Assembly (NCBI GenBank): GCA_019636795.1
Contig: JAHBWW010000004.1
Span: 310,001-374,000 of the forward strand
Source of the DNA: Phycisphaeraceae bacterium
Lineage (GTDB): Bacteria > Planctomycetota > Phycisphaerae > Phycisphaerales > UBA1924
Direction of reading: 5' to 3'
DNA length: 64,000 nucleotides
This document shows positions 1-64,000 of this stretch, piece by piece (position 1 is the stretch's first letter; each line of letters opens with the position of its first letter). The position numbers and the translations under genes are program-made. The notes below the pieces were generated by a model. It made no database searches and was not told the DNA's origin. It saw only the letters and a list, made by a program, of their open reading frames with translations.

Positions 1-1353
1 CCATTGATCTTCGGCACGCTCAAGGCGACGGTGTTTGCAATGTTTTTTGCGATTCCGCTGGGGGTGCTGTCAGCGATTTATGCCAGCGAGTTCATGAACC
101 GCAAGGTGCATCGTGTAGTCAAGCCGGGAATTGAACTGATGGCGTCACTGCCTTCGGTTGTGATCGGATTTGTGGCGGCGATGGTGGTTGCGCCGTTCGT
201 TCGCATGTGGCTGCCTTCGATTATGGTTGGCATGTTTGTGATTCCGACGATTGCGATCCTGGGAGGCATGATCTGGCAGACACTTCCGCCGCGTTGGAGC
301 AGGCGGTTCGGATCGCGTACCAAGTTATCAATTGTGCTTGTCATTCTCGCGGTGGGGCTGGCGGCTTCGAGTCTGGTGGGGCCTGCGGTGCAGGACTGGT
401 TGTTTTCGCCTTCGCGGGCTGAACGTTTGGTTGCAGCCGGTTCTTTTGAGACCATTCCTGAGGGTGATGCCCGCTGGTCAGAGCGGCGTGTGGCCTCGCT
501 CACGGTGGGTGAGCGTGCGCAATTGAGGGAGCAGGGCGTGTTCTTTGTCGATGGGCGTGCTGTGAAGCCTGTGGAGTCTGACATCTCACTTCCGGTCGTG
601 GAAGGGAGCATTGAGAAGTGGCTTGATGGCAATTTCGGGGGGGCTTGGCCGGGGTGGTTTGTGGTCATGATGATCCCGGCATGCATTGCGGTGATGGGCC
701 TTCACACGGTGCTTGTGGCCAAGCGGTGGACGGGCGTGCTCGAGCGCAAGAGCAGGGCGGTTGCAGCGAGTCTGGAAGTAGCCAGGTTCGTGAGCAGCGT
801 TGGAGCGATTGTCGCATGTGCGGGAGTGTTTGCGTGGGGATTGTCTGCAGCGGGGTTTGACCCACGAGAATCGATTTTCGGGCAGTTCACGCCTCGCAAT
901 ACCCTGATCGTCGGCCTGGTCATGGGGTTCGCGATCATTCCGATCATCTTTACGATCAGCGAGGACGCGCTGGCGAGTGTGCCCAAGTCATTGAGATCTG
1001 CTTCACTTGGGTCAGGCGCGACGCCATGGCAGACGGCCATCCGAGTGGTGCTGCCGGTGGCGGGCTCTGGTATTTTTTCTGCATGCATGATCGGGCTTGG
1101 GAGAGCGGTTGGTGAGACGATGATCGTGCTGATGGCAACGGGAAATACGCCTGAAATGAGCTGGAACATGTTTTCCGGATTTCGCACCCTTGCAGCCAAC
1201 ATCGCTGTGGAACTGCCCGAGGCGCCTAAGGGCGGAACACACTATCGGGTGCTCTTTGTCTGCGGATTGATCCTGTTTCTGATGACGCTGGTCATCAATA
1301 CGACGGCGGAGTTTGTTCGGCAGCACTTCCGCAAGAAGAGCGCAGCACTATGA
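1..1353 (+). CDS. pstC: Phosphate ABC transporter permease PstC (5' end outside window)
   Basis: Membrane permease of the high-affinity phosphate importer, pairing with PstA. The reading frame is open from the first base, so the true start lies upstream. The C-terminal part has the permease coupling (EAA) loop EDALASVPKSLRSASLGSGA, followed by the VVLPVAGSGIFSACMIGLGRAVGET region expected of PstC. Odd: between the early membrane segments and the coupling loop there is an insert of roughly 170 residues (about residues 95-265 of the visible protein) containing extra membrane helices and a soluble stretch rich in charged residues. The stop overlaps the next start (ATGA). No PstS is visible; it would be expected upstream. 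Identity is firm; the role of the insert is unknown. Confidence 0.93.
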   Translation, partial: PLIFGTLKATVFAMFFAIPLGVLSAIYASEFMNRKVHRVVKPGIELMASLPSVVIGFVAAMVVAPFVRMWLPSIMVGMFVIPTIAILGGMIWQTLPPRWSRRFGSRTKLSIVLVILAVGLAASSLVGPAVQDWLFSPSRAERLVAAGSFETIPEGDARWSERRVASLTVGERAQLREQGVFFVDGRAVKPVESDISLPVVEGSIEKWLDGNFGGAWPGWFVVMMIPACIAVMGLHTVLVAKRWTGVLERKSRAVAASLEVARFVSSVGAIVACAGVFAWGLSAAGFDPRESIFGQFTPRNTLIVGLVMGFAIIPIIFTISEDALASVPKSLRSASLGSGATPWQTAIRVVLPVAGSGIFSACMIGLGRAVGETMIVLMATGNTPEMSWNMFSGFRTLAANIAVELPEAPKGGTHYRVLFVCGLILFLMTLVINTTAEFVRQHFRKKSAAL

Positions 1354-3593
1354 GCCAGACTCCGACCCAGCCCATCTTGAGACACAAACGACAAACGTCG
1401 TTTGCTGCGCGCGGCGAGCCAAAGGTGTGGCTCATGGGGCTTTCGATTGTGCTGTGCGTGTCGATGATCGTGCTGATGATCGTGTTGATCGTGGCGCGCG
1501 GGAGCACGACATTCTGGCCTCGGCCGATTCATGAGGTGACGCTTGCGGACGGGACGGTTTTTCTGGGTGTCCCGATGGGCGAGAACGCGTACCAGCCGAT
1601 GGATGCCGAGCGGGCCGAAATAGAAGCTGCACGCGAGGCCGGAGTGGTGCAGATCGAAGGTGCGTGGGATGAGGATGGACAGCCTATTCGGCGTCGGTAC
1701 ATGGTTGGGAATCGTGATCTCGGGCAACAGAGTTTTCGCTGGGTGCCCTTGTGGCGTGTGCGTGAGGTGTCAGTGCCGCTTGATGCCGTTCTTGTCGAGC
1801 GTCGCGAATGGGGTGTGTTTCTTGGTCGGATTGAATCGATCACACGCGATGAAACGGTTGCGATTGACGATGGCAGGATGGAAAGCCGACGGGCTGTACT
1901 CGCCGAAGGGACTCAAGCGGTTACAGAGCAGTTGAACCAGATGATGCGCGATGTCAGACGGAGGCAGGGTGACATTGCGAGGCTCAACGAGCGTGTCGTC
2001 CCTGGTCTTCAGTCGAAGATTCGCAATCTTGAGTGGTCGAAGCGAGCAGCCGCGATCGAGCACGATCGCACACTCATGCCGCAGAAGTGGCATGTGGGAA
2101 TCGGGCTCTGGTCAGTGGGGCTGGCGGGCTTGTTTGCGAGCATGATTGGATTGGTCGTGCATGCGCGGCGCACTGGTGCAGGTGAGCGTGGAGTCGGGGT
2201 TAAGTCGCTGCGGCTGGCAGTGTGGCTGGTGGTTTTGGGGCTGGCTGGTTTCTGCTGGCTTGAGAGGCCGGGCTCGCAGCCTTCGATGTCGGCCAGCGAA
2301 CTGGCTCGCGTCGAAACCAGTGTTGCGAGTGAGATCGAATCGCTTCGCGCAGAGCAGCGTGTCGCGATGTCGGAACTCGAGGTGCTCAGGAGCGAGGATT
2401 CGCGGTTTCGGATCGTGTTGCGGGAGCCGACGCGTGGGCGCATCAGTGCGATTTCGCAGAGTGAGCCGAATGAACCGATGCTGCTTTCGCAAGTTGTCCG
2501 CATCGTACAAGCCAACGAGTTGAGCACCGTTCAGAAGTGGGGCGTCTATTTCTCGCGATGGTGGGAGTTCCTGTCGGATAGCCCGCGCGATGGGACCGCA
2601 GCTGGCGGTGTGTTTCCAGTCATTGTCGGGACCGTTACGCTGACCATGCTGCTGACGATCTGTGTGGTGCCGCTTGGAGTCATCGCGGCTTTGTATCTGC
2701 GTGAGTATTCGAGGCAGGGAGTTCTGACGAGTGTGATCCGCATTGCTGTCAACAACCTTGCGGGTGTGCCGAGCATTGTGTATGGCATGTTCGGGCTTGG
2801 ATTCTTCTGTTATTCGCTGGGCGTGTTCGTTGACGGCGGGCCGAGGCACGCGATGCCAGTTGTCTCATGGTGGATGATTGGTGTGGTGCTGCTGATCGCG
2901 ATGACGCTTGCTGCGACACTTGGGGTCATGGGCAAGCGGATCCCGGGGAGCGAGCCGACGCGAGGGATGCGCATAGCGAGTGTGGTGTCGATTACTTGTT
3001 GGTGCGGGGCTATCGGCGTCGCGTTCTGGATGATCTCGACAACGCCATACTTCAACGGCTTTTTTGAGGAAAAGTTGCCCGAGACACCGACTTTCGGCGG
3101 TCGCGGAATTCTGTGGGCTTCGCTGACACTTGCGCTCTTGACGCTGCCCGTCGTGATCGTTGCGACGGAGGAAGCGATCGCGGCAGTTCCGGGTTCAATG
3201 CGTGAGGGAAGCTATGGCTGCGGCGCGAGCAAATGGCAGACCATGCGACACATCGTGTTGCCATCGGCGATGCCGGGAATTCTCACGGGGGCGATCCTGG
3301 CCATGGCGCGAGGGGCTGGCGAAGTTGCGCCGCTGATGCTTGTCGGGGCAGTGAATCTCGCGCCGGCACTGCCGGTAAGCGGGGAGGCTCCTTTCCTGCA
3401 TGGCGACCGGACGTTCATGCATCTGGGGTTTCATATTTATACTCTAGGGTTCCAGAGTCCTGATTCGGAAGCTGCGGAGCCTCTGGTCTGGACAACAACC
3501 TTGCTGCTGCTTTCGATTGTGCTTTTGCTGAATCTGGTCGCTATTGTGATTCGCGCCCGGTTGCGTGCGCGCATGCGGACTTCTCATGTGTAG
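1350..3593 (+). CDS. pstA: Phosphate ABC transporter permease PstA, enlarged (747 aa)
   Basis: Second permease of the phosphate importer. The C-terminal 300 residues are typical PstA: a permease core with LAGVPSIVYGMFGLGFF and the coupling loop EEAIAAVPGSMREGSYGCGA followed by GAGEVAPLMLVGAVN. PstA is usually near 300 residues. Here about 400 residues precede the core: an N-terminal membrane anchor, a soluble domain, a probable coiled coil (about residues 185-235), two further membrane helices (about 245-310) and a second charged helical stretch. The ATG overlaps the pstC stop by 4 bp, so the two are probably translationally coupled. Long N-terminal extensions seem a lineage feature; their function is not known to me. 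Confidence 0.93.
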   Translation: MSQTPTQPILRHKRQTSFAARGEPKVWLMGLSIVLCVSMIVLMIVLIVARGSTTFWPRPIHEVTLADGTVFLGVPMGENAYQPMDAERAEIEAAREAGVVQIEGAWDEDGQPIRRRYMVGNRDLGQQSFRWVPLWRVREVSVPLDAVLVERREWGVFLGRIESITRDETVAIDDGRMESRRAVLAEGTQAVTEQLNQMMRDVRRRQGDIARLNERVVPGLQSKIRNLEWSKRAAAIEHDRTLMPQKWHVGIGLWSVGLAGLFASMIGLVVHARRTGAGERGVGVKSLRLAVWLVVLGLAGFCWLERPGSQPSMSASELARVETSVASEIESLRAEQRVAMSELEVLRSEDSRFRIVLREPTRGRISAISQSEPNEPMLLSQVVRIVQANELSTVQKWGVYFSRWWEFLSDSPRDGTAAGGVFPVIVGTVTLTMLLTICVVPLGVIAALYLREYSRQGVLTSVIRIAVNNLAGVPSIVYGMFGLGFFCYSLGVFVDGGPRHAMPVVSWWMIGVVLLIAMTLAATLGVMGKRIPGSEPTRGMRIASVVSITCWCGAIGVAFWMISTTPYFNGFFEEKLPETPTFGGRGILWASLTLALLTLPVVIVATEEAIAAVPGSMREGSYGCGASKWQTMRHIVLPSAMPGILTGAILAMARGAGEVAPLMLVGAVNLAPALPVSGEAPFLHGDRTFMHLGFHIYTLGFQSPDSEAAEPLVWTTTLLLLSIVLLLNLVAIVIRARLRARMRTSHV

Positions 3594-3601
3594 GATGAAC
3601 C

Positions 3602-4495
3602 GTGATTGTGGATGAACCAGTTCTGACGAATCGAAGTGATCCGATGCCCAGGCCGCGAGGTGCGGGCGAGAGCGCGCTCGTGCGTGCGGTCCGTGAAGGC
3701 ACCGGATTCACTCCGAAATTGCACGAAGGCATTTCGGAACTTGATGCTGTGGTCGATGTACGGGAATTCAGCCTGTGGTATGGTTCTGCCAAGGCGCTGC
3801 ATTCGGTCTCGATGGCGATTCCGCGCAAGGGAGTCACGGCCATGATCGGCCCATCGGGCTGTGGCAAGTCCACACTTCTGCGTTCGATCAACCGTCTCAA
3901 CGATCTGATCGACGGGGTGCGGGTCGAGGGGCAGATGCTGCTCAATCAGAGTCCGGTCTATGCGCCCAATGTTGATGTCATCGAGTTACGCAAGCGTCTG
4001 GGCATGGTGTTTCAGAAGCCGAACCCGTTTCCAATGTCAATCTTCGAGAACGTGGTGTATCCGCTGCGCATTGACGGGGAGAATCGGCGCAGCCTCCTGC
4101 AGGAGGCCTGCGAGAGTGCGTTGCGTTCGGCCGCACTCTGGGGCGAAGTGAAGGATCGCCTTAAGAGTTCAGCGCTGGGTCTTTCGGGCGGTCAACAGCA
4201 GAGGCTTTGCATTGCGCGGGCAATCGTGGCCGACCCGGAGGTGCTGCTGCTCGATGAGCCCTGTTCAGCGTTGGATCCGCTCTCGACGCTGAGGATTGAA
4301 GAGTTGATCCACAGCATCGCGCAGCGGTACACGGTCATCATCGTGACGCACAATATGCAGCAGGCCGCCCGGGTGAGCCAGTACACGGCTTTCATGTACC
4401 TGGGGCGGCTGGTCGAGTTTGGCCATACCGACGCCATTTTTCAGAACCCTCACCTGGAGGAGACCGAGCAGTATGTGTCGGGGCGGTTTGGGTGA
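3602..4495 (+). CDS. pstB: Phosphate ABC transporter ATPase PstB
   Basis: ATP-hydrolysing subunit that drives phosphate import, sitting on the cytoplasmic face of PstC/PstA. It shows a Walker A motif (GPSGCGKST), the ABC signature LSGGQQQR, Walker B VLLLDEP with the following CSALDP, and the switch histidine in [24 protein letters not shown] is a PstB hallmark. The GTG start lies 8 bp after the pstA stop. About 45 extra residues precede the ABC domain (which begins near [16 protein letters not shown]), so a later start is possible. A weak hairpin (4519-4536) lies just downstream. Confidence 0.95.
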
Positions 4496-4676
4496 GGGAA
4501 TCGGCCTCGTTCAAGATTGACCCTTTCAAAGGGGTCGAATTCGATTATCTGGCATTCAACTGGCCGATAGTCCCTCCTAGTATCACTCTGTCGCTGCCGG
4601 GCGATGGAACGCCCTTGTCGGCTCCACTGCGGGAGTGGGTCGATCGGAAGGGGAATCCCGGCAGGCGAGGCACGCG

Positions 4677-7586
4677 ATGACCGCCGGATCCAAGCCTGTA
4701 CTTTCGTCTGTCAATGGCTGGAACGCAGACTACCTCGAACAGCAGTTCGAGGCGTTTCGCACGAATCCAGACTCCGTCACGCCGGATCTCCGGCTGTTCT
4801 TTCAGGGTTTTCAACTTGCGATGGCAGAGGAGCTTCGGTTCGCCGGATCGACTGGTGCCAACGGAGTGCCCGTTACACGTTCTGATTCTGTTTGGACAAG
4901 TCGACTCGATTCGACCCAACATGGGGGCGAGGCGTCAAACTTCCAATCCGCAGTCGATGACCTCATCAATGCCTATCGGACGCTGGGGCACATCGCGGCC
5001 CAACTCGATCCATTCGGCAATCCGCGAGAGCGACCCGAGCCTCTGAATTTGTCCCATCACGGGCTTACTGATGCTGACCTTGATCGCGTTGTGAATGCGG
5101 CAGTGCTCGGGCTCGAACATGAAACGACGCTCAGAGCCCTCATTGACAGGCTCGAACGAGTGTACTGCGGCCCGATCGGGGTCGAGTTCATGCATATTGC
5201 CGACACGGAGCAACGCGAGTGGCTGCTCAATCGCTTCGAATCGGCCAGCGGGAGCATACCGCTCGATCGCAATCAGCGGGCGCAAATTCTCGAGTTGCTG
5301 ACGCGGTCGGAATCATTCGAGCGCTTCCTGGGCAAGCGATACCCGGGCGACAAGCGTTTCAGTCTCGAGGGTTCAGAGTCGTTGATTCCGCTGATCGAGT
5401 GGTCGCTGATGGCGGCGACCGAGTTTGACGCCGAAGAGATCGTGCTCGGGATGGCCCATCGCGGGCGGCTCAATGTTCTCAACAACATTCTTGGCAAGAC
5501 CCATCAGCAGATTTTTACCGAGTTTGAGGAATCGTGGGAAGAGGATTTTGCTGACGGCGGTGGCGACGTCAAGTACCATCGTGGGTATTCGGGAACACGG
5601 CGTTTTGCCAACGGGCGCATGCTGCATCTCGCCATGGCGAGCAATCCGAGCCACCTCGAGTCAGTTGATGCCGTGGTGGAGGGTCGCTGCCGTGCCAAGC
5701 AGAGGCTTCGGGGCGACTTCGAGCGCAGGCGTGTGATTCCGCTGTTGATCCATGGCGACGCGGCGATCATCGGGCAGGGAATGGTTTTTGAAGTGATGAA
5801 CCTTTCGCAACTTGAAGGGTACACGACCGGCGGCACTGTGCACATCGTCGTCAACAATCACATCGGGTTTACGACGACTCCTGAGGACGCTCGCTCATCG
5901 CGGTATTGCACAGATATCGCCAAGGCCATCGACGCGCCCATCTTCCACGTTAATGGGGAGGACCCCGACGCGTGTGTGGCGACGGCCCAGTTTGCGATGG
6001 AGTACCGTCAGAAGTTCAGGCGCGATGTGTTCATCGACATGTGGTGTTATCGCCGATACGGCCACAACGAACAGGACGAGCAATCGTTCACGCAGCCTCT
6101 GCTGGCGCGGGACATTCGCAACAAGGCAAGCGTACTTTCGCTTTATTCGTCGAAGCTGCTCGAGTCGGGTGACATCTCGGAAGCCGATGTGGCCGCGATC
6201 GGTCACCGCTTGGCCGAGGCGCTCGAGCAGGCTCAGCAGGCCGCCCGTGAGACGCCGAACGATCCCACGATCGACCCCGGTAGCGCCCGCTGGACAGGAT
6301 TGGTCAACGCCTATTCGTTTGAGCCGACCGAAACACGCGTGAGCCGCGAGTTGCTGGCCGAGGTCTGCGATGCGCTTGGACGTGCTCCAGAAGGGTTTAA
6401 TCTCAACAAGAAGCTTGAACCGATCATGGGAGCGCGGCGTTCGCTACTCGAGACCGGGGACATCAGTTATGCCGATGCCGAGTCGCTTGCGTTCGGCACG
6501 TTGCTCGCGGAAGGAAATCCGATTCGCCTGTCGGGGCAGGATGTGCGCAGAGGGACGTTCAGCCATAGACACGCGGTCATTCGCGATGTGGAAACCGGCG
6601 AGCCGTACATTCCGCTCAACAATATTCGCAGTCAGTCGAATATGCAGCAGTTCGATCCGAAGGCACTGGGCGAAGGTGAGCAGGCACACTTCTGCATCTT
6701 TGACAGTCCCCTGAGCGAGCAGTCGGTGCTCGGGTTTGAGTACGGATACTCACTGGCGGATCCGAATCTGCTGGTGCTGTGGGAAGCGCAGTTTGGTGAT
6801 TTTTCCAATGGCGCGCAGGTCATCATCGACCAGTACATTGCCTCGGCAGAAGCCAAGTGGGGGCGGTGGTCTGGTCTTGTGATGCTGTTGCCACACGGGT
6901 ATGAGGGTGCGGGTCCGGAGCATTCGTCTTGTCGTATCGAGCGTTTCCTGGAGTTGTGCGGCAACGACAACCTGCAGGTGGTGTATCCGAGCACCGCTGC
7001 CCAGGCATTTCACGTTCTGCGCCGGCAACTGCGGCGTTCGTTCCGCAAGCCTCTGATTGTTGCAACACCCAAGAGCATGTTGCGCGTTCCGACGAGTCAT
7101 ATCAACGAACTGATGACGGGTACGTTCCTGGAAATGCTCGATGACCCGATGTTCGAAAGCGAAGGGCGCAACCGGAGCAGCGTGACACGCATCGTGCTGT
7201 GCAGCGGAAAACTGTATTGGGATCTTGACGAGCGACGTCGCCAGTTGAAACGCGACGATATCGCAATCATTCGCGTGGAACAGATCTACCCATTCCACAG
7301 CAGGATGCTTGGGGAGATTCTGTCGCGTTATCCGCAGAACGCCGAGTGCGTGTATGCACAGGAAGAGACACGCAACGCGGCGTCGTACTTGTTTGTTGCC
7401 GATCGCATGGCGACAGATCTGAACATGGAGCGCCCGCGCTACATCGGGAGGCCTGCAGTGGGCACCCCCGCAACGGGCTCGAAAAAGAAGCACAAGTACG
7501 AACACGAAAAGATCCTGTCCGGGGCGATTGGTCCAAAGCCTGAGTCCACTGAAGGATCGGGCACTAGAATTCTCGCATCAGCCTGA
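4677..7586 (+). CDS. sucA: 2-oxoglutarate dehydrogenase E1 component
   Basis: Thiamine-diphosphate-dependent decarboxylating subunit of the 2-oxoglutarate dehydrogenase complex in the TCA cycle. The N-terminus has the E1o signature NGWNADYLEQQFEAFRTNPDSV (shown in part here). The family blocks MAHRGRLNVLNNILGK, GDAAIIGQGMVFEVMNLS and NNHIGFTTTPEDARSS follow, and the C-terminal half contains LLPHGYEGAGPEHSS. The length of 969 residues is normal. I chose the ATG at 4677, preceded by AGGCGAGG, rather than an in-frame upstream start at 4635, because homologous sequence begins right after it. sucB follows after 23 bp; no dihydrolipoyl dehydrogenase gene is in the window. Confidence 0.96.
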   Translation: MTAGSKPVLSSVNGWNADYLEQQFEAFRTNPDSVTPDLRLFFQGFQLAMAEELRFAGSTGANGVPVTRSDSVWTSRLDSTQHGGEASNFQSAVDDLINAYRTLGHIAAQLDPFGNPRERPEPLNLSHHGLTDADLDRVVNAAVLGLEHETTLRALIDRLERVYCGPIGVEFMHIADTEQREWLLNRFESASGSIPLDRNQRAQILELLTRSESFERFLGKRYPGDKRFSLEGSESLIPLIEWSLMAATEFDAEEIVLGMAHRGRLNVLNNILGKTHQQIFTEFEESWEEDFADGGGDVKYHRGYSGTRRFANGRMLHLAMASNPSHLESVDAVVEGRCRAKQRLRGDFERRRVIPLLIHGDAAIIGQGMVFEVMNLSQLEGYTTGGTVHIVVNNHIGFTTTPEDARSSRYCTDIAKAIDAPIFHVNGEDPDACVATAQFAMEYRQKFRRDVFIDMWCYRRYGHNEQDEQSFTQPLLARDIRNKASVLSLYSSKLLESGDISEADVAAIGHRLAEALEQAQQAARETPNDPTIDPGSARWTGLVNAYSFEPTETRVSRELLAEVCDALGRAPEGFNLNKKLEPIMGARRSLLETGDISYADAESLAFGTLLAEGNPIRLSGQDVRRGTFSHRHAVIRDVETGEPYIPLNNIRSQSNMQQFDPKALGEGEQAHFCIFDSPLSEQSVLGFEYGYSLADPNLLVLWEAQFGDFSNGAQVIIDQYIASAEAKWGRWSGLVMLLPHGYEGAGPEHSSCRIERFLELCGNDNLQVVYPSTAAQAFHVLRRQLRRSFRKPLIVATPKSMLRVPTSHINELMTGTFLEMLDDPMFESEGRNRSSVTRIVLCSGKLYWDLDERRRQLKRDDIAIIRVEQIYPFHSRMLGEILSRYPQNAECVYAQEETRNAASYLFVADRMATDLNMERPRYIGRPAVGTPATGSKKKHKYEHEKILSGAIGPKPESTEGSGTRILASA

Positions 7587-7609
7587 GCCACTAACGGAGC
7601 CTCAAGGAA

Positions 7610-8935
7610 ATGGCCACCGAAATCGTCATGCCAGAGTCCGGAGAATCAGTCGCCAGCGGTGTTTTGACAACATGGCTGAAGAAATCGGGTGATTTTGTCC
7701 AGCGCGATGAACCGATCGCCGAAGTCGACACCGATAAGATCACTGTTGAGATCAGCTCACCCGCAGCGGGCGTTCTCACGCAAAGCGTGACCGAAGGCGA
7801 TGAAGTCAAGATCGGAGCGGTGCTCGGCGTCGTCGATGATTCGGCCAAGGCACCCGCGAGCGGCGCAGCAAGCAAGACGGCCTCGGCAACCGGCAATGGT
7901 CGATCTGAATCTGCCGCCCCCTCAACCGCAACCGCCCCAAGCGCTCCGGCACCCGCGACGCCCGCAGCATCGGGCAAGGGGATGAGTGTTGCGAGCGCAG
8001 AGTCGGCGCGCGACTCGATCGAGGATGTTCGTGCAACGCCGGTGGCTCGCAAGCTCGCAGCCGAGCACAATGTTGATCTGGCAGGTATCAAGGGCACAGG
8101 GATCAACGATCGCATTCGCGAGAATGACGTGCTGGCGTTTGTGCAGCAGCGCGACAGGGGCGCAGCCTCGGCCACGCCGACCCCGGTCAGGCCCTCGTCC
8201 TCGCAGACATCGCGCGGGGTCACCCGCGAACGCATGACGCCGCTAAGGCAGAAGATTGCCAGCCGTCTCGTCGAGGCCCAGCATACGGCTGCGATGCTCA
8301 CAACGTTCAACGAGTGCGACATGTCTGCTGTCATGGACTTGCGCAAGTCGCACAAGGAATCATTTGAGAAGAAGCACGGAATCGGGCTTGGGTTCATGTC
8401 GTTCTTTGTCAAGGCCGCTGTCAACGCGCTGCGAACCTTCCCGATGGTCAACTCGTACATCGTGGCCGATGACGAAGGTCGCCCCGCGATCGAAAAGCAC
8501 GAGTATTGCGACATCGCAGTGGCTGTCTCAAGCCCGAAGGGTCTGGTTGTGCCGGTCATTCGCAATGCGGAGCAACTCACGTTCGCGGGCGTTGAGTTGG
8601 CCGTCAAGGATCTGGGCACGCGGGCGCGCGACGGCAAACTCGGCATCGAAGAAATGCAAGGCGGGACATTCACCATCACCAATGGCGGTATCTTCGGCAG
8701 CCTGATGTCGACGCCGATCCTGAACCCGCCGCAGTCCGCGATTCTCGGCATGCACGCGATCAAGAATCGCGCAATCGAGCACCCTGCGGGTTCGGGTCAT
8801 GCCACAATTCGTCCGATGATGTACCTCGCGCTGAGTTACGACCATCGCATCATCGACGGCTCCGAGGCCGTGCGATTCCTCGTTTCGATCAAAGAAGCGA
8901 TCGAAGACCCGGCGAAACTTCTACTTGACCTTTGA
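7610..8935 (+). CDS. sucB: Dihydrolipoyllysine succinyltransferase (2-oxoglutarate dehydrogenase E2)
   Basis: Core acyltransferase of the 2-oxoglutarate dehydrogenase complex, passing succinyl groups from lipoyl-lysine to CoA. The N-terminal lipoyl domain carries [14 protein letters not shown] with the lipoylated lysine. An Ala/Pro/Ser-rich linker follows (about residues 80-130), then a peripheral-subunit-binding domain ([23 protein letters not shown], shown in part), a second linker, and the catalytic domain ending in [16 protein letters not shown] with the catalytic histidine. The 441-residue length fits the SucB type. It lies 23 bp behind sucA, in the same operon. Confidence 0.95.
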
Positions 8936-8942
8936 TGGGCTG

Positions 8943-9434
8943 CTAGATTCGCTCTCCGCACAGCGAGTCGAGCAGACCTTCGCACGCACGAGTCAACATC
9001 GCGAACACATCGTCGAACCCTCGATCAGAGCCATAGTACGGGTCGGGCACTTCGAGTTCATGCTGTGGCCGATCCTTGAGCGTTGGGTCAAACGAGCGCA
9101 TGAGCGAAACTTGATTGCGTGCTGCGCCGCGTTCGATGAGACCGCGTACATTCGCACGATCCATCGCCAGAATGAGATCGAAACGTATCGCGTCGGTTGA
9201 GGGCTCGAACTGGCGTGCGATGCTCGGGAGTTCGACCCCGTTGCGAAGGGCAACCGCAAGGGCGCGGGGGTCCGGGCGCTGGCCCGCATGCCATGATCCG
9301 AGGCCGCACGAATCCACCACGAAGCGATTCAGCACTCCGCGCTCTCGTGCCTGATGCAGAAATATGCCTTCCGCCAGAGGTGAACGGCAGATGTTGCCTA
9401 GACACACGAACAGAAGGCTGTGGGAGTCGCTCAC
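8943..9434 (-). CDS. Low-molecular-weight protein tyrosine phosphatase
   Basis: Cytoplasmic phosphatase that removes phosphate from tyrosine through a cysteinyl-phosphate intermediate. The N-terminus carries the P-loop CLGNICRS (C-x5-R-S), and the general-acid loop is VPDPYYG near the C-terminus. Length (163 aa) is normal. Its start overlaps the stop of the upstream GT-like gene by 4 bp (9431-9434), so the two are probably co-translated. LMW-PTPs often work beside exopolysaccharide tyrosine kinases, but no kinase is visible here. Confidence 0.92.
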   Translation of the reverse strand: MSDSHSLLFVCLGNICRSPLAEGIFLHQARERGVLNRFVVDSCGLGSWHAGQRPDPRALAVALRNGVELPSIARQFEPSTDAIRFDLILAMDRANVRGLIERGAARNQVSLMRSFDPTLKDRPQHELEVPDPYYGSDRGFDDVFAMLTRACEGLLDSLCGERI

Positions 9435-10420
9435 GCGGTTGCCCCCAGGATTGCAGCATGAGATTGCGTGGTTGAATCTTTGAGCAACTCAGCAAGTGGT
9501 GACAGTTCCTCCGACACAGATAGTGGACGCGACGGCACGGGTTGAATTGCAGCCGCGGGAGAGATCGCAATGGGCAGTTGAGCCTGTTCAGCCGCGTACA
9601 ACAACACCCGCAGCGCGCCGCGGGGCACATACGGAAACAAGAGGTCGCGTCCGCGCGCCGAATCCATAAATGCAGCGTCGCACGCGGGCAAATATGCCGC
9701 AAGCGGACCGTCGATCACGAACATGCCAGTCCCTAAGCCGGACCGTCGGCGGAAGACGCGCGCTTCGGCCAGTCTCCAGGCTTGTGCAGGCACAATCGCA
9801 CTAGCTTCGATTCCGATGACACGTAGCAGCCCAATCATGAAGATGAACCGCTGCGCGTCGAGCGCGTTCCAGGGTGACGCAATCGGAAAGATCAGCCGCT
9901 CATGCTCCCCGACACCGAGCCGAGCACGCAGTTCGGCGCGAGAACCGATTGTCGGTAGTACCACGGTCGGCGTACGCATCTCGACTCGAACACCGGGCAC
10001 GCCTGCAGCAATCCAGGCCTGTGCGTCAGCCTCGTCGAACGTCACAACGCGTTGAAAGTCGCTGATCGCACGAACAACTCGTGCTGGGCATGAACCCGGA
10101 CGCGGGCTTTCAAGCAGCCCGACTTCCGCCGGCACGTCGGCACCGATCCCCCCCCGCATCGCCCACATGGCGCAACTTCGCCCCCAAGCAAAAACTCGGC
10201 CGCTCTCGATCGTCGGCTGCGAAGCGTCACAAGTTGACAGCGCGTTGAAGAGCGAACTGGGAATGATGCCATCTGAACTGAGCAACCATCGCATGATGCG
10301 GTCGCATTGGCCAAGAAGAAACGGGCCGGTGGCACCCATGCCGCGCATGGCAAGTTCGGTCGCCTCTGGGTGGAGACCTGTTGTCACGCGGCCATGCGAA
10401 CCATCAAAAAGGTGAATCAT
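9431..10420 (-). CDS. GT-B glycosyltransferase-like protein (uncertain)
   Basis: 329 residues with no motif I can assign firmly. The middle has SRAELRARLGVGEHERLIFPIASP, which resembles the linker into the C-terminal nucleotide-binding half of GT4-type glycosyltransferases, and the following alternation of hydrophobic strands and helices fits a Rossmann-like half. The N-terminal half (FDGSHGRVTTGLHPEATELAMR) is unfamiliar, and the usual E-x7-E signature is not obvious. It overlaps the phosphatase gene by 4 bp and follows two lipoprotein genes on the same strand. A sugar-transfer role is a guess from this partial resemblance. Confidence 0.45.
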   Translation of the reverse strand: MIHLFDGSHGRVTTGLHPEATELAMRGMGATGPFLLGQCDRIMRWLLSSDGIIPSSLFNALSTCDASQPTIESGRVFAWGRSCAMWAMRGGIGADVPAEVGLLESPRPGSCPARVVRAISDFQRVVTFDEADAQAWIAAGVPGVRVEMRTPTVVLPTIGSRAELRARLGVGEHERLIFPIASPWNALDAQRFIFMIGLLRVIGIEASAIVPAQAWRLAEARVFRRRSGLGTGMFVIDGPLAAYLPACDAAFMDSARGRDLLFPYVPRGALRVLLYAAEQAQLPIAISPAAAIQPVPSRPLSVSEELSPLAELLKDSTTQSHAAILGATA

Positions 10421-10432
10421 GCTGCGGCTTGG

Positions 10433-11098
10433 TTATCGTGTACGTCGCGCGCTGTGCGTCACTTCAACGTCGTAGAACATTTCGGCCAGCGCTGTGCCCA
10501 CCTGCTTGGCGAGCGCTTCTTGCGCCGTGTAGAGTTGCGAGGTCGAAGTGGGAGCTTGCCCCGGTTTTTGCGGCAAAGTGACATAGAGCGGGAAAATGCT
10601 CGCCTCACCCTGTGGCCAGATGCGGTCGCCCGTCTTGCTGTCGATGATCTTGACCTGAAGTGTTGCATTTGGTGTGAAGCCGCCGACTTCGCCCGACATG
10701 GAAAACGACGTCAGCAACCCATAGATCACAACGTCGGCACCGACACTCTGCCCGATCTCTTCGATGCTGAGTTTTTCACCAAAGCGTTCCTTGGCGGTTC
10801 CTGCCAGTGCCCCCCGCCCGTCGATCATGTTCTTGACGACGCCTTTCTTGAGCATGGTTTCCTGGGCGGTGTCAGCAATGGTGCCACGAAGCCTGCGCGA
10901 TGCGATCTTGCTCGATGGATCGTCGATGAAGATGACGTAGGTGAGCGTGTCATCGAGGGTCGTTACCTTTCGAACCTTGCCGGGACCGTGCACGGCATAG
11001 GCAACCGGGGCGACGATGTTGCAGCCGGTCGCAGTCAGCACAGCGGCAGTTGCGGCCAAAACAGTGATCAGACGAATCATATTTCGCGGAGTCTTCAC
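10433..11098 (-). CDS. Predicted lipoprotein, 221 aa
   Basis: Exported lipoprotein of unknown role. I place the start at the GTG at 11098 because GGAGG lies 6 bases upstream and it gives a basic n-region (VKTPRNMIRL) before the hydrophobic stretch and the lipobox LTATGC; an internal ATG at 11080 would also work. The mature part contains SVGADVVIYGLLTSFSMS and LQVKIIDSKTGDRIWP, reminiscent of proteins that assemble or sense outer-surface components (the CsgG/LpoB type of alpha/beta domain), but this is a loose resemblance. The adjacent upstream gene on the same strand is also a lipoprotein and may be a partner. Confidence 0.7.
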   Translation of the reverse strand: MKTPRNMIRLITVLAATAAVLTATGCNIVAPVAYAVHGPGKVRKVTTLDDTLTYVIFIDDPSSKIASRRLRGTIADTAQETMLKKGVVKNMIDGRGALAGTAKERFGEKLSIEEIGQSVGADVVIYGLLTSFSMSGEVGGFTPNATLQVKIIDSKTGDRIWPQGEASIFPLYVTLPQKPGQAPTSTSQLYTAQEALAKQVGTALAEMFYDVEVTHSARRTR

Positions 11099-11112
11099 CG
11101 GTTGCCTCCAGA

Positions 11113-11820
11113 TCAATACTTGATCTCGTTCGGTTCTTTGTGATCGAAGAAAAGCCACGCGACTCGGTTGGAGAACCGGCGAGAGAGTTCGGTGTTGACG
11201 ACGTCAAAGCGAAGGTCAGTCGTCATGAATCCTCGTCCATCCGGAAACGTGACGGTAATGGCTTTCTCGTAGACAGCGTCGTCTGGCATCGGTCCGTCTG
11301 CCTCGAAGACAGACACCGTACCTGCAGCCACTCCATCCCAGATGTGCACATTTCCTGGCTCGTGCAGGCGATAGACGGCCAGATCAACGACGATCAGGCG
11401 ATCGACACCAAGCATTTTCGCCACATCCTGCCGAGGCATGGCAACCCAGCGTGGATTTGCATACAAAACTCGCAGCATGCGGTCTACGTTCGGGGCAGCG
11501 ATCGCGCCGTCGGGCAACTGTGCGTGTGCCTCCGCGATCATGTTGTTGATGCGCTGCATCATGGTTGCGGTCAAGCCGGCATACTCGGCCTCGATGACGC
11601 GATCGGCAACCACGACTGCTGCAAAACTCTTGTTCGAAAGCCCCTCATAATCGGTGTACACCATGTGGTCGCCGTGGCGTTTGGCGCTGGCTGCCATACC
11701 GCCGACGAGTGTCCCGACCATGCACCCAGGAACAGCCAGCAAAGTCAGCAGGCCGACCGCACACTTTGCCAGTGCACCAAGTCGGCGAGGTGAGATAGAA
11801 AAATGGGCGATGAACGTCAC
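11113..11820 (-). CDS. Predicted lipoprotein, 235 aa
   Basis: Exported lipoprotein: basic start, hydrophobic segment LGALAKCAVGLLTLLAVPGC with a lipobox ending LAVPGC, then a soluble domain of about 200 residues. AAGTVSVFEADGPMPDDAVYEKAITVTFPDG resembles a description of a secretion- or stress-type periplasmic protein, yet I recognise no family. AAGGAG sits 8 bases before the ATG. It lies 14 bp upstream of the next lipoprotein gene, and the pair share the phrase order variable-domain, 'DRLIVVDLAVY' versus 'ADVVIYGLLTS', suggesting they may be related paralogues or partners. Confidence 0.7.
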   Translation of the reverse strand: MTFIAHFSISPRRLGALAKCAVGLLTLLAVPGCMVGTLVGGMAASAKRHGDHMVYTDYEGLSNKSFAAVVVADRVIEAEYAGLTATMMQRINNMIAEAHAQLPDGAIAAPNVDRMLRVLYANPRWVAMPRQDVAKMLGVDRLIVVDLAVYRLHEPGNVHIWDGVAAGTVSVFEADGPMPDDAVYEKAITVTFPDGRGFMTTDLRFDVVNTELSRRFSNRVAWLFFDHKEPNEIKY

Positions 11821-11853
11821 GTCATGCTCCTTGAGCGGCAGGTTTGCGGCCTC

Positions 11854-12297
11854 TCAGCCCTGCCACGTCAGAATCTTGTACAACCAGGCCAACGCAAACA
11901 AGAGTACTCCCGCTATGACGACTCTGGGGCGAAGCATGGCCATCCAGACGACACCAAGGCGGTTTCCAGCCACCGCGATATGGCACCCCCCCCAAAAAGC
12001 GACACTTGATCCCAATGCGAGCAGCATACCGAATGGTTGAACCGAGGCCGAAGCCCCCAGTTTTCCATCCGCCGCGTGGGCGAAAGAGGTTGTCATGCCG
12101 CAGGTTGCGCAGGGTTGATTCCATGTCACTGCCCAGGAGCAGGGGGCAAGCCCCAGTTGCGTGTGTGTGCCATGTCCGTCAGTGCTGGGATTGAGCCACG
12201 CCGCCACCACAAGGATGAGCAGCGTGACAGCCGCCACCACTGCCCCGGCAAATCGGCGGCGAAGCCGTCCGCCATTCGCGTCATCGGCCAAGACCAT
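11854..12297 (-). CDS. DUF2752 family membrane protein
   Basis: Small inner-membrane protein with three predicted helices. The family signature is visible as QPCATCGMTTSFAHAADG, with the paired cysteines and the GMTTSF block characteristic of DUF2752. Function is unknown; the cysteines suggest metal or disulfide chemistry (inference). I use the ATG at 12297; a GTG at 12327 is also in frame and neither has a clear ribosome-binding site. Confidence 0.82.
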   Translation of the reverse strand: MVLADDANGGRLRRRFAGAVVAAVTLLILVVAAWLNPSTDGHGTHTQLGLAPCSWAVTWNQPCATCGMTTSFAHAADGKLGASASVQPFGMLLALGSSVAFWGGCHIAVAGNRLGVVWMAMLRPRVVIAGVLLFALAWLYKILTWQG

Positions 12298-12405
12298 TGC
12301 GGATATGCTGCGCCCGGGGTGTCGCACCGGGAGAAGGATACGCGGGCCAAAGGCTTCGGATCCGCTCGAACTCGGCAGATGGGATTTGGGGGGCGTCGCC
12401 TCGCC

Positions 12406-14208
12406 TTACGCTGAGGCTTTGAGTGAACGCAGCACTTTCATGTGTGCGGCAGCGTTCGCGCGAATGTACTGCGAACTTCGGCCGCAAGAAGTGCCGCCGC
12501 CAGCGTACAACTGCGCCCTCAGTTCGGTGCGTGCGCGGTAAAGCTCGCTGACGTCTTTGCAGTAGGGAACCGCCGATTCGATAAGGATCAACCGTACTCC
12601 GGGAGTTTCATGGCTTGGCGTGCGATCGGATGGCTCGCTTTGCAACGGGTGCGGAACGATTCGTTCAAACTGCTGTATAAATTCCTCGATGCGATGGCGC
12701 ATCCGATTGGATGGAGCCGACACGAGAAACTGGTCATCGCCCAGATGCCCGACAAATGCATCCGCAGCACTTTCGAGCAAAGTGGTTCGAATCTCAAGGA
12801 CCAACTGCTGGATCACCTGATCGCCGAGTTCGTAGCCATATGTCTGGTTGAACTTGCTGAACTTGCGGAGATCAACGAATGTCACGTCATGCTCGAGGCC
12901 AGGCTCGGGCGATTCCAGCAGATCGCGCAGGTGCTGGTCCGTGCGCACGCGGCCGGGCAATCCGGTCAGTGGCGCGTGGCGGAACTGGATCGAACGGCAG
13001 GCACCGGCAGCAGCCTGCAGCAGATCGCCCATTGTCACGATACCGATCAGGTCTTCGCCATCGGCAACCACCAGCGGTGACGCAAGCGAGTGATCATCGC
13101 GAGCCGATGCGTGTTCGAGTGCCTCGACGAGACCCATGGTCGCATCCACGGTTGTCCGGCTGGAGCCGATCAGGAATGATATCGGAAGCGACGCTCGACC
13201 ATCGCTTGCTGCCCGCAAGATCGCATCACGATCACACCACCCCGCGAATCGGGGGCCGTCGGTGATGATAATGCCAGGTTGGCGAAGATTCTGAAGCATG
13301 CTCGAAGCAACGGCGCTAACGCGTGTGGATGCATCGACCATCGGAGCAGAGCGTTTCAGAGTTCTTGCTGTGGCTCGATCAGGATTCTGAACTTGTCGCG
13401 GAGAGACCATGGCGGCCCGGTAGCGAATGTGTGCCCGCAGATCCTCGGAGATATCCTGATCCTTCTCTCCCGGGCGTGCGAGCAGGTAGCCCTGGGCGTA
13501 GTCGACGCCGAGATCAATCAGGGTGTTGAGCTCTTCGATGCGTTCGATGCCCTCTCCGATGATCTTGATCGAACTGAGCTTGCCGAAATGCACGAGGAAG
13601 CGGATCAGATGCTGCCGCACTTTATCTTCGTCCAGGTGATCGATCAGTTCGCGATCGAGTTTGAGCCAGCCAGGTCTGAGGCTCATGATGCGGTTCAGAC
13701 CACTGGTGCCCGCGCCGACATCGTCGATGGCGATATGGAATCCCGACCCGCGAAGTGTCTCGATCGAACCGACGAGCCCGTCGAACTCATGGTCCTTGCA
13801 GCGCTCTGTGACTTCAATCACAATCCTTGTGGGACCGAGGCTCTGCTGGGATTGCAGTTCTTTGGTCAACTGCCGCGTGAAGAGGCGATTGGAGATCACC
13901 TCTGGAGAGCAGTTCATGAACAAAAGAGTGCCGGGCTTCCAGTGGCTCGCAGCCTCGATTGCGAGTTGGCGCGAGAGGCACTCCAGATCCCAGTTCAAGG
14001 GGTTCATCTCGGCAGCGGAGAACATCTCTTCTGCATTGGCAAAGCCCGACTCAGGCAATGGTCTCGTCAGAACTTCGTATCCACCGACCTGCCCTGAGCG
14101 CATATTCACGATTGGCTGGAACATGGTCCGGACCAGTCGCTGATCGATTGTGCGCGCAAGTTTGGCGTTGATTTCGGACCGCGGAGAAATTGGTTCTTGC
14201 GTGTTCAT
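12406..14208 (-). CDS. EAL-CBS-GGDEF cyclic-di-GMP signalling protein
   Basis: Cytoplasmic 600-residue signalling protein. Order: an EAL domain (about residues 20-255) with FQPIVNMRSG, EVLTR in place of EALLR, FMNCSPEV, IEVTE, IDDVGAGTSG and the GEGIE block; then a pair of CBS domains (about 290-410); then a GGDEF-type domain (about 420-560) with ARHAPLTGLPGR-like entry, FVDLRKFSKFNQTYGYELGD and GHLGDDQF where GGDEF is expected. The EAL metal ligands look kept, so c-di-GMP hydrolysis is plausible; the GGDEF half is probably inactive and may bind GTP as a sensor. CBS domains usually bind adenylate nucleotides. Start: ATG at 14208, with a weaker TTG in frame upstream at 14244. Confidence 0.9.
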   Translation of the reverse strand: MNTQEPISPRSEINAKLARTIDQRLVRTMFQPIVNMRSGQVGGYEVLTRPLPESGFANAEEMFSAAEMNPLNWDLECLSRQLAIEAASHWKPGTLLFMNCSPEVISNRLFTRQLTKELQSQQSLGPTRIVIEVTERCKDHEFDGLVGSIETLRGSGFHIAIDDVGAGTSGLNRIMSLRPGWLKLDRELIDHLDEDKVRQHLIRFLVHFGKLSSIKIIGEGIERIEELNTLIDLGVDYAQGYLLARPGEKDQDISEDLRAHIRYRAAMVSPRQVQNPDRATARTLKRSAPMVDASTRVSAVASSMLQNLRQPGIIITDGPRFAGWCDRDAILRAASDGRASLPISFLIGSSRTTVDATMGLVEALEHASARDDHSLASPLVVADGEDLIGIVTMGDLLQAAAGACRSIQFRHAPLTGLPGRVRTDQHLRDLLESPEPGLEHDVTFVDLRKFSKFNQTYGYELGDQVIQQLVLEIRTTLLESAADAFVGHLGDDQFLVSAPSNRMRHRIEEFIQQFERIVPHPLQSEPSDRTPSHETPGVRLILIESAVPYCKDVSELYRARTELRAQLYAGGGTSCGRSSQYIRANAAAHMKVLRSLKASA

Positions 14209-14405
14209 TGCTGCAGAGTGTGGCGATAAGCCATCGTTCTGCAACTGACATCGGTCGCACTATGTTTGCAATCCAGCGCACAAGCGCGGTGTAAGTAAAA
14301 CAAGGCCTATTTCTGACCTTTTCAGGGCCTTTGCCGCAGAAGGGCACGCCCGATAGAGTGGCTTTCGACACCAATTGCGATTTATTGGAACTGGAAAGGT
14401 GGTAG

Positions 14406-14798
14406 TCAATCGAACCTGAATACACCCTTGCGAAAACCGTACAAATAGGCCACAACTGTGGTGAACAGGAAAAAGAGAATACGGACGAGCCAGATGAGGC
14501 TCTGGTCGCTGCCAGGCTGGAGGTTTGCGAACGTGGCTGCCCAAGGATACAGGAACACGACTTCAACGTCGAACACAAGGAAGACCATCGCGATGAGGTA
14601 AAAGCGCACGTTGAAGCGTTTGCGAGCGGTAGCCACGGGGGTCATGCCGCTTTCGTACGCGACCCCTTTGGTCTTGCCCTCGCGCTTAGGGCCGATGATG
14701 AGGGTGGCGACCACGTTGCCCACGCCAAAGGCAATTGCAGCCATGAGCATGAGAAAAATCGGGAGATACGCGGAAACATCGGTGGACGCGAGAAGCAT
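14406..14798 (-). CDS. nuoA: NADH-quinone oxidoreductase subunit A
   Basis: Membrane subunit of respiratory complex I. Three helices and the conserved YESGMTPVATARKRFNVRFYL and FDVEVVFLYPWA (each shown in part) identify NuoA/NdhC. The 130-residue length fits. I prefer the ATG at 14798 because GGAG lies 11 bases upstream; an ATG at 14831 is also in frame. Odd: no other nuo gene lies beside it. The next gene on this strand is the EAL protein and upstream is the divergent groEL region, so the rest of complex I must lie elsewhere. Confidence 0.93.
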   Translation of the reverse strand: MLLASTDVSAYLPIFLMLMAAIAFGVGNVVATLIIGPKREGKTKGVAYESGMTPVATARKRFNVRFYLIAMVFLVFDVEVVFLYPWAATFANLQPGSDQSLIWLVRILFFLFTTVVAYLYGFRKGVFRFD

Positions 14799-15020
14799 GG
14801 GTAATTCGGTCTCCACTGGGGGTCGAATCATAGCAGGTTCATGTCGCCGTTGTGCGCGGCGGGTCGGAGCGTCGGGTACGACGGACTGTGGAGGCCGACG
14901 AGTGCCTCTACGAGATACGGGGGTAGCCTGAGTCGGACTGACCCTGCCAATTCGGCAGGCGCGTCAGCTCGGCACACCACGGCTGACAGGCCACATGCCA
15001 CTCTTCTGTATGTGGAAATG

Positions 15021-15040
15021 GCTGTAAAAGGCTTTACAGC
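15021..15040 (+). promoter_or_regulatory. Perfect inverted repeat upstream of groEL promoter
   Basis: GCTGTAAAAGGCTTTACAGC: two perfect 8-bp arms with a 4-base spacer. It is centred about 49 bases upstream of the -12 element of the sigma-54-like promoter. A regulator or enhancer-binding protein site is likely, but which protein is unknown. Confidence 0.55.
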
Positions 15041-15064
15041 ATAGTTTTGCAGTCTTTCGAGCAC

Positions 15065-15081
15065 TTGGCACGACAGTTGCC
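15065..15081 (+). promoter_or_regulatory. Sigma-54-type (-24/-12) promoter for groEL
   Basis: TTGGCACGACAGTTGCC matches the RpoN consensus (TGGCACG, four bases, TTGC). The GG and GC dinucleotides are exactly 10 bases apart. Transcription would start near 15092, giving a leader of about 108 bases before the groEL ATG at 15200. Such promoters need an activator ATPase, so control would differ from the usual HrcA or heat-shock sigma factor. Confidence 0.65.
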
Positions 15082-15199
15082 TTATCACTTGTGTCGGGAT
15101 ATCGGTGCCTCCGTGAGGCATCGTCACCTTTGACAGAATCATTGGGCACTGAGAGGACGGGGCCCGATGCAGGACGTTTCAACAACGGAGCACAGAAGC

Positions 15200-16945
15200 A
15201 TGGCTACCAAGGAACTGGTCTTTGATATCGAAGCACGTCAAGCCCTTCTCTCGGGCGTCGAAAAACTCGCCAAGGCGGTCAAGGCGACCTTGGGCCCACG
15301 CGGGCGCAATGCGGTCATCGACAAGTCGTGGGGCGGTCCGAGCGTGACCAAGGACGGCGTCACCGTCGCTGAGGAAATCGAACTGATCAACAAGGCAGAG
15401 AACATGGGAGCCTTGCTCGTCAAGGAAGCCGCGAGCAAGACATCGGACGTTGCGGGCGATGGCACGACGACGGCCACGGTGCTTGCCGAGGCCTTGTTCC
15501 GCGAAGGTCTGAGGCACATCGCTGCGGGCGTCGACGCCAACGCGCTGGTTCGCGGCCTGAAGAAGGCCGTCGAGGTCGCGACCAAGAGCATCGACGAAAT
15601 GGCAACACCCATCAAGGGCAAGCAGGACATCGCGAATGTCGCCTCGATCAGTGCCAACAACGATCCCGAGATCGGCAAGATCATGGCAGACGCGTTCGAA
15701 AAGGTCGGCAAGGACGGCGTAATCACGGTCGAAGAAGGCAAGAGCCTGGAAACCGAAGTAACGGTCGTCGAGGGCATGCAGTTCGATCGCGGCTATCTGT
15801 CACCGAACTTCGTGACGAATGTCGATGACATGAAGGTCGAGTTTGACAAGTGCCTGGTGCTGGTGCATGAGGACAAGATCGACAATATTTCGAAACTTGT
15901 GCCTTTGCTCGAAAAAGTGATGCAGGCCAAGAAGCCTCTGGTCATTATCGCTGAGGACGTGACCGGCGAGGCGTTGAGCACACTGGTGATCAACAAGCTG
16001 CGTGGCACACTTCAGGTCTGTGCTGTCAAGGCTCCGGGGTATGGCGATCGTCGTAAGGCAATGCTTCAGGACCTCGCGGTGCTGACGGGCGGCAAGGCAT
16101 TCATGAAGGATCTGGGCGTCGAGCTCGACAAGATCGACTTGGCGGAGCTTGGTCTGGCCAAGAAGATCGAGATTACGAGCGACACGACGACCGTGATCGA
16201 GGGTGCGGGCGCGACCAAGGACATTCAGGCCCGGATCGGCCAGATCCGCAACGAGATCGAGAACGCCTCAAGCGACTACGACCGCGAGAAACTGCAGGAA
16301 CGCCTCGCGAAGCTCGCGGGCGGCGTGGCGCAAATCAATGTTGGCGCTGCTTCGGAGGCTGAACTCAAGGAAAAGAAGGCTCGCGTCGAGGATGCCCTGC
16401 ATGCGACGCGTGCTGCAGTGGCCGAGGGCATTGTGCCCGGTGGCGGCGTGTCATTCATTCGCGCACGCAAAGCGATCGAAGGCCTGAAAGAATGGAAAGC
16501 CGTTTTTGGCAAGGGTGATGTGTCCGCGAGCGAATTCGGACACGTCAAGTACGACTACGCAGCCGGGATGCAGGTTGTGCACAGTGCACTTCAAGTTCCG
16601 TTGCGGACCATCGCAGAAAATGCTGGCGCGAAGGGTACAGTCGTGGTGTCGAAGGTCGCGGAATCGACTGACGTGAATTTCGGCTACAACGCGCTGACGG
16701 ATACATACGAGAACCTGCTCAAGTCGGGCGTGATTACCCCTGCCAAGGTTGATCGCTCAGCACTGCAGAATGCGGCAAGCGTGGCGACAATCCTTCTCGC
16801 AGCCGATTGCATCGTCACAGAAAAGCCGGAACCGAAGAGCGAGCACGCGGGGCATGACCACGGCCACGGCGGAGGCATGGGAGGTGGCATGGGCGGCATG
16901 CCGGGCATGGGTGGCATGGGTGGCATGGGCGGGATGGGGTTCTAG
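15200..16945 (+). CDS. groEL: Chaperonin GroEL, first copy (GGM tail)
   Basis: 60-kDa chaperonin that folds proteins in an ATP-driven cage with GroES. It carries the ATP-site block [45 protein letters not shown] and [11 protein letters not shown]. The tail ends in repeated GGM units ([16 protein letters not shown]), as in housekeeping GroELs, preceded by the histidine-rich HAGHDHGHG. GroEL-type length plus about 30 residues (581 aa). Start at the ATG at 15200 with GGAG nine bases upstream. Unusual order: groEL comes before groES and is followed by a second groEL. Confidence 0.96.
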
Positions 16946-17054
16946 TCCCTCTGGCCAACAATCGGTCGTATAACAACGCATCAGCGTTTACAACATCGCA
17001 CAACTGACCCTGACCACGAGTCACGGAGTCATGCAACACAACAGGAGATAGTCA

Positions 17055-17342
17055 ATGGCAGTCAAACCACTTGAAGATCGTGTCCTTGTCAAGCCCATCG
17101 AACCCGAAACGAAGACAGCCAGCGGGCTTTATCTTCCCGAAGGCGCGAAGGAAAAGCCGATTCAGGGCGAAGTCATCGCGACCGGACCTGGCAAACTCCT
17201 CGAGAACGGCAAGCGGGCCGAGTTGAGCGTGCGCAAGGGTGACCGCGTCGTCTATGGCAAATACGCTGGGACTGAAGTCGAAATCAAGGGTACCAAGCAC
17301 CTCATTCTGCGTGAGACGGAACTGCTCGGCGTTATCGAGTAA
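17055..17342 (+). CDS. groES: Co-chaperonin GroES
   Basis: Heptameric lid of the GroEL cage. 95 residues with the family blocks KPLEDRVLVKPIEPE, the mobile loop ETKTASGLYLPEGAKEKP (shown in part), KGDRVVYGKYAGTEVEIKG and LRETELLGVIE. AGGAG lies eight bases before the ATG. It stands between two groEL genes and may serve both. Confidence 0.96.
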   Translation: MAVKPLEDRVLVKPIEPETKTASGLYLPEGAKEKPIQGEVIATGPGKLLENGKRAELSVRKGDRVVYGKYAGTEVEIKGTKHLILRETELLGVIE

Positions 17343-17437
17343 GACCAGTAGCACGGAACCGGGCAGCGATGAAGATGGATTGAGCTGCGAGCAAAGTCTC
17401 GACAGGCTCTCAGGCAGAACACAGAAGGAACAACGCG

Positions 17438-19051
17438 ATGGCAAAGAAGCAGATCATGTTTGACGATGCGGCCCTGCTCGAAATGAAAAAGGGTGTGGAT
17501 CGTCTTGCGGAAGCGGTCAAATGCACGATGGGCCCGAGTGGGCGGCATGTGGTGATCGAGAAGTCGTACGGCGGTCCTCATGTGACCAAGGACGGCGTGA
17601 CGGTGGCGAAGGAAATCACGCTGCCTGAGCCGTTCGAGTCGATGGGTGCAAAGATGGTACACGAAGTCGCGAAGCGCACTGCCGACAACGCTGGAGACGG
17701 CACGACGGCGGCGACTGTCCTGGCACAGGCAATCTTCAACGAAGGTCTCAAGGCGGTGGCTTCGGGGTACAACCCGATTCATCTTCAGCGCGGGATCAAC
17801 AAAGCGGCCGAAGCAGCAGCAGAGGCGATTGACGCAATGGCGATTCCGTGCAAGGGCAAAGCCGACTACAAGAAGGTTGCGACTGTCTCGGCCAATCACA
17901 ACGCCGAGGTCGGGGAACTGATCGCCGAGGCGATAGCCAAAGTCGGGCCGGATGGTGTCGTTGAGGTCGAGGACGGCAAGAGTGCGGAGACGACGCTGGA
18001 GTATGTTGAGGGCATGCAGTTCGACAAGGGATATCTTTCGCCCTACTTCATGACAGACCCCAAGACGGGCGAGGCAGTGCTCGAAGACTGCTACCTGCTG
18101 ATTCAGGAAAAGAAGATCAGCAGCCTGCCGGATCTCTTGCCGCTGCTCAACAAGATCGCGGGCACCGGAAAGCCACTGCTCATCATTGCCGAAGATGTCG
18201 AGAACGAGGCATTGGCAGCGTTGGTTGTCAATCGTCTTCGTGGCGTGCTCAAAGTTTGTGCGGTCAAGGCTCCTGGCTTTGGTGACCGTCGCAAGGCCAT
18301 GCTTGGCGACATTGCGGTGCTGACCGCGGGAACATACTTTGCCGAGGATCTCGGGCGATCGCTCGAGTCTGTTGAACTCACGGAGCTTGGTCGCGCGAAG
18401 AAGATCGTCGTGACCAAGGATGACACTACGGTGATCGAAGGTGCTGGCAAGAAGAAGGACATCGATCAGCGTGCGGCGCAGATTCTTTCACAGCATGAAA
18501 AATCGACCAGTGACTACGACCGTGAGAAGCTGATGGAGCGTCACGCGAAGTTGACCGGTGGCGTTGCAATTCTGTCGGTCGGAGGCGCGACCGAGCAGGC
18601 GCAGAAAGCTCTCAAGGATCTGGTCGACGACGCGATGCACGCAACACGGGCTGCGGCCAAGAACGGGTATGTGCCGGGCGGCGGCGTGGCACTGTTGCGG
18701 ACGATCGGCGCAATCGATAATGCGAAGAAGAAGGCCAAGGGCGACGAGAAGATTGGCTTTGACATCGTTGCCAAGGCGGTTGAGTTCCCGGCGTGGCAGA
18801 TCGCTCAGAACGCCGGGTATGACGGCGATCTTGCTGTCGAAGCAATTCTCAGTGGCGAAGGGGGCTTCGGACTTGACGCTTCTTCAGGCGACTACATCGA
18901 CCTGATCAAAGCAGGGATCATCGATCCGGCGCTGGTGGCCAAGAGTGCACTGGTCAATGCAGCGAGTGTTGCGGGTCTGATGCTGACGACCGATGTCATG
19001 GTGACGGATCTGAAAGAGGAAGCCAAGCCAGTTGTTGGCGCGGTGAGCTGA
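17438..19051 (+). CDS. groEL: Chaperonin GroEL, second copy (no GGM tail)
   Basis: Second GroEL, 537 residues. It keeps the ATP-binding block [45 protein letters not shown] and [11 protein letters not shown] but ends [14 protein letters not shown] without any GGM repeat, unlike the copy at 15200. The two differ throughout, so the duplication is old. AAGGAA precedes the ATG. It follows groES by 95 bp. Paralogues lacking the GGM tail are often specialised for particular substrates or conditions (known for other phyla; inference here). Confidence 0.95.
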
Positions 19052-19072
19052 GTCGGAAGAGGAGAAGAGGCA

Positions 19073-19102
19073 CCGAGGGCGATTGTTCGCGATCGCTCTC
19101 GG
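19073..19102 (+). terminator. Hairpin between groEL2 and dnaJ (first)
   Basis: Arms CCGAGGGCGAT and ATCGCTCTCGG with one mismatch and an 8-base loop. No T-run follows, so it may be an attenuator or mRNA-processing hairpin rather than a terminator. Confidence 0.45.
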
Positions 19103-19119
19103 AAACCATGACTATGAGA

Positions 19120-19151
19120 CAGCCCCTCGATGGGAAGCCGTCGCGGGGCTG
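19120..19151 (+). terminator. Hairpin between groEL2 and dnaJ (second)
   Basis: Arms CAGCCCCTCGA and TCGCGGGGCTG, ten pairs with one mismatch around a 10-base loop, 17 bases after the first hairpin. No T-run follows. Two strong hairpins in a 130-bp gap inside a chaperone block suggest differential expression of the groEL and dnaJ segments. Confidence 0.45.
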
Positions 19152-19182
19152 ATTCGCAAGCAAGCGCGACCATTGGAGCAGC

Positions 19183-20325
19183 ATGCCTACCACGCGTGAC
19201 TACTACGAAGTTCTCAGCGTCGAACGCACGACGGACGGCGAGGAGATCAAGCGCGCGTATCGGCGTTTGGCGATGAAATATCACCCGGACCGCAATCCGG
19301 GCGACGCCGAGGCCGAGGCAAAATTCAAGGAATGTGCCGAAGCGTATGAGGTGCTTTCTGACCCCGAACGCCGAGCGCGGTATGACCAGTTCGGGCACGA
19401 GGGGCTTCGCGGAGCGGGCGCGGCGGCGCATGACTTCAGCCGCATGAATGTCGAAGATATCTTCTCGATGTTTAACGACATCTTCGGCGGCGGCGGAGCA
19501 CGCGGCGGAGGACGGCGAGTCGCTCGTGGATACGACCTGGAAACAGAAGTCTCGCTGAGCCTTACCGACGTACTCAATGGCTGCGAGCGCGAAGTCGAAT
19601 TCACACGCATGGATGTGTGCGAAACCTGCGGGGGTGATGGTGCAAAGGTTGGCACAAAACCCAAGACGTGCGAGACATGTGGCGGACACGGCAAAGTTCA
19701 GCAAGCGGGCCTCGGCGGGATGTTCCGCATGGTTGTAGCGTGTCCGCATTGCCGCGGGCGCGGGACGGTCATTGAGGAAAAATGCGGCTCGTGCCGAGGC
19801 AAGGGGCGCGTGCCGAAAAAGCGCACGCTGAACGTCAAGATTCCTCGTGGGATTCATCACGGCCAGGCTGTGCGCGTGCAGGGCGAGGGCGAGCCACCTG
19901 CGACTGAAGCGTCGGTCAATGGCGACGGGATGCGTGGCGATCTGCATGTAGTCGTCAATGTCAAGTCACATGAATTGTTCGTGCGCGAGGGCGATCATCT
20001 GATGATGGAGATGCCGATCACCTTCACACAGGCTTCGCTCGGGGCCGAGGTGGAGGTGCCGACGCTCGATGGCTCGCAGACGTTTACGATACCGCGTGGT
20101 ACACAGCACGGAGCGATCTTCCGGCTCGAAGGAAAGGGTTTGCCAGATCTTCGCAATGGTCGGCGGGGAGATCAGATCGTCGTCGCTCGGATAGAGATCC
20201 CCAAAAAACTGACTTCGACTCAGGAGAAACTGCTGCGAGACTTCGCAGCAACCGAGGACCATCGTGTGATGCCCGAGAGCCACGGCTTCTGGAAGCGGAT
20301 GAAGGATCTTCTCGGCGGTTCTTGA
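19183..20325 (+). CDS. dnaJ: Chaperone DnaJ
   Basis: Hsp40 co-chaperone that stimulates DnaK ATPase and delivers substrates. J domain at residues 4-70 with HPD in KYHPDRNPGD; Gly-rich linker (FGGGGARGGGRR); four zinc-binding CxxCxGxG repeats (CETCGGDG, CETCGGHG, CPHCRGRG, CGSCRGKG); C-terminal substrate-binding domain with TLDGSQTFTIPRGTQHG. 380 residues is normal. grpE follows; no dnaK is in the window. Confidence 0.96.
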   Translation: MPTTRDYYEVLSVERTTDGEEIKRAYRRLAMKYHPDRNPGDAEAEAKFKECAEAYEVLSDPERRARYDQFGHEGLRGAGAAAHDFSRMNVEDIFSMFNDIFGGGGARGGGRRVARGYDLETEVSLSLTDVLNGCEREVEFTRMDVCETCGGDGAKVGTKPKTCETCGGHGKVQQAGLGGMFRMVVACPHCRGRGTVIEEKCGSCRGKGRVPKKRTLNVKIPRGIHHGQAVRVQGEGEPPATEASVNGDGMRGDLHVVVNVKSHELFVREGDHLMMEMPITFTQASLGAEVEVPTLDGSQTFTIPRGTQHGAIFRLEGKGLPDLRNGRRGDQIVVARIEIPKKLTSTQEKLLRDFAATEDHRVMPESHGFWKRMKDLLGGS

Positions 20326-20366
20326 TCGATTTGAGCGACACATTACATTGTGGCGGAGTGCAAAGC

Positions 20367-20990
20367 ATGACCCAAGATACGGAAAGCGACATGACAAGCG
20401 AGCAGGACGCACAACGCAATGACTTGGGCATGGTTGAGCAGGTACGAGAGGCCGTGCGCCGAGGTGACCTTGAGGTCCCGACTGGAGCCGAGGATATCGT
20501 GCTCGCGCTGCGTGCATCGATGGCCGAGTACGACGAATTGTTTGGGCGGTTTCAAAGGCTTGCAGCAGATTTTGCGAACTTTCAAAGGCGCGCTTCAACG
20601 AACGAACGTGAGGCCAGGTCGCAGGCAACCATTGGAGCGATTCGCAGTGTTATTCCAGTGATGGATCAGTTCGACCTGGCACTCGGGCAGGACTCATCGA
20701 AGAGCACTGCGGAGCAGATTGTCGGCGGAGTGCGCATGATTCGCGATGAACTGATGCGGGTTCTCGCGGGTTTTGGTGTAACAGCGATCGAGCCAAAACC
20801 CAATGACGAGTTTGATCCCGCGGCGCATGAGGCCATGCTCCAGCAAGCATCGCCAGAGGTTGATCCGGGGCGTGTCGTGCAGACCTTTGGAGTCGGATAT
20901 CGCATGGGTGACCGCGTCATCCGACCGGCGAAAGTATCCGTTGCCGCCGTGCAGACCAGCCGAGAATCCGGCCAATCGGAAGGGGCGTGA
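20367..20990 (+). CDS. grpE: Nucleotide exchange factor GrpE
   Basis: Releases ADP from DnaK so the chaperone can cycle. An N-terminal acidic helix leads to the coiled coil and to the signature FANFQRRASTNEREA, then VIPVMDQFDLAL and the C-terminal beta domain ending VGYRMGDRVIRPAKVSVA. I use the ATG at 20367 with GGAG eight bases before it; a TTG overlapping the dnaJ stop is in frame but less likely. It is followed by the FmdB-type gene after 3 bp. Confidence 0.94.
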   Translation: MTQDTESDMTSEQDAQRNDLGMVEQVREAVRRGDLEVPTGAEDIVLALRASMAEYDELFGRFQRLAADFANFQRRASTNEREARSQATIGAIRSVIPVMDQFDLALGQDSSKSTAEQIVGGVRMIRDELMRVLAGFGVTAIEPKPNDEFDPAAHEAMLQQASPEVDPGRVVQTFGVGYRMGDRVIRPAKVSVAAVQTSRESGQSEGA

Positions 20991-20993
20991 GCA

Positions 20994-21362
20994 ATGCCGA
21001 CGTACGATTATAAGTGCAACTCGTGCAGCCACACGCTTGAGATTTTTCAGTCAATGTCAGAGAAGGCAAAACGCAAGTGCCCGAAGTGTGGCAAGAACAC
21101 ACTCGAACGCCTCATCGGGACTGGAGCCGCAGTGCTTTTCAAAGGATCCGGGTTCTATCAGACGGATTATCGTCCGGAGTCATACAAGAAGGCCGCAGCA
21201 GCCGATCAGGGTTCGACAAGCAATGATGCTTCTTCGGGCTCGAAGACGAGCGTGTCCGGTGGTGAGGCGTCTTCCGAATCAAAGGCGAAGGGCGAGCCTG
21301 TTTTGAAGCCTGCCAAGGAGCAGGCAAAGTCGACCAAAACGAACAAATCTGACAAGGACTAA
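20994..21362 (+). CDS. FmdB family zinc-ribbon protein
   Basis: Small protein with an N-terminal zinc ribbon: MPTYDYKCNSCSHTLEIFQS with CxxC, then CPKCGKNTLERLIG with the second CxxC. The typical GSGFYQTDYR block follows. The second half (about residues 65-122) is a low-complexity Lys/Ser/Ala/Gln tail. FmdB proteins are putative regulatory or assembly factors with no agreed activity. It sits 3 bp after grpE, so it is probably in the chaperone operon. Confidence 0.88.
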   Translation: MPTYDYKCNSCSHTLEIFQSMSEKAKRKCPKCGKNTLERLIGTGAAVLFKGSGFYQTDYRPESYKKAAAADQGSTSNDASSGSKTSVSGGEASSESKAKGEPVLKPAKEQAKSTKTNKSDKD

Positions 21363-21383
21363 CTTGTGCAAGGCGGTCGAATC

Positions 21384-21794
21384 ATGCAGCCAATCGCGCA
21401 CGGCATCGACCTCGTCGAAGTCATTCGCATCGGCTCTATGATCGAATCGCACGGAGAGACTTTTCTGAAGCGCTGCTTCACGACGGATGAACGGGAGTAC
21501 GCTGGCGATCGGCGGCGTCGAGATGAACATCTGGCTGCGCGATTTGCAGCCAAGGAGGCCGTACTCAAGGCTCTTGGAACGGGGCTCACCAACGGCATTC
21601 ACTGGACGGATATCGAAGTCAGACGAGCCCCTGATGGTGCGCCCAGTCTGGCATTGAACGGGCGGGCGGCCGATGTTGCTCGGGGGCAGGGAATCGACGA
21701 GTGGCTGATCTCGCTTTCACACACAGACTCGCATGCGATAGCGTCGGTCATCGCACTCGGCAGGATCGGCGATGCTACCGTTGCCGAGCATTGA
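21384..21794 (+). CDS. acpS: Holo-[acyl-carrier-protein] synthase
   Basis: Transfers 4'-phosphopantetheine from CoA to acyl carrier protein, activating fatty-acid synthesis. The family's metal-binding residues are seen in HGIDLVEVIRI and RFAAKEAVLKALGTG, with ISLSHTDSHAIASVIA at the C-terminus. I use the ATG at 21384 with AAGGCGG upstream; a GTG at 21366 is also in frame. Confidence 0.93.
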   Translation: MQPIAHGIDLVEVIRIGSMIESHGETFLKRCFTTDEREYAGDRRRRDEHLAARFAAKEAVLKALGTGLTNGIHWTDIEVRRAPDGAPSLALNGRAADVARGQGIDEWLISLSHTDSHAIASVIALGRIGDATVAEH

Positions 21795-21806
21795 GAGGAA
21801 CACCAC

Positions 21807-22451
21807 ATGGAATTGTACATCGACACTGCAAACCTCGATGAGATTCGTCAGGCGAGCGACCTCGGCGTGCTTGATGGCGTCACAACTAACCCGTCGCTGA
21901 TTGCTAAGGAAGGTATCGACTACGGCAAACGGCTGGCTGAGATCTGCGCGATTGTCTCCGGGCCGGTTTCGGCCGAGGTAATTGCAGTTGATGCCGAAGG
22001 CATGATTCGCGAAGGGCGCGAGCGAGCGAAGATCGCGTCGAATATCGTTGTAAAACTGCCGAGTACAATTGACGGGCTCAAAGCGTGCAAAGCCTTGTCG
22101 AGTGACGGAATCCGCACCAACATGACGCTGGTCTTCCAGCCTTTGCAAGCGTGGATGGTCGCCAAGGCCGGGGCGTTTCTCGTAAGCCCATTCATCGGTC
22201 GCCTGGATGACATCGCGCACGACGGCATGGACGTCATCGCACAAATACGGCAGATTTACGACAACTATGGCTACGAAACAAAACTGCTCGCAGCGTCCAT
22301 TCGTCATCCCAAGCACATGGTCGATTGTGCGATAGCCGGCGCGGATGTGGCGACAGTGCCGTTCAGTGTCATTCGCCAGTGCATGCAGCACCCGCTGACC
22401 GATCTCGGGCTTGAGAAGTTCATCAAGGACTACCAGAAAGCATTTGGTTGA
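21807..22451 (+). CDS. Transaldolase-like fructose-6-phosphate aldolase (TalC/FSA type)
   Basis: Small 214-residue class I aldolase of the TalC/FSA type. It shows MELYIDTANLDEIRQASDLG, GVTTNPSLIAKEG, the Schiff-base lysine block IVVKLPST, TNMTLVFQPLQAWMVAKAGA, SPFIGRLDD and RHPKHMVDCAIAGADVATVPF. It could act as transaldolase in the pentose phosphate pathway or as fructose-6-phosphate aldolase; the sequence alone does not decide. GAGG precedes the ATG at eight bases. It is 12 bp after acpS. Confidence 0.92.
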   Translation: MELYIDTANLDEIRQASDLGVLDGVTTNPSLIAKEGIDYGKRLAEICAIVSGPVSAEVIAVDAEGMIREGRERAKIASNIVVKLPSTIDGLKACKALSSDGIRTNMTLVFQPLQAWMVAKAGAFLVSPFIGRLDDIAHDGMDVIAQIRQIYDNYGYETKLLAASIRHPKHMVDCAIAGADVATVPFSVIRQCMQHPLTDLGLEKFIKDYQKAFG

Positions 22452-22484
22452 GTCCAAGGACTGGCTTAGGACTTGCAACTGGGA

Positions 22485-23516
22485 TCACGCCCGCCCAGCG
22501 AGCGCACACATTTTGTAGAGCATTCTCGCACCGACATTCGCGTCCCATTCGGGCGCGTCTGCCGGACCCGGCGCGACTTCGACCAGATCGAATCCGACGA
22601 CGTGCTTGCCAGAGTCCTTGAGTGCTTTCAGGAGCAGGATCGCCTGATCGAAACTGAGCCCGCCAGGGACCGGCGTGCCGGTGTGCGGGCATAGTTTCGG
22701 GTCGAGGCCATCGATGTCAAAGGTAACGTACACGCGTTCGGGTAGTGAGTTGATGACTTCACTCCAGAGGTTCGTCAGGCTGCGACCCGAGTCGAGGGCG
22801 TCCACGATATCCTCCCAGAACCAGGTGCGAACCCGATCGCCCGCAGCGACGGCATAGTCACGCTCAGGCTCGCAATAGTCGCGAATGCCGACTTGTGCGA
22901 CTTTCACCACTCGCGGCTGGGTTTCGAGAACGTTGTAAAGTATGGAGGCGTGGGACCAGCGAAATCCTTCGAAGGCTTCGCGAAAATCCATGTGAGCGTC
23001 GATCTGAAGAAGGCCGATGTTCCCGAAATGTTCGTAACAGGCTTCGATGGCTCCGAGCGAGACCGAGTGTTCTCCGCCGATGATACCAGGCGTTTGCCCA
23101 GCAGCAAGAATGGCAAGCGATTCATGATGAACACGCTCGCGAAGCCGAAGTCCGATTGCGTCGATGGCGTCGAGGACAGCCCGGTCTGATTCCTCGGCTC
23201 CGCCCTTGGCAATCAGGGGTTCAGCCAGTGCACGGGCTTCACGTGACCAGGCTTGAATCGTTGCATCGTGTGGTGCCATCCAGATGCCTCGCTCGTAGAT
23301 GCGGCCGAAGCGGTGGTCGTAAAGATCGACTTGCGCCGAGGCGGTGCGAATGGCTTCGGGACCGTGACTCGTGCCCGGACGGTACGATGTCGTAGCGTCG
23401 AATGGAATTGGCAGGAGCACGACGGATGCCTGCTCTCGCGTGAATGGGAGCCCAAACACGGCGTCACCCGCCACAGCGGCTGCACTCGGGTCGAAATGCG
23501 AATGGTTAGTCGGCAT
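22485..23516 (-). CDS. speB: Agmatinase/arginase family hydrolase
   Basis: Binuclear manganese ureohydrolase; agmatinase (agmatine to putrescine and urea) is the likeliest activity. Metal ligands are seen in GGEHSVSLG, DAHMDFREAFEG and FDIDGLDPKLCPHTGTPVPGG (shown in part). The N-terminus has VVLLPIPFDATTSYRPGTSHGPEAIR. The start is the ATG at 23516, where homologous sequence begins. A divergent promoter region of 57 bp separates it from the mutase-like gene. Confidence 0.88.
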   Translation of the reverse strand: MPTNHSHFDPSAAAVAGDAVFGLPFTREQASVVLLPIPFDATTSYRPGTSHGPEAIRTASAQVDLYDHRFGRIYERGIWMAPHDATIQAWSREARALAEPLIAKGGAEESDRAVLDAIDAIGLRLRERVHHESLAILAAGQTPGIIGGEHSVSLGAIEACYEHFGNIGLLQIDAHMDFREAFEGFRWSHASILYNVLETQPRVVKVAQVGIRDYCEPERDYAVAAGDRVRTWFWEDIVDALDSGRSLTNLWSEVINSLPERVYVTFDIDGLDPKLCPHTGTPVPGGLSFDQAILLLKALKDSGKHVVGFDLVEVAPGPADAPEWDANVGARMLYKMCALAGRA

Positions 23517-23573
23517 GTCGCGAGGATAGGCGGGCACGCTGCCAATCGCTCCTATCGGGTGTAGGCTTGAGGC

Positions 23574-24830
23574 GTGAAGTACGTGATTCTCATTGTCGAA
23601 GGATCGGCAGAACCAGTGCCCGAAGATGCTTCGGTGTCCACTGCGCTCGAGGCGGCGGTGCTGCCGAATCTCGCTGCGTTGGCTCGCACGGGGCGAGTCG
23701 GGGCCGCGGCATTTATACCCGAGGGATGCACGCCGGACGAGGAAATCGCGATGGTGTCGGCCTTCGGAATTGAGCCTCTGGGTGCGGGCATTACGCGCGG
23801 CGTACTTGACGCAATATCGCAGGGAGTGGACATAGAGCCGGGCTCGGTTGTCGCGTCTGTTGAACTCATCACCGTGATCGATCGCGATGCAGAGGGCGCT
23901 GGCGAAATTCTTGAACCCGTCTCCATTCCTGAACGCGAAGCGGTGGGGCTGTTCGATGATCTGGCGGCGTTTTGGCGCGGGCGAGGACGCAATGTCGCAG
24001 TACATCACGTTGGTGGGCGGCGTGCGGTGCTGATCGAGTCAGTTGGGCACTCGTTTCGTGGCGTGCGGACCGAGGTTCCAGTGTTGGGAGAGGCATTTGA
24101 TACACTCCTGCCGGCGGGTGGCATTCCCGGTGAGGCCGATGCACTCGCAGCCCTTGTACGCACCTCGCATGAGTTTCTCCGCGAGCATGAAATCAACCTG
24201 GCCAGAGTTGAGCAGGGACTGTTACCGGCAAATCTCGCGTGGGTCACACAGCCTTCTCCCCGCCCACATGTGCCAGGGTTCAAGGAACGTACTGGTCTGA
24301 GTGCGTGCGTTGTCGATCGTCGCGGGATCGCGATCGGACTGGCACGTTTGCTGGAGATTGAAGCGATTGTGGCCGTGGAAGTCACGCTCGGCGACTTGGC
24401 AAGGATTGCGATCGAAGCGATTGACACAAACGACGTTGTCATCGTGCGCATCACGAACACACCACTCGAGGCAGTTGATTCCGAGTTTGTCGGTCCTCTG
24501 CTCAATAGGTTGTTCAGTGAGGGAAACCCGGAAGTGCAGCCCGCAACCAGTGCTGCATCAAGCGGGTTTGCGTCCGGTTGGAGAATGCTCGTCATGCCGA
24601 CACGGGTTGTCGACAAGAATGGAATGGAGCACAACGATCCCGTACCAATCATCATGGCAGGAGCATGGATTCGAGCAGCCGTGTTGCGACGGTGGACCGA
24701 ACGCGATGCAGCTCAGAGCGACCTCTTCGTCAGGCATGGGCACGAGTTGATGGAGTACTTTCTTTTTGGCGGATTGACGCGGAGACCAACTCGATCGCGC
24801 AACCGGAGATTCAAAAATGAACAATCCTGA
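23574..24830 (+). CDS. Cofactor-independent phosphoglycerate mutase-like protein, active site altered
   Basis: Resembles the archaeal-type (ApgM) phosphoglycerate mutases of the alkaline phosphatase superfamily: N-terminus MKYVILIVEGSAEPVP, then TALEAAVLPNLAALARTGRVG. Later blocks are RTEVPVLGEAFDTL and ITNTPLEAVDSEFVG, with NDPVPIIMAGAW near the end. The residues expected for metal and phosphoryl transfer are changed: the Asp-Gly of the first motif is Glu-Gly (residues 9-10), the nucleophile serine block (GSDVANLS in the family) is DEEIAMVS, and the DHPTP metal site is missing. It may be a non-catalytic relative. GTG start at 23574. Overlaps the next gene by 14 bp. Confidence 0.72.
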   Translation: MKYVILIVEGSAEPVPEDASVSTALEAAVLPNLAALARTGRVGAAAFIPEGCTPDEEIAMVSAFGIEPLGAGITRGVLDAISQGVDIEPGSVVASVELITVIDRDAEGAGEILEPVSIPEREAVGLFDDLAAFWRGRGRNVAVHHVGGRRAVLIESVGHSFRGVRTEVPVLGEAFDTLLPAGGIPGEADALAALVRTSHEFLREHEINLARVEQGLLPANLAWVTQPSPRPHVPGFKERTGLSACVVDRRGIAIGLARLLEIEAIVAVEVTLGDLARIAIEAIDTNDVVIVRITNTPLEAVDSEFVGPLLNRLFSEGNPEVQPATSAASSGFASGWRMLVMPTRVVDKNGMEHNDPVPIIMAGAWIRAAVLRRWTERDAAQSDLFVRHGHELMEYFLFGGLTRRPTRSRNRRFKNEQS

Positions 24831-25584
24831 GAACGAAGCGACAGATCCGAAGAACTCGGAGCAGAAGCAGCATCCGGATGCGACGACCGACACGCCTTGG
24901 ACCTATGAACTCGAACCCGCGGACTCAGCCGAAGAGAGTTCGAAACACTCTCCTTCGAGCGTGAGTCAGTCACCCTCGCCAACCGTACCTGCTGAGGACG
25001 AGAAGTTTCGAACGCCCGCATCAGTTGCCGAGGCTTCGACAGTGCCGTTCGTCGGGGGATTCGGCAAACTGCGCGCGACACTGTGGATGTTTGGCGCGGT
25101 GCTGCTTTTGGCGCTGGTAATCGCAGGGGTACGTGCGGGTGATGGCACGCTCACCGCACTGGCGGCGGCTCTCGTTAGAGTGGTGCTGACCGTCGCGGTC
25201 AGTGGCATGATTGGAACACTCGCCGCAATCGCTGCAGCCAGATGCCTCGGCACACGAGTCGCCGAGCCGGAATTGTTCGCCGTGCGCATGCTGACCGCCT
25301 CAGCAGCTTTCTCGTTGCTATACGAGACCGGAACACCGATTCCGTCTCGAGTTGACGATTGGTTACTCGGGGCTGCCGGGTTTACGGTCGTCGTCTGGTT
25401 TCTGTTCCGGCTGACCTTCAAACAGACGGGCCTGGTGCTCGTCTGGCATGCAGGCATGATGCTCGTCATCTGGCTTGCCGCGTGGCTGGCTGCTGCTGCA
25501 CCTCGCGGGACCGATGCAGTTCCCAATCCACCCGTCCCGGAGTTCGTACCCAGTACCGAGCAACTCCCGCCGGGAGTGGGCTGA
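24817..25584 (+). CDS. Hypothetical membrane protein, 255 aa
   Basis: No family recognised. An N-terminal soluble region of about 80 residues rich in Ser, Glu and Pro is followed by roughly five hydrophobic helices (from about residue 85 to 235) and a short Pro-rich end. It starts 14 bp before the end of the mutase-like gene, suggesting translational coupling. No motif gives a function. Confidence 0.75.
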   Translation: MNNPENEATDPKNSEQKQHPDATTDTPWTYELEPADSAEESSKHSPSSVSQSPSPTVPAEDEKFRTPASVAEASTVPFVGGFGKLRATLWMFGAVLLLALVIAGVRAGDGTLTALAAALVRVVLTVAVSGMIGTLAAIAAARCLGTRVAEPELFAVRMLTASAAFSLLYETGTPIPSRVDDWLLGAAGFTVVVWFLFRLTFKQTGLVLVWHAGMMLVIWLAAWLAAAAPRGTDAVPNPPVPEFVPSTEQLPPGVG

Positions 25585-25642
25585 CTTCTCTGGCCACAGC
25601 CCTCTCGACGTGACGGTTGCAGATGTGGTATCGTCCCATGCC

Positions 25643-26830
25643 ATGAGTACGACAGCGACGCGCCTACGCCCGTTCGGTACCACGATCTTTGCAGAGATGA
25701 CCTCGCTTGCTCAGCAGCACAGCGCGGTAAATCTTTCGCAAGGCTTTCCTGATTTTGATGGGCCGAAGGAAGTGCAAAACGCAGCGGCCCGTGCTATGGA
25801 CTCGGGACACAACCAGTATGCGCCGATGCCCGGCGTGCCGGTGCTGCGCGAGGCTGTTGCAGAGTGGTGGAAGAACTCAACCGGTCTTGACGCCGATACT
25901 GCTCGCGAAATCACGATCACGAATGGCTGCACAGGCGCGCTCGCAGCAGCCATGCTTGGGCTGATCGAACCCGGTGATGCCGTCGTTGTCTTCGAGCCTT
26001 TCTACGATGCATACTTGCCCGATCTCGCCATGGCCGAAGCGGACGTTCTGCCAGTTTCGCTTCAACCGGTAGATGGCAGATTTGTGTTCGATGAACATGA
26101 TCTGCGAGCAGCGTTTGCGAACAAGCCACGAGCCGTACTCCTCAACACACCACACAACCCGACTGGCAAAGTGTTCTCACTTGACGAGTTGCAACTGATT
26201 GCGAGCTTGTGTGTCGAGCACAACGTTATCGCAATCACCGATGAGGTGTATGAAACGCTGACGTACGAAACCGACCGGCCACACTGTTCGCTCGCGATGC
26301 TGCCCGGCATGCGTGAGCGCACTCTCACACTTTCGAGTATAGGAAAAACCTTCAGCCTGACTGGTTGGAAGATCGGATGGGCGATTGGACCCGAGGACCT
26401 GACCCGGGCGCTGCGTTCGGCGCATCAGTTCCTGGCCTATGCAGTATCAACGCCTCTTCAGCACGGAGCCGCACATGCGTTGCGACATGAGCGAGCGTAC
26501 ATCGAAATGCTGCGGGCGCAATACACAACGGCTCGTAGTTTCATGCTTAACGTACTTGCTGATGTCGGCTTCGATCCGATTGCTCCCGAAGGGACCTACT
26601 TCATCATCGCTGACCATTCGAGGCTGAGCACTCGACTGGGCCTCGAGGACGATGTCGCATTGTGCCGATTTCTGACGCGAGATATTGGTGTGGCAGCTAT
26701 TCCACCCAGTGCATTTTATCGCGATGGTGCTGGCGGTAAAACACTCGTCCGATTCGCGTTCTGCAAGACACAGGCCACACTCCAAGAAGCGGCCAAACGA
26801 TTGGCGGCATTGCGGAGGTTGCATCCGTGA
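25643..26830 (+). CDS. PLP-dependent aminotransferase, class I (methionine/kynurenine aminotransferase type)
   Basis: Fold-type I aminotransferase of the type represented by YbdL and kynurenine aminotransferases. Features: VNLSQGFPDFDGP, FEPFYDAYLPDLAMAEAD, NTPHNPTGKVF, ITDEVYETLTYE and the PLP-binding lysine in SSIGKTFSLTGWKIGW. Start at the ATG at 25643; the sequence before it lacks homology and ribosome-binding site. The stop overlaps the next gene's GTG by 4 bp, pairing this enzyme with a carboxylate transporter. Confidence 0.9.
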   Translation: MSTTATRLRPFGTTIFAEMTSLAQQHSAVNLSQGFPDFDGPKEVQNAAARAMDSGHNQYAPMPGVPVLREAVAEWWKNSTGLDADTAREITITNGCTGALAAAMLGLIEPGDAVVVFEPFYDAYLPDLAMAEADVLPVSLQPVDGRFVFDEHDLRAAFANKPRAVLLNTPHNPTGKVFSLDELQLIASLCVEHNVIAITDEVYETLTYETDRPHCSLAMLPGMRERTLTLSSIGKTFSLTGWKIGWAIGPEDLTRALRSAHQFLAYAVSTPLQHGAAHALRHERAYIEMLRAQYTTARSFMLNVLADVGFDPIAPEGTYFIIADHSRLSTRLGLEDDVALCRFLTRDIGVAAIPPSAFYRDGAGGKTLVRFAFCKTQATLQEAAKRLAALRRLHP

Positions 26831-28200
26831 TCGCTGCGCTCGGCTTGCGCCTCAGTGGGTTCTTTCAGCGAACAGCTCCAGATCCGTTCGTGCTCGCGAT
26901 TCTCCTCACCGCAACGACGTTCATTCTCGCACTGACTCTCCCCGCATCACCTCTCGGCGCGCTCGATCTCGTCGATATCTGGGCGGACGGTGTGTGGTCA
27001 TTGCTTGCCTTTGGCATGCAGATGTGCCTTGTACTCGTCACCGGGCATGCGGTTGCCAGCAGCCCTCCTGTCGCAGCGATCATTCGGAGAGCTGCACGCG
27101 TGCCTCGTACCGGTGGGCAAGCCGTTGTACTCGTAGCGTTCACCTCGGCGATACTCGGCGTACTCAACTGGGGTCTTGGACTCATCGCGGGAGCGGTACT
27201 GGCCAATCAAGTCGGGAGTGCCTTGCGCAATCGCGGCGTTGCGGTACACATGCCCCTCCTCGCTGCCGCTGGATATCTCGGCATGCTCGTCTGGCATGGT
27301 GGATTCTCAGGCTCGGCACCGCTCAAGATGACCACCGCGTCCGACATCACAGAAGTTTTCGGCTCGCAATCGCGCGTTCTGCCACTCGCGCTCAATGAGA
27401 CCATTCTCAGCCCGATGAATCTCTTCGTGACCGGGGGCTTGGTCGTTCTGATGCCTCTGCTGTTGGGTGCACTGAGTCCGAAGCAAGGGTTGAATCTCGC
27501 ACCGCAGTCTGAGATTCCATCTCCAAAACCTGCGCTCCGTATTCACAAGCCCTTCTTGCCGCGCATACTCGAAGACACGCCCATCATGACGCTCGTGCTT
27601 GTTGCGCTGATCGGCACATGGGCGTGGCGGTTCTACTTCCCTTCCGATCTGAGCCAGTCTGGCATCACTCGTCTCAACCCCAACATCGTGAATCTGTCAA
27701 TGTTGCTCATCGGACTCGCCTTGCACGGCACTCCGAGCCGATATGTTGCAGCCATCGACGAAGCTGCACGAGCTTGTGGTGCAATCATCCTTCAGTTTCC
27801 GCTGTACGCGGGCATCATGGTGCTGATGAAGTCGAGTGGATTGACCGCCATGCTCACGTCGTCGCTGTCCGCAAGCAGTGAGGGCGGGCTGGTTGTTCTG
27901 ACCTTTGTCTCAGCTGGCGTGGTCAACCTCTTCGTGCCCTCGGGCGGTGGGCAATGGGCGATTCAGGGACCAATAGCACTCGAAGCAGCACTCAACGCTG
28001 GCGTCGCGCCCGAGCAACTCGGCAAGATGGTCATGGCCATTGCCTATGGCGACCAACTCACCAACATGCTCCAGCCTTTCTGGGCCTTGCCGCTCCTCGC
28101 AATCACAGGCGTCAAGGCACGAGACATCGTTGGCTACACCGCCATTGTCATGATCGCAGCCGCACTCTGGATCACATTGGGTCTAATTCTTTTTTCGTGA
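26827..28200 (+). CDS. atoE: Short-chain fatty acid transporter AtoE family
   Basis: Inner-membrane transporter with about a dozen hydrophobic segments. Family blocks seen: APDPFVLAILLTATTFILAL, VLNWGLGLIAGAVLANQVG, MLVWHGGFSGSAPL, LNPNIVNLSMLLIGLALHG and VNLFVPSGGGQWAIQGPI. In E. coli AtoE takes up short-chain fatty acids. The GTG start overlaps the aminotransferase stop (GTGA), so a joint role in using the keto-acid products is possible (inference). Confidence 0.9.
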   Translation: MIAALGLRLSGFFQRTAPDPFVLAILLTATTFILALTLPASPLGALDLVDIWADGVWSLLAFGMQMCLVLVTGHAVASSPPVAAIIRRAARVPRTGGQAVVLVAFTSAILGVLNWGLGLIAGAVLANQVGSALRNRGVAVHMPLLAAAGYLGMLVWHGGFSGSAPLKMTTASDITEVFGSQSRVLPLALNETILSPMNLFVTGGLVVLMPLLLGALSPKQGLNLAPQSEIPSPKPALRIHKPFLPRILEDTPIMTLVLVALIGTWAWRFYFPSDLSQSGITRLNPNIVNLSMLLIGLALHGTPSRYVAAIDEAARACGAIILQFPLYAGIMVLMKSSGLTAMLTSSLSASSEGGLVVLTFVSAGVVNLFVPSGGGQWAIQGPIALEAALNAGVAPEQLGKMVMAIAYGDQLTNMLQPFWALPLLAITGVKARDIVGYTAIVMIAAALWITLGLILFS

Positions 28201-28225
28201 TCCGTTGAATCAGTTTCGAGCAGAA

Positions 28226-31200
28226 TCAAGGGCAGCCGATACTGAAAGCATTCAGGAATGCCTGTACGTCAAAGAAGTCCCAGATTCCATCCCCGTTGTA
28301 GTCCCCGATCTTTTCCTGAGCCGAAAATGCGGCAAGGAAGAACTGAACATCGAAGAAGTCGATCACGCCATCGAGATTCAGGTCCGGGCCGCAGGTGATG
28401 TGCAGCCGGCGCGTCGTGGGAGTCGAACTGATCCTGTAGACCAGGCCACCCGTCAGTGGCGGAGCATCAATCGCGTCGAAGTTCCCCGACACAGCGCCAA
28501 CATTGATGAACGTGAAGGCATGATTCTTCACCGGCGTATATCCCGAAACGAAACTGACCCGCAGTGTCCCACCCACCTGAACCGTTCCGGTTCCATTCAG
28601 GCGATCGTGAGATCCAGTTGAAGCGATCTCAAGGTCGAAGATGCTGCTCGGCATAAGGTTCAGATTCGCCGCATGATCCATGGTTCCCACTCCGCCGAGG
28701 CCTGGAGCAAGAATACCTTCGAGGTTGATCGTGCCTTCCGAAATCTGTCCTCGACCAATGACGGTCTGATCTGGCCCGATGGTGCCAGTGCCGGTGCTGA
28801 GCAACTGCGCATCGGCAGTGAACCCCTGAAGCCAGATAGTACCGCTGCCACCGATCGTTGCACCGTCTTCGATCGTGACGTGAGCGTCATTCGCCGAACC
28901 GTTGTTGTTGACCATGATCAGTGCGTCATTGATGATGCCCGGTCCGGTGGCTCGCAAGTCTGCGCCGCCATTAAGGGTGACGGAACCAGAAAGCGTGAGA
29001 TCCGAGAGATTGGCTGTCGCTCCACTGAACAGATTTACAACTCCTGCATTGACTGTGGCGAATGTGCCTCCTGTCACGCTCGCTGTGCCAGACGGGAAGC
29101 GGACTGCACCGCCATCAGCGAGCAAGATTCCGGTGGATGACTGAGTGAGTGTAATACCGTGCAGATCGAGAAAGCCGCTGTTGGTCGCCTGCATGGTCGC
29201 ATGATTTGTCTTGTCGAGTCCGCGCAGCTGCATGATCCCGCCCGGCATGTTTGCACTGATCAAGCCATCATTGATGATCGCGCCGTTGACCTGCCCCCGC
29301 CCCCTGACGGCTTGCCCGCTCCCGAGCGTGAGCAACGCTCCTGGTTCGGTTTCAATCCGGCTGTCATCCGCATTGCCTTGGAGTTGGATACTCCCGACTC
29401 CACTGATCGTCGTGCTATTGATAGCCCGGATCACAGCATCTGTGGAAGACCCATTGTTGTTAACAACAATCTCAGCGTTATTGATGGTGCCAGCGCCAGC
29501 GAGTTCGAGCACTCCGCCGCCGTTGAAGTTCACCGCGCCCGAGACTTCAACCTCAGTCCAGGTAGAAGTCCCACCAGATTGAAACAAGACGCTCCCACCA
29601 TTAGTCGCCGCGATAGTTCCGCCCACGATGCTTGTCGTGCCGGTCGGGAAAAGCAGTGTGCCCCCATCGAGTTCAATGGCTCCGAGGGTGTTGTCCAGCG
29701 ACATGTTCTGAAGATTCAGAGTGCCCCCATTGGTTGCCCGCATCGTGCCGTTATTCGTCTTGTTCTCCGATCGAAACTCCATGCTGTTGCTGTTGAAATT
29801 CGCATGCAGAAGCCCGTTGTTGACGAGCGCAGCATTGATCTGCCCGCGCCCGATGACGGACTGATTGTTGCCGATGGTAAGCACGGCTCCCGGTTCGGTT
29901 TCAATTCGACTGTCGCCCGCAAAGCCTTGCAACGTGATGGAGCCGGTGCCATTGATCGTTGCCGAAACCATGGCCCTCAACACTGCGTCTGATGCTGATC
30001 CGTTGTTATTGACGATGATGCTCGCGTTGTTGGTCAGCCCCGTTCCGAGCACATTGAGTTCTGCTCCACCATTCATGAACATGGAACCGGAAAGCGATAC
30101 GTTCGTCCAGTTCGACGTCGCGCCGGACAGCATCGTCACACTGCCTCCATTGAGCGTCGAGATCGTGCCGCCAATGATGCTCGTCGTGCCGCTTGGGAAA
30201 TGCACGGTTCCGCCATCGGCGATCATCTGGCCAGAGGAATTGTTGACAGTCATGCCTTGAATATTGAGAACGCCCCCGCTCGACGCCCGCATCGTGCCGT
30301 TGTTCGTCTTGTCCTGCGATCGGAACTCCATGCTGTTGTTCACGACATTCGCATGCAGCAGCCCGTTGTTGACAAGCGCAGCATTGATCTGCCCACGTCC
30401 GACGACCGACTGATTGCTGCCGATGGTGAGCACCGCACCAGGCTCGGTCTCGAGTCGACTATCAGCGGATGCGCCCTGGAGAACGATTGAGCCACCGCCG
30501 CTGATCTGGACACTGTTCATCGCTCGAATCACAGCATCCGTTGATGAACCGTTACTGTTAACCGTGATCGTCCCCGTGTTGGTGATCCCTGTGCCAAGCA
30601 ACTGAACCTCGGCTCCACCCTGCAGATTGGTCGATCCTGCAATCGAAAGGTCCGTGAAGGAAGTCGTCGTGCTGGGCGGGAGGAGGATTGCTCCGCCATT
30701 GATCGCAGCGATCGAACCACCCGTCACTGAGCCCGTACCCGTGAACTGCACCGTCGCAGCATCTGCCTCGATGAGCCCGCCAGTGTTGTCGACGCCGATG
30801 CCGAAGAACGTCAGGACCGCGCCGCTTTGCGCACGCATGATGCCCGCATTCACCTTGTCATAGGTTCGCATGACAAGCAAATTTCCCCCCGACACATCCG
30901 CAGCGATCAATCCGTTCGCAGTATTGACCAACGCAGCATGGATCTCGCCTCGCCCGAGAATCGTCGATTCATTCGTGACGATCGCACCATTGCTCGACAT
31001 GATTCTCGAGTCATCTCCCCCGCCGAGCATACGAATAGTGCCCGAGCCCACGATCGAAGTGGTGCTGGCGAAATCGAGTACGGAATCAGATGAAGTGCCA
31101 TTGGAGTTCATGCGCACAGCACCATCGTTCTGAAAGATCCCGCCGGCGATCGAAAGCGTGCGCCCACCAACCATGTTCAGTGTTGCCTCTGGGTGGCTCA

Positions 31201-31438
31201 ACACCAGGCCGCGGATCGTGGTCACAGCGGGCATGCCCAAGTCCAGCGTGACGGTATACGCACCGGGACCAACCGCAATAGTGGCAAGTTCAGTCGCAAG
31301 ATCCGGGACATTCATCGGCGCCCAGTTGCTCGCCAGCGACCAGTTTCCGACTTGGGCCGAAGCCCATTCCGAGTCAGCCAAGGCTGAGGCTCCGACAGCA
31401 AGCCCGGCAGCGAACGCAACGACAAAACTCGACTTCAT
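28226..31438 (-). CDS. Secreted repeat protein with C-terminal EF-hand (dockerin-like) pair
   Basis: 1070-residue exported protein. It begins with a signal peptide (MKSSFVVAFAAGLAVGASALA) after GGGAGG seven bases upstream. The body is about five tandem repeats of 183 residues (549 bp each) rich in Gly, Asn, Ser and Thr. Each carries blocks like VVGRGQINAALVNNGLLHAN, TNNGTMRA and SNWTNVSLSGS. This looks like a passenger-type beta-helix of the autotransporter or adhesin type. The end has two calcium-binding loops, DLNLDGVIDFFD and DYNGDGIWDFFD, spaced like a dockerin pair, and finishes IGCP. No membrane anchor is visible. A surface or cell-wall role is inferred. Confidence 0.85.
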   Translation of the reverse strand: MKSSFVVAFAAGLAVGASALADSEWASAQVGNWSLASNWAPMNVPDLATELATIAVGPGAYTVTLDLGMPAVTTIRGLVLSHPEATLNMVGGRTLSIAGGIFQNDGAVRMNSNGTSSDSVLDFASTTSIVGSGTIRMLGGGDDSRIMSSNGAIVTNESTILGRGEIHAALVNTANGLIAADVSGGNLLVMRTYDKVNAGIMRAQSGAVLTFFGIGVDNTGGLIEADAATVQFTGTGSVTGGSIAAINGGAILLPPSTTTSFTDLSIAGSTNLQGGAEVQLLGTGITNTGTITVNSNGSSTDAVIRAMNSVQISGGGSIVLQGASADSRLETEPGAVLTIGSNQSVVGRGQINAALVNNGLLHANVVNNSMEFRSQDKTNNGTMRASSGGVLNIQGMTVNNSSGQMIADGGTVHFPSGTTSIIGGTISTLNGGSVTMLSGATSNWTNVSLSGSMFMNGGAELNVLGTGLTNNASIIVNNNGSASDAVLRAMVSATINGTGSITLQGFAGDSRIETEPGAVLTIGNNQSVIGRGQINAALVNNGLLHANFNSNSMEFRSENKTNNGTMRATNGGTLNLQNMSLDNTLGAIELDGGTLLFPTGTTSIVGGTIAATNGGSVLFQSGGTSTWTEVEVSGAVNFNGGGVLELAGAGTINNAEIVVNNNGSSTDAVIRAINSTTISGVGSIQLQGNADDSRIETEPGALLTLGSGQAVRGRGQVNGAIINDGLISANMPGGIMQLRGLDKTNHATMQATNSGFLDLHGITLTQSSTGILLADGGAVRFPSGTASVTGGTFATVNAGVVNLFSGATANLSDLTLSGSVTLNGGADLRATGPGIINDALIMVNNNGSANDAHVTIEDGATIGGSGTIWLQGFTADAQLLSTGTGTIGPDQTVIGRGQISEGTINLEGILAPGLGGVGTMDHAANLNLMPSSIFDLEIASTGSHDRLNGTGTVQVGGTLRVSFVSGYTPVKNHAFTFINVGAVSGNFDAIDAPPLTGGLVYRISSTPTTRRLHITCGPDLNLDGVIDFFDVQFFLAAFSAQEKIGDYNGDGIWDFFDVQAFLNAFSIGCP

Positions 31439-31480
31439 GACAGTGCCTCCCCAGAAAAGCAACATTTCTCCAAAGTACGA
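28737..31480 (-). repeat. Five tandem 549-bp units inside the secreted repeat protein
   Basis: Copies of a block ending TTGAYCTGCCC-like sequence fall near 28737, 29286, 29835, 30384 and 30933, exactly 549 bp apart (183 codons). The units are visibly similar but not identical. Confidence 0.75.
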
Positions 31481-31742
31481 TGGTCGCTGGCATTATGTCA
31501 GAATAATCCGGCACCGTCTACCCTAAAAGAGGGATATTCAACACTTCAGTCGAATTCAGCATCTCCCGATGTGCAGGACAGTAATCGCAATCCCATACTG
31601 ATAAAAGCTTTACGTCCAAGAGTTAGTCAGAGTAAACGGCTGCCTTGCGCGTCCGATACCGCAAAAACTCCCTGCGACCACTCCTCGTGTTTCCTGAGAG
31701 CCAGTTTGAACCCCAAACCATTTCGCGACCGATAGACACCTC
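31439..31742. other. Intergenic region, nothing firm
   Basis: About 300 bp between two divergent genes. It is relatively AT-rich with no coding frame, tRNA or strong hairpin that I can support. Promoters for both neighbours presumably lie here. Confidence 0.4.
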
Positions 31743-32372
31743 GTGTCCAGAACACTCCTCCTCATAGACGGCTCCATTGCGGGTCTCGTGGCACTTGCAG
31801 CCGAGAGTGACCGCACCGCGCGCGATACCGAACCATCTCTCGTCTGGGCTGCCGACCTGACATCGCACCTTGACCCGACAGAAGTCGAAGCCTGCCGAAA
31901 GGCTGTTTCTGTCCAAGCCGGGATTTATGGCTTTGAAATGGTCGTACACCCCATGCTCACTGCGTCGTCGCGTGCTTCTGACCAGAGTGCCGCATTGCTC
32001 CGGGTCGCGCACGAGGCCGCCCGACTGGGGTGTCGGCGTGTTGTCTGGTCAGTTCAATTTCCCTACATCGGGTCCGAACCAGATCTGGACATCATCGCGT
32101 CGACTGTTGACCGCGGGCTGCTCGTTTCGCGTTTGGCATCGCTCGATATTTGGGACCAGTCCGAACGGACCGTTCCCGAAGTCCGCATCGAAACGCCGTA
32201 TGTCGATCTGAGTGACGATCAGCTGGCAGACCTGGCACTCGATCTCTCGGTGAGTATCGCAAGTGTGTGGTGGCTTAGTGCACAGACGCCTGGTGCAATG
32301 CACGCCCGAACCAGATGGCGCAGTTTGCTCCAGGATGTTGGCCTGCTCGCAGCGTCGCGTTCCGTGTCGTAG
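31743..32372 (+). CDS. QueC/ExsB-like PP-loop protein lacking the canonical motifs
   Basis: 209 residues. The start MSRTLLLIDGSIAGLVALA occupies the place of the PP-loop (SGGxDS) of the 7-cyano-7-deazaguanine synthase (QueC) family, but reads IDGSIAGL. AARLGCRRVVWSVQFP and VRIETPYVDLSDDQLADLALDL match the later part of that fold. The last part (SIASVWWLSAQTPGAMHARTRW, shown in part) aligns with the zinc-binding C-terminus of QueC, yet the cysteines are absent. The protein is therefore probably a non-catalytic or re-purposed relative. GTG start at 31743. It stands alone between divergent neighbours. Confidence 0.5.
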   Translation: MSRTLLLIDGSIAGLVALAAESDRTARDTEPSLVWAADLTSHLDPTEVEACRKAVSVQAGIYGFEMVVHPMLTASSRASDQSAALLRVAHEAARLGCRRVVWSVQFPYIGSEPDLDIIASTVDRGLLVSRLASLDIWDQSERTVPEVRIETPYVDLSDDQLADLALDLSVSIASVWWLSAQTPGAMHARTRWRSLLQDVGLLAASRSVS

Positions 32373-32445
32373 TTCAATCTTTGAGCGCAGGTTGAGTTCG
32401 AAGCAATTACACACTGACGAGGTGTGAGAGAGCGCAACATGAAAA

Positions 32446-32474
32446 CGGGTCTGCCCCAATGTGGAGCAGACCCG
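32446..32474 (-). terminator. Rho-independent terminator of the metalloprotease gene
   Basis: Stem CGGGTCTGC / GCAGACCCG, nine perfect pairs around an 11-base loop. On the minus strand the hairpin is followed by TTTTC. It lies 32 bp beyond the stop of the gene at 32506. Confidence 0.7.
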
Positions 32475-32505
32475 CCAGCGTGTAACTCTGTCCCAATTCA
32501 GTCTC

Positions 32506-35250
32506 TCAATCGCGCCGGATGTAGGCTGCGTCGAGCGCACGCGTGATACGCTCGCGTGCGTCGGCGAGATGGGCTTGGCTGTAGGGGTCGAGCCCGTTCA
32601 TGCCCAGCGACTTGTCAATCATCGCGCCGATATCGCGAAGTTCCTGCCTCGCGAGCGTTGTGACGGCATTGGCCGAGGCGTTTGGCCACGACGCTCCTGT
32701 AGAGAGCGCGATCATCCGGTCGAGGTGCGCCCTCTGGAGGTTCCGTTGCAGACTCGTGATCATCGGATCGCGTGCGGTGTAGGAAGTACGTGCCTCGCCG
32801 TTGCCACCTCCAGGCTTGAGGCTCTTCCACACGTGTCCGCGCACCTCCGCAAAGACTTCGGGGACTGTGAGAGCGTCTTGCCCGGTCGGCGTACGCATCT
32901 CGTTATCGAGAACGCGTCCGAGCGTCGATGGATTGAGGATCATGGTCATTGCGGAGCCTTGCACACCGAGCACCATGTCGTGCACAGGCACGTCAGCGCG
33001 TCGATCGCTGCCTGGGCCATCGAACCATTGAAGAGCACCGAGTTTGCTGAGAATCTCCGGGGTCAGGCCGAAGGACTTGTCCATGAAGGCATTTTCGGTG
33101 ATAAACCGCAGCGCTCGCCGTTGGCGTTCGACATCCACCGGTCGCACAGGGTCGGCAGCCCCTTCGTCGCCCTTGTGATTGCGGTTGAAGTGCACGCCGC
33201 CAATCCAGCTTGACGCTACGCTCATCGCGCTGAGCTGCTTCTGAAGCAACGCGTTGAATCCTTCGCGAGCCTTAACCCACGACTGCCCGTCCTCAACCAT
33301 CTTGTCGAGCAACTCGGACCGCACCTTGTGAACGAACCGCATCTCGGAATCCGCGAAATCCAGCGAGTTCTCGCCCAGATCCCACACCTTCGAGTGCGGG
33401 TCAGGGCCCGAAGAACCTTCGTCGGACTGGAACGCATGCTCAGGATGAGCGCATTGCTTCATCACTTCGTCGGGCTTGTCGGAGTATCCCCACGCAATGG
33501 CCCAGTGGTCGTATGGTCCGATGTCGATCGCAGAGTAGTCACCCTGAATCAAACCATCGCTCTCAACCGTGACATTCGTCGGAGCATAGTCCATCACGCT
33601 TGTCAGAATCGGCTTGGTGCCCTTGAACTCCGCTGAGTTCATTTCCGAAAACTGATACACGCTCGAACCCTTCCAGTTGTGCATCAGCCCCATCGTGTGC
33701 CCAACTTCATGCATGATCACATCGCGCAGCAGAGGCCCGATGAACGACTCGGGAAGTCCATCGAGCACGCTTTCCTTCTCATCGGCCTTGAGTTCGACCA
33801 GTCCGGTATTGATGGCCAGCCTCATCATCTCGACGTTGGTCGCCATCATCGGCGAACTCATGCACATGCCGGCAAACTGCGGGTCGCGCGGATCCCGCCA
33901 CACGCCCGGAAGCATGGTCGGCGGCGCAAGCTCCGGGTCTGCTGTTCCTTCGCGAACCTTGCTCATGTATGCAAGCACCGCGGGACGATCTTCCGGATCG
34001 GCGATCAGGTAGCGAGGATCCCACTGCGGATTCTCAGCCAGCCAGTCCACTGTCTCAGGCAGCATATTGAGCATCGCAGCCGAGGCGAGCAGCGACGACT
34101 TATGCGCCTTAGCCCAGCCGGACAGGAATGCTTCGTCCATCACGATGTCGGCTTCGAAAATCTGACCCGTCTCGGGGTGCGCATGGCTCGGACCAATCGC
34201 GAACCCCATGTGTGAGTTCGTCCATCGCACGAAACTGTACCGCAGATCTTCCGGATCCTTGTCCATGTGCGCGCCGCTCTCAGCGTCCTGCTGGTACACC
34301 TCGATCGCGCCCAGAATCCCGGCTTGCTCGAACGCCTTGTTCCACGCCAGAATGCCATCGCGCACCCAACGGCGATACCGCACCGGTGTCGTGTGTTCGA
34401 TGTAGTACACAATCGGCTGCTTCGGCGGACTCATCGACAGCTTCGGGTCCGCCTTCTCGACGTTCCACCGGGTGATGTATCGTTTGGTCTGCGATTCCCC
34501 ATCGTTGCGACTGCGATCGGTGTGCGAGACATAGAAAAATCCCACACGACGATCGGCCTCGCGAGGCTTATAGCTCGCGTCCTTCCGAGGCATGCCGATC
34601 GAGTAGTGGATCTGCGCCAACTGTCCGTCGGCTTTGGGCATCTCGAAGGTCAGTTCCAGATTGTTCGGGAATGCCTTGACGCTCTTGACCTCAGCAAGGT
34701 TCAGCCTCGCGCCACGCGTGAACCCTCCGAAAAACGTGCTCGATTGATTCAGCAGCAGGTTATCCAGGTCGATCACCGGCCCGCCACCAGGGCCCATCGT
34801 CACAATCGGAACGCTCAGCAGCACGCGATCTGTATTCACACGCTGCGTTGCGACCTGCGACTGCCGATCGCCCGAAGCGCGATAGTCCAGATTCGGTTCG
34901 ATCAGGGCGAGTTCGCGGCCGTAGCGCTTCCAATACACATATTTCGTCGGATTGCTCACCCGATTGTGCCAGACCGAGTAGACGCCCATTTGCGGGTCGC
35001 CACCCGCCACGGTCGCGACAACAAAGAATCGCTGCGACTCGAAGTTGCGCGGCAGTTCCGCCAGCAACTGCCCATCCTTGACGCGGTGATACACCGTGTA
35101 CATCGACCCCGCACCGTCGATGGTCGAGACGACCTTGTCGTGGCCCTCACTCACCTTGTCGAACGGCGGGAAGTCCTGAGCCGATGCTGCCGTTCCGCAA
35201 GCCGCAACAATCGCCGCACACGCCAACACACGAAATCGCAACTGCTTCAT
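32506..35250 (-). CDS. Secreted zinc metalloprotease, metzincin-like (DUF5117 type)
   Basis: 914-residue exported protein with signal peptide MKQLRFRVLACAAIVAACGTAASA. The large N-terminal part (RVKDGQLLAELPRNF, VATVAGGDPQMGVY, RITRWNVEKAD) resembles the DUF5117 family of secreted proteases. The catalytic motif is HEVGHTMGLMHNWKGSS, an HExxHxxGxxH zinc site of the metzincin kind, followed by the methionine-turn region SVMDYAPTNV. The C-terminal third is helical. The ATG at 35250 has GAGGGAG six bases upstream. A terminator follows. The substrate is unknown. Confidence 0.85.
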   Translation of the reverse strand: MKQLRFRVLACAAIVAACGTAASAQDFPPFDKVSEGHDKVVSTIDGAGSMYTVYHRVKDGQLLAELPRNFESQRFFVVATVAGGDPQMGVYSVWHNRVSNPTKYVYWKRYGRELALIEPNLDYRASGDRQSQVATQRVNTDRVLLSVPIVTMGPGGGPVIDLDNLLLNQSSTFFGGFTRGARLNLAEVKSVKAFPNNLELTFEMPKADGQLAQIHYSIGMPRKDASYKPREADRRVGFFYVSHTDRSRNDGESQTKRYITRWNVEKADPKLSMSPPKQPIVYYIEHTTPVRYRRWVRDGILAWNKAFEQAGILGAIEVYQQDAESGAHMDKDPEDLRYSFVRWTNSHMGFAIGPSHAHPETGQIFEADIVMDEAFLSGWAKAHKSSLLASAAMLNMLPETVDWLAENPQWDPRYLIADPEDRPAVLAYMSKVREGTADPELAPPTMLPGVWRDPRDPQFAGMCMSSPMMATNVEMMRLAINTGLVELKADEKESVLDGLPESFIGPLLRDVIMHEVGHTMGLMHNWKGSSVYQFSEMNSAEFKGTKPILTSVMDYAPTNVTVESDGLIQGDYSAIDIGPYDHWAIAWGYSDKPDEVMKQCAHPEHAFQSDEGSSGPDPHSKVWDLGENSLDFADSEMRFVHKVRSELLDKMVEDGQSWVKAREGFNALLQKQLSAMSVASSWIGGVHFNRNHKGDEGAADPVRPVDVERQRRALRFITENAFMDKSFGLTPEILSKLGALQWFDGPGSDRRADVPVHDMVLGVQGSAMTMILNPSTLGRVLDNEMRTPTGQDALTVPEVFAEVRGHVWKSLKPGGGNGEARTSYTARDPMITSLQRNLQRAHLDRMIALSTGASWPNASANAVTTLARQELRDIGAMIDKSLGMNGLDPYSQAHLADARERITRALDAAYIRRD

Positions 35251-35426
35251 CCGATTCTCCCTCAAATGATTCAAAGCCCGGCATTCGGGCCTCACGCTCG
35301 TTCATAACGCCTGCACCTAGAGCATAGAGATGCGCTCATCGATCGGTTCTTTCAATCATCTCCACTGACTCGATCTCATGCAAGCGGATTTCCATCATCG
35401 CGATTCTGATCGGACAGTGTACGGGG

Positions 35427-35960
35427 CTATTTGAGCGAATGCATACCGTGCCGAACTCGCTCCTGATTCAACTTGGCCCAGGCGGGTGGTTGATTCTGGA
35501 TCAGCTTGTGCAGCTGCGAGGTCGTACATTCGAGACGGATCGCTGCCTTGGCCGAGTCATAGCCGCAGGCTTCGAGGACATCCAGAGCCTCAGCGAGCAG
35601 ACTCGGGTAATCCCAGTGCAATGGATTGCAGACAATGCGTCCATTGCGGCACCGTGCCCGCCACAGGTCGGATCGAATCTCCCCCGAAGGCACCGCCATA
35701 CGAATCTCGGTCGCCAGTGCGAGGCGCAATCGGCGCACAGCCACCGGGCGATTCTCATTCACGCTACGGCGCTCGCTTGCTGCGGCTGCGATGCCGGTGG
35801 GGGTGTGAAGAAGTTCGATCGCGGTTTCGACCTTGTTGCGACGTTGCCCGCCCGGGCCTCCGGAACGGCGCGTCGTAATCGAACACGCGCGCAACAACTC
35901 TTCGATCGGAAGTGACGCCGGGTGTACAGGGCGTTGAACTGGGGCGTCAAAATCGATCAT
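35427..35960 (-). CDS. Release-factor-like protein with GGQ domain
   Basis: 177 residues with the class I release-factor catalytic block SGGPGGQRRNKVETAIEL, but no stop-codon recognition domain. Such proteins (ArfB/ICT1-like or RF-H-related) hydrolyse peptidyl-tRNA on stalled ribosomes. The C-terminus lacks the highly basic tail typical of ArfB, so the exact family is uncertain. It is 26 bp downstream of the cyclophilin gene, on the same strand. Confidence 0.78.
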   Translation of the reverse strand: MIDFDAPVQRPVHPASLPIEELLRACSITTRRSGGPGGQRRNKVETAIELLHTPTGIAAAASERRSVNENRPVAVRRLRLALATEIRMAVPSGEIRSDLWRARCRNGRIVCNPLHWDYPSLLAEALDVLEACGYDSAKAAIRLECTTSQLHKLIQNQPPAWAKLNQERVRHGMHSLK

Positions 35961-35986
35961 GGCGCCAAACGCCGAGTGTGGATGCG

Positions 35987-36649
35987 TTACCCGCCTGTCT
36001 TGACCTTCTCAGCCTTGAGAATGACCACAGGTGTCAGGGGAACGTCACCGTGGCCGCCGCGATTTCCAGTAGCGACGCCACCGATGGAATCGACCACATC
36101 CCGGCCCTCGACAACTTTGCCGAACACAGCGTACCCCGCGCCGTCGCGAGGCTGATCGAGGAACGAGTTGTCCGAAACATTGATGAAGAACTGCGATGTG
36201 GCGGAGTCTGGGCGGTTGCCGAGTCGGGCCATCGCAATTGTGTACTTCATATTCTTCAGGCCGTTCTGCCATTCGTTGGCAATCTGGTCCTGCGTGGGGC
36301 GTTGCCGCATATCTGGCTCGAAGCCACCGCCCTGAATCATGAACCCTTCGATCACGCGGTGGAAGATCGTGCCGTCGTAGCTGCCGGCGTCGACATACGA
36401 GAGAAAGTTCTCAGTCGAAATGGGGGCTTTTTCAGCGTCAAGCTCGAGCACCATCGTGCCCATGCTTGTGGTCAGTTTTACGTACACAGCGTTCTCCTTG
36501 ATCGGGTAAGACGGCGCAGCGGCGGGCTCGGGCTTCGCCTGGGTTTGTTCCTGCTTCTTGTCGGGAGTTGATGTGCCTTGGGAGTTGCAGCCACCCGTCA
36601 GCATCACACTGAACAAGAGCGTGCTTGCCAGCAATACTTTTATGTTCAT
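35987..36649 (-). CDS. Cyclophilin-type peptidyl-prolyl isomerase, lipoprotein
   Basis: Signal peptide MNIKVLLASTLLFSVMLTGGC ends in a lipobox (LTGGC). After a short Gln/Pro-rich linker, the cyclophilin domain shows FHRVIEGFMIQGGGFEPDM, SQFFINVSDNSFLD and YAVFGKVVEGRDVVD. It would accelerate folding of exported proteins in the periplasm. It is 4 bp downstream of the TolC-like gene, suggesting one transcript with the release-factor-like gene. Confidence 0.93.
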   Translation of the reverse strand: MNIKVLLASTLLFSVMLTGGCNSQGTSTPDKKQEQTQAKPEPAAAPSYPIKENAVYVKLTTSMGTMVLELDAEKAPISTENFLSYVDAGSYDGTIFHRVIEGFMIQGGGFEPDMRQRPTQDQIANEWQNGLKNMKYTIAMARLGNRPDSATSQFFINVSDNSFLDQPRDGAGYAVFGKVVEGRDVVDSIGGVATGNRGGHGDVPLTPVVILKAEKVKTGG

Positions 36650-36652
36650 GAC

Positions 36653-38449
36653 TCAGTCTCCATCGTTCATAGTCGGGTCTGGATTGGGCTCGACAGGATA
36701 GTCCGGCGAACTCGAAGTGTCGTCAATAATCATGACTTCGACCACTTCAGGCATGCCCTCGGGGGGTTCGAGCCACCCATCGCGCCCAACACGCAATTGC
36801 CCTGTCTGGAGTAGATACCGCAGGATCGCGATCTGAAGATCCGAGCGAGCCTGATCGCGCGCGTTGCGAGCATTGTTGAGCTGCTCTTGCGTATCGACGA
36901 CAGACTGCGGGTCCACTTCTTCAGCTCGCGCTCGCTGCTCCTCGAGTCGCAACTCGTTGATGTCGACCTGCTGCTCAGCAAGATCGAGGCGGAATCTCGC
37001 AAGGTCCACCGCTCGCAGCGCCGCACGCGATTCGATCGTGACATTGTCGCGCGATTGCTCGTACGCGCGCTGAGCGCGCTCGAGTGAAATGATCGAACTT
37101 CGCAGGTTCAGCCTTTCGATCTCGCGATCGACCGGGAGCGCCAGTGTCATCTGAGCCAGGTAGTCGAGTTCGTTGGGATCAAGCCCGAAACCGCCCTCCC
37201 GATCAGCCGGATCCGTCGGGATCAGGATGCGCCCGGAGAGGCTCAGATCCGGCAGCAACTGATTCCGCACCACCTCAACCTGCCGTCTGGAGTCGGCCAA
37301 CTGATCCCGCTGATTCTGAAGATCCAGCCGGTATGTCAGTCCCGCGTTGGTCGCGGCTTCAAGTGTCGCTTGCGGCTCAACCAGCGACAACATCAGATCC
37401 ACGATCCGAATCGAGTCGTCAAGTTTGACACCGATGCGAGTCTTGAAACGATCAAGTTGCAACCGATACGTCTCCTGAAAGTTGGCCAGATCCGACTTGG
37501 CATTGAGCACTTCGTTCCGCGTGAGTTGCTTCTGAAACTCGCGCCGGCGTCCGGCATCAACCAGCGCAGCAGTCTGAGTCTCCAGCCCGATCAACCCCTG
37601 CAGTTGCATTTCCTGGTTGCGGATGCGCTTCATTTGCGCAATCAGGTTGAAGTAATCGCTGGCAATGTCCACAAGCAGCTCGCGCCTGAAGCGTTCGAAT
37701 GAACGGGCGGCGTACACGAGATCGCGCTCGCGTTGAATCAGGTCTTCTCTCGCTGCCATCCCCGCGCCTCGGAGCAACGGAATGTTGCCAGACAGAACGA
37801 GATCGGTGCTCTGGCGATAACGACCCGAAGCAGTCCGCCGAAGTTGTTCGGTGGCATTCCAGACCAGACGCGCCTCGACTTCCCCACCATAGGGCAGACG
37901 CTGTGTCGCTCGTAGCGAGTTCACGATGCCAAGTGCGTGCTGAAAGTTTCCATCATCGCCCGCACCCGAGATAGACGTTGAAGTGTCAGCAAAGAATCTT
38001 GGTCCCCAGCGATGCTGCTCAATCAGCAGGCGGATGGCTGCCAGGATGTAGTCTTCCTCTGCCCGGCGAAACTCACGCGAATACGTCTGCGTGATGCGAA
38101 ATGCCTCAATCAGTGTTAGTTCTTCAGCGTCATCGCCAGTCTGCTCGGTCGCGTACAAAGCGAGTTGGGCTTCAATGTCCCGGGTCTCGTCAGCAACCGT
38201 GAATGTGAGCCTGGAGGACCCGGGGTTGGTCGTATTCGGCGTGCCGTAGGCCGGATCGGACCGCGAAAGCCTCTGCCGAGGGGAGTATTCCGTTCGGGGT
38301 CGGACAGAATCTTCGCCCATCAGTTCGGCTCGCTCGCGGAGGAGGGCATCGGTGCGGGCATCGATCTTTGTGAGCGAATCGCCACACCCGGCGCATGCAA
38401 ACCCGACGAAGACCAGAAAAAAAACTCGCGTCACAAAGGCTATGCGCAT
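36653..38449 (-). CDS. TolC-like outer-membrane efflux lipoprotein
   Basis: 598-residue outer-membrane channel type protein. The signal peptide and lipobox are MRIAFVTRVFFLVFVGFACAGC (lipobox FACAGC); I therefore start at the ATG at 38449, not at the in-frame GTG at 38482. Two TolC-type halves are seen: YGGEVEARLVWNATEQ, LSGNIPLLRGAGMAAREDLIQRERDL (shown in part) and a second half with LSLSGRILIP, QMTLALPVDREIERLNLRSSI. The last part is acidic. No adjacent pump genes, so its inner-membrane partner is elsewhere. Confidence 0.85.
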   Translation of the reverse strand: MRIAFVTRVFFLVFVGFACAGCGDSLTKIDARTDALLRERAELMGEDSVRPRTEYSPRQRLSRSDPAYGTPNTTNPGSSRLTFTVADETRDIEAQLALYATEQTGDDAEELTLIEAFRITQTYSREFRRAEEDYILAAIRLLIEQHRWGPRFFADTSTSISGAGDDGNFQHALGIVNSLRATQRLPYGGEVEARLVWNATEQLRRTASGRYRQSTDLVLSGNIPLLRGAGMAAREDLIQRERDLVYAARSFERFRRELLVDIASDYFNLIAQMKRIRNQEMQLQGLIGLETQTAALVDAGRRREFQKQLTRNEVLNAKSDLANFQETYRLQLDRFKTRIGVKLDDSIRIVDLMLSLVEPQATLEAATNAGLTYRLDLQNQRDQLADSRRQVEVVRNQLLPDLSLSGRILIPTDPADREGGFGLDPNELDYLAQMTLALPVDREIERLNLRSSIISLERAQRAYEQSRDNVTIESRAALRAVDLARFRLDLAEQQVDINELRLEEQRARAEEVDPQSVVDTQEQLNNARNARDQARSDLQIAILRYLLQTGQLRVGRDGWLEPPEGMPEVVEVMIIDDTSSSPDYPVEPNPDPTMNDGD

Positions 38450-38650
38450 AGGGCTCCAAACATGGTTGAGGACGATTGCCACTGTAGCGCCGGTTGCCGA
38501 ACGGCGAATGCCCTCCTACCATCCAAGTCCACGCCGAGATGGCAATATGAATCCCCTGTATAGGGTGTGTTCATCCCTTTCTTCACGCACTGGCAACGCT
38601 CCGCGGGCGAGCGACGGCGCGTGAGATCTTCGGCCTTGGAGCAACGCAGC

Positions 38651-41449
38651 ATGGGATCAATCACGTACGACGGGCGCAGTTTCATGATCGATGGTCGCCG
38701 GATCTGGATCATCAGCGCGAGTCTCTCGATGTTTCGTATCCCGCGAGCGCAATGGAAGGATCGCATCCATGCTGCTCGCCTTGCCGGGTTCAACACCATC
38801 GAGGTGCCAATCCCGTGGTGCCGCATCGAGCCCAGGCCGGGGCAGTTCGACTTCACCGACAATAACGACATCCGCCACTTTGTCGAACTCGTGGCCGAAG
38901 CCGGCATGTGGTGCATTCTGCGTCCCGGACCCTACATCGGCGATGGGTGGGATCTCGGCGGCATCCCTTCGTGGATTCTGGCCAAGGATGGCGTCAAACT
39001 GCGAGCGCCAAACCAGCCCTTCCACGAATCGTGCAGCCGATACATTTCAGCCCTTTCCGGCCAACTTCGCACCCTGCAGGTGACGTCCTCCGGTCGCGGG
39101 GGGCCGATCCTGCTGATTCAGGTCGAAACCCAATGGACCTGCAGCCACAAGGACATGGGCACAACCTACCTCGGCGAACTCAACCGCTATCTCCGTGAGT
39201 CCGGCTTCACGGTCCCGATGATCAACGCCAACAACCTCTGGCAAGGTGTCGAGAGCGAAATCGATTGCTGGGTCGGCGAACGCGACATGCTTTCGATCAT
39301 GCGCCAACTGGGTACGGTACTCCCGGACCAGCCTCGCATGGTCATCGACTTCGGCCCCAAGACACCGGCCCGACTCGGCTTGCCTGAGCCCGAGCCCATG
39401 GATCCGCAGGTCATTCAACGCAGCCTGGCCGAAATTCTTGCGGGCGGGGGGCAGTACAATTTCATTCCGTTCGCAGCCGGTCAGACTCCAGGATTCTGGG
39501 GCGGACAAATGCTGCATGCCGAATCGCCGTTTCTCGGCCCGGTGAACGAACTTCAGGCACCCATCGATGTACTCGGCAGGCCCACCGCCCGTTTCCATCA
39601 TGTCCGCACGATCTCGACGTTTGCTTCGACATTCGGCAAAGTCTTCGCACACCTCGATCCGCAGAATCACTCTGTCGTGCTCGATCCGATTCGACCCGGA
39701 GAATCCAAAGCCGGACGCGCCGACTTCGGGCCCACCGTCGTCCATCGCACGGGTTCGCAGGGTTCTGTCGCATTCATCTTCTCGGCTAATGCACATTCGA
39801 ACGCCAAGACTCGCGGCAGCGTCAATCTCATGCTCGCCGATGGGTCGTACCTGCCGGTCGATCTCGGAGGAAAACTGGTTCACTGGTGCCTGTTCGACGC
39901 GCACATCAGCGGTCGAAGCACTCTGACCTACTCCAGCCTCTGCGTCCTCGGAGTCTGCGGGCAGACGATCGTTGTGTTCGGTGGCCCAGGCACGGTCGGT
40001 CGAATCGCGATCAATGGTTCGCCACTCGAAGTTGATGTACCCTCAGCCAAAACTCCCACGATTCTGGTGCACGAAGGCATCACCGTCGTGGTGTGCAGCG
40101 ATCAGCAGATCGAGGAAACATTCATCGGGACCGAAGCGGTCTACGTCGGCGTCACCGGGATTGACGCATCGGGTAAGCCATTTGGCACAGGTCGATGCAC
40201 CCGCATCTCTTCCAAGGGCGAAGTGAGCACACAAACCCTGACGCCACGAAGCAAGTCCAAGACAACGAAAATTACGCGCGGGGTGTGGGAAGCAGCCGAC
40301 ACGATCGAACACGCCGCCGGAACGAATCCGCGATTCGCAACCATCCCGTCGCCTGCTCCGCTGAGCCAACTTGGTTCGCCGCAGGGCTATGGGTGGTACC
40401 GCGCGACCGAGAAAGTCGGCGCTGCGAAGAAGTGCACCATCGCTGCCCCGACCAGTGGCGATCGTTTTCAGGTGTTTCTCGATGGCGTGCCCGTTGGGGT
40501 GATGGGTCGAGGTCCCGGCGCGACAGAACACCTCGGCGTGTCCTTCAAGAAAGGTGAGCACACCATCGTACTTCTTGCTGACAACATGGGGTATGTCAGC
40601 GAAGGTTCGAACTGTAATGAGGGCAAGAAAGGGCTCTGCGATCAACTGTGGGAAGTAACCCAAGTCAAGATCGGCAAGCCGCGGATTGTCGAAGGCACAC
40701 CACTCAGTCCGCTGACCTTCAAGTCGCCTCTCTTTGGCGTGCGTGATGATGACCAGACGCATCCGTCGCGTGTGTCATGGACGATTGCCCATCGGCGCAA
40801 GTCACCATTGTTTGTTTCGGTCGCGGGTTCACCGACGCGGGGGCTGCTCATTCTCAACGATCAGCCGGTCCGCTACCTCGAAGCCGGCGAGCACGCCTCG
40901 ATTGTGCTCGATGGCGAAACACTCAAACGTGGCAACAATGCCATCGAGTTCGCGATGGTGCACGAGTTTGGTGACGAAGATGTCGCCACAGCACAAGTCA
41001 ATGCCGTTGCCGAGAAACTCGGCGTGGTCCTGACTGTATGGGAAGGCGATGCCGAGATTACCGCCAAGAGCACTTGGGCATTCGCAAAGTGGGAAAAGCC
41101 GATGGATTCGATGTTTGCGCCAGTCGGCAAGTCCAGCGCGAACCGTGCGCCGATTCCGACGTGGTGGAAGACAACATTCGAAGCCCCGTCCACTGGCGAT
41201 GCGATTACGCTTCATCTCACCGGCATGACCAAGGGCCAGGTGTTTCTCAATGGCAAGCATGTCTGCCGCTACTTTGTAGCCTTGGCCAATGGCACGCCAG
41301 TGCCGCCGACCGATACGGTCGTTCTCGCAGCGAGCGATCTGGCCGAAGGCGAGAACGAGCTGGTGCTGTTTGACGAGCACGGCGGCAACCCCGAGAAGTG
41401 CAAGTTCGTCATCGAAAGTGCCGAAGATGCCATTCGTGCGACGACCTGA
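38651..41449 (+). CDS. GH35 beta-galactosidase-like protein with altered catalytic residues
   Basis: 932 residues with the fold of glycoside hydrolase family 35: YDGRSFMIDGRRIWIISASLSMFR, FNTIEVPIPWCRIEPRPGQFDFT, CILRPGPYIGDGWDLGGIPSWIL (each shown in part), then GGPILLIQV and the C-terminal beta domains. In GH35 the acid/base lies in QVENEYG; here that segment is QVETQWTC, so N becomes T (residue 160) and the catalytic Glu becomes Gln (161). The nucleophile region is not recognisable (MVIDFGPKTP). It may be a carbohydrate-binding relative rather than an enzyme. I use the ATG at 38651; earlier in-frame starts exist. It is divergent from the TolC-like gene. Confidence 0.72.
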   Translation: MGSITYDGRSFMIDGRRIWIISASLSMFRIPRAQWKDRIHAARLAGFNTIEVPIPWCRIEPRPGQFDFTDNNDIRHFVELVAEAGMWCILRPGPYIGDGWDLGGIPSWILAKDGVKLRAPNQPFHESCSRYISALSGQLRTLQVTSSGRGGPILLIQVETQWTCSHKDMGTTYLGELNRYLRESGFTVPMINANNLWQGVESEIDCWVGERDMLSIMRQLGTVLPDQPRMVIDFGPKTPARLGLPEPEPMDPQVIQRSLAEILAGGGQYNFIPFAAGQTPGFWGGQMLHAESPFLGPVNELQAPIDVLGRPTARFHHVRTISTFASTFGKVFAHLDPQNHSVVLDPIRPGESKAGRADFGPTVVHRTGSQGSVAFIFSANAHSNAKTRGSVNLMLADGSYLPVDLGGKLVHWCLFDAHISGRSTLTYSSLCVLGVCGQTIVVFGGPGTVGRIAINGSPLEVDVPSAKTPTILVHEGITVVVCSDQQIEETFIGTEAVYVGVTGIDASGKPFGTGRCTRISSKGEVSTQTLTPRSKSKTTKITRGVWEAADTIEHAAGTNPRFATIPSPAPLSQLGSPQGYGWYRATEKVGAAKKCTIAAPTSGDRFQVFLDGVPVGVMGRGPGATEHLGVSFKKGEHTIVLLADNMGYVSEGSNCNEGKKGLCDQLWEVTQVKIGKPRIVEGTPLSPLTFKSPLFGVRDDDQTHPSRVSWTIAHRRKSPLFVSVAGSPTRGLLILNDQPVRYLEAGEHASIVLDGETLKRGNNAIEFAMVHEFGDEDVATAQVNAVAEKLGVVLTVWEGDAEITAKSTWAFAKWEKPMDSMFAPVGKSSANRAPIPTWWKTTFEAPSTGDAITLHLTGMTKGQVFLNGKHVCRYFVALANGTPVPPTDTVVLAASDLAEGENELVLFDEHGGNPEKCKFVIESAEDAIRATT

Positions 41450-41490
41450 GCCCGGTTCGAGTCAGGCTTCCTGATCTCAAGGAGTGAGGT

Positions 41491-42021
41491 ATGAATCCGA
41501 ATTCAGCCTGGCAGCGCGCGGTGAACTTTGCAGCCGATGCTCATCGTCACCACACGCGCAAGGACGGGAAAACTCCGTACGTCGCCCATGTCTTTCGCGT
41601 GGCTCTCACTCTCCGCCACGTCTTCGAATGCGATGATCTCACCGCGCTTACCGCAGCCTTGCTCCACGACACGATCGAAGACACTACCGTCGATTACGAC
41701 GATATCAACGAGCAGTTCGGCGCGAAGGTGGCGGCGTGTGTTGTCGCGATGTCCAAGAACATGCTCTTGCCCGAACCCGAGCGCGAGGCAGACTACGACC
41801 GCCGTCTGGCCCAGGGGCCTTGGCAATCACGGCTCATCAAACTTGCCGATGTCTACGACAATCTGGCAGACATTCAGGTGCTCAAGCAGGGCCAGTCCTG
41901 TCAGAAGCAGATCGAACGATGCCGAAGGGCAATGAGCATCGCCCAGCCCGATGCGCACCGACCGCCTGTCGCCCTTGCGATTCGCATGGTTCAGGACGCA
42001 GTGCGTGACGCAGGCGGGTGA
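41491..42021 (+). CDS. HD domain protein (RelA/SpoT-type hydrolase fold)
   Basis: 176-residue cytoplasmic protein. The HD signature is LLHDTIEDTTVDYDDI preceded by HTRKDGKTPYVAHVFRVAL, and the later KLADVYDNLADI block is typical of the (p)ppGpp hydrolase type. No synthetase domain is present, so it may be a small alarmone hydrolase or another phosphohydrolase. AAGGAG lies nine bases upstream of the ATG. Confidence 0.83.
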   Translation: MNPNSAWQRAVNFAADAHRHHTRKDGKTPYVAHVFRVALTLRHVFECDDLTALTAALLHDTIEDTTVDYDDINEQFGAKVAACVVAMSKNMLLPEPEREADYDRRLAQGPWQSRLIKLADVYDNLADIQVLKQGQSCQKQIERCRRAMSIAQPDAHRPPVALAIRMVQDAVRDAGG

Positions 42022-42022
42022 A

Positions 42023-42448
42023 TCAAACCCACACATTGACGATCAGATTCGGTTCCTTGAGTTTGCCGGTCCACTCCCCGACCGACGTGGTCACCATCTT
42101 GACTTCGTATTCGGGGTGGGCGTCCAGCCACTCGTTGATTTGAGCATCGAGAAACGAGAGCGAATCGCCGGTGAGTTTGCTGTGAAAACTCTTGACGTGA
42201 ATCGCGCCGGTACCGGTCGTGTTGGGTGTGCGGTTCCAGTTCTCAGAGTGTCGCGAACCGAGTTTCTGCTCGAACGCCTGGATCTTCGAGGATCCTCCAG
42301 CCGAGCCGGCGGCGGGTGATACTGCTCGATCTCCCCCCCCGCCCAATCCGGAAACGGGTATAGATGGAATAGGGGTCGGATCTTCATGCGGGCGAAGTCC
42401 GCCGCTGCCGGAGTCCGGTCGTTGCAGTTCGAACAGGGGGCGTGTCAT
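42023..42448 (-). CDS. Conserved hypothetical protein, 141 aa
   Basis: Glycine- and proline-rich N-terminal half, then a compact C-terminal half: AIHVKSFHSKLTGDSLSFLDAQ and INEWLDAHPEYEVKMVTTSVGEW (shown in part). The split suggests a disordered arm and one small alpha/beta domain. I recognise no family. It is convergent with the HD gene, with 1 bp between stops. Confidence 0.7.
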   Translation of the reverse strand: MTRPLFELQRPDSGSGGLRPHEDPTPIPSIPVSGLGGGGDRAVSPAAGSAGGSSKIQAFEQKLGSRHSENWNRTPNTTGTGAIHVKSFHSKLTGDSLSFLDAQINEWLDAHPEYEVKMVTTSVGEWTGKLKEPNLIVNVWV

Positions 42449-42563
42449 GGCCGATCTCCTATAGCGCGTGAATCACGCATCTCGAGAACACACTGCCCAG
42501 AACGGGCGGCACGCTCCCTCTTGATATCGGTCAGGGTACCAGAATTAGCCCACAACGCAAGCC

Positions 42564-42947
42564 TTAACCCCCCGGGTTGTGGATAGCACAGGCAAATTTC
42601 CATCGATTGCCTTCGAAAACCCTTCCAGCAAAGCAAAAGCGTCTCCCCCCTACGAACAGGTCCACCGCGAGCATGTCTCCGGTCATGGACCGAATTTCGG
42701 CCCGACCTCCGGCGATCTGGCGCACCGTCCCTCGTCCCCCGGACAGTTCGCCCTCGAATCTGAGATATTCAATGCGGTGGTCGGGGGCCCGCTCGGCCTC
42801 GAAGTCTTCCCCAAGATCGGGTCTGCCCGCTGTACGGAACGAAAGCAGGGGTCGCGCCATCTCCGCGGGGTCCAGCTGCTCGATCAGCCAGTCGTGGTGC
42901 CAGGTGCCGTCGGGCAGAGTGTGACAGAGCAGCACGAACTCGGACAT
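42564..42947 (-). CDS. Small protein resembling DNA polymerase/ligase D 3'-phosphoesterase domain
   Basis: 127 residues. LLCHTLPDGTWHHDWLIEQ, then HRIEYLRFEGELSGGRGTVRQIAGG, resembles the stand-alone LigD N-terminal (3'-phosphoesterase-like) proteins that are common in planctomycetes. The active-site histidines seem only partly kept. I start at the ATG at 42947; another in-frame start at 42965 is possible. No ligase or polymerase gene is beside it. Confidence 0.55.
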   Translation of the reverse strand: MSEFVLLCHTLPDGTWHHDWLIEQLDPAEMARPLLSFRTAGRPDLGEDFEAERAPDHRIEYLRFEGELSGGRGTVRQIAGGRAEIRSMTGDMLAVDLFVGGRRFCFAGRVFEGNRWKFACAIHNPGG

Positions 42948-43029
42948 GGTGCATCGTAGTGCCAACTGGACGATACAAACGGGTGTACGATGATCGCGTG
43001 GTCAATGACGACCCCGATGGAGACTTTTC

Positions 43030-43707
43030 ATGAAGAATCTCAGCCTGATTCTGGCAGTGACCCTTGGTATGTTCATCGCCCAGCTCATGGGTTGCCAGTC
43101 GACGTATCGCCGCTCGCTCGCGGATGTCCGGGGCGATGCGAATGCTCACTTTGCATACGGTCATTACGCCGCGGCCCTGGCCGACTATCAGGAATATCTC
43201 GATCGCAAGCCAGGCTCCACGCTTGTGCGCTCGAGAGTGGGCGAAACGCTGCTGAAACTGAACCGCCCGGGCGAAGCCGAGCCTCATCTGCGGGCGGTGT
43301 ACGACGTCGAGCCTCTGAACACCTACAACGCTGCCCTGCTCGCTGAGGCAATGGTGCGCAACGATCGACCGGGGCAAGGCCTTGACTTCATGCGGCAGTT
43401 CCTCGATCAGATGCCCACCAGTGAGGGGTTCTTCGCGCTGGCGGACCTCTCGTTGATGGCAGGTCTCCCCGATGACGCGCGGCAGGCCCTGGCCGTTGCG
43501 GTCAAACTCGACGGGGCAACTTCGCCCGAACCTCATCGTCGTATTGCGCGGTTCTACGAGTCGCGTGAACTCAAGCCCGAAGCCATCGCCGCCTGGCGAA
43601 CCGTACTTTGGTTCGATCCCGCCGATGCCGAAGCAGGGGATCGGCTCCGCGCGATGGGTCAGGTACCCGGGCCAGGGTTTGCCGTTGCTCCGGCAATCTC
43701 AAACTGA
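43030..43707 (+). CDS. TPR-repeat lipoprotein
   Basis: Signal peptide MKNLSLILAVTLGMFIAQLMGC with lipobox ending LMGC, then TPR-like helical pairs (ADYQEYLDRKPGSTLVRSRVG, NRPGEAEPHLRAVYDVEP, RPGQGLDFMRQFLDQMP). A protein-protein interaction role in the periplasm is inferred. GGAGAC lies about nine bases before the ATG. It is 110 bp before the ArsR-methyltransferase gene. Confidence 0.82.
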   Translation: MKNLSLILAVTLGMFIAQLMGCQSTYRRSLADVRGDANAHFAYGHYAAALADYQEYLDRKPGSTLVRSRVGETLLKLNRPGEAEPHLRAVYDVEPLNTYNAALLAEAMVRNDRPGQGLDFMRQFLDQMPTSEGFFALADLSLMAGLPDDARQALAVAVKLDGATSPEPHRRIARFYESRELKPEAIAAWRTVLWFDPADAEAGDRLRAMGQVPGPGFAVAPAISN

Positions 43708-43733
43708 CGGCATGGTCGTGATCGAGGGACGGC

Positions 43734-43785
43734 TTGACTCGGGCCGCGGAGCGTTGTACTGTCTATCCGGATTGACGGATGGATA
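43734..43785 (+). promoter_or_regulatory. Promoter and candidate operator of the ArsR-methyltransferase gene
   Basis: TTGACT (43734-43739), 17 bases, TACTGT (43757-43762) fits a sigma-70-type promoter. At the predicted start (near 43769) lies the inverted repeat ATCCG-N6-CGGAT (43765-43780), flanked by TATCC and GGATA (43764-43785). An operator there would suit autorepression by the encoded ArsR-type protein. Confidence 0.45.
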
Positions 43786-43816
43786 CTACGAACGCAATCC
43801 GAATGAGGCATGTCCC

Positions 43817-44773
43817 ATGAAGCCCGGTGCCGTCTTGGCCCCCGTCATTGATCGGCTGACGATCCTGTGTGAGCCTGCCCGCCTGCGGGCCTTGCGGGTT
43901 CTCGAACGCGAGGAACTCAGTGTGGGCGAACTGGCGCGCGTGCTGCAAGCCCCCCAGAGTACCGTGAGTCGGCATCTGAAACTGCTGTCCGACGCCGGCT
44001 GGGTGCTGAGTCGGACCGAACGCACTGCGACTTACTATCGAGTTGTGCCCGGCGAATTGCCCGAGGCCGATCGGGAGTTGTGGACTGTTCTGAGCACGCA
44101 GATTGACGATCGCGGCGAACTGGCCGAGGACAGTCGCAGGCTCGAATCTGTGCTAGCCGAGCGTCAGACTGACAGTCTTTCGTTTTTTGGGCGCGTCGCT
44201 GGCGAGTGGGATGCGCTGCGGCGCGAGTTGTTTGGTGATCAGTTGACAGAGGAAGCCTTGCTCGGACTGATTCGCCCCGATTGGGTCATCGTGGATGTCG
44301 GGTGTGGCACCGGCAACGCGGCCGCTGTGCTGGCACCAATCGCCCAGCGCGTCATCGCGGTCGATCAGTCCGCGCCGATGCTCGAGGCGGCAAGGCGGCG
44401 CATCGGCGAAGAGGGCACTGTCGAGTTCCGGCTCGGTTCGGCCGAGGCGTTGCCGCTCGAATCGGGCGAGATAGACGCCGCGGTCTGCCTGCTCGTCCTG
44501 CATCATGTCGAAGATCTCGCGGCTGCGGCCAAGGAACTCCGGCGCGTGCTGCGGAGCAGTCGCAGCGGTGGGGGAGTGCTCATCGTCGACATGTACGAGC
44601 ACGAGCGATCGGAGTTTCGTCATCGCATGGGCCATCGGCATCAGGGCTTCGATCCGGCATTGCTCGCGCAGGTTTTTCAGGAAGCGGGGTTCAAGTCGGT
44701 ACGTACGCGGCCGCTGTCACGCACCAACGACGGCAACGGCCCCGGTCTCTTCGCCCTTGCAGCATGGATCTGA
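43817..44773 (+). CDS. ArsR-family regulator fused to SAM methyltransferase-fold domain
   Basis: 318 residues. The N-terminal winged helix (about residues 1-80) has SVGELARVLQAPQSTVSRHLKLLSDAGW and RTERTATYYRV. The C-terminal Rossmann domain has the SAM/SAH-binding motif VIVDVGCGTGNAAAVLA, VIAVDQSAPML and VCLLVLHHVED. It sits 93 bp upstream of ahcY. A regulator of this type (SahR) that senses S-adenosylhomocysteine controls ahcY in some proteobacteria (recalled, not searched). The same job here is inferred from neighbourhood and domain pair. Start at the ATG at 43817 with GAGG eight bases before it. Confidence 0.82.
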   Translation: MKPGAVLAPVIDRLTILCEPARLRALRVLEREELSVGELARVLQAPQSTVSRHLKLLSDAGWVLSRTERTATYYRVVPGELPEADRELWTVLSTQIDDRGELAEDSRRLESVLAERQTDSLSFFGRVAGEWDALRRELFGDQLTEEALLGLIRPDWVIVDVGCGTGNAAAVLAPIAQRVIAVDQSAPMLEAARRRIGEEGTVEFRLGSAEALPLESGEIDAAVCLLVLHHVEDLAAAAKELRRVLRSSRSGGGVLIVDMYEHERSEFRHRMGHRHQGFDPALLAQVFQEAGFKSVRTRPLSRTNDGNGPGLFALAAWI

Positions 44774-44866
44774 AGACACGAAAAGACACAGCACAACAAC
44801 GGGAACACGCGTTCTCGATGAATGAACAGACGGAACGCAACCTAATCACTCAACACGGAGACCACC

Positions 44867-46354
44867 ATGACATCGATGATGACCACGCCCGACACGGCCA
44901 GAACGGCCACAGGAACGATGCAATACAAAGTGCGCGATCTGAAACTCTCGGTCCTGGGCCGCAAGGAACTGCGGCTGGCCGAGCACGAGATGCCGGGCCT
45001 GATGGCGCTGCGCGAGCGCTACAGCGCGAGCAAGCCCCTCAAGGGTGCTCGCATCGCCGGCAGCCTGCACATGACGGTGCAGACGGCCGTTCTGATCGAA
45101 ACGCTCACCGCCCTTGGCGCCGACGTGCGCTGGGCCAGCTGCAACATCTTCAGCACTCAGGATTCGGCAGCCGCAGCTGTGGTCATCGGGCCCAACGGCA
45201 CGATCGACAAGCCCGCGGGCGTCCCCGTCTTCGCATGGAAGGGCGAAACGCTCGACGAATACTGGTGGTGTACGCGGCAGATTCTCAACTGGCCCGATGG
45301 TGGCGGGCCGAACCTGATCCTCGACGACGGCGGCGATGCGACGATGATGGTGCTCAAGGGTATGGAGTATGAGAAAAACGGCTCCATTCCCGCGTTTAAC
45401 CCGCACGAGCATCCCGAAGAGTTCGGCGCGTTCCTCCGCGAACTGATCGAGCAGGAAAAGGAACGCCCCGGCTGTTGGACCAGAGTTGCAAGCGCGATTC
45501 GCGGCGTATCCGAAGAAACCACCACCGGCGTCCACCGTCTCTATCAGTTCGCCGAGCAGGGCCTCCTGCCATTCCCCGCGATCAATGTCAATGACAGCGT
45601 GACCAAGAGCAAGTTTGACAACATCTACGGCTGTCGCCACTCGCTGCTCGACGGGCTCAACCGCGCGACCGACGTCATGCTTTCGGGCAAGGTCGCGGTG
45701 GTGTGCGGCTATGGCGATGTGGGTAAGGGCTGCTGCCAGGCGCTCAAGGGTCAGGGCTGCCGCGTGATCGTGACCGAGATCGATCCGATCTGTGCGCTCC
45801 AGGCCGCGATGGAGGGCTATCAGGTGCTCACGCTCGAGGATGTCGTCGAGACAGCCGATATCTTCATCACGACCACGGGCAACAAGGACATCATCACGCT
45901 CGATCACATGCGCAAGATGAAGAACAAGGCCATCATCGGCAACATCGGCCACTTCGACAACGAGGTGCAGATGGAAAAACTGATGAAGGACGCCGGCGTC
46001 GAGCGTATCAACATCAAGGAGCAGTACGACGAGTTCCTGTTCAAAGCCCAGAACAAGAGCATCCTGATCCTGGCCGAGGGGCGTCTGCTCAACCTCGGCT
46101 GTGCGACGGGGCACCCGAGCTTCGTGATGAGTGCGAGTTTCACGAATCAGGTCATTGCGCAGATGGAACTGCACCAGCATCAGGACAAGTACGAGAACAA
46201 GGTCTACATGCTGCCCAAGAAACTTGACGAGGAAGTCGCACGCCTGCACCTCGAAAAGCTGGGCGTGAAACTCACAAAACTGCGCAAGGATCAGGCTGAC
46301 TACATCGGCGTCCCGGTCGATGGGCCGTACAAGCCGGCGCACTATCGGTATTGA
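44867..46354 (+). CDS. ahcY: Adenosylhomocysteinase
   Basis: Hydrolyses S-adenosylhomocysteine to homocysteine and adenosine, closing the methyl cycle. Family blocks: [57 protein letters not shown] and the NAD-binding [20 protein letters not shown]; it ends in PYKPAHYRY with the conserved Lys-Pro-x-His-Tyr-Arg-Tyr. GGAG precedes the ATG by nine bases. Length (495) is near the upper end of the family. It is probably co-transcribed with the ArsR-methyltransferase gene. A terminator follows at 46395. Confidence 0.97.
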
Positions 46355-46394
46355 GTGCACGGCACCTGCTCAGTCGCAACGAGATCAACACGGC

Positions 46395-46422
46395 AAGGCC
46401 GCTCCAGTGGTGGGGCGGCCTT
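46395..46422 (+). terminator. Rho-independent terminator after ahcY
   Basis: Arms AAGGCCGCTCC and GGGGCGGCCTT (11 pairs with one G-T wobble) around a 6-base loop, followed by TTTGT. It closes ahcY 40 bp past its stop. Confidence 0.8.
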
Positions 46423-46453
46423 TGTCATTCGTCTGCTCCGCCCTCTCATGCTC

Positions 46454-47821
46454 TCAAGGCCGGTTGTTGTTCATCTGGATATCCATGATCATGCGGTCGA
46501 TGCGATCCACCACGCCATCGGCGTTGAGGTCGGCGCGCGGATGACGAACTTCAAAGCTCTGTTGAAAGACGAGGTCATCGGCGGCGTCGACGCGACCATC
46601 GCCGGTATAGTCGCCCAGCAGCGGGAACGGGAGCGCGTTCATGGTGAGCCGGGTTGGCCCGAAGGGGATATCGCCGGGTGTCCAGAACGCGTAGCAGTCG
46701 ACCAGGTATGAGTTCTGGACAAAGACGAGGTCATTGAGATACGCGGTGAAGACCCGCAGCGTCGAGTGAAGCCCCGGATCGACATCCGGCTCGACCAGAA
46801 ATCGCTCGTGCGCGCAGGACGCCTGATTGCGGACCTGTACCGTGAGCAGCAGACAGATCTTGAAGGCGCGGCCCGTGACATCGCGCACGGGGTCCGGGTC
46901 CAGCCACAGGTTGGGCGTGACATTGGCACAGCCCGAGTATGGATCCGCGGGGTTGCCGTTGCATCCGGTGTAGTCAATGAGCGGGCCTCTGGTGAACGCC
47001 CCGATGGCGACGTCGATCGCGCCGTAATATCGTGCCGCGCAGTCGCGAATGGTGTTTCCCGAAGCCTGGCAACTGACGATCTCGTCCATCGGTGCCCAGG
47101 CCGACCACATGGTGGGGCAGAGATAATCAACATCGCGCAGCCAGTTCTCGGGAGCCGCAGCCTTCTGCTTGAAGAAGTTGACCTTGCGGACGTATTCCTC
47201 GCTGGAAGTGCCGTTGCGTCTGCTGGTGACGATCCCGAAGAGACCAACGCTTGCTCCGGGCAGTGCTCGCTTGGTGACCATGGCGCACAGCCCGTACTGC
47301 TCCATCATGCGATTGACCAGCGCGTGCCCGGTCAGGCCGTTCCAATTGGTATGGAGGTAGTGATTGAGGAGCTTGTCGGGGTGGACAACGAGGTTCTCGC
47401 CTTCGATATCCATGATGACCAGGCCATTGAATCGTTCGGCAGGAACGAAGAAATAGGTGAGCCCGCTTCGGGGATCGACGGCTTGCTGGTAGTGATTGGG
47501 AAAGCGCTCGGCGATTTGGTTGTTCATGCGCCAGGTCAGGATTTCCTCTGTTCTGGTGAGGAATGTGTCCAGGTTGTAGACATTGTTCGAGGGAGTGCCG
47601 GCGACATACACGCTTCCGCCGAAGAGAAAGCTGTCGGTGCGGACCACGCCGTACATCTCCATGTTCTCTTCGGTCTTTCGCCCCTGGTGTGCGATGAAGA
47701 TGGAGCGATCGAACCCATGCCTGATCGGATTTTCAACCGGGGCCGCTTGTGCGGCAGCGGTGTTGGAACATAGGGCTGTAGTACAGGCGCTCGCGAGCGC
47801 GATTGCGGTAACAAACTTCAT
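46454..47821 (-). CDS. Secreted hypothetical protein with C-terminal EF-hand pair
   Basis: 455 residues. Signal peptide MKFVTAIALASACTTALCSNTAAAQA after AGGGGAA. The body contains HQGRKTEENMEMYGVVRTDSF, FVPAERFNGLVIMDIEG and several cysteines (YTGCNGNPADPYSGC); I recognise no family. The end has LLGDYTGDGRVDAADDLVFQQ and PRADLNADGVVDRIDRMIMDIQ, two calcium loops arranged like a dockerin, as in the 1070-residue protein at 28226. Probably exported and surface-linked. A 20-bp palindrome lies 47 bp upstream of the start. Confidence 0.78.
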   Translation of the reverse strand: MKFVTAIALASACTTALCSNTAAAQAAPVENPIRHGFDRSIFIAHQGRKTEENMEMYGVVRTDSFLFGGSVYVAGTPSNNVYNLDTFLTRTEEILTWRMNNQIAERFPNHYQQAVDPRSGLTYFFVPAERFNGLVIMDIEGENLVVHPDKLLNHYLHTNWNGLTGHALVNRMMEQYGLCAMVTKRALPGASVGLFGIVTSRRNGTSSEEYVRKVNFFKQKAAAPENWLRDVDYLCPTMWSAWAPMDEIVSCQASGNTIRDCAARYYGAIDVAIGAFTRGPLIDYTGCNGNPADPYSGCANVTPNLWLDPDPVRDVTGRAFKICLLLTVQVRNQASCAHERFLVEPDVDPGLHSTLRVFTAYLNDLVFVQNSYLVDCYAFWTPGDIPFGPTRLTMNALPFPLLGDYTGDGRVDAADDLVFQQSFEVRHPRADLNADGVVDRIDRMIMDIQMNNNRP

Positions 47822-48293
47822 GCTTCTGGTTCCCCTGTTCGAGCTGTGTGACGAATTCCCCGGCTCTGCGGCGGGCATGCCCGCCGCCGGTAAGATGGGA
47901 AGTCTACAGGATTTGTGAAACGGGCACAAGCCAGTTGCATCGTTGCGCACCAACTTCTGGCAGATTGAGGCTGACGCCCCGAACCTGACCGGCGGAATCT
48001 GCCTGAAAAACGGGTTTGTGCAACAGGCGGCTCGCTCGCTGCACTCATGATGGAGCGCTGAAGACGCGACCATCCCGCGTCCACCGGCACTCATGAATGC
48101 TCCATCACGCTCTATTCATCGCGCAGGGCCATCATCGCGCATCCGGCCTCATGCCTTGAGGACTGCCGCCAGCAGCGAAAAAAAACTTTTACATGACCTG
48201 AGAGATTCCGCCTCTTCGTGCAGAAGCCGGGTGCTGGGCCACTATGGGCCGGGCATCTCGCATTTCGCACACCGCAGACCAAAGGAGCCTTTC
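47822..48293. other. Divergent intergenic region with inverted repeats
   Basis: About 470 bp between the starts of two divergent exported-protein genes. It contains the perfect palindrome at 47868-47887. It also contains a distant inverted repeat, TGATGGAGC (48049-48057) and GCTCCATCA (48100-48108), that encloses GACGCG/CGCGTC. There is no coding frame that I trust, although an open frame runs into the downstream gene. Confidence 0.5.
47868..47887. promoter_or_regulatory. Perfect 20-bp palindrome upstream of the exported-protein gene
   Basis: GCGGCGGGCATGCCCGCCGC is a perfect 20-bp palindrome. On the minus strand it lies 47-66 bases ahead of the ATG at 47821, a good place for an operator; it could also form a hairpin in the leader. 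Confidence 0.4.
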
Positions 48294-49004
48294 ATGCAGA
48301 TTTCATCGATTGTCACCATCGTGCTCGCTGCCGCGTCGTTCTCGGCTTCGGCCCAGCCGCTGACCGGTGCCGGCACCCACATGCCGCTCTCGACGCCGAT
48401 TCAGGTCCCTCAGCCGGGCGTCGTGCACACGATCGGCGGCGTCGTGCACCCCACATCCTTCACGGGAACCTGGTCGGCTCCGGTACTCTGGGGCTGGCAG
48501 GGCACGTTCAGCGCCTTCGGTCCTGTGCCCAACAACACCAACGCGGGCGTAACGCGTTACCTGTTCGGCGGGCTCAACGCCGGCAACCTCCCGGCGGGCA
48601 CCTTCTTCAACTTCGGCGATGTCGATGGCGGCTCGGGCGGGGGCGAGACGTTCCGGTTGCTGGCAACCGATGCCGGCGGCGCAGCGATCACGACGCCGTG
48701 GCTCAGTGTGCCTCAATATGTCTGGGGATTTGGTCGCGACAGCGGCAATCCCGACCTGCTCGACATGCCCGGCTGGTCGTTCAATGCGGTGACCGGAGAA
48801 TACCTCATCGACGGCTCGACGGTGACGCTCTTCAATCCGGCGATTACAGTCACGCTGATGTCACTTGTCGCGATCGACTCGCTGACGGTCATCAAGTCGA
48901 GCACGTTCAACGGCTTTTCGCTCGCAGCCCCGATCGTGCCCGCCCCGGCGAGCGCGGCGCTCGTGCTGTCGGGCGGGCTGCTCGCACTGCGTCGTCGGCG
49001 CTGA
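48294..49004 (+). CDS. Exported protein with C-terminal PEP-CTERM-like sorting tail
   Basis: 236 residues. Signal peptide MQISSIVTIVLAAASFSASA with AAAGGAG eight bases upstream. The body is rich in Gly, Thr and Phe with no known motif. The end VPAPASAALVLSGGLLALRRRR has the three parts of a PEP-CTERM-like sorting signal (short proline motif, hydrophobic helix, arginine cluster). The protein is likely processed by an exosortase-type enzyme, which is not seen in the window. Confidence 0.82.
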   Translation: MQISSIVTIVLAAASFSASAQPLTGAGTHMPLSTPIQVPQPGVVHTIGGVVHPTSFTGTWSAPVLWGWQGTFSAFGPVPNNTNAGVTRYLFGGLNAGNLPAGTFFNFGDVDGGSGGGETFRLLATDAGGAAITTPWLSVPQYVWGFGRDSGNPDLLDMPGWSFNAVTGEYLIDGSTVTLFNPAITVTLMSLVAIDSLTVIKSSTFNGFSLAAPIVPAPASAALVLSGGLLALRRRR

Positions 49005-49030
49005 AGATCGGTCTGCTTTCGCAGCGCAAG

Positions 49031-49066
49031 GCACAACGCGGCCCCAGGTGCAGGGCCGCGTTGTGC
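49031..49066. terminator. Strong hairpin, likely bidirectional terminator
   Basis: Arms GCACAACGCGGCCC and GGGCCGCGTTGTGC are a perfect 14-bp stem around an 8-base loop, 27 bp after the exported-protein gene. No T-run follows. It may serve both converging genes. Confidence 0.65.
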
Positions 49067-49135
49067 TTGCATTCAAAATCGTGTCTCCCCGCGCTCGACT
49101 GCTCGCTGCGCGTACGGGGTTGATTGCGTGGCGCG

Positions 49136-49801
49136 TCAGGCAGCCAGCCCGATGGCCGTGCCGACGCTCACGCTCATGCCGCCGAGTCCGAAGCGAACGA
49201 TGAGGCTGGTCGAATCCACTCGGAAGTCTTCACGGCGGGCCTGCACGTAATATTCGATGCTCGTCGAGTTTTCCGGGATGGTTTCGTCTTCGTAGAACTT
49301 GTTGTCGGTCGAATCGAGCAGTGTGAAGGTGCTGGTGCCGCCGATGCGGCGATAGATGCTGAAGTACGCGTTCTGACTGACCGAGCCCTTCCAGGTGATG
49401 CGCAGTGCGCCGGTCACGGGGTTGATCGTGACGCCCAGGCTGGTCGGCTGCTCGGGCGGCCCGGCGGGGGTGGGGGATGCGGGCTGCGGGATCGAGGCTA
49501 CGGCGTACACGTTCGGATTGTTGGTGATCTCGGCCTCGACCTTGATGGCCTTGACCATGTCGCCGCCGAAAGCGCGCAGCGCGTCGGTGGCGATGTGATA
49601 GTTGAGGGTCGCATCCTTCGATGAGATGCGTGATGCGATCGCGGCGGTGTGGGCAGCCTGGGCTGTGTTCAGCAGGGACGCCAGTTCGGCGATTTGTTGA
49701 GCACTGAGCCCTATATCTGAAGCCGAAGCGCCCCACTTGGCGATGCGGGCCATGAAGAAGGCGATGAGGTCTTCGCGACTACTTGGTAACACTGCGGCCA
49801 T
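49136..49801 (-). CDS. Hypothetical protein with C-terminal Ig/fibronectin-like domain
   Basis: 221 residues, no signal peptide. N-terminal helical part (REDLIAFFMARIAKWGAS, NTAQAAHTAAIASRISSKDATLNYHI) then a Pro-rich hinge (PQPASPTPAGPPEQP) and a beta-rich domain (GALRITWKGSVSQNAYFSIYRR) like an Ig or fibronectin type III fold. AAGGAG lies eight bases upstream of the ATG. Unknown function; it lies just beyond the Rhs remnant and may be an unrelated chromosomal gene. Confidence 0.72.
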   Translation of the reverse strand: MAAVLPSSREDLIAFFMARIAKWGASASDIGLSAQQIAELASLLNTAQAAHTAAIASRISSKDATLNYHIATDALRAFGGDMVKAIKVEAEITNNPNVYAVASIPQPASPTPAGPPEQPTSLGVTINPVTGALRITWKGSVSQNAYFSIYRRIGGTSTFTLLDSTDNKFYEDETIPENSTSIEYYVQARREDFRVDSTSLIVRFGLGGMSVSVGTAIGLAA

Positions 49802-50218
49802 GATGAATCTCCTTCAAGAGCGTGTTCGATGCCGCCGAGTTGCGACATGCTACTGCATCGGAGCCTGCGCATCGCGACTGAAGTGCGATTGAATGATCTT
49901 GAGGAAGTTTTTGGAGCAAGCAGCCCAGTCCTGCGGCCAGCCCCCCAGGTGTGGGCGGGTGGTTGCCATGTTGGAAATAAGGAACGGGCAGCGATGTGGC
50001 CAGAGCGTGATGTGAACGCAATCCCCCAGTCCCGGCCCCTTTCCCACGATCGCGCTGCACCAGGTACACTGGCCGCCATGCCCTCTGGCACCCGATGGAC
50101 CGAACCCGAACTCGTGCAAGCACTCTCGCCGTCGAGGTCCATGTCGGCAGGATGAAGCCCGAACGGCACGCCGGATAACCCGTTGGGTGTGTCATTGGCA
50201 GTGGACATCCTCTCCCAC
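49802..50218. other. Non-coding stretch with Rhs remnant
   Basis: About 415 bp. It holds the 48-bp Rhs remnant at 50126-50173. The rest is unassigned and gives no frame that I can support on either strand. Confidence 0.5.
50126..50173 (-). repeat. 48-bp remnant of an Rhs core
   Basis: Identical to part of the Rhs core at 51719-51768 (coding GVPFGLHPADMDLDG). It follows the immunity-like gene by 45 bp, in the same relation as the other cassettes, so a fifth cassette was probably here and decayed or was deleted. Confidence 0.7.
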
Positions 50219-50704
50219 CTATTGCACTTCCGCATAGTCCACTTTGACGTTCTGCTTCTGCAACGCGTTAATGAAGGCGTGCGCGTGCATTCCCTCTCTA
50301 AAGTATAAAAAGATGCAGGTTGTATCAAACATGTGAATTTCTGTCTCCACAGGCCAGTTCAAGAACCTCGGTTGCTCCTCTGTTGCCGCAATTTTTATGC
50401 CGTCCGTTGTCGTGACATTATGGTCAACGCCGGCCAGTACACCACTGAGGAACTGGTCAATATCCTCTACAGGGGTCACAGCATCTACTGTGGCCCCCAA
50501 TACAATACTGCCGATCAGTACGTCACCGCCCGCCAGTGGAGACCCGCGCGACGACGTTGCCGAGACATCGGAACAAATCCAAAGTAATGGTCCCAGGATA
50601 TCATCAACCACTCGCATGACGGCTGCGACCTGGGCCCCGGTGCAGAAGAAGGGCTCATCCGACAGTTGTCTCAACCCCAACGGTGGAATACGAATCTCGA
50701 TCAT
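50219..50704 (-). CDS. Putative immunity protein of Rhs cassette A
   Basis: 161 residues, no known family. The ATG is at 50704, 22 bp after the Rhs-A stop. Sequence is less GC-rich than the Rhs core and has no signal peptide, as expected for cytoplasmic immunity proteins. It is named from position only: immediately downstream of a Rhs gene with a polymorphic C-terminus. Confidence 0.55.
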   Translation of the reverse strand: MIEIRIPPLGLRQLSDEPFFCTGAQVAAVMRVVDDILGPLLWICSDVSATSSRGSPLAGGDVLIGSIVLGATVDAVTPVEDIDQFLSGVLAGVDHNVTTTDGIKIAATEEQPRFLNWPVETEIHMFDTTCIFLYFREGMHAHAFINALQKQNVKVDYAEVQ

Positions 50705-50726
50705 GTGGGGGCTCGATCTCTTTGGT

Positions 50727-52049
50727 TTACGGGTTCTTTGGGTCGAACGGCTTGGGACCCTGTCGTTTTGGACCAGATGGAGTTGGTGTCCAGGGATGCT
50801 GATGGGGATTGGGATGCAGATTAGGACGGCCGTGATCAGTGAAGTCAATGTCACGAACGGGACAGTTGGGATCCGTTCCCCACTCGCGACCCTGCGTATA
50901 GACTCCTCGTCGTCCCTCCTTCCGTATGACTTGAGTATGTGGCCTGCCGATGGAGGCTGGGTCCGGTATAGGGAAGCCTGTACCGGGTGCTTTCGGAAAC
51001 ACACCTTTGGTTGGTGGCAGGCCAACATTTGGTGTCAGCTTGTTCCCACCCGGTATGGGATTCAGAGAACACAGGGTGGTCGTACAAGCGTTGACGATGC
51101 TCCCATCCGGATTCCAGAGCTCCAAACCCACTGTCAATGGGATCGTGATCACATCGGCGCCAGGGATGTAGTCGCAGCACGCAAGCGCATCTTGGATCTC
51201 TCGTATGGCCCCGGGATCGCGCGAATCGTCGATGACCTCTTGAATCGACCGTTTCCCGGTGAACACGTCGTCCCAATAGTCGATCACGACATCGACGCCG
51301 TCTCTCATGTCGTGCCACCAGTCCTTGACGCCGTCAAAGATTCCGGAGACAGCGAACAACCCCATCGGGTCCAACCGCGCGAAGGCCGCTAAAAATACGT
51401 ACTCATACAAGTTGGCGGAGCCGCTGGCATAATCAATCGGATCCCTCGTCAGCCATCTCCCCGTCGCTGGCTCATACACCCGGTTCCGCACATGATACTT
51501 CGAGATGAACCGGTCCCACCGGTACCCCGCGTAGCCGATGCGGTTGTCGGTTGTGCTGCGGCTCAGGTTGCCGCGGCCGAGGCTCTCCCCGGCCGTGTAC
51601 AGCGACGCGAACGCCACGTAGTCCGTCGAATCCACCACGCCGTCATGGTTGAAGTCCACGAGCACATGGTAGCCGCCGTTGTACAGCGCGGTGAACTTCG
51701 TGAAGTCCGCCCCGTCGACATCGCCGTCGAGGTCCATGTCGGCAGGATGAAGCCCGAACGGCACGCCGTAAGCCGAGTAATGCACCCGCTCGACGGCCGA
51801 CCCGTCGTCGGCGATCAGCTGCACCACATCCTGGTGCCAGTCCTGCAGGTAATAGACCCGTTCCTCGAGCACGCCGTCCGACGCGAACAGCCAGGTCTCA
51901 GCCGGGTCCGAGTTCGACGTGCTCGTCGCGTCGCGGTCACGGAGGACGACCGCGTCGATGTACGACGCCGTCCCGAAGCCGCCATCGCCCGCAGCGTGAT
52001 ACACGATGGTCTCCTCACATTCGCGCGAGCGGGCGGGGCATTGAAACAC
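50727..52049 (-). CDS. Orphan Rhs protein with polymorphic C-terminus (cassette A)
   Basis: 440 residues, a truncated Rhs/YD protein. The YD core (about residues 15-200) has RVYYLQDWHQDVVQLIADDG, GYAGYRWDRFISKYHVRNRVYEPATGRWL and the DPMGLFAVSG hinge. A pair of EF-hand loops (DMDLDGDVDGAD, DFNHDGVVDSTD) lies inside the core. A pre-toxin segment follows (RSIQEVIDDSRD to LNPIPGG), then a unique end. The end contains VIRKEGRRGVYTQGREWG, VRDIDFTDHGRPNLHPNPHQHPW, a histidine-rich signature like nuclease-type polymorphic toxins. No signal peptide: homology to the other core begins at 52008, just after the TPR gene. GAGGAG seven bases before an in-frame GTG at 52004 could allow translation. Confidence 0.78.
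   Translation of the reverse strand: MFQCPARSRECEETIVYHAAGDGGFGTASYIDAVVLRDRDATSTSNSDPAETWLFASDGVLEERVYYLQDWHQDVVQLIADDGSAVERVHYSAYGVPFGLHPADMDLDGDVDGADFTKFTALYNGGYHVLVDFNHDGVVDSTDYVAFASLYTAGESLGRGNLSRSTTDNRIGYAGYRWDRFISKYHVRNRVYEPATGRWLTRDPIDYASGSANLYEYVFLAAFARLDPMGLFAVSGIFDGVKDWWHDMRDGVDVVIDYWDDVFTGKRSIQEVIDDSRDPGAIREIQDALACCDYIPGADVITIPLTVGLELWNPDGSIVNACTTTLCSLNPIPGGNKLTPNVGLPPTKGVFPKAPGTGFPIPDPASIGRPHTQVIRKEGRRGVYTQGREWGTDPNCPVRDIDFTDHGRPNLHPNPHQHPWTPTPSGPKRQGPKPFDPKNP
51047..52008 (-). repeat. 962-bp direct repeat, copy A
   Basis: Near-identical to 53367-54329, offset 2321 bp. It covers the Rhs core, EF-hand pair and pre-toxin segment. Differences are scattered point changes. Confidence 0.85.
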
Positions 52050-52104
52050 TGCTCGCAGAAGCGACGATGCTGCAATCCCGAGTGAAGTGGGTCATGCGTC
52101 CATC

Positions 52105-53022
52105 TTATTCCGTCCCACAATTGTACGCGGATAAGAATACTCTAATATGATCGGCAAGCCTCCCTAGACCCAAGATATCAAGCTGAGTTGCATATGCCCT
52201 CAACTCATGATGTCCCATTAAGCCACTGGTGAACGACGCCATGCCATTCCGCACTACCCACGAGGTGTTCTCGGTTTCCGAAAAAAAATGGAGCGACATG
52301 TTTTTGATAGCCTCTGATCCAACCACAGCCGCAAGTGCAAAGTGAACTCGTGCCTCCTCGATGCGGCCTAATCGCCAACATTGATCGGCCAATACTGCTC
52401 GGGCAGTCGCCTCCAAAGGATGCGCATTCAAGGCTGCTTCTAGCAAAACTACTGCTTGCGATGAGACTCCATCGCGTGAAGCCAAGAGGTACGCCAGTTG
52501 CTCAGCCGCGAAGACATTGTTGCTATTTCTGGCCAAAGCAAGTTCATACAACCGAATGGCCCGTGGTGGATCGGAATGACTGTATACCCAGTACGCCAGA
52601 TTTGCCATCGCTTCGTCATCGGCAGCATCAAGGCATAGCGCTTCTTCGAAAGCAGCCTTCGCCTTCTCGATTTTATCCGCACGACCATACAGTGTGCCGA
52701 GAATGACTAGCCGTGGTCCAAAGGGCATCGCCGCGACAGAATGTTCGAGTGCAAGTATCTGCGCATCGACCAGTGAATGCATGGCAGCGACATTTGCTAC
52801 AGCACCCCACGTTCGAGCCTTGCAAGAACCGCTGAGAGAATCGGCGCCGCACGCGACAGATGCCGCGAACACAGCTCGGTACAATTCATTGTCATTTCCG
52901 CTTGCACTGAGGGGGTCACCAGCCAAGTCTAGATCAAGCAGCCCCACGGATGCCGATATTGCGGACATCATGTCACATTCATGAGTTGCTCGCTCAAGTT
53001 GGATCTGTAAAGTCTCGCTCAC
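52105..53022 (-). CDS. TPR-type protein, putative immunity partner of cassette B
   Basis: 305 residues of helical repeats: KAKAAFEEALCLDAADDEAMANLAYW and RAIRLYELALARNSNNVFAAEQLAYLLA (each shown in part) are TPR-like. I choose the GTG at 53022 because GTGA overlaps the stop of the frame-restored Rhs-B (53019-53021). That overlap suggests the two were translated together and would make this its immunity or carrier protein. No signal peptide. A TPR immunity role is inferred. Confidence 0.6.
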   Translation of the reverse strand: MSETLQIQLERATHECDMMSAISASVGLLDLDLAGDPLSASGNDNELYRAVFAASVACGADSLSGSCKARTWGAVANVAAMHSLVDAQILALEHSVAAMPFGPRLVILGTLYGRADKIEKAKAAFEEALCLDAADDEAMANLAYWVYSHSDPPRAIRLYELALARNSNNVFAAEQLAYLLASRDGVSSQAVVLLEAALNAHPLEATARAVLADQCWRLGRIEEARVHFALAAVVGSEAIKNMSLHFFSETENTSWVVRNGMASFTSGLMGHHELRAYATQLDILGLGRLADHIRVFLSAYNCGTE

Positions 53023-54463
53023 TTCTCTTGATCCCGTAGAAAATCCTGCAGGTCTTTGGCATCCTTCTGCTTCGATTTTTGAGTGCTCTCGATTCCGCAA
53101 CTACCCTGCTGTCGAGCACGCCGCTGGGCTTCTAAAATCTCTTCGTACTGTTGTCCTGGTTCCTTCAAACTGCCGTCTGGATTACGACCCGATCCAGGAT
53201 GTTTCGGCTTGCCCCCCGAGCCCGGGGCGTCGACCTTCGGCGATCGTTTTGGATTGGGAAATCCACCTGGAGTGCCCGTCGGACCCCCGGGGGGGGACCG
53301 AATCCAGGATTATTTGGCACCAAGCCCTGGGAAGGAGGAAGCCCAGCTTTCGGCTTTAGTTTTCCACCACCCGGTATGGGATTCAGAGAATACAGGGTGG
53401 TCGTACAAGCGTTGACGATGCTCCCATCCGGATTCCAGAGCTCCAAACCCACTGTCAATGGGATCGTGATCACATCGGCGCCAGGGATGTAGTCGCAGCA
53501 CGCAAGCGCATCTTGGATCTCTCGTATGGCCCCGGGATCGCGCGAATCGTCGATGACCTCTTGAATCGACCGTTTCCCGGTGAACACGTCGTCCCAATAG
53601 TCGATCACGACATCGACGCCGTCTCTCATGTCGTGCCACCAGTCCTTGACGCCGTCAAAGATTCCGGAGACAGCGAACAACCCCATCGGGTCCAGCCGCG
53701 CGAAGGCCGCTAAAAATACGTACTCATACAGGTTGGCGGAGCCGCTGGCATAATCAATCGGATCCCTCGTCAGCCATCTGCCCGTCGCGGGATCAAAGAC
53801 CCGGTTCCGCACATGATACTTCGAGATGAACCGGTCCCACCGGTACCCCGCGTAGCCGATGCGGTTGTCGGTTGTGCTGCGGCTCAGGTTGCCGCGGCCG
53901 AGGCTCTCCCCGGCCGTGTACAGCGACGCGAACGCCACGTAGTCCGTCGAATCCACCACGCCGTCATGGTTGAAGTCCACGAGCACATGGTAGCCGCCGT
54001 TGTACAGCGCGGTGAACTTCGTGAAGTCCGCCCCGTCGACATTGCCGTCGAGGTCCATGTCGGCAGGATGAAGCCCGAACGGCACGCCGTAAGCCGAGTA
54101 ATGCACCCGCTCGACGGCCGACCCGTCGTCGGCGATCAGCTGCACCACATCCTGGTGCCAGTCCTGCAGGTAGTAGACCCGCTCCTCGAGGACGCCGTCC
54201 GACGCGAACAGCCAGGTCTCAGCCGGGTCCGAGTTCGACGTGCTCGTCGCGTCGCGGTCACGGAGGACGACCGCGTCGATGTACGACGCCGTCCCGAAAC
54301 CCCCGTCGCCCGCAGCGTGATACACGATGACTTCCTTGGGGTCAGAGTCGAGCGTGAGACTGCCGCCGGACTCGACCGCCCGGTAGGTTTCGATGATCCG
54401 CCAGCGTTCATATGTCCCATGCGCCGTTAGCCCCGGTTTCTCCGTCCGCTCGATTTTACCCAC
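53019..54463 (-). pseudogene. Orphan Rhs protein of cassette B, frameshifted in a C8 tract
   Basis: Rhs core, EF-hand pair and pre-toxin segment are nearly identical to cassette A. In the given sequence the frame breaks at the C8 tract (minus strand; around 53291) and stops at 53165. If one C is added (or two removed) the frame runs on to 53021 and gives a sensible end: GTPGGFPNPKRSPKVDAPG, then KHPGSGRNPDGSLKEPGQQYEE and LEAQRRARQQGSCG. That end is unlike cassette A. The gene is 5' truncated; homology starts near TYERWRIIETYRAV (about 54430) and I list a GTG at 54463. It may be a sequencing error or a real phase-variable tract. Confidence 0.6.
53367..54329 (-). repeat. 962-bp direct repeat, copy B
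   Basis: Near-identical to 51047-52008 (offset 2321 bp). Confidence 0.85.
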
Positions 54464-54789
54464 TTGCTTAGCACATCGTAGTTTCCCAAATGCGGAGAGC
54501 GCCCCGACTCTTGCCTCTTCCAGAAGAGAACCCACCGAGCAATAATCAGGAACAGATCAGTTTCATTGGTGGTAGCGGGTTCAAGAAAATAGCCTCGGCC
54601 GCCCTGTACACGAAGACGGTATCGCATGCCCTGTTCGTCCCAGCACCAATGCACTTCATCGTCAAGATCCTGTTGCTCATGCCAGACCAAATCTCCAAGT
54701 CCTTCAATCACACGGATCGTTCCCTCATCAGGCAGGAGAACAAATAGCGGCAGGGGCAGGGTGTCGCATTTTCGGTTGTCGTGTGTCAT
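54427..54789 (-). CDS. Hypothetical small protein, orphan immunity candidate
   Basis: 120 residues from the ATG at 54789. LFVLLPDEGTIRVIEGLGDLVW and HWCWDEQGMRYRLRVQGG, then a hydrophobic FLIIARWVLFWK segment. No family known. It sits between the cassette C immunity gene and the start of Rhs-B, so it may be the immunity gene of a lost cassette or a second partner of cassette C. It overlaps the Rhs-B 5' end. Confidence 0.5.
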   Translation of the reverse strand: MTHDNRKCDTLPLPLFVLLPDEGTIRVIEGLGDLVWHEQQDLDDEVHWCWDEQGMRYRLRVQGGRGYFLEPATTNETDLFLIIARWVLFWKRQESGRSPHLGNYDVLSKWVKSSGRRNRG

Positions 54790-54852
54790 AGCATTGTTAC
54801 CTAGAACCACCAGTCCCATGGAAGGTGCCGACCGATCCCCTTGCCAGGCACA

Positions 54853-54905
54853 GGCGGGGTGGCACGGGTGGCGTGAATCAACGGTTGCGGTCGGTGCCAC
54901 CCGCC
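54853..54905. other. Imperfect inverted repeat in the cassette array
   Basis: GGCGGGGTGGCAC (54853-54865) and GTGCCACCCGCC (54894-54905) pair with one bulged G around a 28-base loop. It lies in the gap between two cassettes and could be a terminator or the trace of a mobile element. Confidence 0.4.
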
Positions 54906-54978
54906 GAACCTCGGCCGCGGCATCCGAGTCCTCGCGCCGGCGGCCAGTCCGAATTTCCGAAACCGAGCAAAGGTTCCT

Positions 54979-55311
54979 TCAAGACTCTACATACGCTTCA
55001 CACGGATCGTCCATCGCAATATCGACGCGAATAGGAATGTTGCCAATAATAGTTAAGACGCGCTCTGGCATCTGCACGAGTACATGACTAATATCGTATA
55101 GACCAATGCGTTCAGTATCAACGACTCGAACCACCCGAGCATTGGGAATGATAAGCCGCGCGCAAGGCGGATCTTTCGGCTTCATTCGAAGAGGAATGAC
55201 AAGATTATCCTGAATTTGACCAAGAGGCAGGTCATCGACTGAAAACCACATATCGTGGATCAGCCCGGACAGTCTCTTGCCCCAATCGGCATTGGCAGAG
55301 TCAGGTGGCAT
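54979..55311 (-). CDS. Putative immunity protein of Rhs cassette C
   Basis: 110 residues. The ATG at 55311 overlaps the Rhs-C stop by one base (TGATG), a sign of coupled translation. LIIPNARVVRVVDTERIGLYDI and GNIPIRVDIAMDDPCEAYVES; no recognised family. No signal peptide or membrane helix. Assigned by position. Confidence 0.6.
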   Translation of the reverse strand: MPPDSANADWGKRLSGLIHDMWFSVDDLPLGQIQDNLVIPLRMKPKDPPCARLIIPNARVVRVVDTERIGLYDISHVLVQMPERVLTIIGNIPIRVDIAMDDPCEAYVES

Positions 55312-56078
55312 CACCGACTCATCCACCAAGGATACCGAAACACTCCACCACTCCCCTTAACGCCCCGCCGCCACCAATTGATCTGGAGGTGCCAGAACTG
55401 GTGCGGACCGCCAGCGTGAGGTGGATGCACGGCACACTTTGCGTTGAACCCGGACGCTTTGCAACCGACGGCCCCCTCGAGAGCCACGCAACTCACCATC
55501 CCCATCTTTCGAGAGATATCCAGACTCGGGTCGGACGGATCATAGAGGTAGGGACTCACGTCAATATCAACGAGTCCTAAGAAAAGTGTTTCCGAGAATC
55601 CCTCGCACCAACAGAAGAACCCCTCGACAGCGCCTTGTAGCAACGCCTCCGGAACCGATTTTGGCGGTTTCTTGAAGGTGGGCGATGGCTTTCTCGGCGT
55701 TCTTGAATGCCACTCCTCACGAGGCCACCCGGTTCCGATGTCAAGGCCTTGGGGATCGACATATCGCTGCGGGTACGAGCCGCAGTATTCATACAAGTTC
55801 ATCGTCCCCGCGTCGTACTCAATCGGATCCCTGTTCAGCCATCTCCCCGTCGCTGGCTCATACACCCGGTTCCGCACATGATACTTCGAGATGAACCGGT
55901 CCCACCGGTACCCCGCGTAGCCGATGCGGTTGTCGGTTGTGCTGCGGCTCAGGTTGCCGCGACCGAGGTTCTCCCCGGCCGTGTACAGCGACGCGAACGC
56001 CACGTAGTCCGTCGAGTCCACCACGCCGTCATGGTTGAAGTCAGAAAGCAGGTCGTAGGTGCCGTTGTGCTTGTGCAT
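55311..56078 (-). CDS. Orphan Rhs protein with unique C-terminus (cassette C)
   Basis: 255 residues. Starts MHKHNGTYDLLSDFNHDGVVD, that is inside the EF-hand segment of the Rhs core, so the 5' half is lost. It keeps GYAGYRWDRFISKYHVRNRVYEPATGRWL (shown in part), then RDPIEYDAGTMNLYEYCGS. The unique part contains PSPTFKKPPKSVPEALLQGA, several cysteines and the end HAGGPHQFWHLQINWWRRG, unlike the other three. A toxin domain is inferred from the layout; no known fold. Confidence 0.68.
   Translation of the reverse strand: MHKHNGTYDLLSDFNHDGVVDSTDYVAFASLYTAGENLGRGNLSRSTTDNRIGYAGYRWDRFISKYHVRNRVYEPATGRWLNRDPIEYDAGTMNLYEYCGSYPQRYVDPQGLDIGTGWPREEWHSRTPRKPSPTFKKPPKSVPEALLQGAVEGFFCWCEGFSETLFLGLVDIDVSPYLYDPSDPSLDISRKMGMVSCVALEGAVGCKASGFNAKCAVHPPHAGGPHQFWHLQINWWRRGVKGSGGVFRYPWWMSR
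55820..56042 (-). repeat. Rhs core repeat, copy C
   Basis: About 220 bp closely similar to 57182-57424 and to the 51047-52008 core, covering the segment from the EF-hand loop to the LNRDPI block. Confidence 0.7.
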
Positions 56079-56097
56079 AAAAAATTGACGCTGCAGA

Positions 56098-56415
56098 TCA
56101 GTGCAAGGCCCACGAAACTAGAACTGCTGCAGGAAGTAGCAACAGCCAACATCCCAGCCAAACGCACGCCAATGCGCCGGCTCTCATAACACCCGCGGGA
56201 CGGATTGCCAACCATGCGGCTATGAATGCTATATCAATAACAAGTGTGCCCATATTCCATATACTAAGCATTGCAGCCTTGCCTGAATCGAAACGCAATC
56301 CATGGCGAATGGTCCACGAAAGCAACGGCCACTGCAGTCCGCTAATAATCACACTTGCGACGAGCAACAGAAGATAGGTCACGAAGCCATGCTGATTTGA
56401 GGTCGAATCGGACAT
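56098..56415 (-). CDS. Three-helix membrane protein, putative immunity of cassette D
   Basis: 105 residues with three hydrophobic stretches (FVTYLLLLVASVIISGLQWPLL, LVIDIAFIAAWLAI, ACVWLGCWLLLLPAAVLVSWAL). ATG at 56415, 28 bp after the Rhs-D stop. A membrane immunity protein would suit a toxin acting at or across the membrane (inference). Confidence 0.6.
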   Translation of the reverse strand: MSDSTSNQHGFVTYLLLLVASVIISGLQWPLLSWTIRHGLRFDSGKAAMLSIWNMGTLVIDIAFIAAWLAIRPAGVMRAGALACVWLGCWLLLLPAAVLVSWALH

Positions 56416-56443
56416 AATGGTACACCTTTACACATTGCACAGC

Positions 56444-57415
56444 CTACCAACCTCCACCCCCGCCCCCACCTCCACCGTCTTTGTGCCTTGGGAGTCGATA
56501 TGGATCCGCTGTAGGATCGATGCTCGGCCAAGGAACATACGGGGTAGCTGGCCTACCTCCAGGTTCATACAAGATGCCCGGGTGCCGAGGATCGACGAGA
56601 GGCCAAATTACCTCCCCTGGGATACTTACTGGCCCGCCGCCCGGTGAATAGTTGCGGCCTGGTGCCCTCACCGGTAAATCGATGCGATCAGCAATCTTCT
56701 GCGGATAGTCTGTGTTGCCAATGTAGCAACAATAGAACACGACCCCAGAATACTGTTGCAAGGCCTCGACCCACTCTTCCGGCCAAGTCGAGGGGTCGCC
56801 CAATCGATGCTTAACTCCGTCCTTATCTTCGAAGTACGGCCCGTCTTTAGCGTTTGCATGACAGGAAATGACGGCTACATCTGCCCCTGTCTCATTGTCC
56901 CCCAAAATTTGGAAACAGTTGTCCCACGAGCAGAACTTCTGACCAGGCATGCCCGGGATGTCGTCTGGAGCCCGTACCCATGCCTCCTTCACTTTCTTGC
57001 AGCCTTTAATGCAGTCTCTGTATGGTGCTTCTCTCGTATAGCCTGGGTAGCCACCGTGCCGACGAGCACAGTCTTTCCGACAGTCGCGTTCGTCCGAGTA
57101 AGGATCTAGTCCTAGCGGGTCTACAAGCACTAGTGGGCGAGACAAGGTGTACTCGTACAGGGATATGCTGCCCGCTTGATAGCCAATCGGATCCCTGTTC
57201 AGCCACCGGCCCGTCGCTGGCTCATACACCCGGTTCCGCACATGATACTTCGAGATGAACCGGTCCCACCGGTACCCCGCGTAGCCGATGCGGTTGTCGG
57301 TTGTGCTGCGGCTCAGGTTGCCGCGGCCGAGGTTCTCCCCGGCCGTGTACAGCGACGCGAACGCTGCGTAGTCCGTCGAATCCACAACGCCGTCATGGTT
57401 GAAGTCCACGAGCAC
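56444..57415 (-). CDS. Orphan Rhs protein with unique, protease-like C-terminus (cassette D)
   Basis: 323 residues. Begins MLVDFNHDGVVDSTDYAAF inside the EF-hand segment of the core; the homology to the other cores starts at 57424, 12 bp past the helicase stop. The core keeps GYAGYRWDRFISKYHVRNRV and LNRDPIGYQAGSISLYEY. The unique part (about residues 105-290) has ADVAVISCHANAKDG and SGVVFYCCYIGNTDYPQKIAD, then LPVRAPGRNYSPGG; His and Cys in these blocks recall clan CD/CHAT-type proteases. It ends in a Gly run and Trp. No signal peptide. Confidence 0.68.
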   Translation of the reverse strand: MLVDFNHDGVVDSTDYAAFASLYTAGENLGRGNLSRSTTDNRIGYAGYRWDRFISKYHVRNRVYEPATGRWLNRDPIGYQAGSISLYEYTLSRPLVLVDPLGLDPYSDERDCRKDCARRHGGYPGYTREAPYRDCIKGCKKVKEAWVRAPDDIPGMPGQKFCSWDNCFQILGDNETGADVAVISCHANAKDGPYFEDKDGVKHRLGDPSTWPEEWVEALQQYSGVVFYCCYIGNTDYPQKIADRIDLPVRAPGRNYSPGGGPVSIPGEVIWPLVDPRHPGILYEPGGRPATPYVPWPSIDPTADPYRLPRHKDGGGGGGGGGW

Positions 57416-57424
57416 ATGGTAGCC
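57182..57424 (-). repeat. Rhs core repeat, copy D
   Basis: About 240 bp closely similar to copy C at 55820-56042 and to the long repeats. Homology ends abruptly at 57424, 12 bp from the stop of the helicase. Confidence 0.75.
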
Positions 57425-57435
57425 TGCTTAATAGC

Positions 57436-58359
57436 CTAGCCCAGCACGGTCACCCCCACCTGATCGCGGAGGTAGTCGAATGTCGGGTCATAGAACTTCC
57501 CAGCCCGTGTCGGGTCCGATTCCTCGCCCTCGGGCACCACGATGACCATGCCTTGCCTCGCCCGCGTGAGCAGCACGCGGTACGCGTTCTTCAGGTACAG
57601 TTGCCGATCGGCTTTGTTCACCCGCTCCCATCGCTCGCCGCGGAACGAGAAGTGCCGCCACCCGCTCGGCGTGTGCCGGAAATCACCGTCCCACACCACG
57701 GCCGCCCAGTCGAGTTCGAGCCCCTGCACCTGAAACTCCGTCGCGACATCCTCGAGGTAATACGACGATCGCACATCGACGCGATCGTCGAGAAACCAGT
57801 GCACCGGGTCAACCGACACCCGCACATCGATCGCGTGCGGCTTGAGTCGCTGGGCACTCGATGACACGACCATTCCGTACCTCTCGGTTCCACGGGCCCG
57901 CGAGCGCAGCCAGTCCTTGGCCGTCCGCACGCTGCGTGTAAGCACGATGGGGTAGCGGTCGCTGATGGCTCGGTAGTACTCTCCCGCCCGGTCCGCGTCA
58001 AGATCCAGCAGGTGCTTGACGAAGCTCGACACGTGCTCGGCCCGGAAGGAACGCATGGAGACCGCCAGGTGCATTTTCGGATCAGGATGCACGCGGGCCT
58101 CGCGGCCAAGAATGTCCAGCGCGTCGCCTGCGGCGTACTCCGAATCATGCAGGTGTGGCGAGATGTGGATGTGCCAATGTGTGAAGTGCTGTCGCAAGGC
58201 GGTGAGCCACTCTGCGATTCCCGCCTCGCCGCGGTGGATTTCCTGACCGCCCCCGACCAGGCAGACCACGACAGCCCAGTCCTTGTGCCGGTCCATGCAC
58301 GAAAGCAGGAACTGCGGCTCGGACATCGCAAAGTCAGGCCGGTTCCGCTTGCGTTTCAT
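57436..58359 (-). CDS. DUF2075-type helicase, C-terminal part
   Basis: 307 residues from the ATG at 58359, in the same frame as the N-terminal part. [40 protein letters not shown] and [34 protein letters not shown] (each shown in part) are the C-terminal helicase motifs of DUF2075 proteins, ending [21 protein letters not shown]. The stop is 12 bp before the Rhs-D homology. Separately translated it would lack Walker motifs. Confidence 0.75.
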
Positions 58360-58371
58360 GAAGTTCGCGGT

Positions 58372-59487
58372 CTACTCAAGATTCCACGCCCGCTGGGCCT
58401 CATCGAACAGCGTGACATGCTCGATCGGCGGGCTGGCCTCGTCCACAAGGCACTCGTCGCGGAAGTTGTGGACGTTCTGGATGAACGCCTTGACCGCACT
58501 TCGAGCTTCTCCGAGTCGTCCGCGCTCTCCCCTCGCCGACTGCCGCTCGGCCTTGTCGCGCGCAAGGGCCTCGCGGAGGACCGCGACCAGCGGGCCGTTG
58601 CCCGAGAGGAACACGCTGTAGAGGCTGTCGTCGGTCTCGACGTGCTGGGTGGCGATGTTGAGCCCTACGAGCGTCTTGCCCGCGCCGGGCACGCCGGTCA
58701 CAAAGCAAATGGACTTGTGTCGTTCGTCACGCGATGCCCGGATGATTGCCGCGATCGCTTCGGAGGTCTGCGATAGATTGATCGCGCTGGCGTCGTTGCG
58801 TGAGATCGCCTCGACGCCATGACCGCCATAGAGCGCCCGCGCCGCTTCGATGATCGTGGGTGTCGGCTGGTAGCGGCCCTGTGCCCATCGCTCCGCGTCG
58901 ATGTCGGGCCCGGCTGAGTGGTCGAGCGCCGCTTGCATCGCGTCGGCCAGCCGGTCCGGGGTGGCCTGCATCGGACGGAACACGCCATCGTGGTCGCTCA
59001 TGCAGGTCAGGTCGACCAGCGCGGACGGGGCGCGCGTCGCGACGAGAATTGGCGCGATGGGTTTATCGTGGCTGGTGCTGTGGAAGTTCCGCAGGTCGAG
59101 TGCGTAATCCCACACCTGATTGCGGGCGCCGGCAGTGAACTGACTCTCTCCGACTTTGAACTCGATGACGAAGAGCACGCCCCCAGCAACAACCACGGTG
59201 TCAATCCGCTTGCCGACACGCGGGACCGCGTACTCAAACCCGATCCATGCACCCGGGAACCCGCCACCCGGGAACCCGCCACCCGGGAACCCAGCCAGCG
59301 CCATCCGCATGACTGAGACCTGCTCGATCCACGCGTCGCGCTGCGCAGTCTCGACAGCGAAGTCGCTCCCCCGCACGAGTGCGGCGAGCACTGCGGCATC
59401 GGGCGCCCGCAGAAAGTCCGCGACCGGCGCCCAGTACGCGGCTCGGCTCGCGACCAGCGGCGAATGTTTGCTGGAGTCCTCAGTCAT
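58372..59487 (-). CDS. DUF2075-type helicase, N-terminal part, ended by an in-frame amber
   Basis: 371 residues from the ATG at 59487. A nuclease-like N-terminal part (VLFVIEFKVGE, NQVWDYALDLRNFH) precedes Walker A VTGVPGAGKTLVGLNIA and Walker B VTLFDEAQRAW. At 58372-58374 a TAG replaces what is normally a codon between AWNLE and [10 protein letters not shown]; the two parts are in one frame, so this is a single-codon break. Reading through it gives a 683-residue protein typical of DUF2075. TAG is used as a normal stop elsewhere in the window (16945), so recoding is unlikely. Confidence 0.75.
   Translation of the reverse strand: MTEDSSKHSPLVASRAAYWAPVADFLRAPDAAVLAALVRGSDFAVETAQRDAWIEQVSVMRMALAGFPGGGFPGGGFPGAWIGFEYAVPRVGKRIDTVVVAGGVLFVIEFKVGESQFTAGARNQVWDYALDLRNFHSTSHDKPIAPILVATRAPSALVDLTCMSDHDGVFRPMQATPDRLADAMQAALDHSAGPDIDAERWAQGRYQPTPTIIEAARALYGGHGVEAISRNDASAINLSQTSEAIAAIIRASRDERHKSICFVTGVPGAGKTLVGLNIATQHVETDDSLYSVFLSGNGPLVAVLREALARDKAERQSARGERGRLGEARSAVKAFIQNVHNFRDECLVDEASPPIEHVTLFDEAQRAWNLE
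59250..59292 (-). repeat. Three 15-bp tandem repeats in the helicase
   Basis: CACCCGGGAACCCGC at 59250, 59265 and 59280 (last unit partial), coding GGFPG on the minus strand. Confidence 0.7.
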
Positions 59488-59562
59488 GCTCGCGGAGTCT
59501 ACCAGGCCGGGCGTTACAGCGTGGTGCGGCCAGCCCTCCCGAGTGATCCGGCCGCGCCTTTC

Positions 59563-59709
59563 ATCGATACAACCGGAACTTTCACGCATCAAATGTCCTG
59601 TTGTATCGATCAAACAGCCTCTTTGATCGATCAAACCTTCTCTTACATCGATGCAATTGAATGTTGAATCGATGCAAGCAGCCCCCGAACGCACCAAAAC
59701 TCGCCTCAG
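59563..59709. repeat. 21-bp tandem repeats with ATCGAT cores
   Basis: ATCGAT recurs at 59563, 59605, 59626, 59647 and 59668, multiples of 21 bp. Degenerate units lie at 59584 and 59689. The unit consensus begins ATCGATNCAA. A 14-bp perfect palindrome TTTGATCGATCAAA is at 59622-59635. Palindromic cores two helical turns apart suggest cooperative protein binding on one face of the DNA. Confidence 0.65.
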
Positions 59710-59830
59710 ACGACCCGAACAGAGCCTCGCAGCGAGCAACGACTCGCCCGCCCGCCCGAACACCAGTACCCGCGACCCGAACAGGCCGTGGGAGCCGTGG
59801 GAGAAGCAGGGAGCATGAGAACCACCAGAG

Positions 59831-59950
59831 GAGAGCAGGGGAGGGATCAAGAGGCGAGTGAAAAGCAGGGGAGGGATCAAGAGGTGATTGAAAAGCAGGG
59901 GAGGGCTCAAGAGGTGAGTGAAAAGAAGGGGACGGCTCATGAGGAAGAGC
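59831..59950. repeat. Four 30-bp tandem repeats
   Basis: Units GCAGGGGAGGGATCAAGAGG (first 20 bases) begin at 59835, 59865, 59895 and 59925 (last unit GAAGGG...). Confidence 0.75.
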
Positions 59951-59978
59951 GCAGATCAACGCTCGCGCCTCAGCCGAC

Positions 59979-60043
59979 GCCCAAAACCGAAGCCCAAAAC
60001 CGAAGCCAAAAGCCGAAGCCACAAGTCGAAGCCAAAAGCCGGG
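59979..60043. repeat. Five 13-bp tandem repeats
   Basis: GCCCAAAACCGAA-type units at 59979, 59992, 60005, 60018 and 60031; slight base differences. Confidence 0.75.
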
Positions 60044-60103
60044 CAGGACCAGCGGTGCGGGTCCTTTTGGTCCTTTGGCCCCGTCCCCCTACACTTGCCT
60101 CCC

Positions 60104-62020
60104 ATGACGCACACCGATAATGACGCCAACACAGGCACAGGCACAAACACAAACACAAAACCCTTCGCCCTGGCCCGCAGCACCCGCGGCGAGATCGCCC
60201 GCTGGGCCTTCATCCCGACCACACGCGAAGCGCCCGCCGACGCCGAAACCCCCAGCCACATCCTGCTCGCCCGCGCCGGCTGCATCCGCAAGGTCACCAG
60301 CGGCGTGTACGCGTTCCTGCCGCTGGGGCTGCGCGTGCTCCGCAAAATCGAGCAGATCGTCCGCGAAGAAATGAACGCCATCGGCTCGGCCGAACTGCTC
60401 CTGCCCGCGCTGATGCCCATCGAACTCTTCGCCGGCACGAAGCGCGATATCGAGTACGGCGACCTGCTCTTCACGCTCGAAGACCGCCACGGACGCAAGC
60501 AGTTCCTCGGGCCCACGCACGAGGAAGTCATCACCGAAGCCCTCGCCGCCTGCGTGCCCAGTTACAAGAGCCTGCCGATCTGCGTCTATCAGATTCAGAC
60601 CAAGTATCGCGATGAGTTCCGCCCGCGCGCCGGGCTGCTGCGCGGCCGCGAGTTCCTGATGAAAGACGCCTACTCGTTTCACGCCAGCCTCGAAGGAGCG
60701 GGGGGGCTCAATGAGACCTACGACCGGATGTACCAGGCGTACGTCAACATCTTCACCCGCTGCGGGCTCGACTTTACGGCCGTCGAAGCCGAAGCCGGAC
60801 CCATCGGCGGCTCGGCCAGCCACGAGTTCATGGTCAACTGCGCCACCGGCGAAGACACGATTCTCGTCTGTCCCGCGAGCGGCTACGCGGCCAACGTCGA
60901 AAAGTGCGAGATCGGCCAGCGTGCGGCGCCCAGCGTCGGCTTCTTCGTCGGCGAGCCGACCGGAACGCTCGAAGAAATCCACACGCCCGACTGCCCCGGC
61001 ATCGAAGACGTAGCCAAACTCATGAAGGTCAAGCCGGAAAACATGCTCAAAACTGTCGTCTTCAAAGTCGTGGCGCGCGATGACGACGAAGCGACGAAAT
61101 ATCCCGGCGAGTGGTGGGTCGTCGCGTGCGTGCGCGGCGATCATGATGTCAACGAAGGCAAGGTTCGCGACGCCTGCGGCTGCAGGATCGAACTGGCTAA
61201 TGTCGAAGAGGCAAAGGCGTTCGGCTTCGAGATCGGCTACGTCTCGCCGCGCGCGGTCGTCGGCAAGGCGCAGACGCTGCTGCTCGTTGACCCCGACGCC
61301 GCCGCAGGCTTCGATGACGCCAAAGGCAAGAGTCGCTTCTGGGTCACCGGCGGCGATCGCAAGGATTTTCACGTCAAGCACTTCAACTGGCAACGCGACC
61401 TGGGCAAGGACCCGGTCGCTGCGATGGGTAAGGAAGACTGCTTCTTTGAAGTCGCCAGCATCCGCAATGCCGTCGCCGGCGACCCCAGCCCGCGCGCCGA
61501 CGGAGCAAGACTCGAAGCACGTCGCGGCATCGAAGTCGGACACATCTTCAAACTCGGGACCAAGTATTCGACCGCGATGGGCTTCAACATCCTCGACGAG
61601 AAACAGGAACGCAGACCCGTCATCATGGGCTGCTACGGCATCGGCGTCAGCCGCACCGTCGCTGCGTGCGTCGAGATGAGTTGCGACGACAACGGCATTA
61701 TCTGGCCCGCGCCCGTCGCGCCGTATCACGTGCTCATCACGCTCATCAAGCCCGATGAACCCTCGCACTCCGCAGCCGACGCGCTCGCAGAACAACTCGC
61801 CTCGCGCGGCATGGACGTGCTCATCGACGATCGCGACGAACGGCCGGGCGTGAAGTTCAAGGACGCCGACCTGATTGGCATTCCCGTGCGCGTGACCATC
61901 GGTGCCAAGGCTCTGGCCGAAGGTAAGGTCGAGATCAAGCATCGCAAAGACACCGGCAACAACGCACTCGTCGCCGTAAGCGATGCCGCCGATGAGTGTG
62001 TGCGCCTGCTCGAAGCTTGA
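60104..62020 (+). CDS. proS: Prolyl-tRNA synthetase
   Basis: Charges tRNA-Pro with proline. 638 residues. Class II motif 2 is seen as YRDEFRPRAGLLRGREFLMKDAYSF, with GPTHEEVITE before it and GCYGIGVSRTVAACVE as motif 3. A central editing insertion (YbaK-like, about residues 290-455) marks the bacterial type. The N-terminus TGTGTNTNTKPFALARS is a low-complexity Thr/Asn stretch. I start at the ATG at 60104 (CCTCCC upstream is not a clear ribosome site); the open frame extends to 59918 through repeats and is not accepted. Confidence 0.95.
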   Translation: MTHTDNDANTGTGTNTNTKPFALARSTRGEIARWAFIPTTREAPADAETPSHILLARAGCIRKVTSGVYAFLPLGLRVLRKIEQIVREEMNAIGSAELLLPALMPIELFAGTKRDIEYGDLLFTLEDRHGRKQFLGPTHEEVITEALAACVPSYKSLPICVYQIQTKYRDEFRPRAGLLRGREFLMKDAYSFHASLEGAGGLNETYDRMYQAYVNIFTRCGLDFTAVEAEAGPIGGSASHEFMVNCATGEDTILVCPASGYAANVEKCEIGQRAAPSVGFFVGEPTGTLEEIHTPDCPGIEDVAKLMKVKPENMLKTVVFKVVARDDDEATKYPGEWWVVACVRGDHDVNEGKVRDACGCRIELANVEEAKAFGFEIGYVSPRAVVGKAQTLLLVDPDAAAGFDDAKGKSRFWVTGGDRKDFHVKHFNWQRDLGKDPVAAMGKEDCFFEVASIRNAVAGDPSPRADGARLEARRGIEVGHIFKLGTKYSTAMGFNILDEKQERRPVIMGCYGIGVSRTVAACVEMSCDDNGIIWPAPVAPYHVLITLIKPDEPSHSAADALAEQLASRGMDVLIDDRDERPGVKFKDADLIGIPVRVTIGAKALAEGKVEIKHRKDTGNNALVAVSDAADECVRLLEA

Positions 62021-62036
62021 ACCAGGAGTGGACGCA

Positions 62037-62639
62037 ATGGACGCGGCCGCGTCACACTACGCAACCCCTCTGCCCGACGACCTCATCGCCGTCTGGCGGC
62101 AGGTCTTCGAGCGCCAGCAGGCTTTTGCTGAGCATGCGATGAAGCAACTCGATGACGAGGGCTTCTTCCGCGCGCCCGGGCCGGGGATGAACTCGATCGC
62201 CATCATCGTCCAGCACATGGCCGGAAACATGCTCAGCCGCTGGACCGACTTTCTCACGACCGATGGCGAGAAACCCTCACGCGATCGCGACGCCGAGTTC
62301 ATCGCTCCTGAACCCACCAGCTCGTCACGCGCCGCGCTCATGGCCCGCTGGAACACCGGCTGGGCTGCTCTGTCTGCAACGCTCGACGCGCTCACGCCTG
62401 CAGACCTCGGCCGCATAGTGCCTATCCGCAGCGTGCCGCACCCGGTGCATGCCGCCATCGCTCGCCAACTTGACCATTACGCATACCACGTCGGGCAAAT
62501 CAACCTCATCGCGAGGCTGATAGTCGGTACGGATCGCTGGCAATGGTTCACCATCGCACCCGGAGCAACGTCCGCGTTCAATGCGAAGTTGTTCGCAGGC
62601 AAGGGCGTCCAGGCAACGCCGAGCAAGTCGAAGTCTTGA
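62037..62639 (+). CDS. DinB-like protein (DUF1572 family)
   Basis: 200-residue four-helix protein: SIAIIVQHMAGNMLSRWTDF, RWNTGWAALSATLDALTP and HPVHAAIARQLDHYAYHVGQINLIARL (shown in part). The histidines in HMAGNM and HYAYHVGQI are the usual metal ligands of DinB-type proteins, which act on small thiols. CAGGAG is eight bases before the ATG. It lies 16 bp after proS. Confidence 0.85.
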   Translation: MDAAASHYATPLPDDLIAVWRQVFERQQAFAEHAMKQLDDEGFFRAPGPGMNSIAIIVQHMAGNMLSRWTDFLTTDGEKPSRDRDAEFIAPEPTSSSRAALMARWNTGWAALSATLDALTPADLGRIVPIRSVPHPVHAAIARQLDHYAYHVGQINLIARLIVGTDRWQWFTIAPGATSAFNAKLFAGKGVQATPSKSKS

Positions 62640-62707
62640 ATGTCCTGATGCAGCACTTGTTTTCACCCATCCGTATGCCCGTCCAGGGCCTCATGTTGCT
62701 GATAGAC

Positions 62708-62721
62708 ATAATATATATTAT
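62708..62721. other. AT-only 14-bp palindrome upstream of hutH
   Basis: ATAATATATATTAT is a perfect palindrome of A and T in a GC-rich setting. It sits 80 bp before hutH and may be a promoter or operator core. A TTGCTG (62696-62701) with TATAGG 17 bases on is a weak promoter guess. Confidence 0.3.
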
Positions 62722-62800
62722 AGGACGTTATTGATCTCCGATCCGCGCCCCGCCCTTCCCGCTTGCCTCAGGGCCTCCCACGGCACACCATCTCACCACG

Positions 62801-64000
62801 ATGTCGAACCAACCCCTGACTCTCCTCGATGGCTCGCCCCTCACCACGGAACAAGTCGCCCGCGTCGCTCGAAATTTGGCTCCCGTCACTCTTGCCCGCG
62901 ACGCCCGCAACCGGATGGACGCGTGTCGCGGCTCGCTTCTGGCCACCATTGCGTCCGGCGATGCTCACTACGGAATCAACACCGGTTTCGGGTCGCTCGC
63001 GCGCACACGCATCGATGATGCCTCGCTTGGCGAGCTTCAGCGAAATCTTGTGCGTTCTCATGCCGCAGGAATTGGCGAGCCGCTTTCGGTCGAAGTTGTG
63101 CGCGCGATGATGGTTGTTCTGGCAGCATCGCTCAGCCGCGGACTCTCTGCGGTGCGCCCCGAAGTTGTCGATCTCATTCTCGCGTTGCTCAATCATCGCA
63201 TTACACCCATGGTTCCCGAAACAGGGTCTGTCGGCGCGTCCGGTGATCTCGCCCCGCTTGCCCATGTCGCGCTCGCACTGATCGGTGAAGGTGAAGTCCT
63301 TGTGGACATCGGCTCCGGACGCTGCGAAACCTGTCCTGCGTCGACTGCACTGGGGCGTGCGGGATTGTCGCCGGTGGTGCTCGAAGCCAAGGAGGGTCTG
63401 GCCCTCATCAATGGCACACACCTGATGGCCGGTCGGGGTGCGTTGCTTGTCGATGATTTTGACCGCTGTGCCGGTGCTGCGTTTGTCGCGGCCGCGATGT
63501 CGATGGATGCCTGTCGGGTGACCCATCGCTTCCTTGATGCACGCGTTCACGCTGCCCGGAATCAACCCGGTTGTGCGCACGTCGCCCAGCAGCTGCGAGA
63601 CCTTCTGCACGGAAGCGAGATCGCTCAGTCGCACGCGGTCAATGACCCGCGCGTGCAGGATCCGTACTCATTCCGGTGTGCTCCGGCGGTGCTCGGGGCT
63701 TCGCAGCAACTTGCCCAGCATGTGCGCACAGCGGTCGAACATGAACTGGGAGCAGTCACGGATAATCCGCTGGTGTTTGCGACCGATGCAAATCAGGCTG
63801 ACATCGTTTCGGCGGGCAACTTTCATGGCATGCCAGTCGCGCTGCCGCTCGATTGCCTGGCGCTCGCGGCGTGTCATGTTGCCGGTCTTGCTGAGCGGCG
63901 CGTGTTTCACATGCTTTCGGTGTTTGACCCCGAATCGGGGCTCAAGCCGTTTCTGAGTCCGACGCCGGGGTTGCATTCGGGGTACATGATTGTGCAGTAC
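62801..64000 (+). CDS. hutH: Histidine ammonia-lyase (3' end outside window)
   Basis: Deaminates histidine to urocanate, the first step of histidine breakdown. The prosthetic MIO group forms from Ala-Ser-Gly in GSVGASGDLAPLAH (residues 146-148). YGINTGFGSL, RSHAAGIGEP and QDPYSFRCAPAVLGASQ are also typical. About 400 residues are seen; the usual length is near 510. ATG at 62801. No other hut gene is visible. Confidence 0.93.
   Translation, partial: MSNQPLTLLDGSPLTTEQVARVARNLAPVTLARDARNRMDACRGSLLATIASGDAHYGINTGFGSLARTRIDDASLGELQRNLVRSHAAGIGEPLSVEVVRAMMVVLAASLSRGLSAVRPEVVDLILALLNHRITPMVPETGSVGASGDLAPLAHVALALIGEGEVLVDIGSGRCETCPASTALGRAGLSPVVLEAKEGLALINGTHLMAGRGALLVDDFDRCAGAAFVAAAMSMDACRVTHRFLDARVHAARNQPGCAHVAQQLRDLLHGSEIAQSHAVNDPRVQDPYSFRCAPAVLGASQQLAQHVRTAVEHELGAVTDNPLVFATDANQADIVSAGNFHGMPVALPLDCLALAACHVAGLAERRVFHMLSVFDPESGLKPFLSPTPGLHSGYMIVQY

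Follow-up and report, generated by a model that had tools for sequence, protein, structure and literature searches.

A phased palindrome shared by predicted sigma-54 promoters of groEL, dnaK and clpB in planctomycete bacteria

Known bacterial heat-shock responses mostly use sigma-32, HrcA/CIRCE, HspR or CtsR. Enhancer-dependent transcription is typically laid out as a sigma-54 promoter with a palindrome placed at a distance upstream and in helical phase with it, and enhancers of the NifA type have the pattern TGT-N10-ACA. In Bradyrhizobium, the chaperonin operon groESL3 is reportedly under NifA/RpoN control, with a sigma-54 promoter and a distant enhancer; it is one symbiosis-linked copy among several, whereas in the genome described here a putative enhancer is common to dnaK, clpB and the first groEL operon. 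The sigma-54 enhancer-binding proteins (bEBPs) of Pirellula sp. strain 1 are said to have been treated by Studholme and Dixon in 2004. In Chlamydia, the heat-shock operon hrcA-grpE-dnaK has tandem sigma-54 and sigma-66 promoters and AtoC as activator; HrcA also controls that operon, and rpoN falls on heat shock (PMC8762339). In contrast, no HrcA was found in the genome studied here, and one proposed enhancer is common to dnaK, groEL and clpB. In Myxococcus, an NtrC-like response regulator of the HsfA/HsfB system controls the heat-shock gene lonD, and the regulator proposed below is likewise of NtrC type, but the targets described in Myxococcus are lonD and secondary-metabolite genes, with no chaperone-wide regulon noted there (PMC9109919).

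For planctomycetes themselves, groEL, dnaK, clpB, dnaJ and grpE of R. baltica were reported to be heat-induced, while no heat regulation of rpoN was observed (PMC2754498). The lack of rpoN regulation counts against the proposal made below, though a bEBP need not alter the level of rpoN. The same report states that heat-shock control in planctomycetes suggests a significantly different response cascade, and credits the prediction of a sigma-54 promoter for RB10378 to Studholme and Dixon (2004), whose study, as cited there, resembles ours in predicting sigma-54 control in a planctomycete (PMC2754498). A survey published in 2025 (PLoS One e0327805, PMC12316311) found that predicted sigma-54 promoters of Planctomycetota are enriched at the GroEL, GroES, DnaK, DnaJ, GrpE and IbpA COGs and at proteases (COG0542, for example), mainly in Planctomycetia and less in Phycisphaerae; for Bacteroidota, it refers to grpE and groES as sigma-54-dependent. 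Sigma-54 enrichment at planctomycete chaperone genes is therein already predicted. That work goes by gene category, and neither "UAS" nor "upstream activat" occurs in its main text; what the present analysis adds is a palindrome phased to the promoters, the layout of the two elements and a candidate activator. Searches of the open-licence PMC literature found no description of the enhancer or its helical phasing, of the dnaK-groEL-clpB layout, or of the activator, and no such motif string occurs in the main text of a Desulfovibrio sigma-54 regulome paper (PMC4641369).

The window, a 64,000-nucleotide stretch of a Phycisphaeraceae genome (GCA_019636795.1; 3.49 Mb, 97% complete), carries a chaperone gene cluster divergent from a nuoA-like gene (Table 1). 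The closest named relatives of its groEL belong to Phycisphaerales, Planctomycetota. Two different groEL genes flank one groES (15200-19051); the tail of groEL1 is rich in His, Gly and Met, and groEL2 has no such tail. An in-frame ATG lies at 15167, upstream of the assigned groEL1 start.

Table 1. Features of the chaperone locus (positions in the window).
Feature	Position	Strand	Basis or remark
nuoA-like gene, divergent neighbour	14406-14831	-	Pfam Oxidored_q4
Conserved palindrome CTGCCAATTCGGCAG, proposed UAS	14944-14958	+	de novo motif, conservation
Accessory word CTGACAG	14983-14989	+	24 bases after palindrome; centres about 35 bp apart
Inverted repeat, 8-bp arms and 4-nt loop	15021-15040		element of the initial annotation; not conserved
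Sigma-54 -24/-12 promoter TTGGCACGACAGTTGCC	15065-15081	+	motif match, conservation in relatives
Predicted transcription start	15092	+	G of the -24 doublet (15068) plus 24
groEL1	15200-16945	+	Pfam Cpn60_TCP1, E=4e-74; start by comparison with relatives
groES	17055-17342	+	Pfam Cpn10
groEL2	17438-19051	+	Pfam Cpn60_TCP1
dnaJ	19183-20325	+	Pfam DnaJ, DnaJ_C, DnaJ_CXXCXGXG; presumed same operon
grpE	20322-20990	+	Pfam GrpE; start uncertain; presumed same operon

An initial annotation had read an RpoN -24/-12 site with 10-base GG-GC spacing in front of groEL1, and this reading holds: in TTGGCACGACAGTTGCC the GG at 15067-68 and the GC at 15079-80 are 10 bases apart. Within the window it is the sole match with at most one mismatch to the consensus TGGCACGN4TTGCW, but shuffled sequences average 0.89 such matches, so that the site taken alone has no window-wide significance. 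Genome-wide there are 36 sites with zero or one mismatch, so that any particular 150-bp stretch, read on one strand, would contain one by chance with a probability of about 1 in 1300. Looser counts (at most two mismatches) were discarded as evidence, being level with the control (283 and 276 vs 267 and 291, no enrichment). What decides that the groEL1 site is real is its conservation. The genome also encodes RpoN with its three sigma-54 domains (Pfam) and four strong bEBPs; together with conservation and the shared putative enhancer described below, rpoN strongly supports the promoter reading. As separate observations, a one-mismatch site at C1:105239-105254 (L004/L016) lies about 100 bp before the start of the rpoN ORF and possibly reflects autoregulation, and the only zero-mismatch site of the genome (C4:157331-157346, minus strand; L015, C4:155831-158846) has a one-mismatch site nearby at C4:156897, both standing at small ORFs downstream of an orphan 336-aa bEBP gene without a receiver (L008).

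Conservation was assessed on 74 non-redundant groEL upstream regions of 400 bp, the window included. These came from 20 of 80 loci on public contigs (L050-L068 and L081) and from 56 of 60 further relatives, four genomes with no complete orthologue with upstream sequence listed (G013, G025, G027, G060) being left out, as were a duplicate (L163) and two loci with short upstreams of 142 and 184 bases (L051 and L152). De novo motif search returned a CTGCCA-N3-TGGCAG palindrome first and the sigma-54 element second. The palindrome, whose conserved form is CTGYCA-N3-TGRCAG, was flagged in 72 of the 74 regions at a median of 232 bp before the start codon (the site at L064 is doubtful), and in most relatives the groEL start codon follows the -24/-12 element by some 74-206 bp. 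A further motif of the search (EM motif 2) was set aside; most of its sites fall 220-390 bp upstream of groEL and probably belong to the coding sequence of a neighbouring gene. Palindrome and sigma-54 site stand in that order, 40-175 bp apart, in 63 of the 73 relatives and in none of 30 shuffled sets (first-order Markov resampling). Taken singly, the promoter (score at least 13) is present in 65 and the palindrome in 69 of the 73, against shuffled means of 2.3 and 0.6 in that order and zero for the pair. At these thresholds the pair is missing from ten relatives (L059, L060, L062, L064, L067, L146, L149, L170, L174, L176).

In the window the palindrome stands 116 bp before the -24 box and is the only exact match to CTGYCRN3YGRCAG, with 0.13 expected. 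The genome holds ten exact copies, a number near chance (about 7 by scaling 0.13 per 64 kb), and palindromes with at most one mismatch show no enrichment genome-wide (184 vs 254 in the control). Since single elements are not enriched, it is the combination of palindrome and sigma-54 site alone that is informative: three of the ten exact copies stand before the sigma-54 sites of groEL1, dnaK and clpB, starting 65-122 bp ahead of them.

Further evidence came when 41 whole genomes of the family were searched blind with the pattern palindrome-N40..100-TGGCRYN5TTGC; this gave 44 matches in 30 genomes, against 2 for the reversed control. When traced, 23 matches preceded dnaK, 10 groEL (four by coordinates), 7 clpB and one clpP, leaving three others: a PAC2 family gene (L206) and an AAA ATPase gene (L209), both by Pfam, and a small ORF (L391). 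The DnaK and ClpB of the window's genome, used as references, carry their Pfam domains. The matches at dnaK, clpB and clpP are independent of the groEL sequences that yielded the motif. That at clpP (L216 in genome G032, by Pfam) may extend the regulon to proteolysis. Both elements are present at groEL1, dnaK and clpB of the window's own genome, where the 40-100 limit on the gap missed groEL1 (gap 107) and dnaK (gap 103). At the level of sequence, promoters of dnaK, groEL and clpB have one putative enhancer and one type of sigma factor in common. For groEL3 of the same genome, a one-mismatch palindrome and a weaker sigma-54 site (distance 103) were found about 1.4 kb upstream, before a small receiver-like ORF that precedes the gene; no sigma-54 site was found within 700 bp directly before groEL3, so its membership of the regulon rests on presumed co-transcription. 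A small receiver-like ORF (Response_reg below cut-off) with palindrome and sigma-54 site at its start precedes a groEL paralogue both here (L321) and in genome G003 (L391), and is possibly a co-regulated partner of the adjoining groEL.

Spacing between the two elements follows the turn of the helix. At dnaK (n=23), distances from the palindrome centre to the GG of the -24 box are 69, 78-81, 89-92, 99-102 and 109, a ladder with R=0.78 at 10.25-10.5 bp that none of 20000 uniform draws equalled (Rayleigh p about 8e-7, although p-values of this kind overstate significance because the genomes are related). At clpB (n=7) the distances are 59, 59, 71, 89, 89, 90 and 101, in the same phase as dnaK at 10.5 bp. 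The groEL distances, counted on the 64 sequences above the score thresholds, peak near 91, 102, 113, 125, 135 and 145, with R=0.46 at 10.5 bp and 0.53 at 11 bp, the best period; with a 10.5-bp period, groEL and dnaK differ in phase by about 2 bp (8.4 vs 6.1). The main groEL mode is at 112-114, and the window, with a distance of 116, deviates from it by 2-3 bp. No comparable period was seen in the groEL set when promoters were measured from the start codon. Across these promoter sets the proposed UAS is hence in helical phase with the promoter, and a ladder of this kind is what would be expected of enhancer looping.

In 24 of 64 groEL upstreams (0.5 on average after shuffling) a shorter word, CTGACAG or CTGTCAG, occurs in the interval from palindrome to promoter, starting 23-25 bases after the palindrome in 21 of the 24 (11 CTGACAG, 10 CTGTCAG). 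It resembles a half-site and is possibly a second activator contact. The stricter idea that it marks another activator site at a distance of three turns was abandoned, since both orientations of the word occur. The word is absent at 17 dnaK and 4 clpB promoters, and the three of 29 promoters that have it are all groEL promoters.

The element to which the initial annotation had given the role of an upstream repeat, and by implication of an enhancer, is a different one. It was described as a perfect 20-bp inverted repeat centred 49 bp from the -12 element; the centre is right, but the repeat is not perfect, with arms GCTGTAAA and TTTACAGC around AGGC and pairing at 16 of 20 positions. Eighteen repeats of equal quality (8-bp arms, spacer 0-10) occur in the window, and the full motif occurs once in the genome. 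Followed into related genomes, the sigma-54 site recurs as given above, while the repeat is confined to the window: it is absent from the palindrome-to--24 stretch of the 63 other groEL upstreams, where the next best match has 4 mismatches. A single genome copy, present in one of 64 upstreams, rules it out as a conserved enhancer, and the conserved element lies about 80 bp further upstream. That the repeat instead serves as a lineage-specific second control, a bend site or a terminator-like hairpin seems unlikely to us. It does score as a terminator-like hairpin, 10 of 64 groEL upstreams have CTGTAA/TTACAG words in the palindrome-to-promoter interval (1.0 on average after shuffling), and the AT-richest DNA upstream of the -24 box falls 31-50 bp before the box (GC 0.53-0.54 over 64 upstreams); yet none of the 63 other stretches has the full repeat, and nuoA, the gene upstream of it, is on the opposite strand, so that no plus-strand gene ends just before it. 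Across relatives the 21-60 bp before the -24 box (window 15010-15060) are AT-richer, with GC down to 0.53, and this CTGTAA/TTACAG-enriched stretch is a possible bend site or site of a further regulator.

Other readings concern the palindrome itself. Control by CIRCE and HrcA shares with our proposal a palindrome at groEL, but here the element is far upstream and phased to a sigma-54 box, an arrangement that suggests activation and not repression. We agree with the initial annotation that CIRCE is lacking: between 14701 and 15300 the closest match to its consensus has 8 mismatches, and a search of the genome (97% complete) turned up no HrcA gene, on which grounds this control was rejected. More broadly, the palindrome might be the operator of a classical heat-shock repressor or another non-bEBP regulator, the sigma-54 box adding basal or nitrogen-linked expression. 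A repressor regulon would likewise show a palindrome common to dnaK, groEL and clpB, but we consider such a scheme improbable given that the palindrome is 48-172 bp upstream of the -24 box at groEL (80-151 in 61 of 64) and 59-109 bp upstream at dnaK and clpB, on a helical ladder and not over the promoter; the failure to find HrcA, or a sigma-70-type promoter in a scan of 14820-15220, points the same way. It is scarcely credible, and largely refuted, that the palindrome serves the divergent nuoA operon and is conserved near groEL incidentally. In the window it does lie between nuoA and groEL, but elsewhere it also stands before dnaK, clpB and clpP, and at groEL and dnaK it keeps a phased distance to the sigma-54 boxes.

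If an activator binds the palindrome, its identity has to be sought among the bEBPs, of which 15 Phycisphaerales genomes gave 89 strong matches. Grouped by DNA-binding helix, group C recurs in 15 of 15 genomes, group B in 15 of 15 (14 by script and L267 by hand) and group A in 14 of 15, with mean pairwise HTH identities of 0.85, 0.70 and 0.62, respectively. In the window's genome the group C gene (G000, C1:124611-126065) lies outside the window; its product is of NtrC type, with receiver (PF00072), sigma-54 interaction (PF00158) and Fis-type HTH (PF02954) domains and GAYTGA as the AAA+ loop. The gene stands between a Nif3-like gene (by reading) and an HDOD-GGDEF-receiver gene, with no adjoining histidine kinase gene. 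From the phyletic pattern, this orphan NtrC-type response regulator is the likeliest activator. Of 25 wider planctomycete genomes, 19 have a gene resembling group C whose helix reads G[EA]RT-x-YR, and one more has a truncated copy; such a gene is carried by 15 of the 18 outside genomes that have the pair at groEL and by 5 of the 7 that lack it, which does not discriminate, and support for the wide C clade is 0.32, so that the pattern is a pointer to group C and no proof. Some group C proteins (L325, L329, L335, L336, L339) have GART for GERT in the recognition helix.

That another bEBP is the activator, whether of group B (L006 type), of group A (L007 type) or lineage-specific, is a lesser but substantial possibility. 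Group B is as universal in the 15 Phycisphaerales genomes as group C, and group A nearly so, and no bEBP gene of the 89, in group C or otherwise, is preceded by palindrome and sigma-54 site, a result on which bEBP autoregulation through the palindrome was also rejected. On the other hand, relatives of group B in a well-supported clade were found in 5 to 8 of the 25 wider genomes (among the best 30 loci), whereas 18 of the 25 have the pair at groEL, and the group B gene adjoins a histidine kinase gene; group A is absent from G010, a genome 95% complete in which groEL and dnaK are each preceded by the two elements. A weaker palindrome match (10.6), unaccompanied by a sigma-54 site, was seen 92 bp before the L298 gene.

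Beyond the family, all 80 loci from public contigs were scanned for the pair and for CIRCE. Among 40 groEL loci that are planctomycete by record title, Blastopirellula marina and Rubripirellula included, 29 carry the palindrome and the sigma-54 site 40-175 bp apart, and CIRCE, looked for with simple patterns, appears at none. The other 40 (one of which, L084, has a title without a phylum) yielded no locus with both elements and 20 with a CIRCE-like sequence by the same patterns. Eleven planctomycete loci were not counted as having the pair: L051 and L060, which have short upstreams, and L059, L062, L064, L067, L092, L093, L100, L103 and L117. The initial annotation expected main chaperonin control by sigma-54 to be unusual, which is sound for bacteria at large; among the planctomycete loci examined, however, the layout is common at groEL (the 29 of 40) and extends to dnaK and clpB.

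Putting these observations together, we consider it highly probable that groEL1-groES-groEL2(-dnaJ-grpE), dnaK and clpB form a heat-shock regulon of sigma-54 and one bEBP acting through the shared palindrome. Predicted promoter and putative enhancer are conserved in sequence, order and phase, and occur together at dnaK, groEL and clpB; that the palindrome binds a bEBP, that this bEBP is of group C and that heat or misfolded protein is the inducer, we infer. In the proposed mechanism, sigma-54 RNA polymerase would wait in a closed complex at the -24/-12 element until folding stress activated the bEBP, which would oligomerise on the palindrome. The DNA between would loop, bringing activator and polymerase together on the same helical face, and ATP hydrolysis would open the promoter. 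The groEL1-groES-groEL2(-dnaJ-grpE) operon would thereby be transcribed from 15065-15081 and activated from 14944-14958, perhaps helped by 14983-14989, and the weaker pair before the small ORF upstream of groEL3 would join the regulon. Under sigma-54, every promoter opening in the regulon would consume ATP and depend on an activator, and stress sensing would therefore lie in the bEBP.

For the phylum, the evidence leaves us evenly divided on whether, in much of Planctomycetota, the cytosolic heat-shock genes groEL, dnaK and clpB (and clpP in some lineages) are under one orphan NtrC-type bEBP acting on CTGYCAN3TGRCAG, in place of HrcA/CIRCE or sigma-32. Such control would resemble the wiring of nitrogen regulation and not the usual controls of bacterial heat shock. 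The analysis yields a concrete and testable enhancer, regulon and candidate regulator and, if the proposal is true, it would explain how chaperones are controlled in planctomycetes without CIRCE at groEL.
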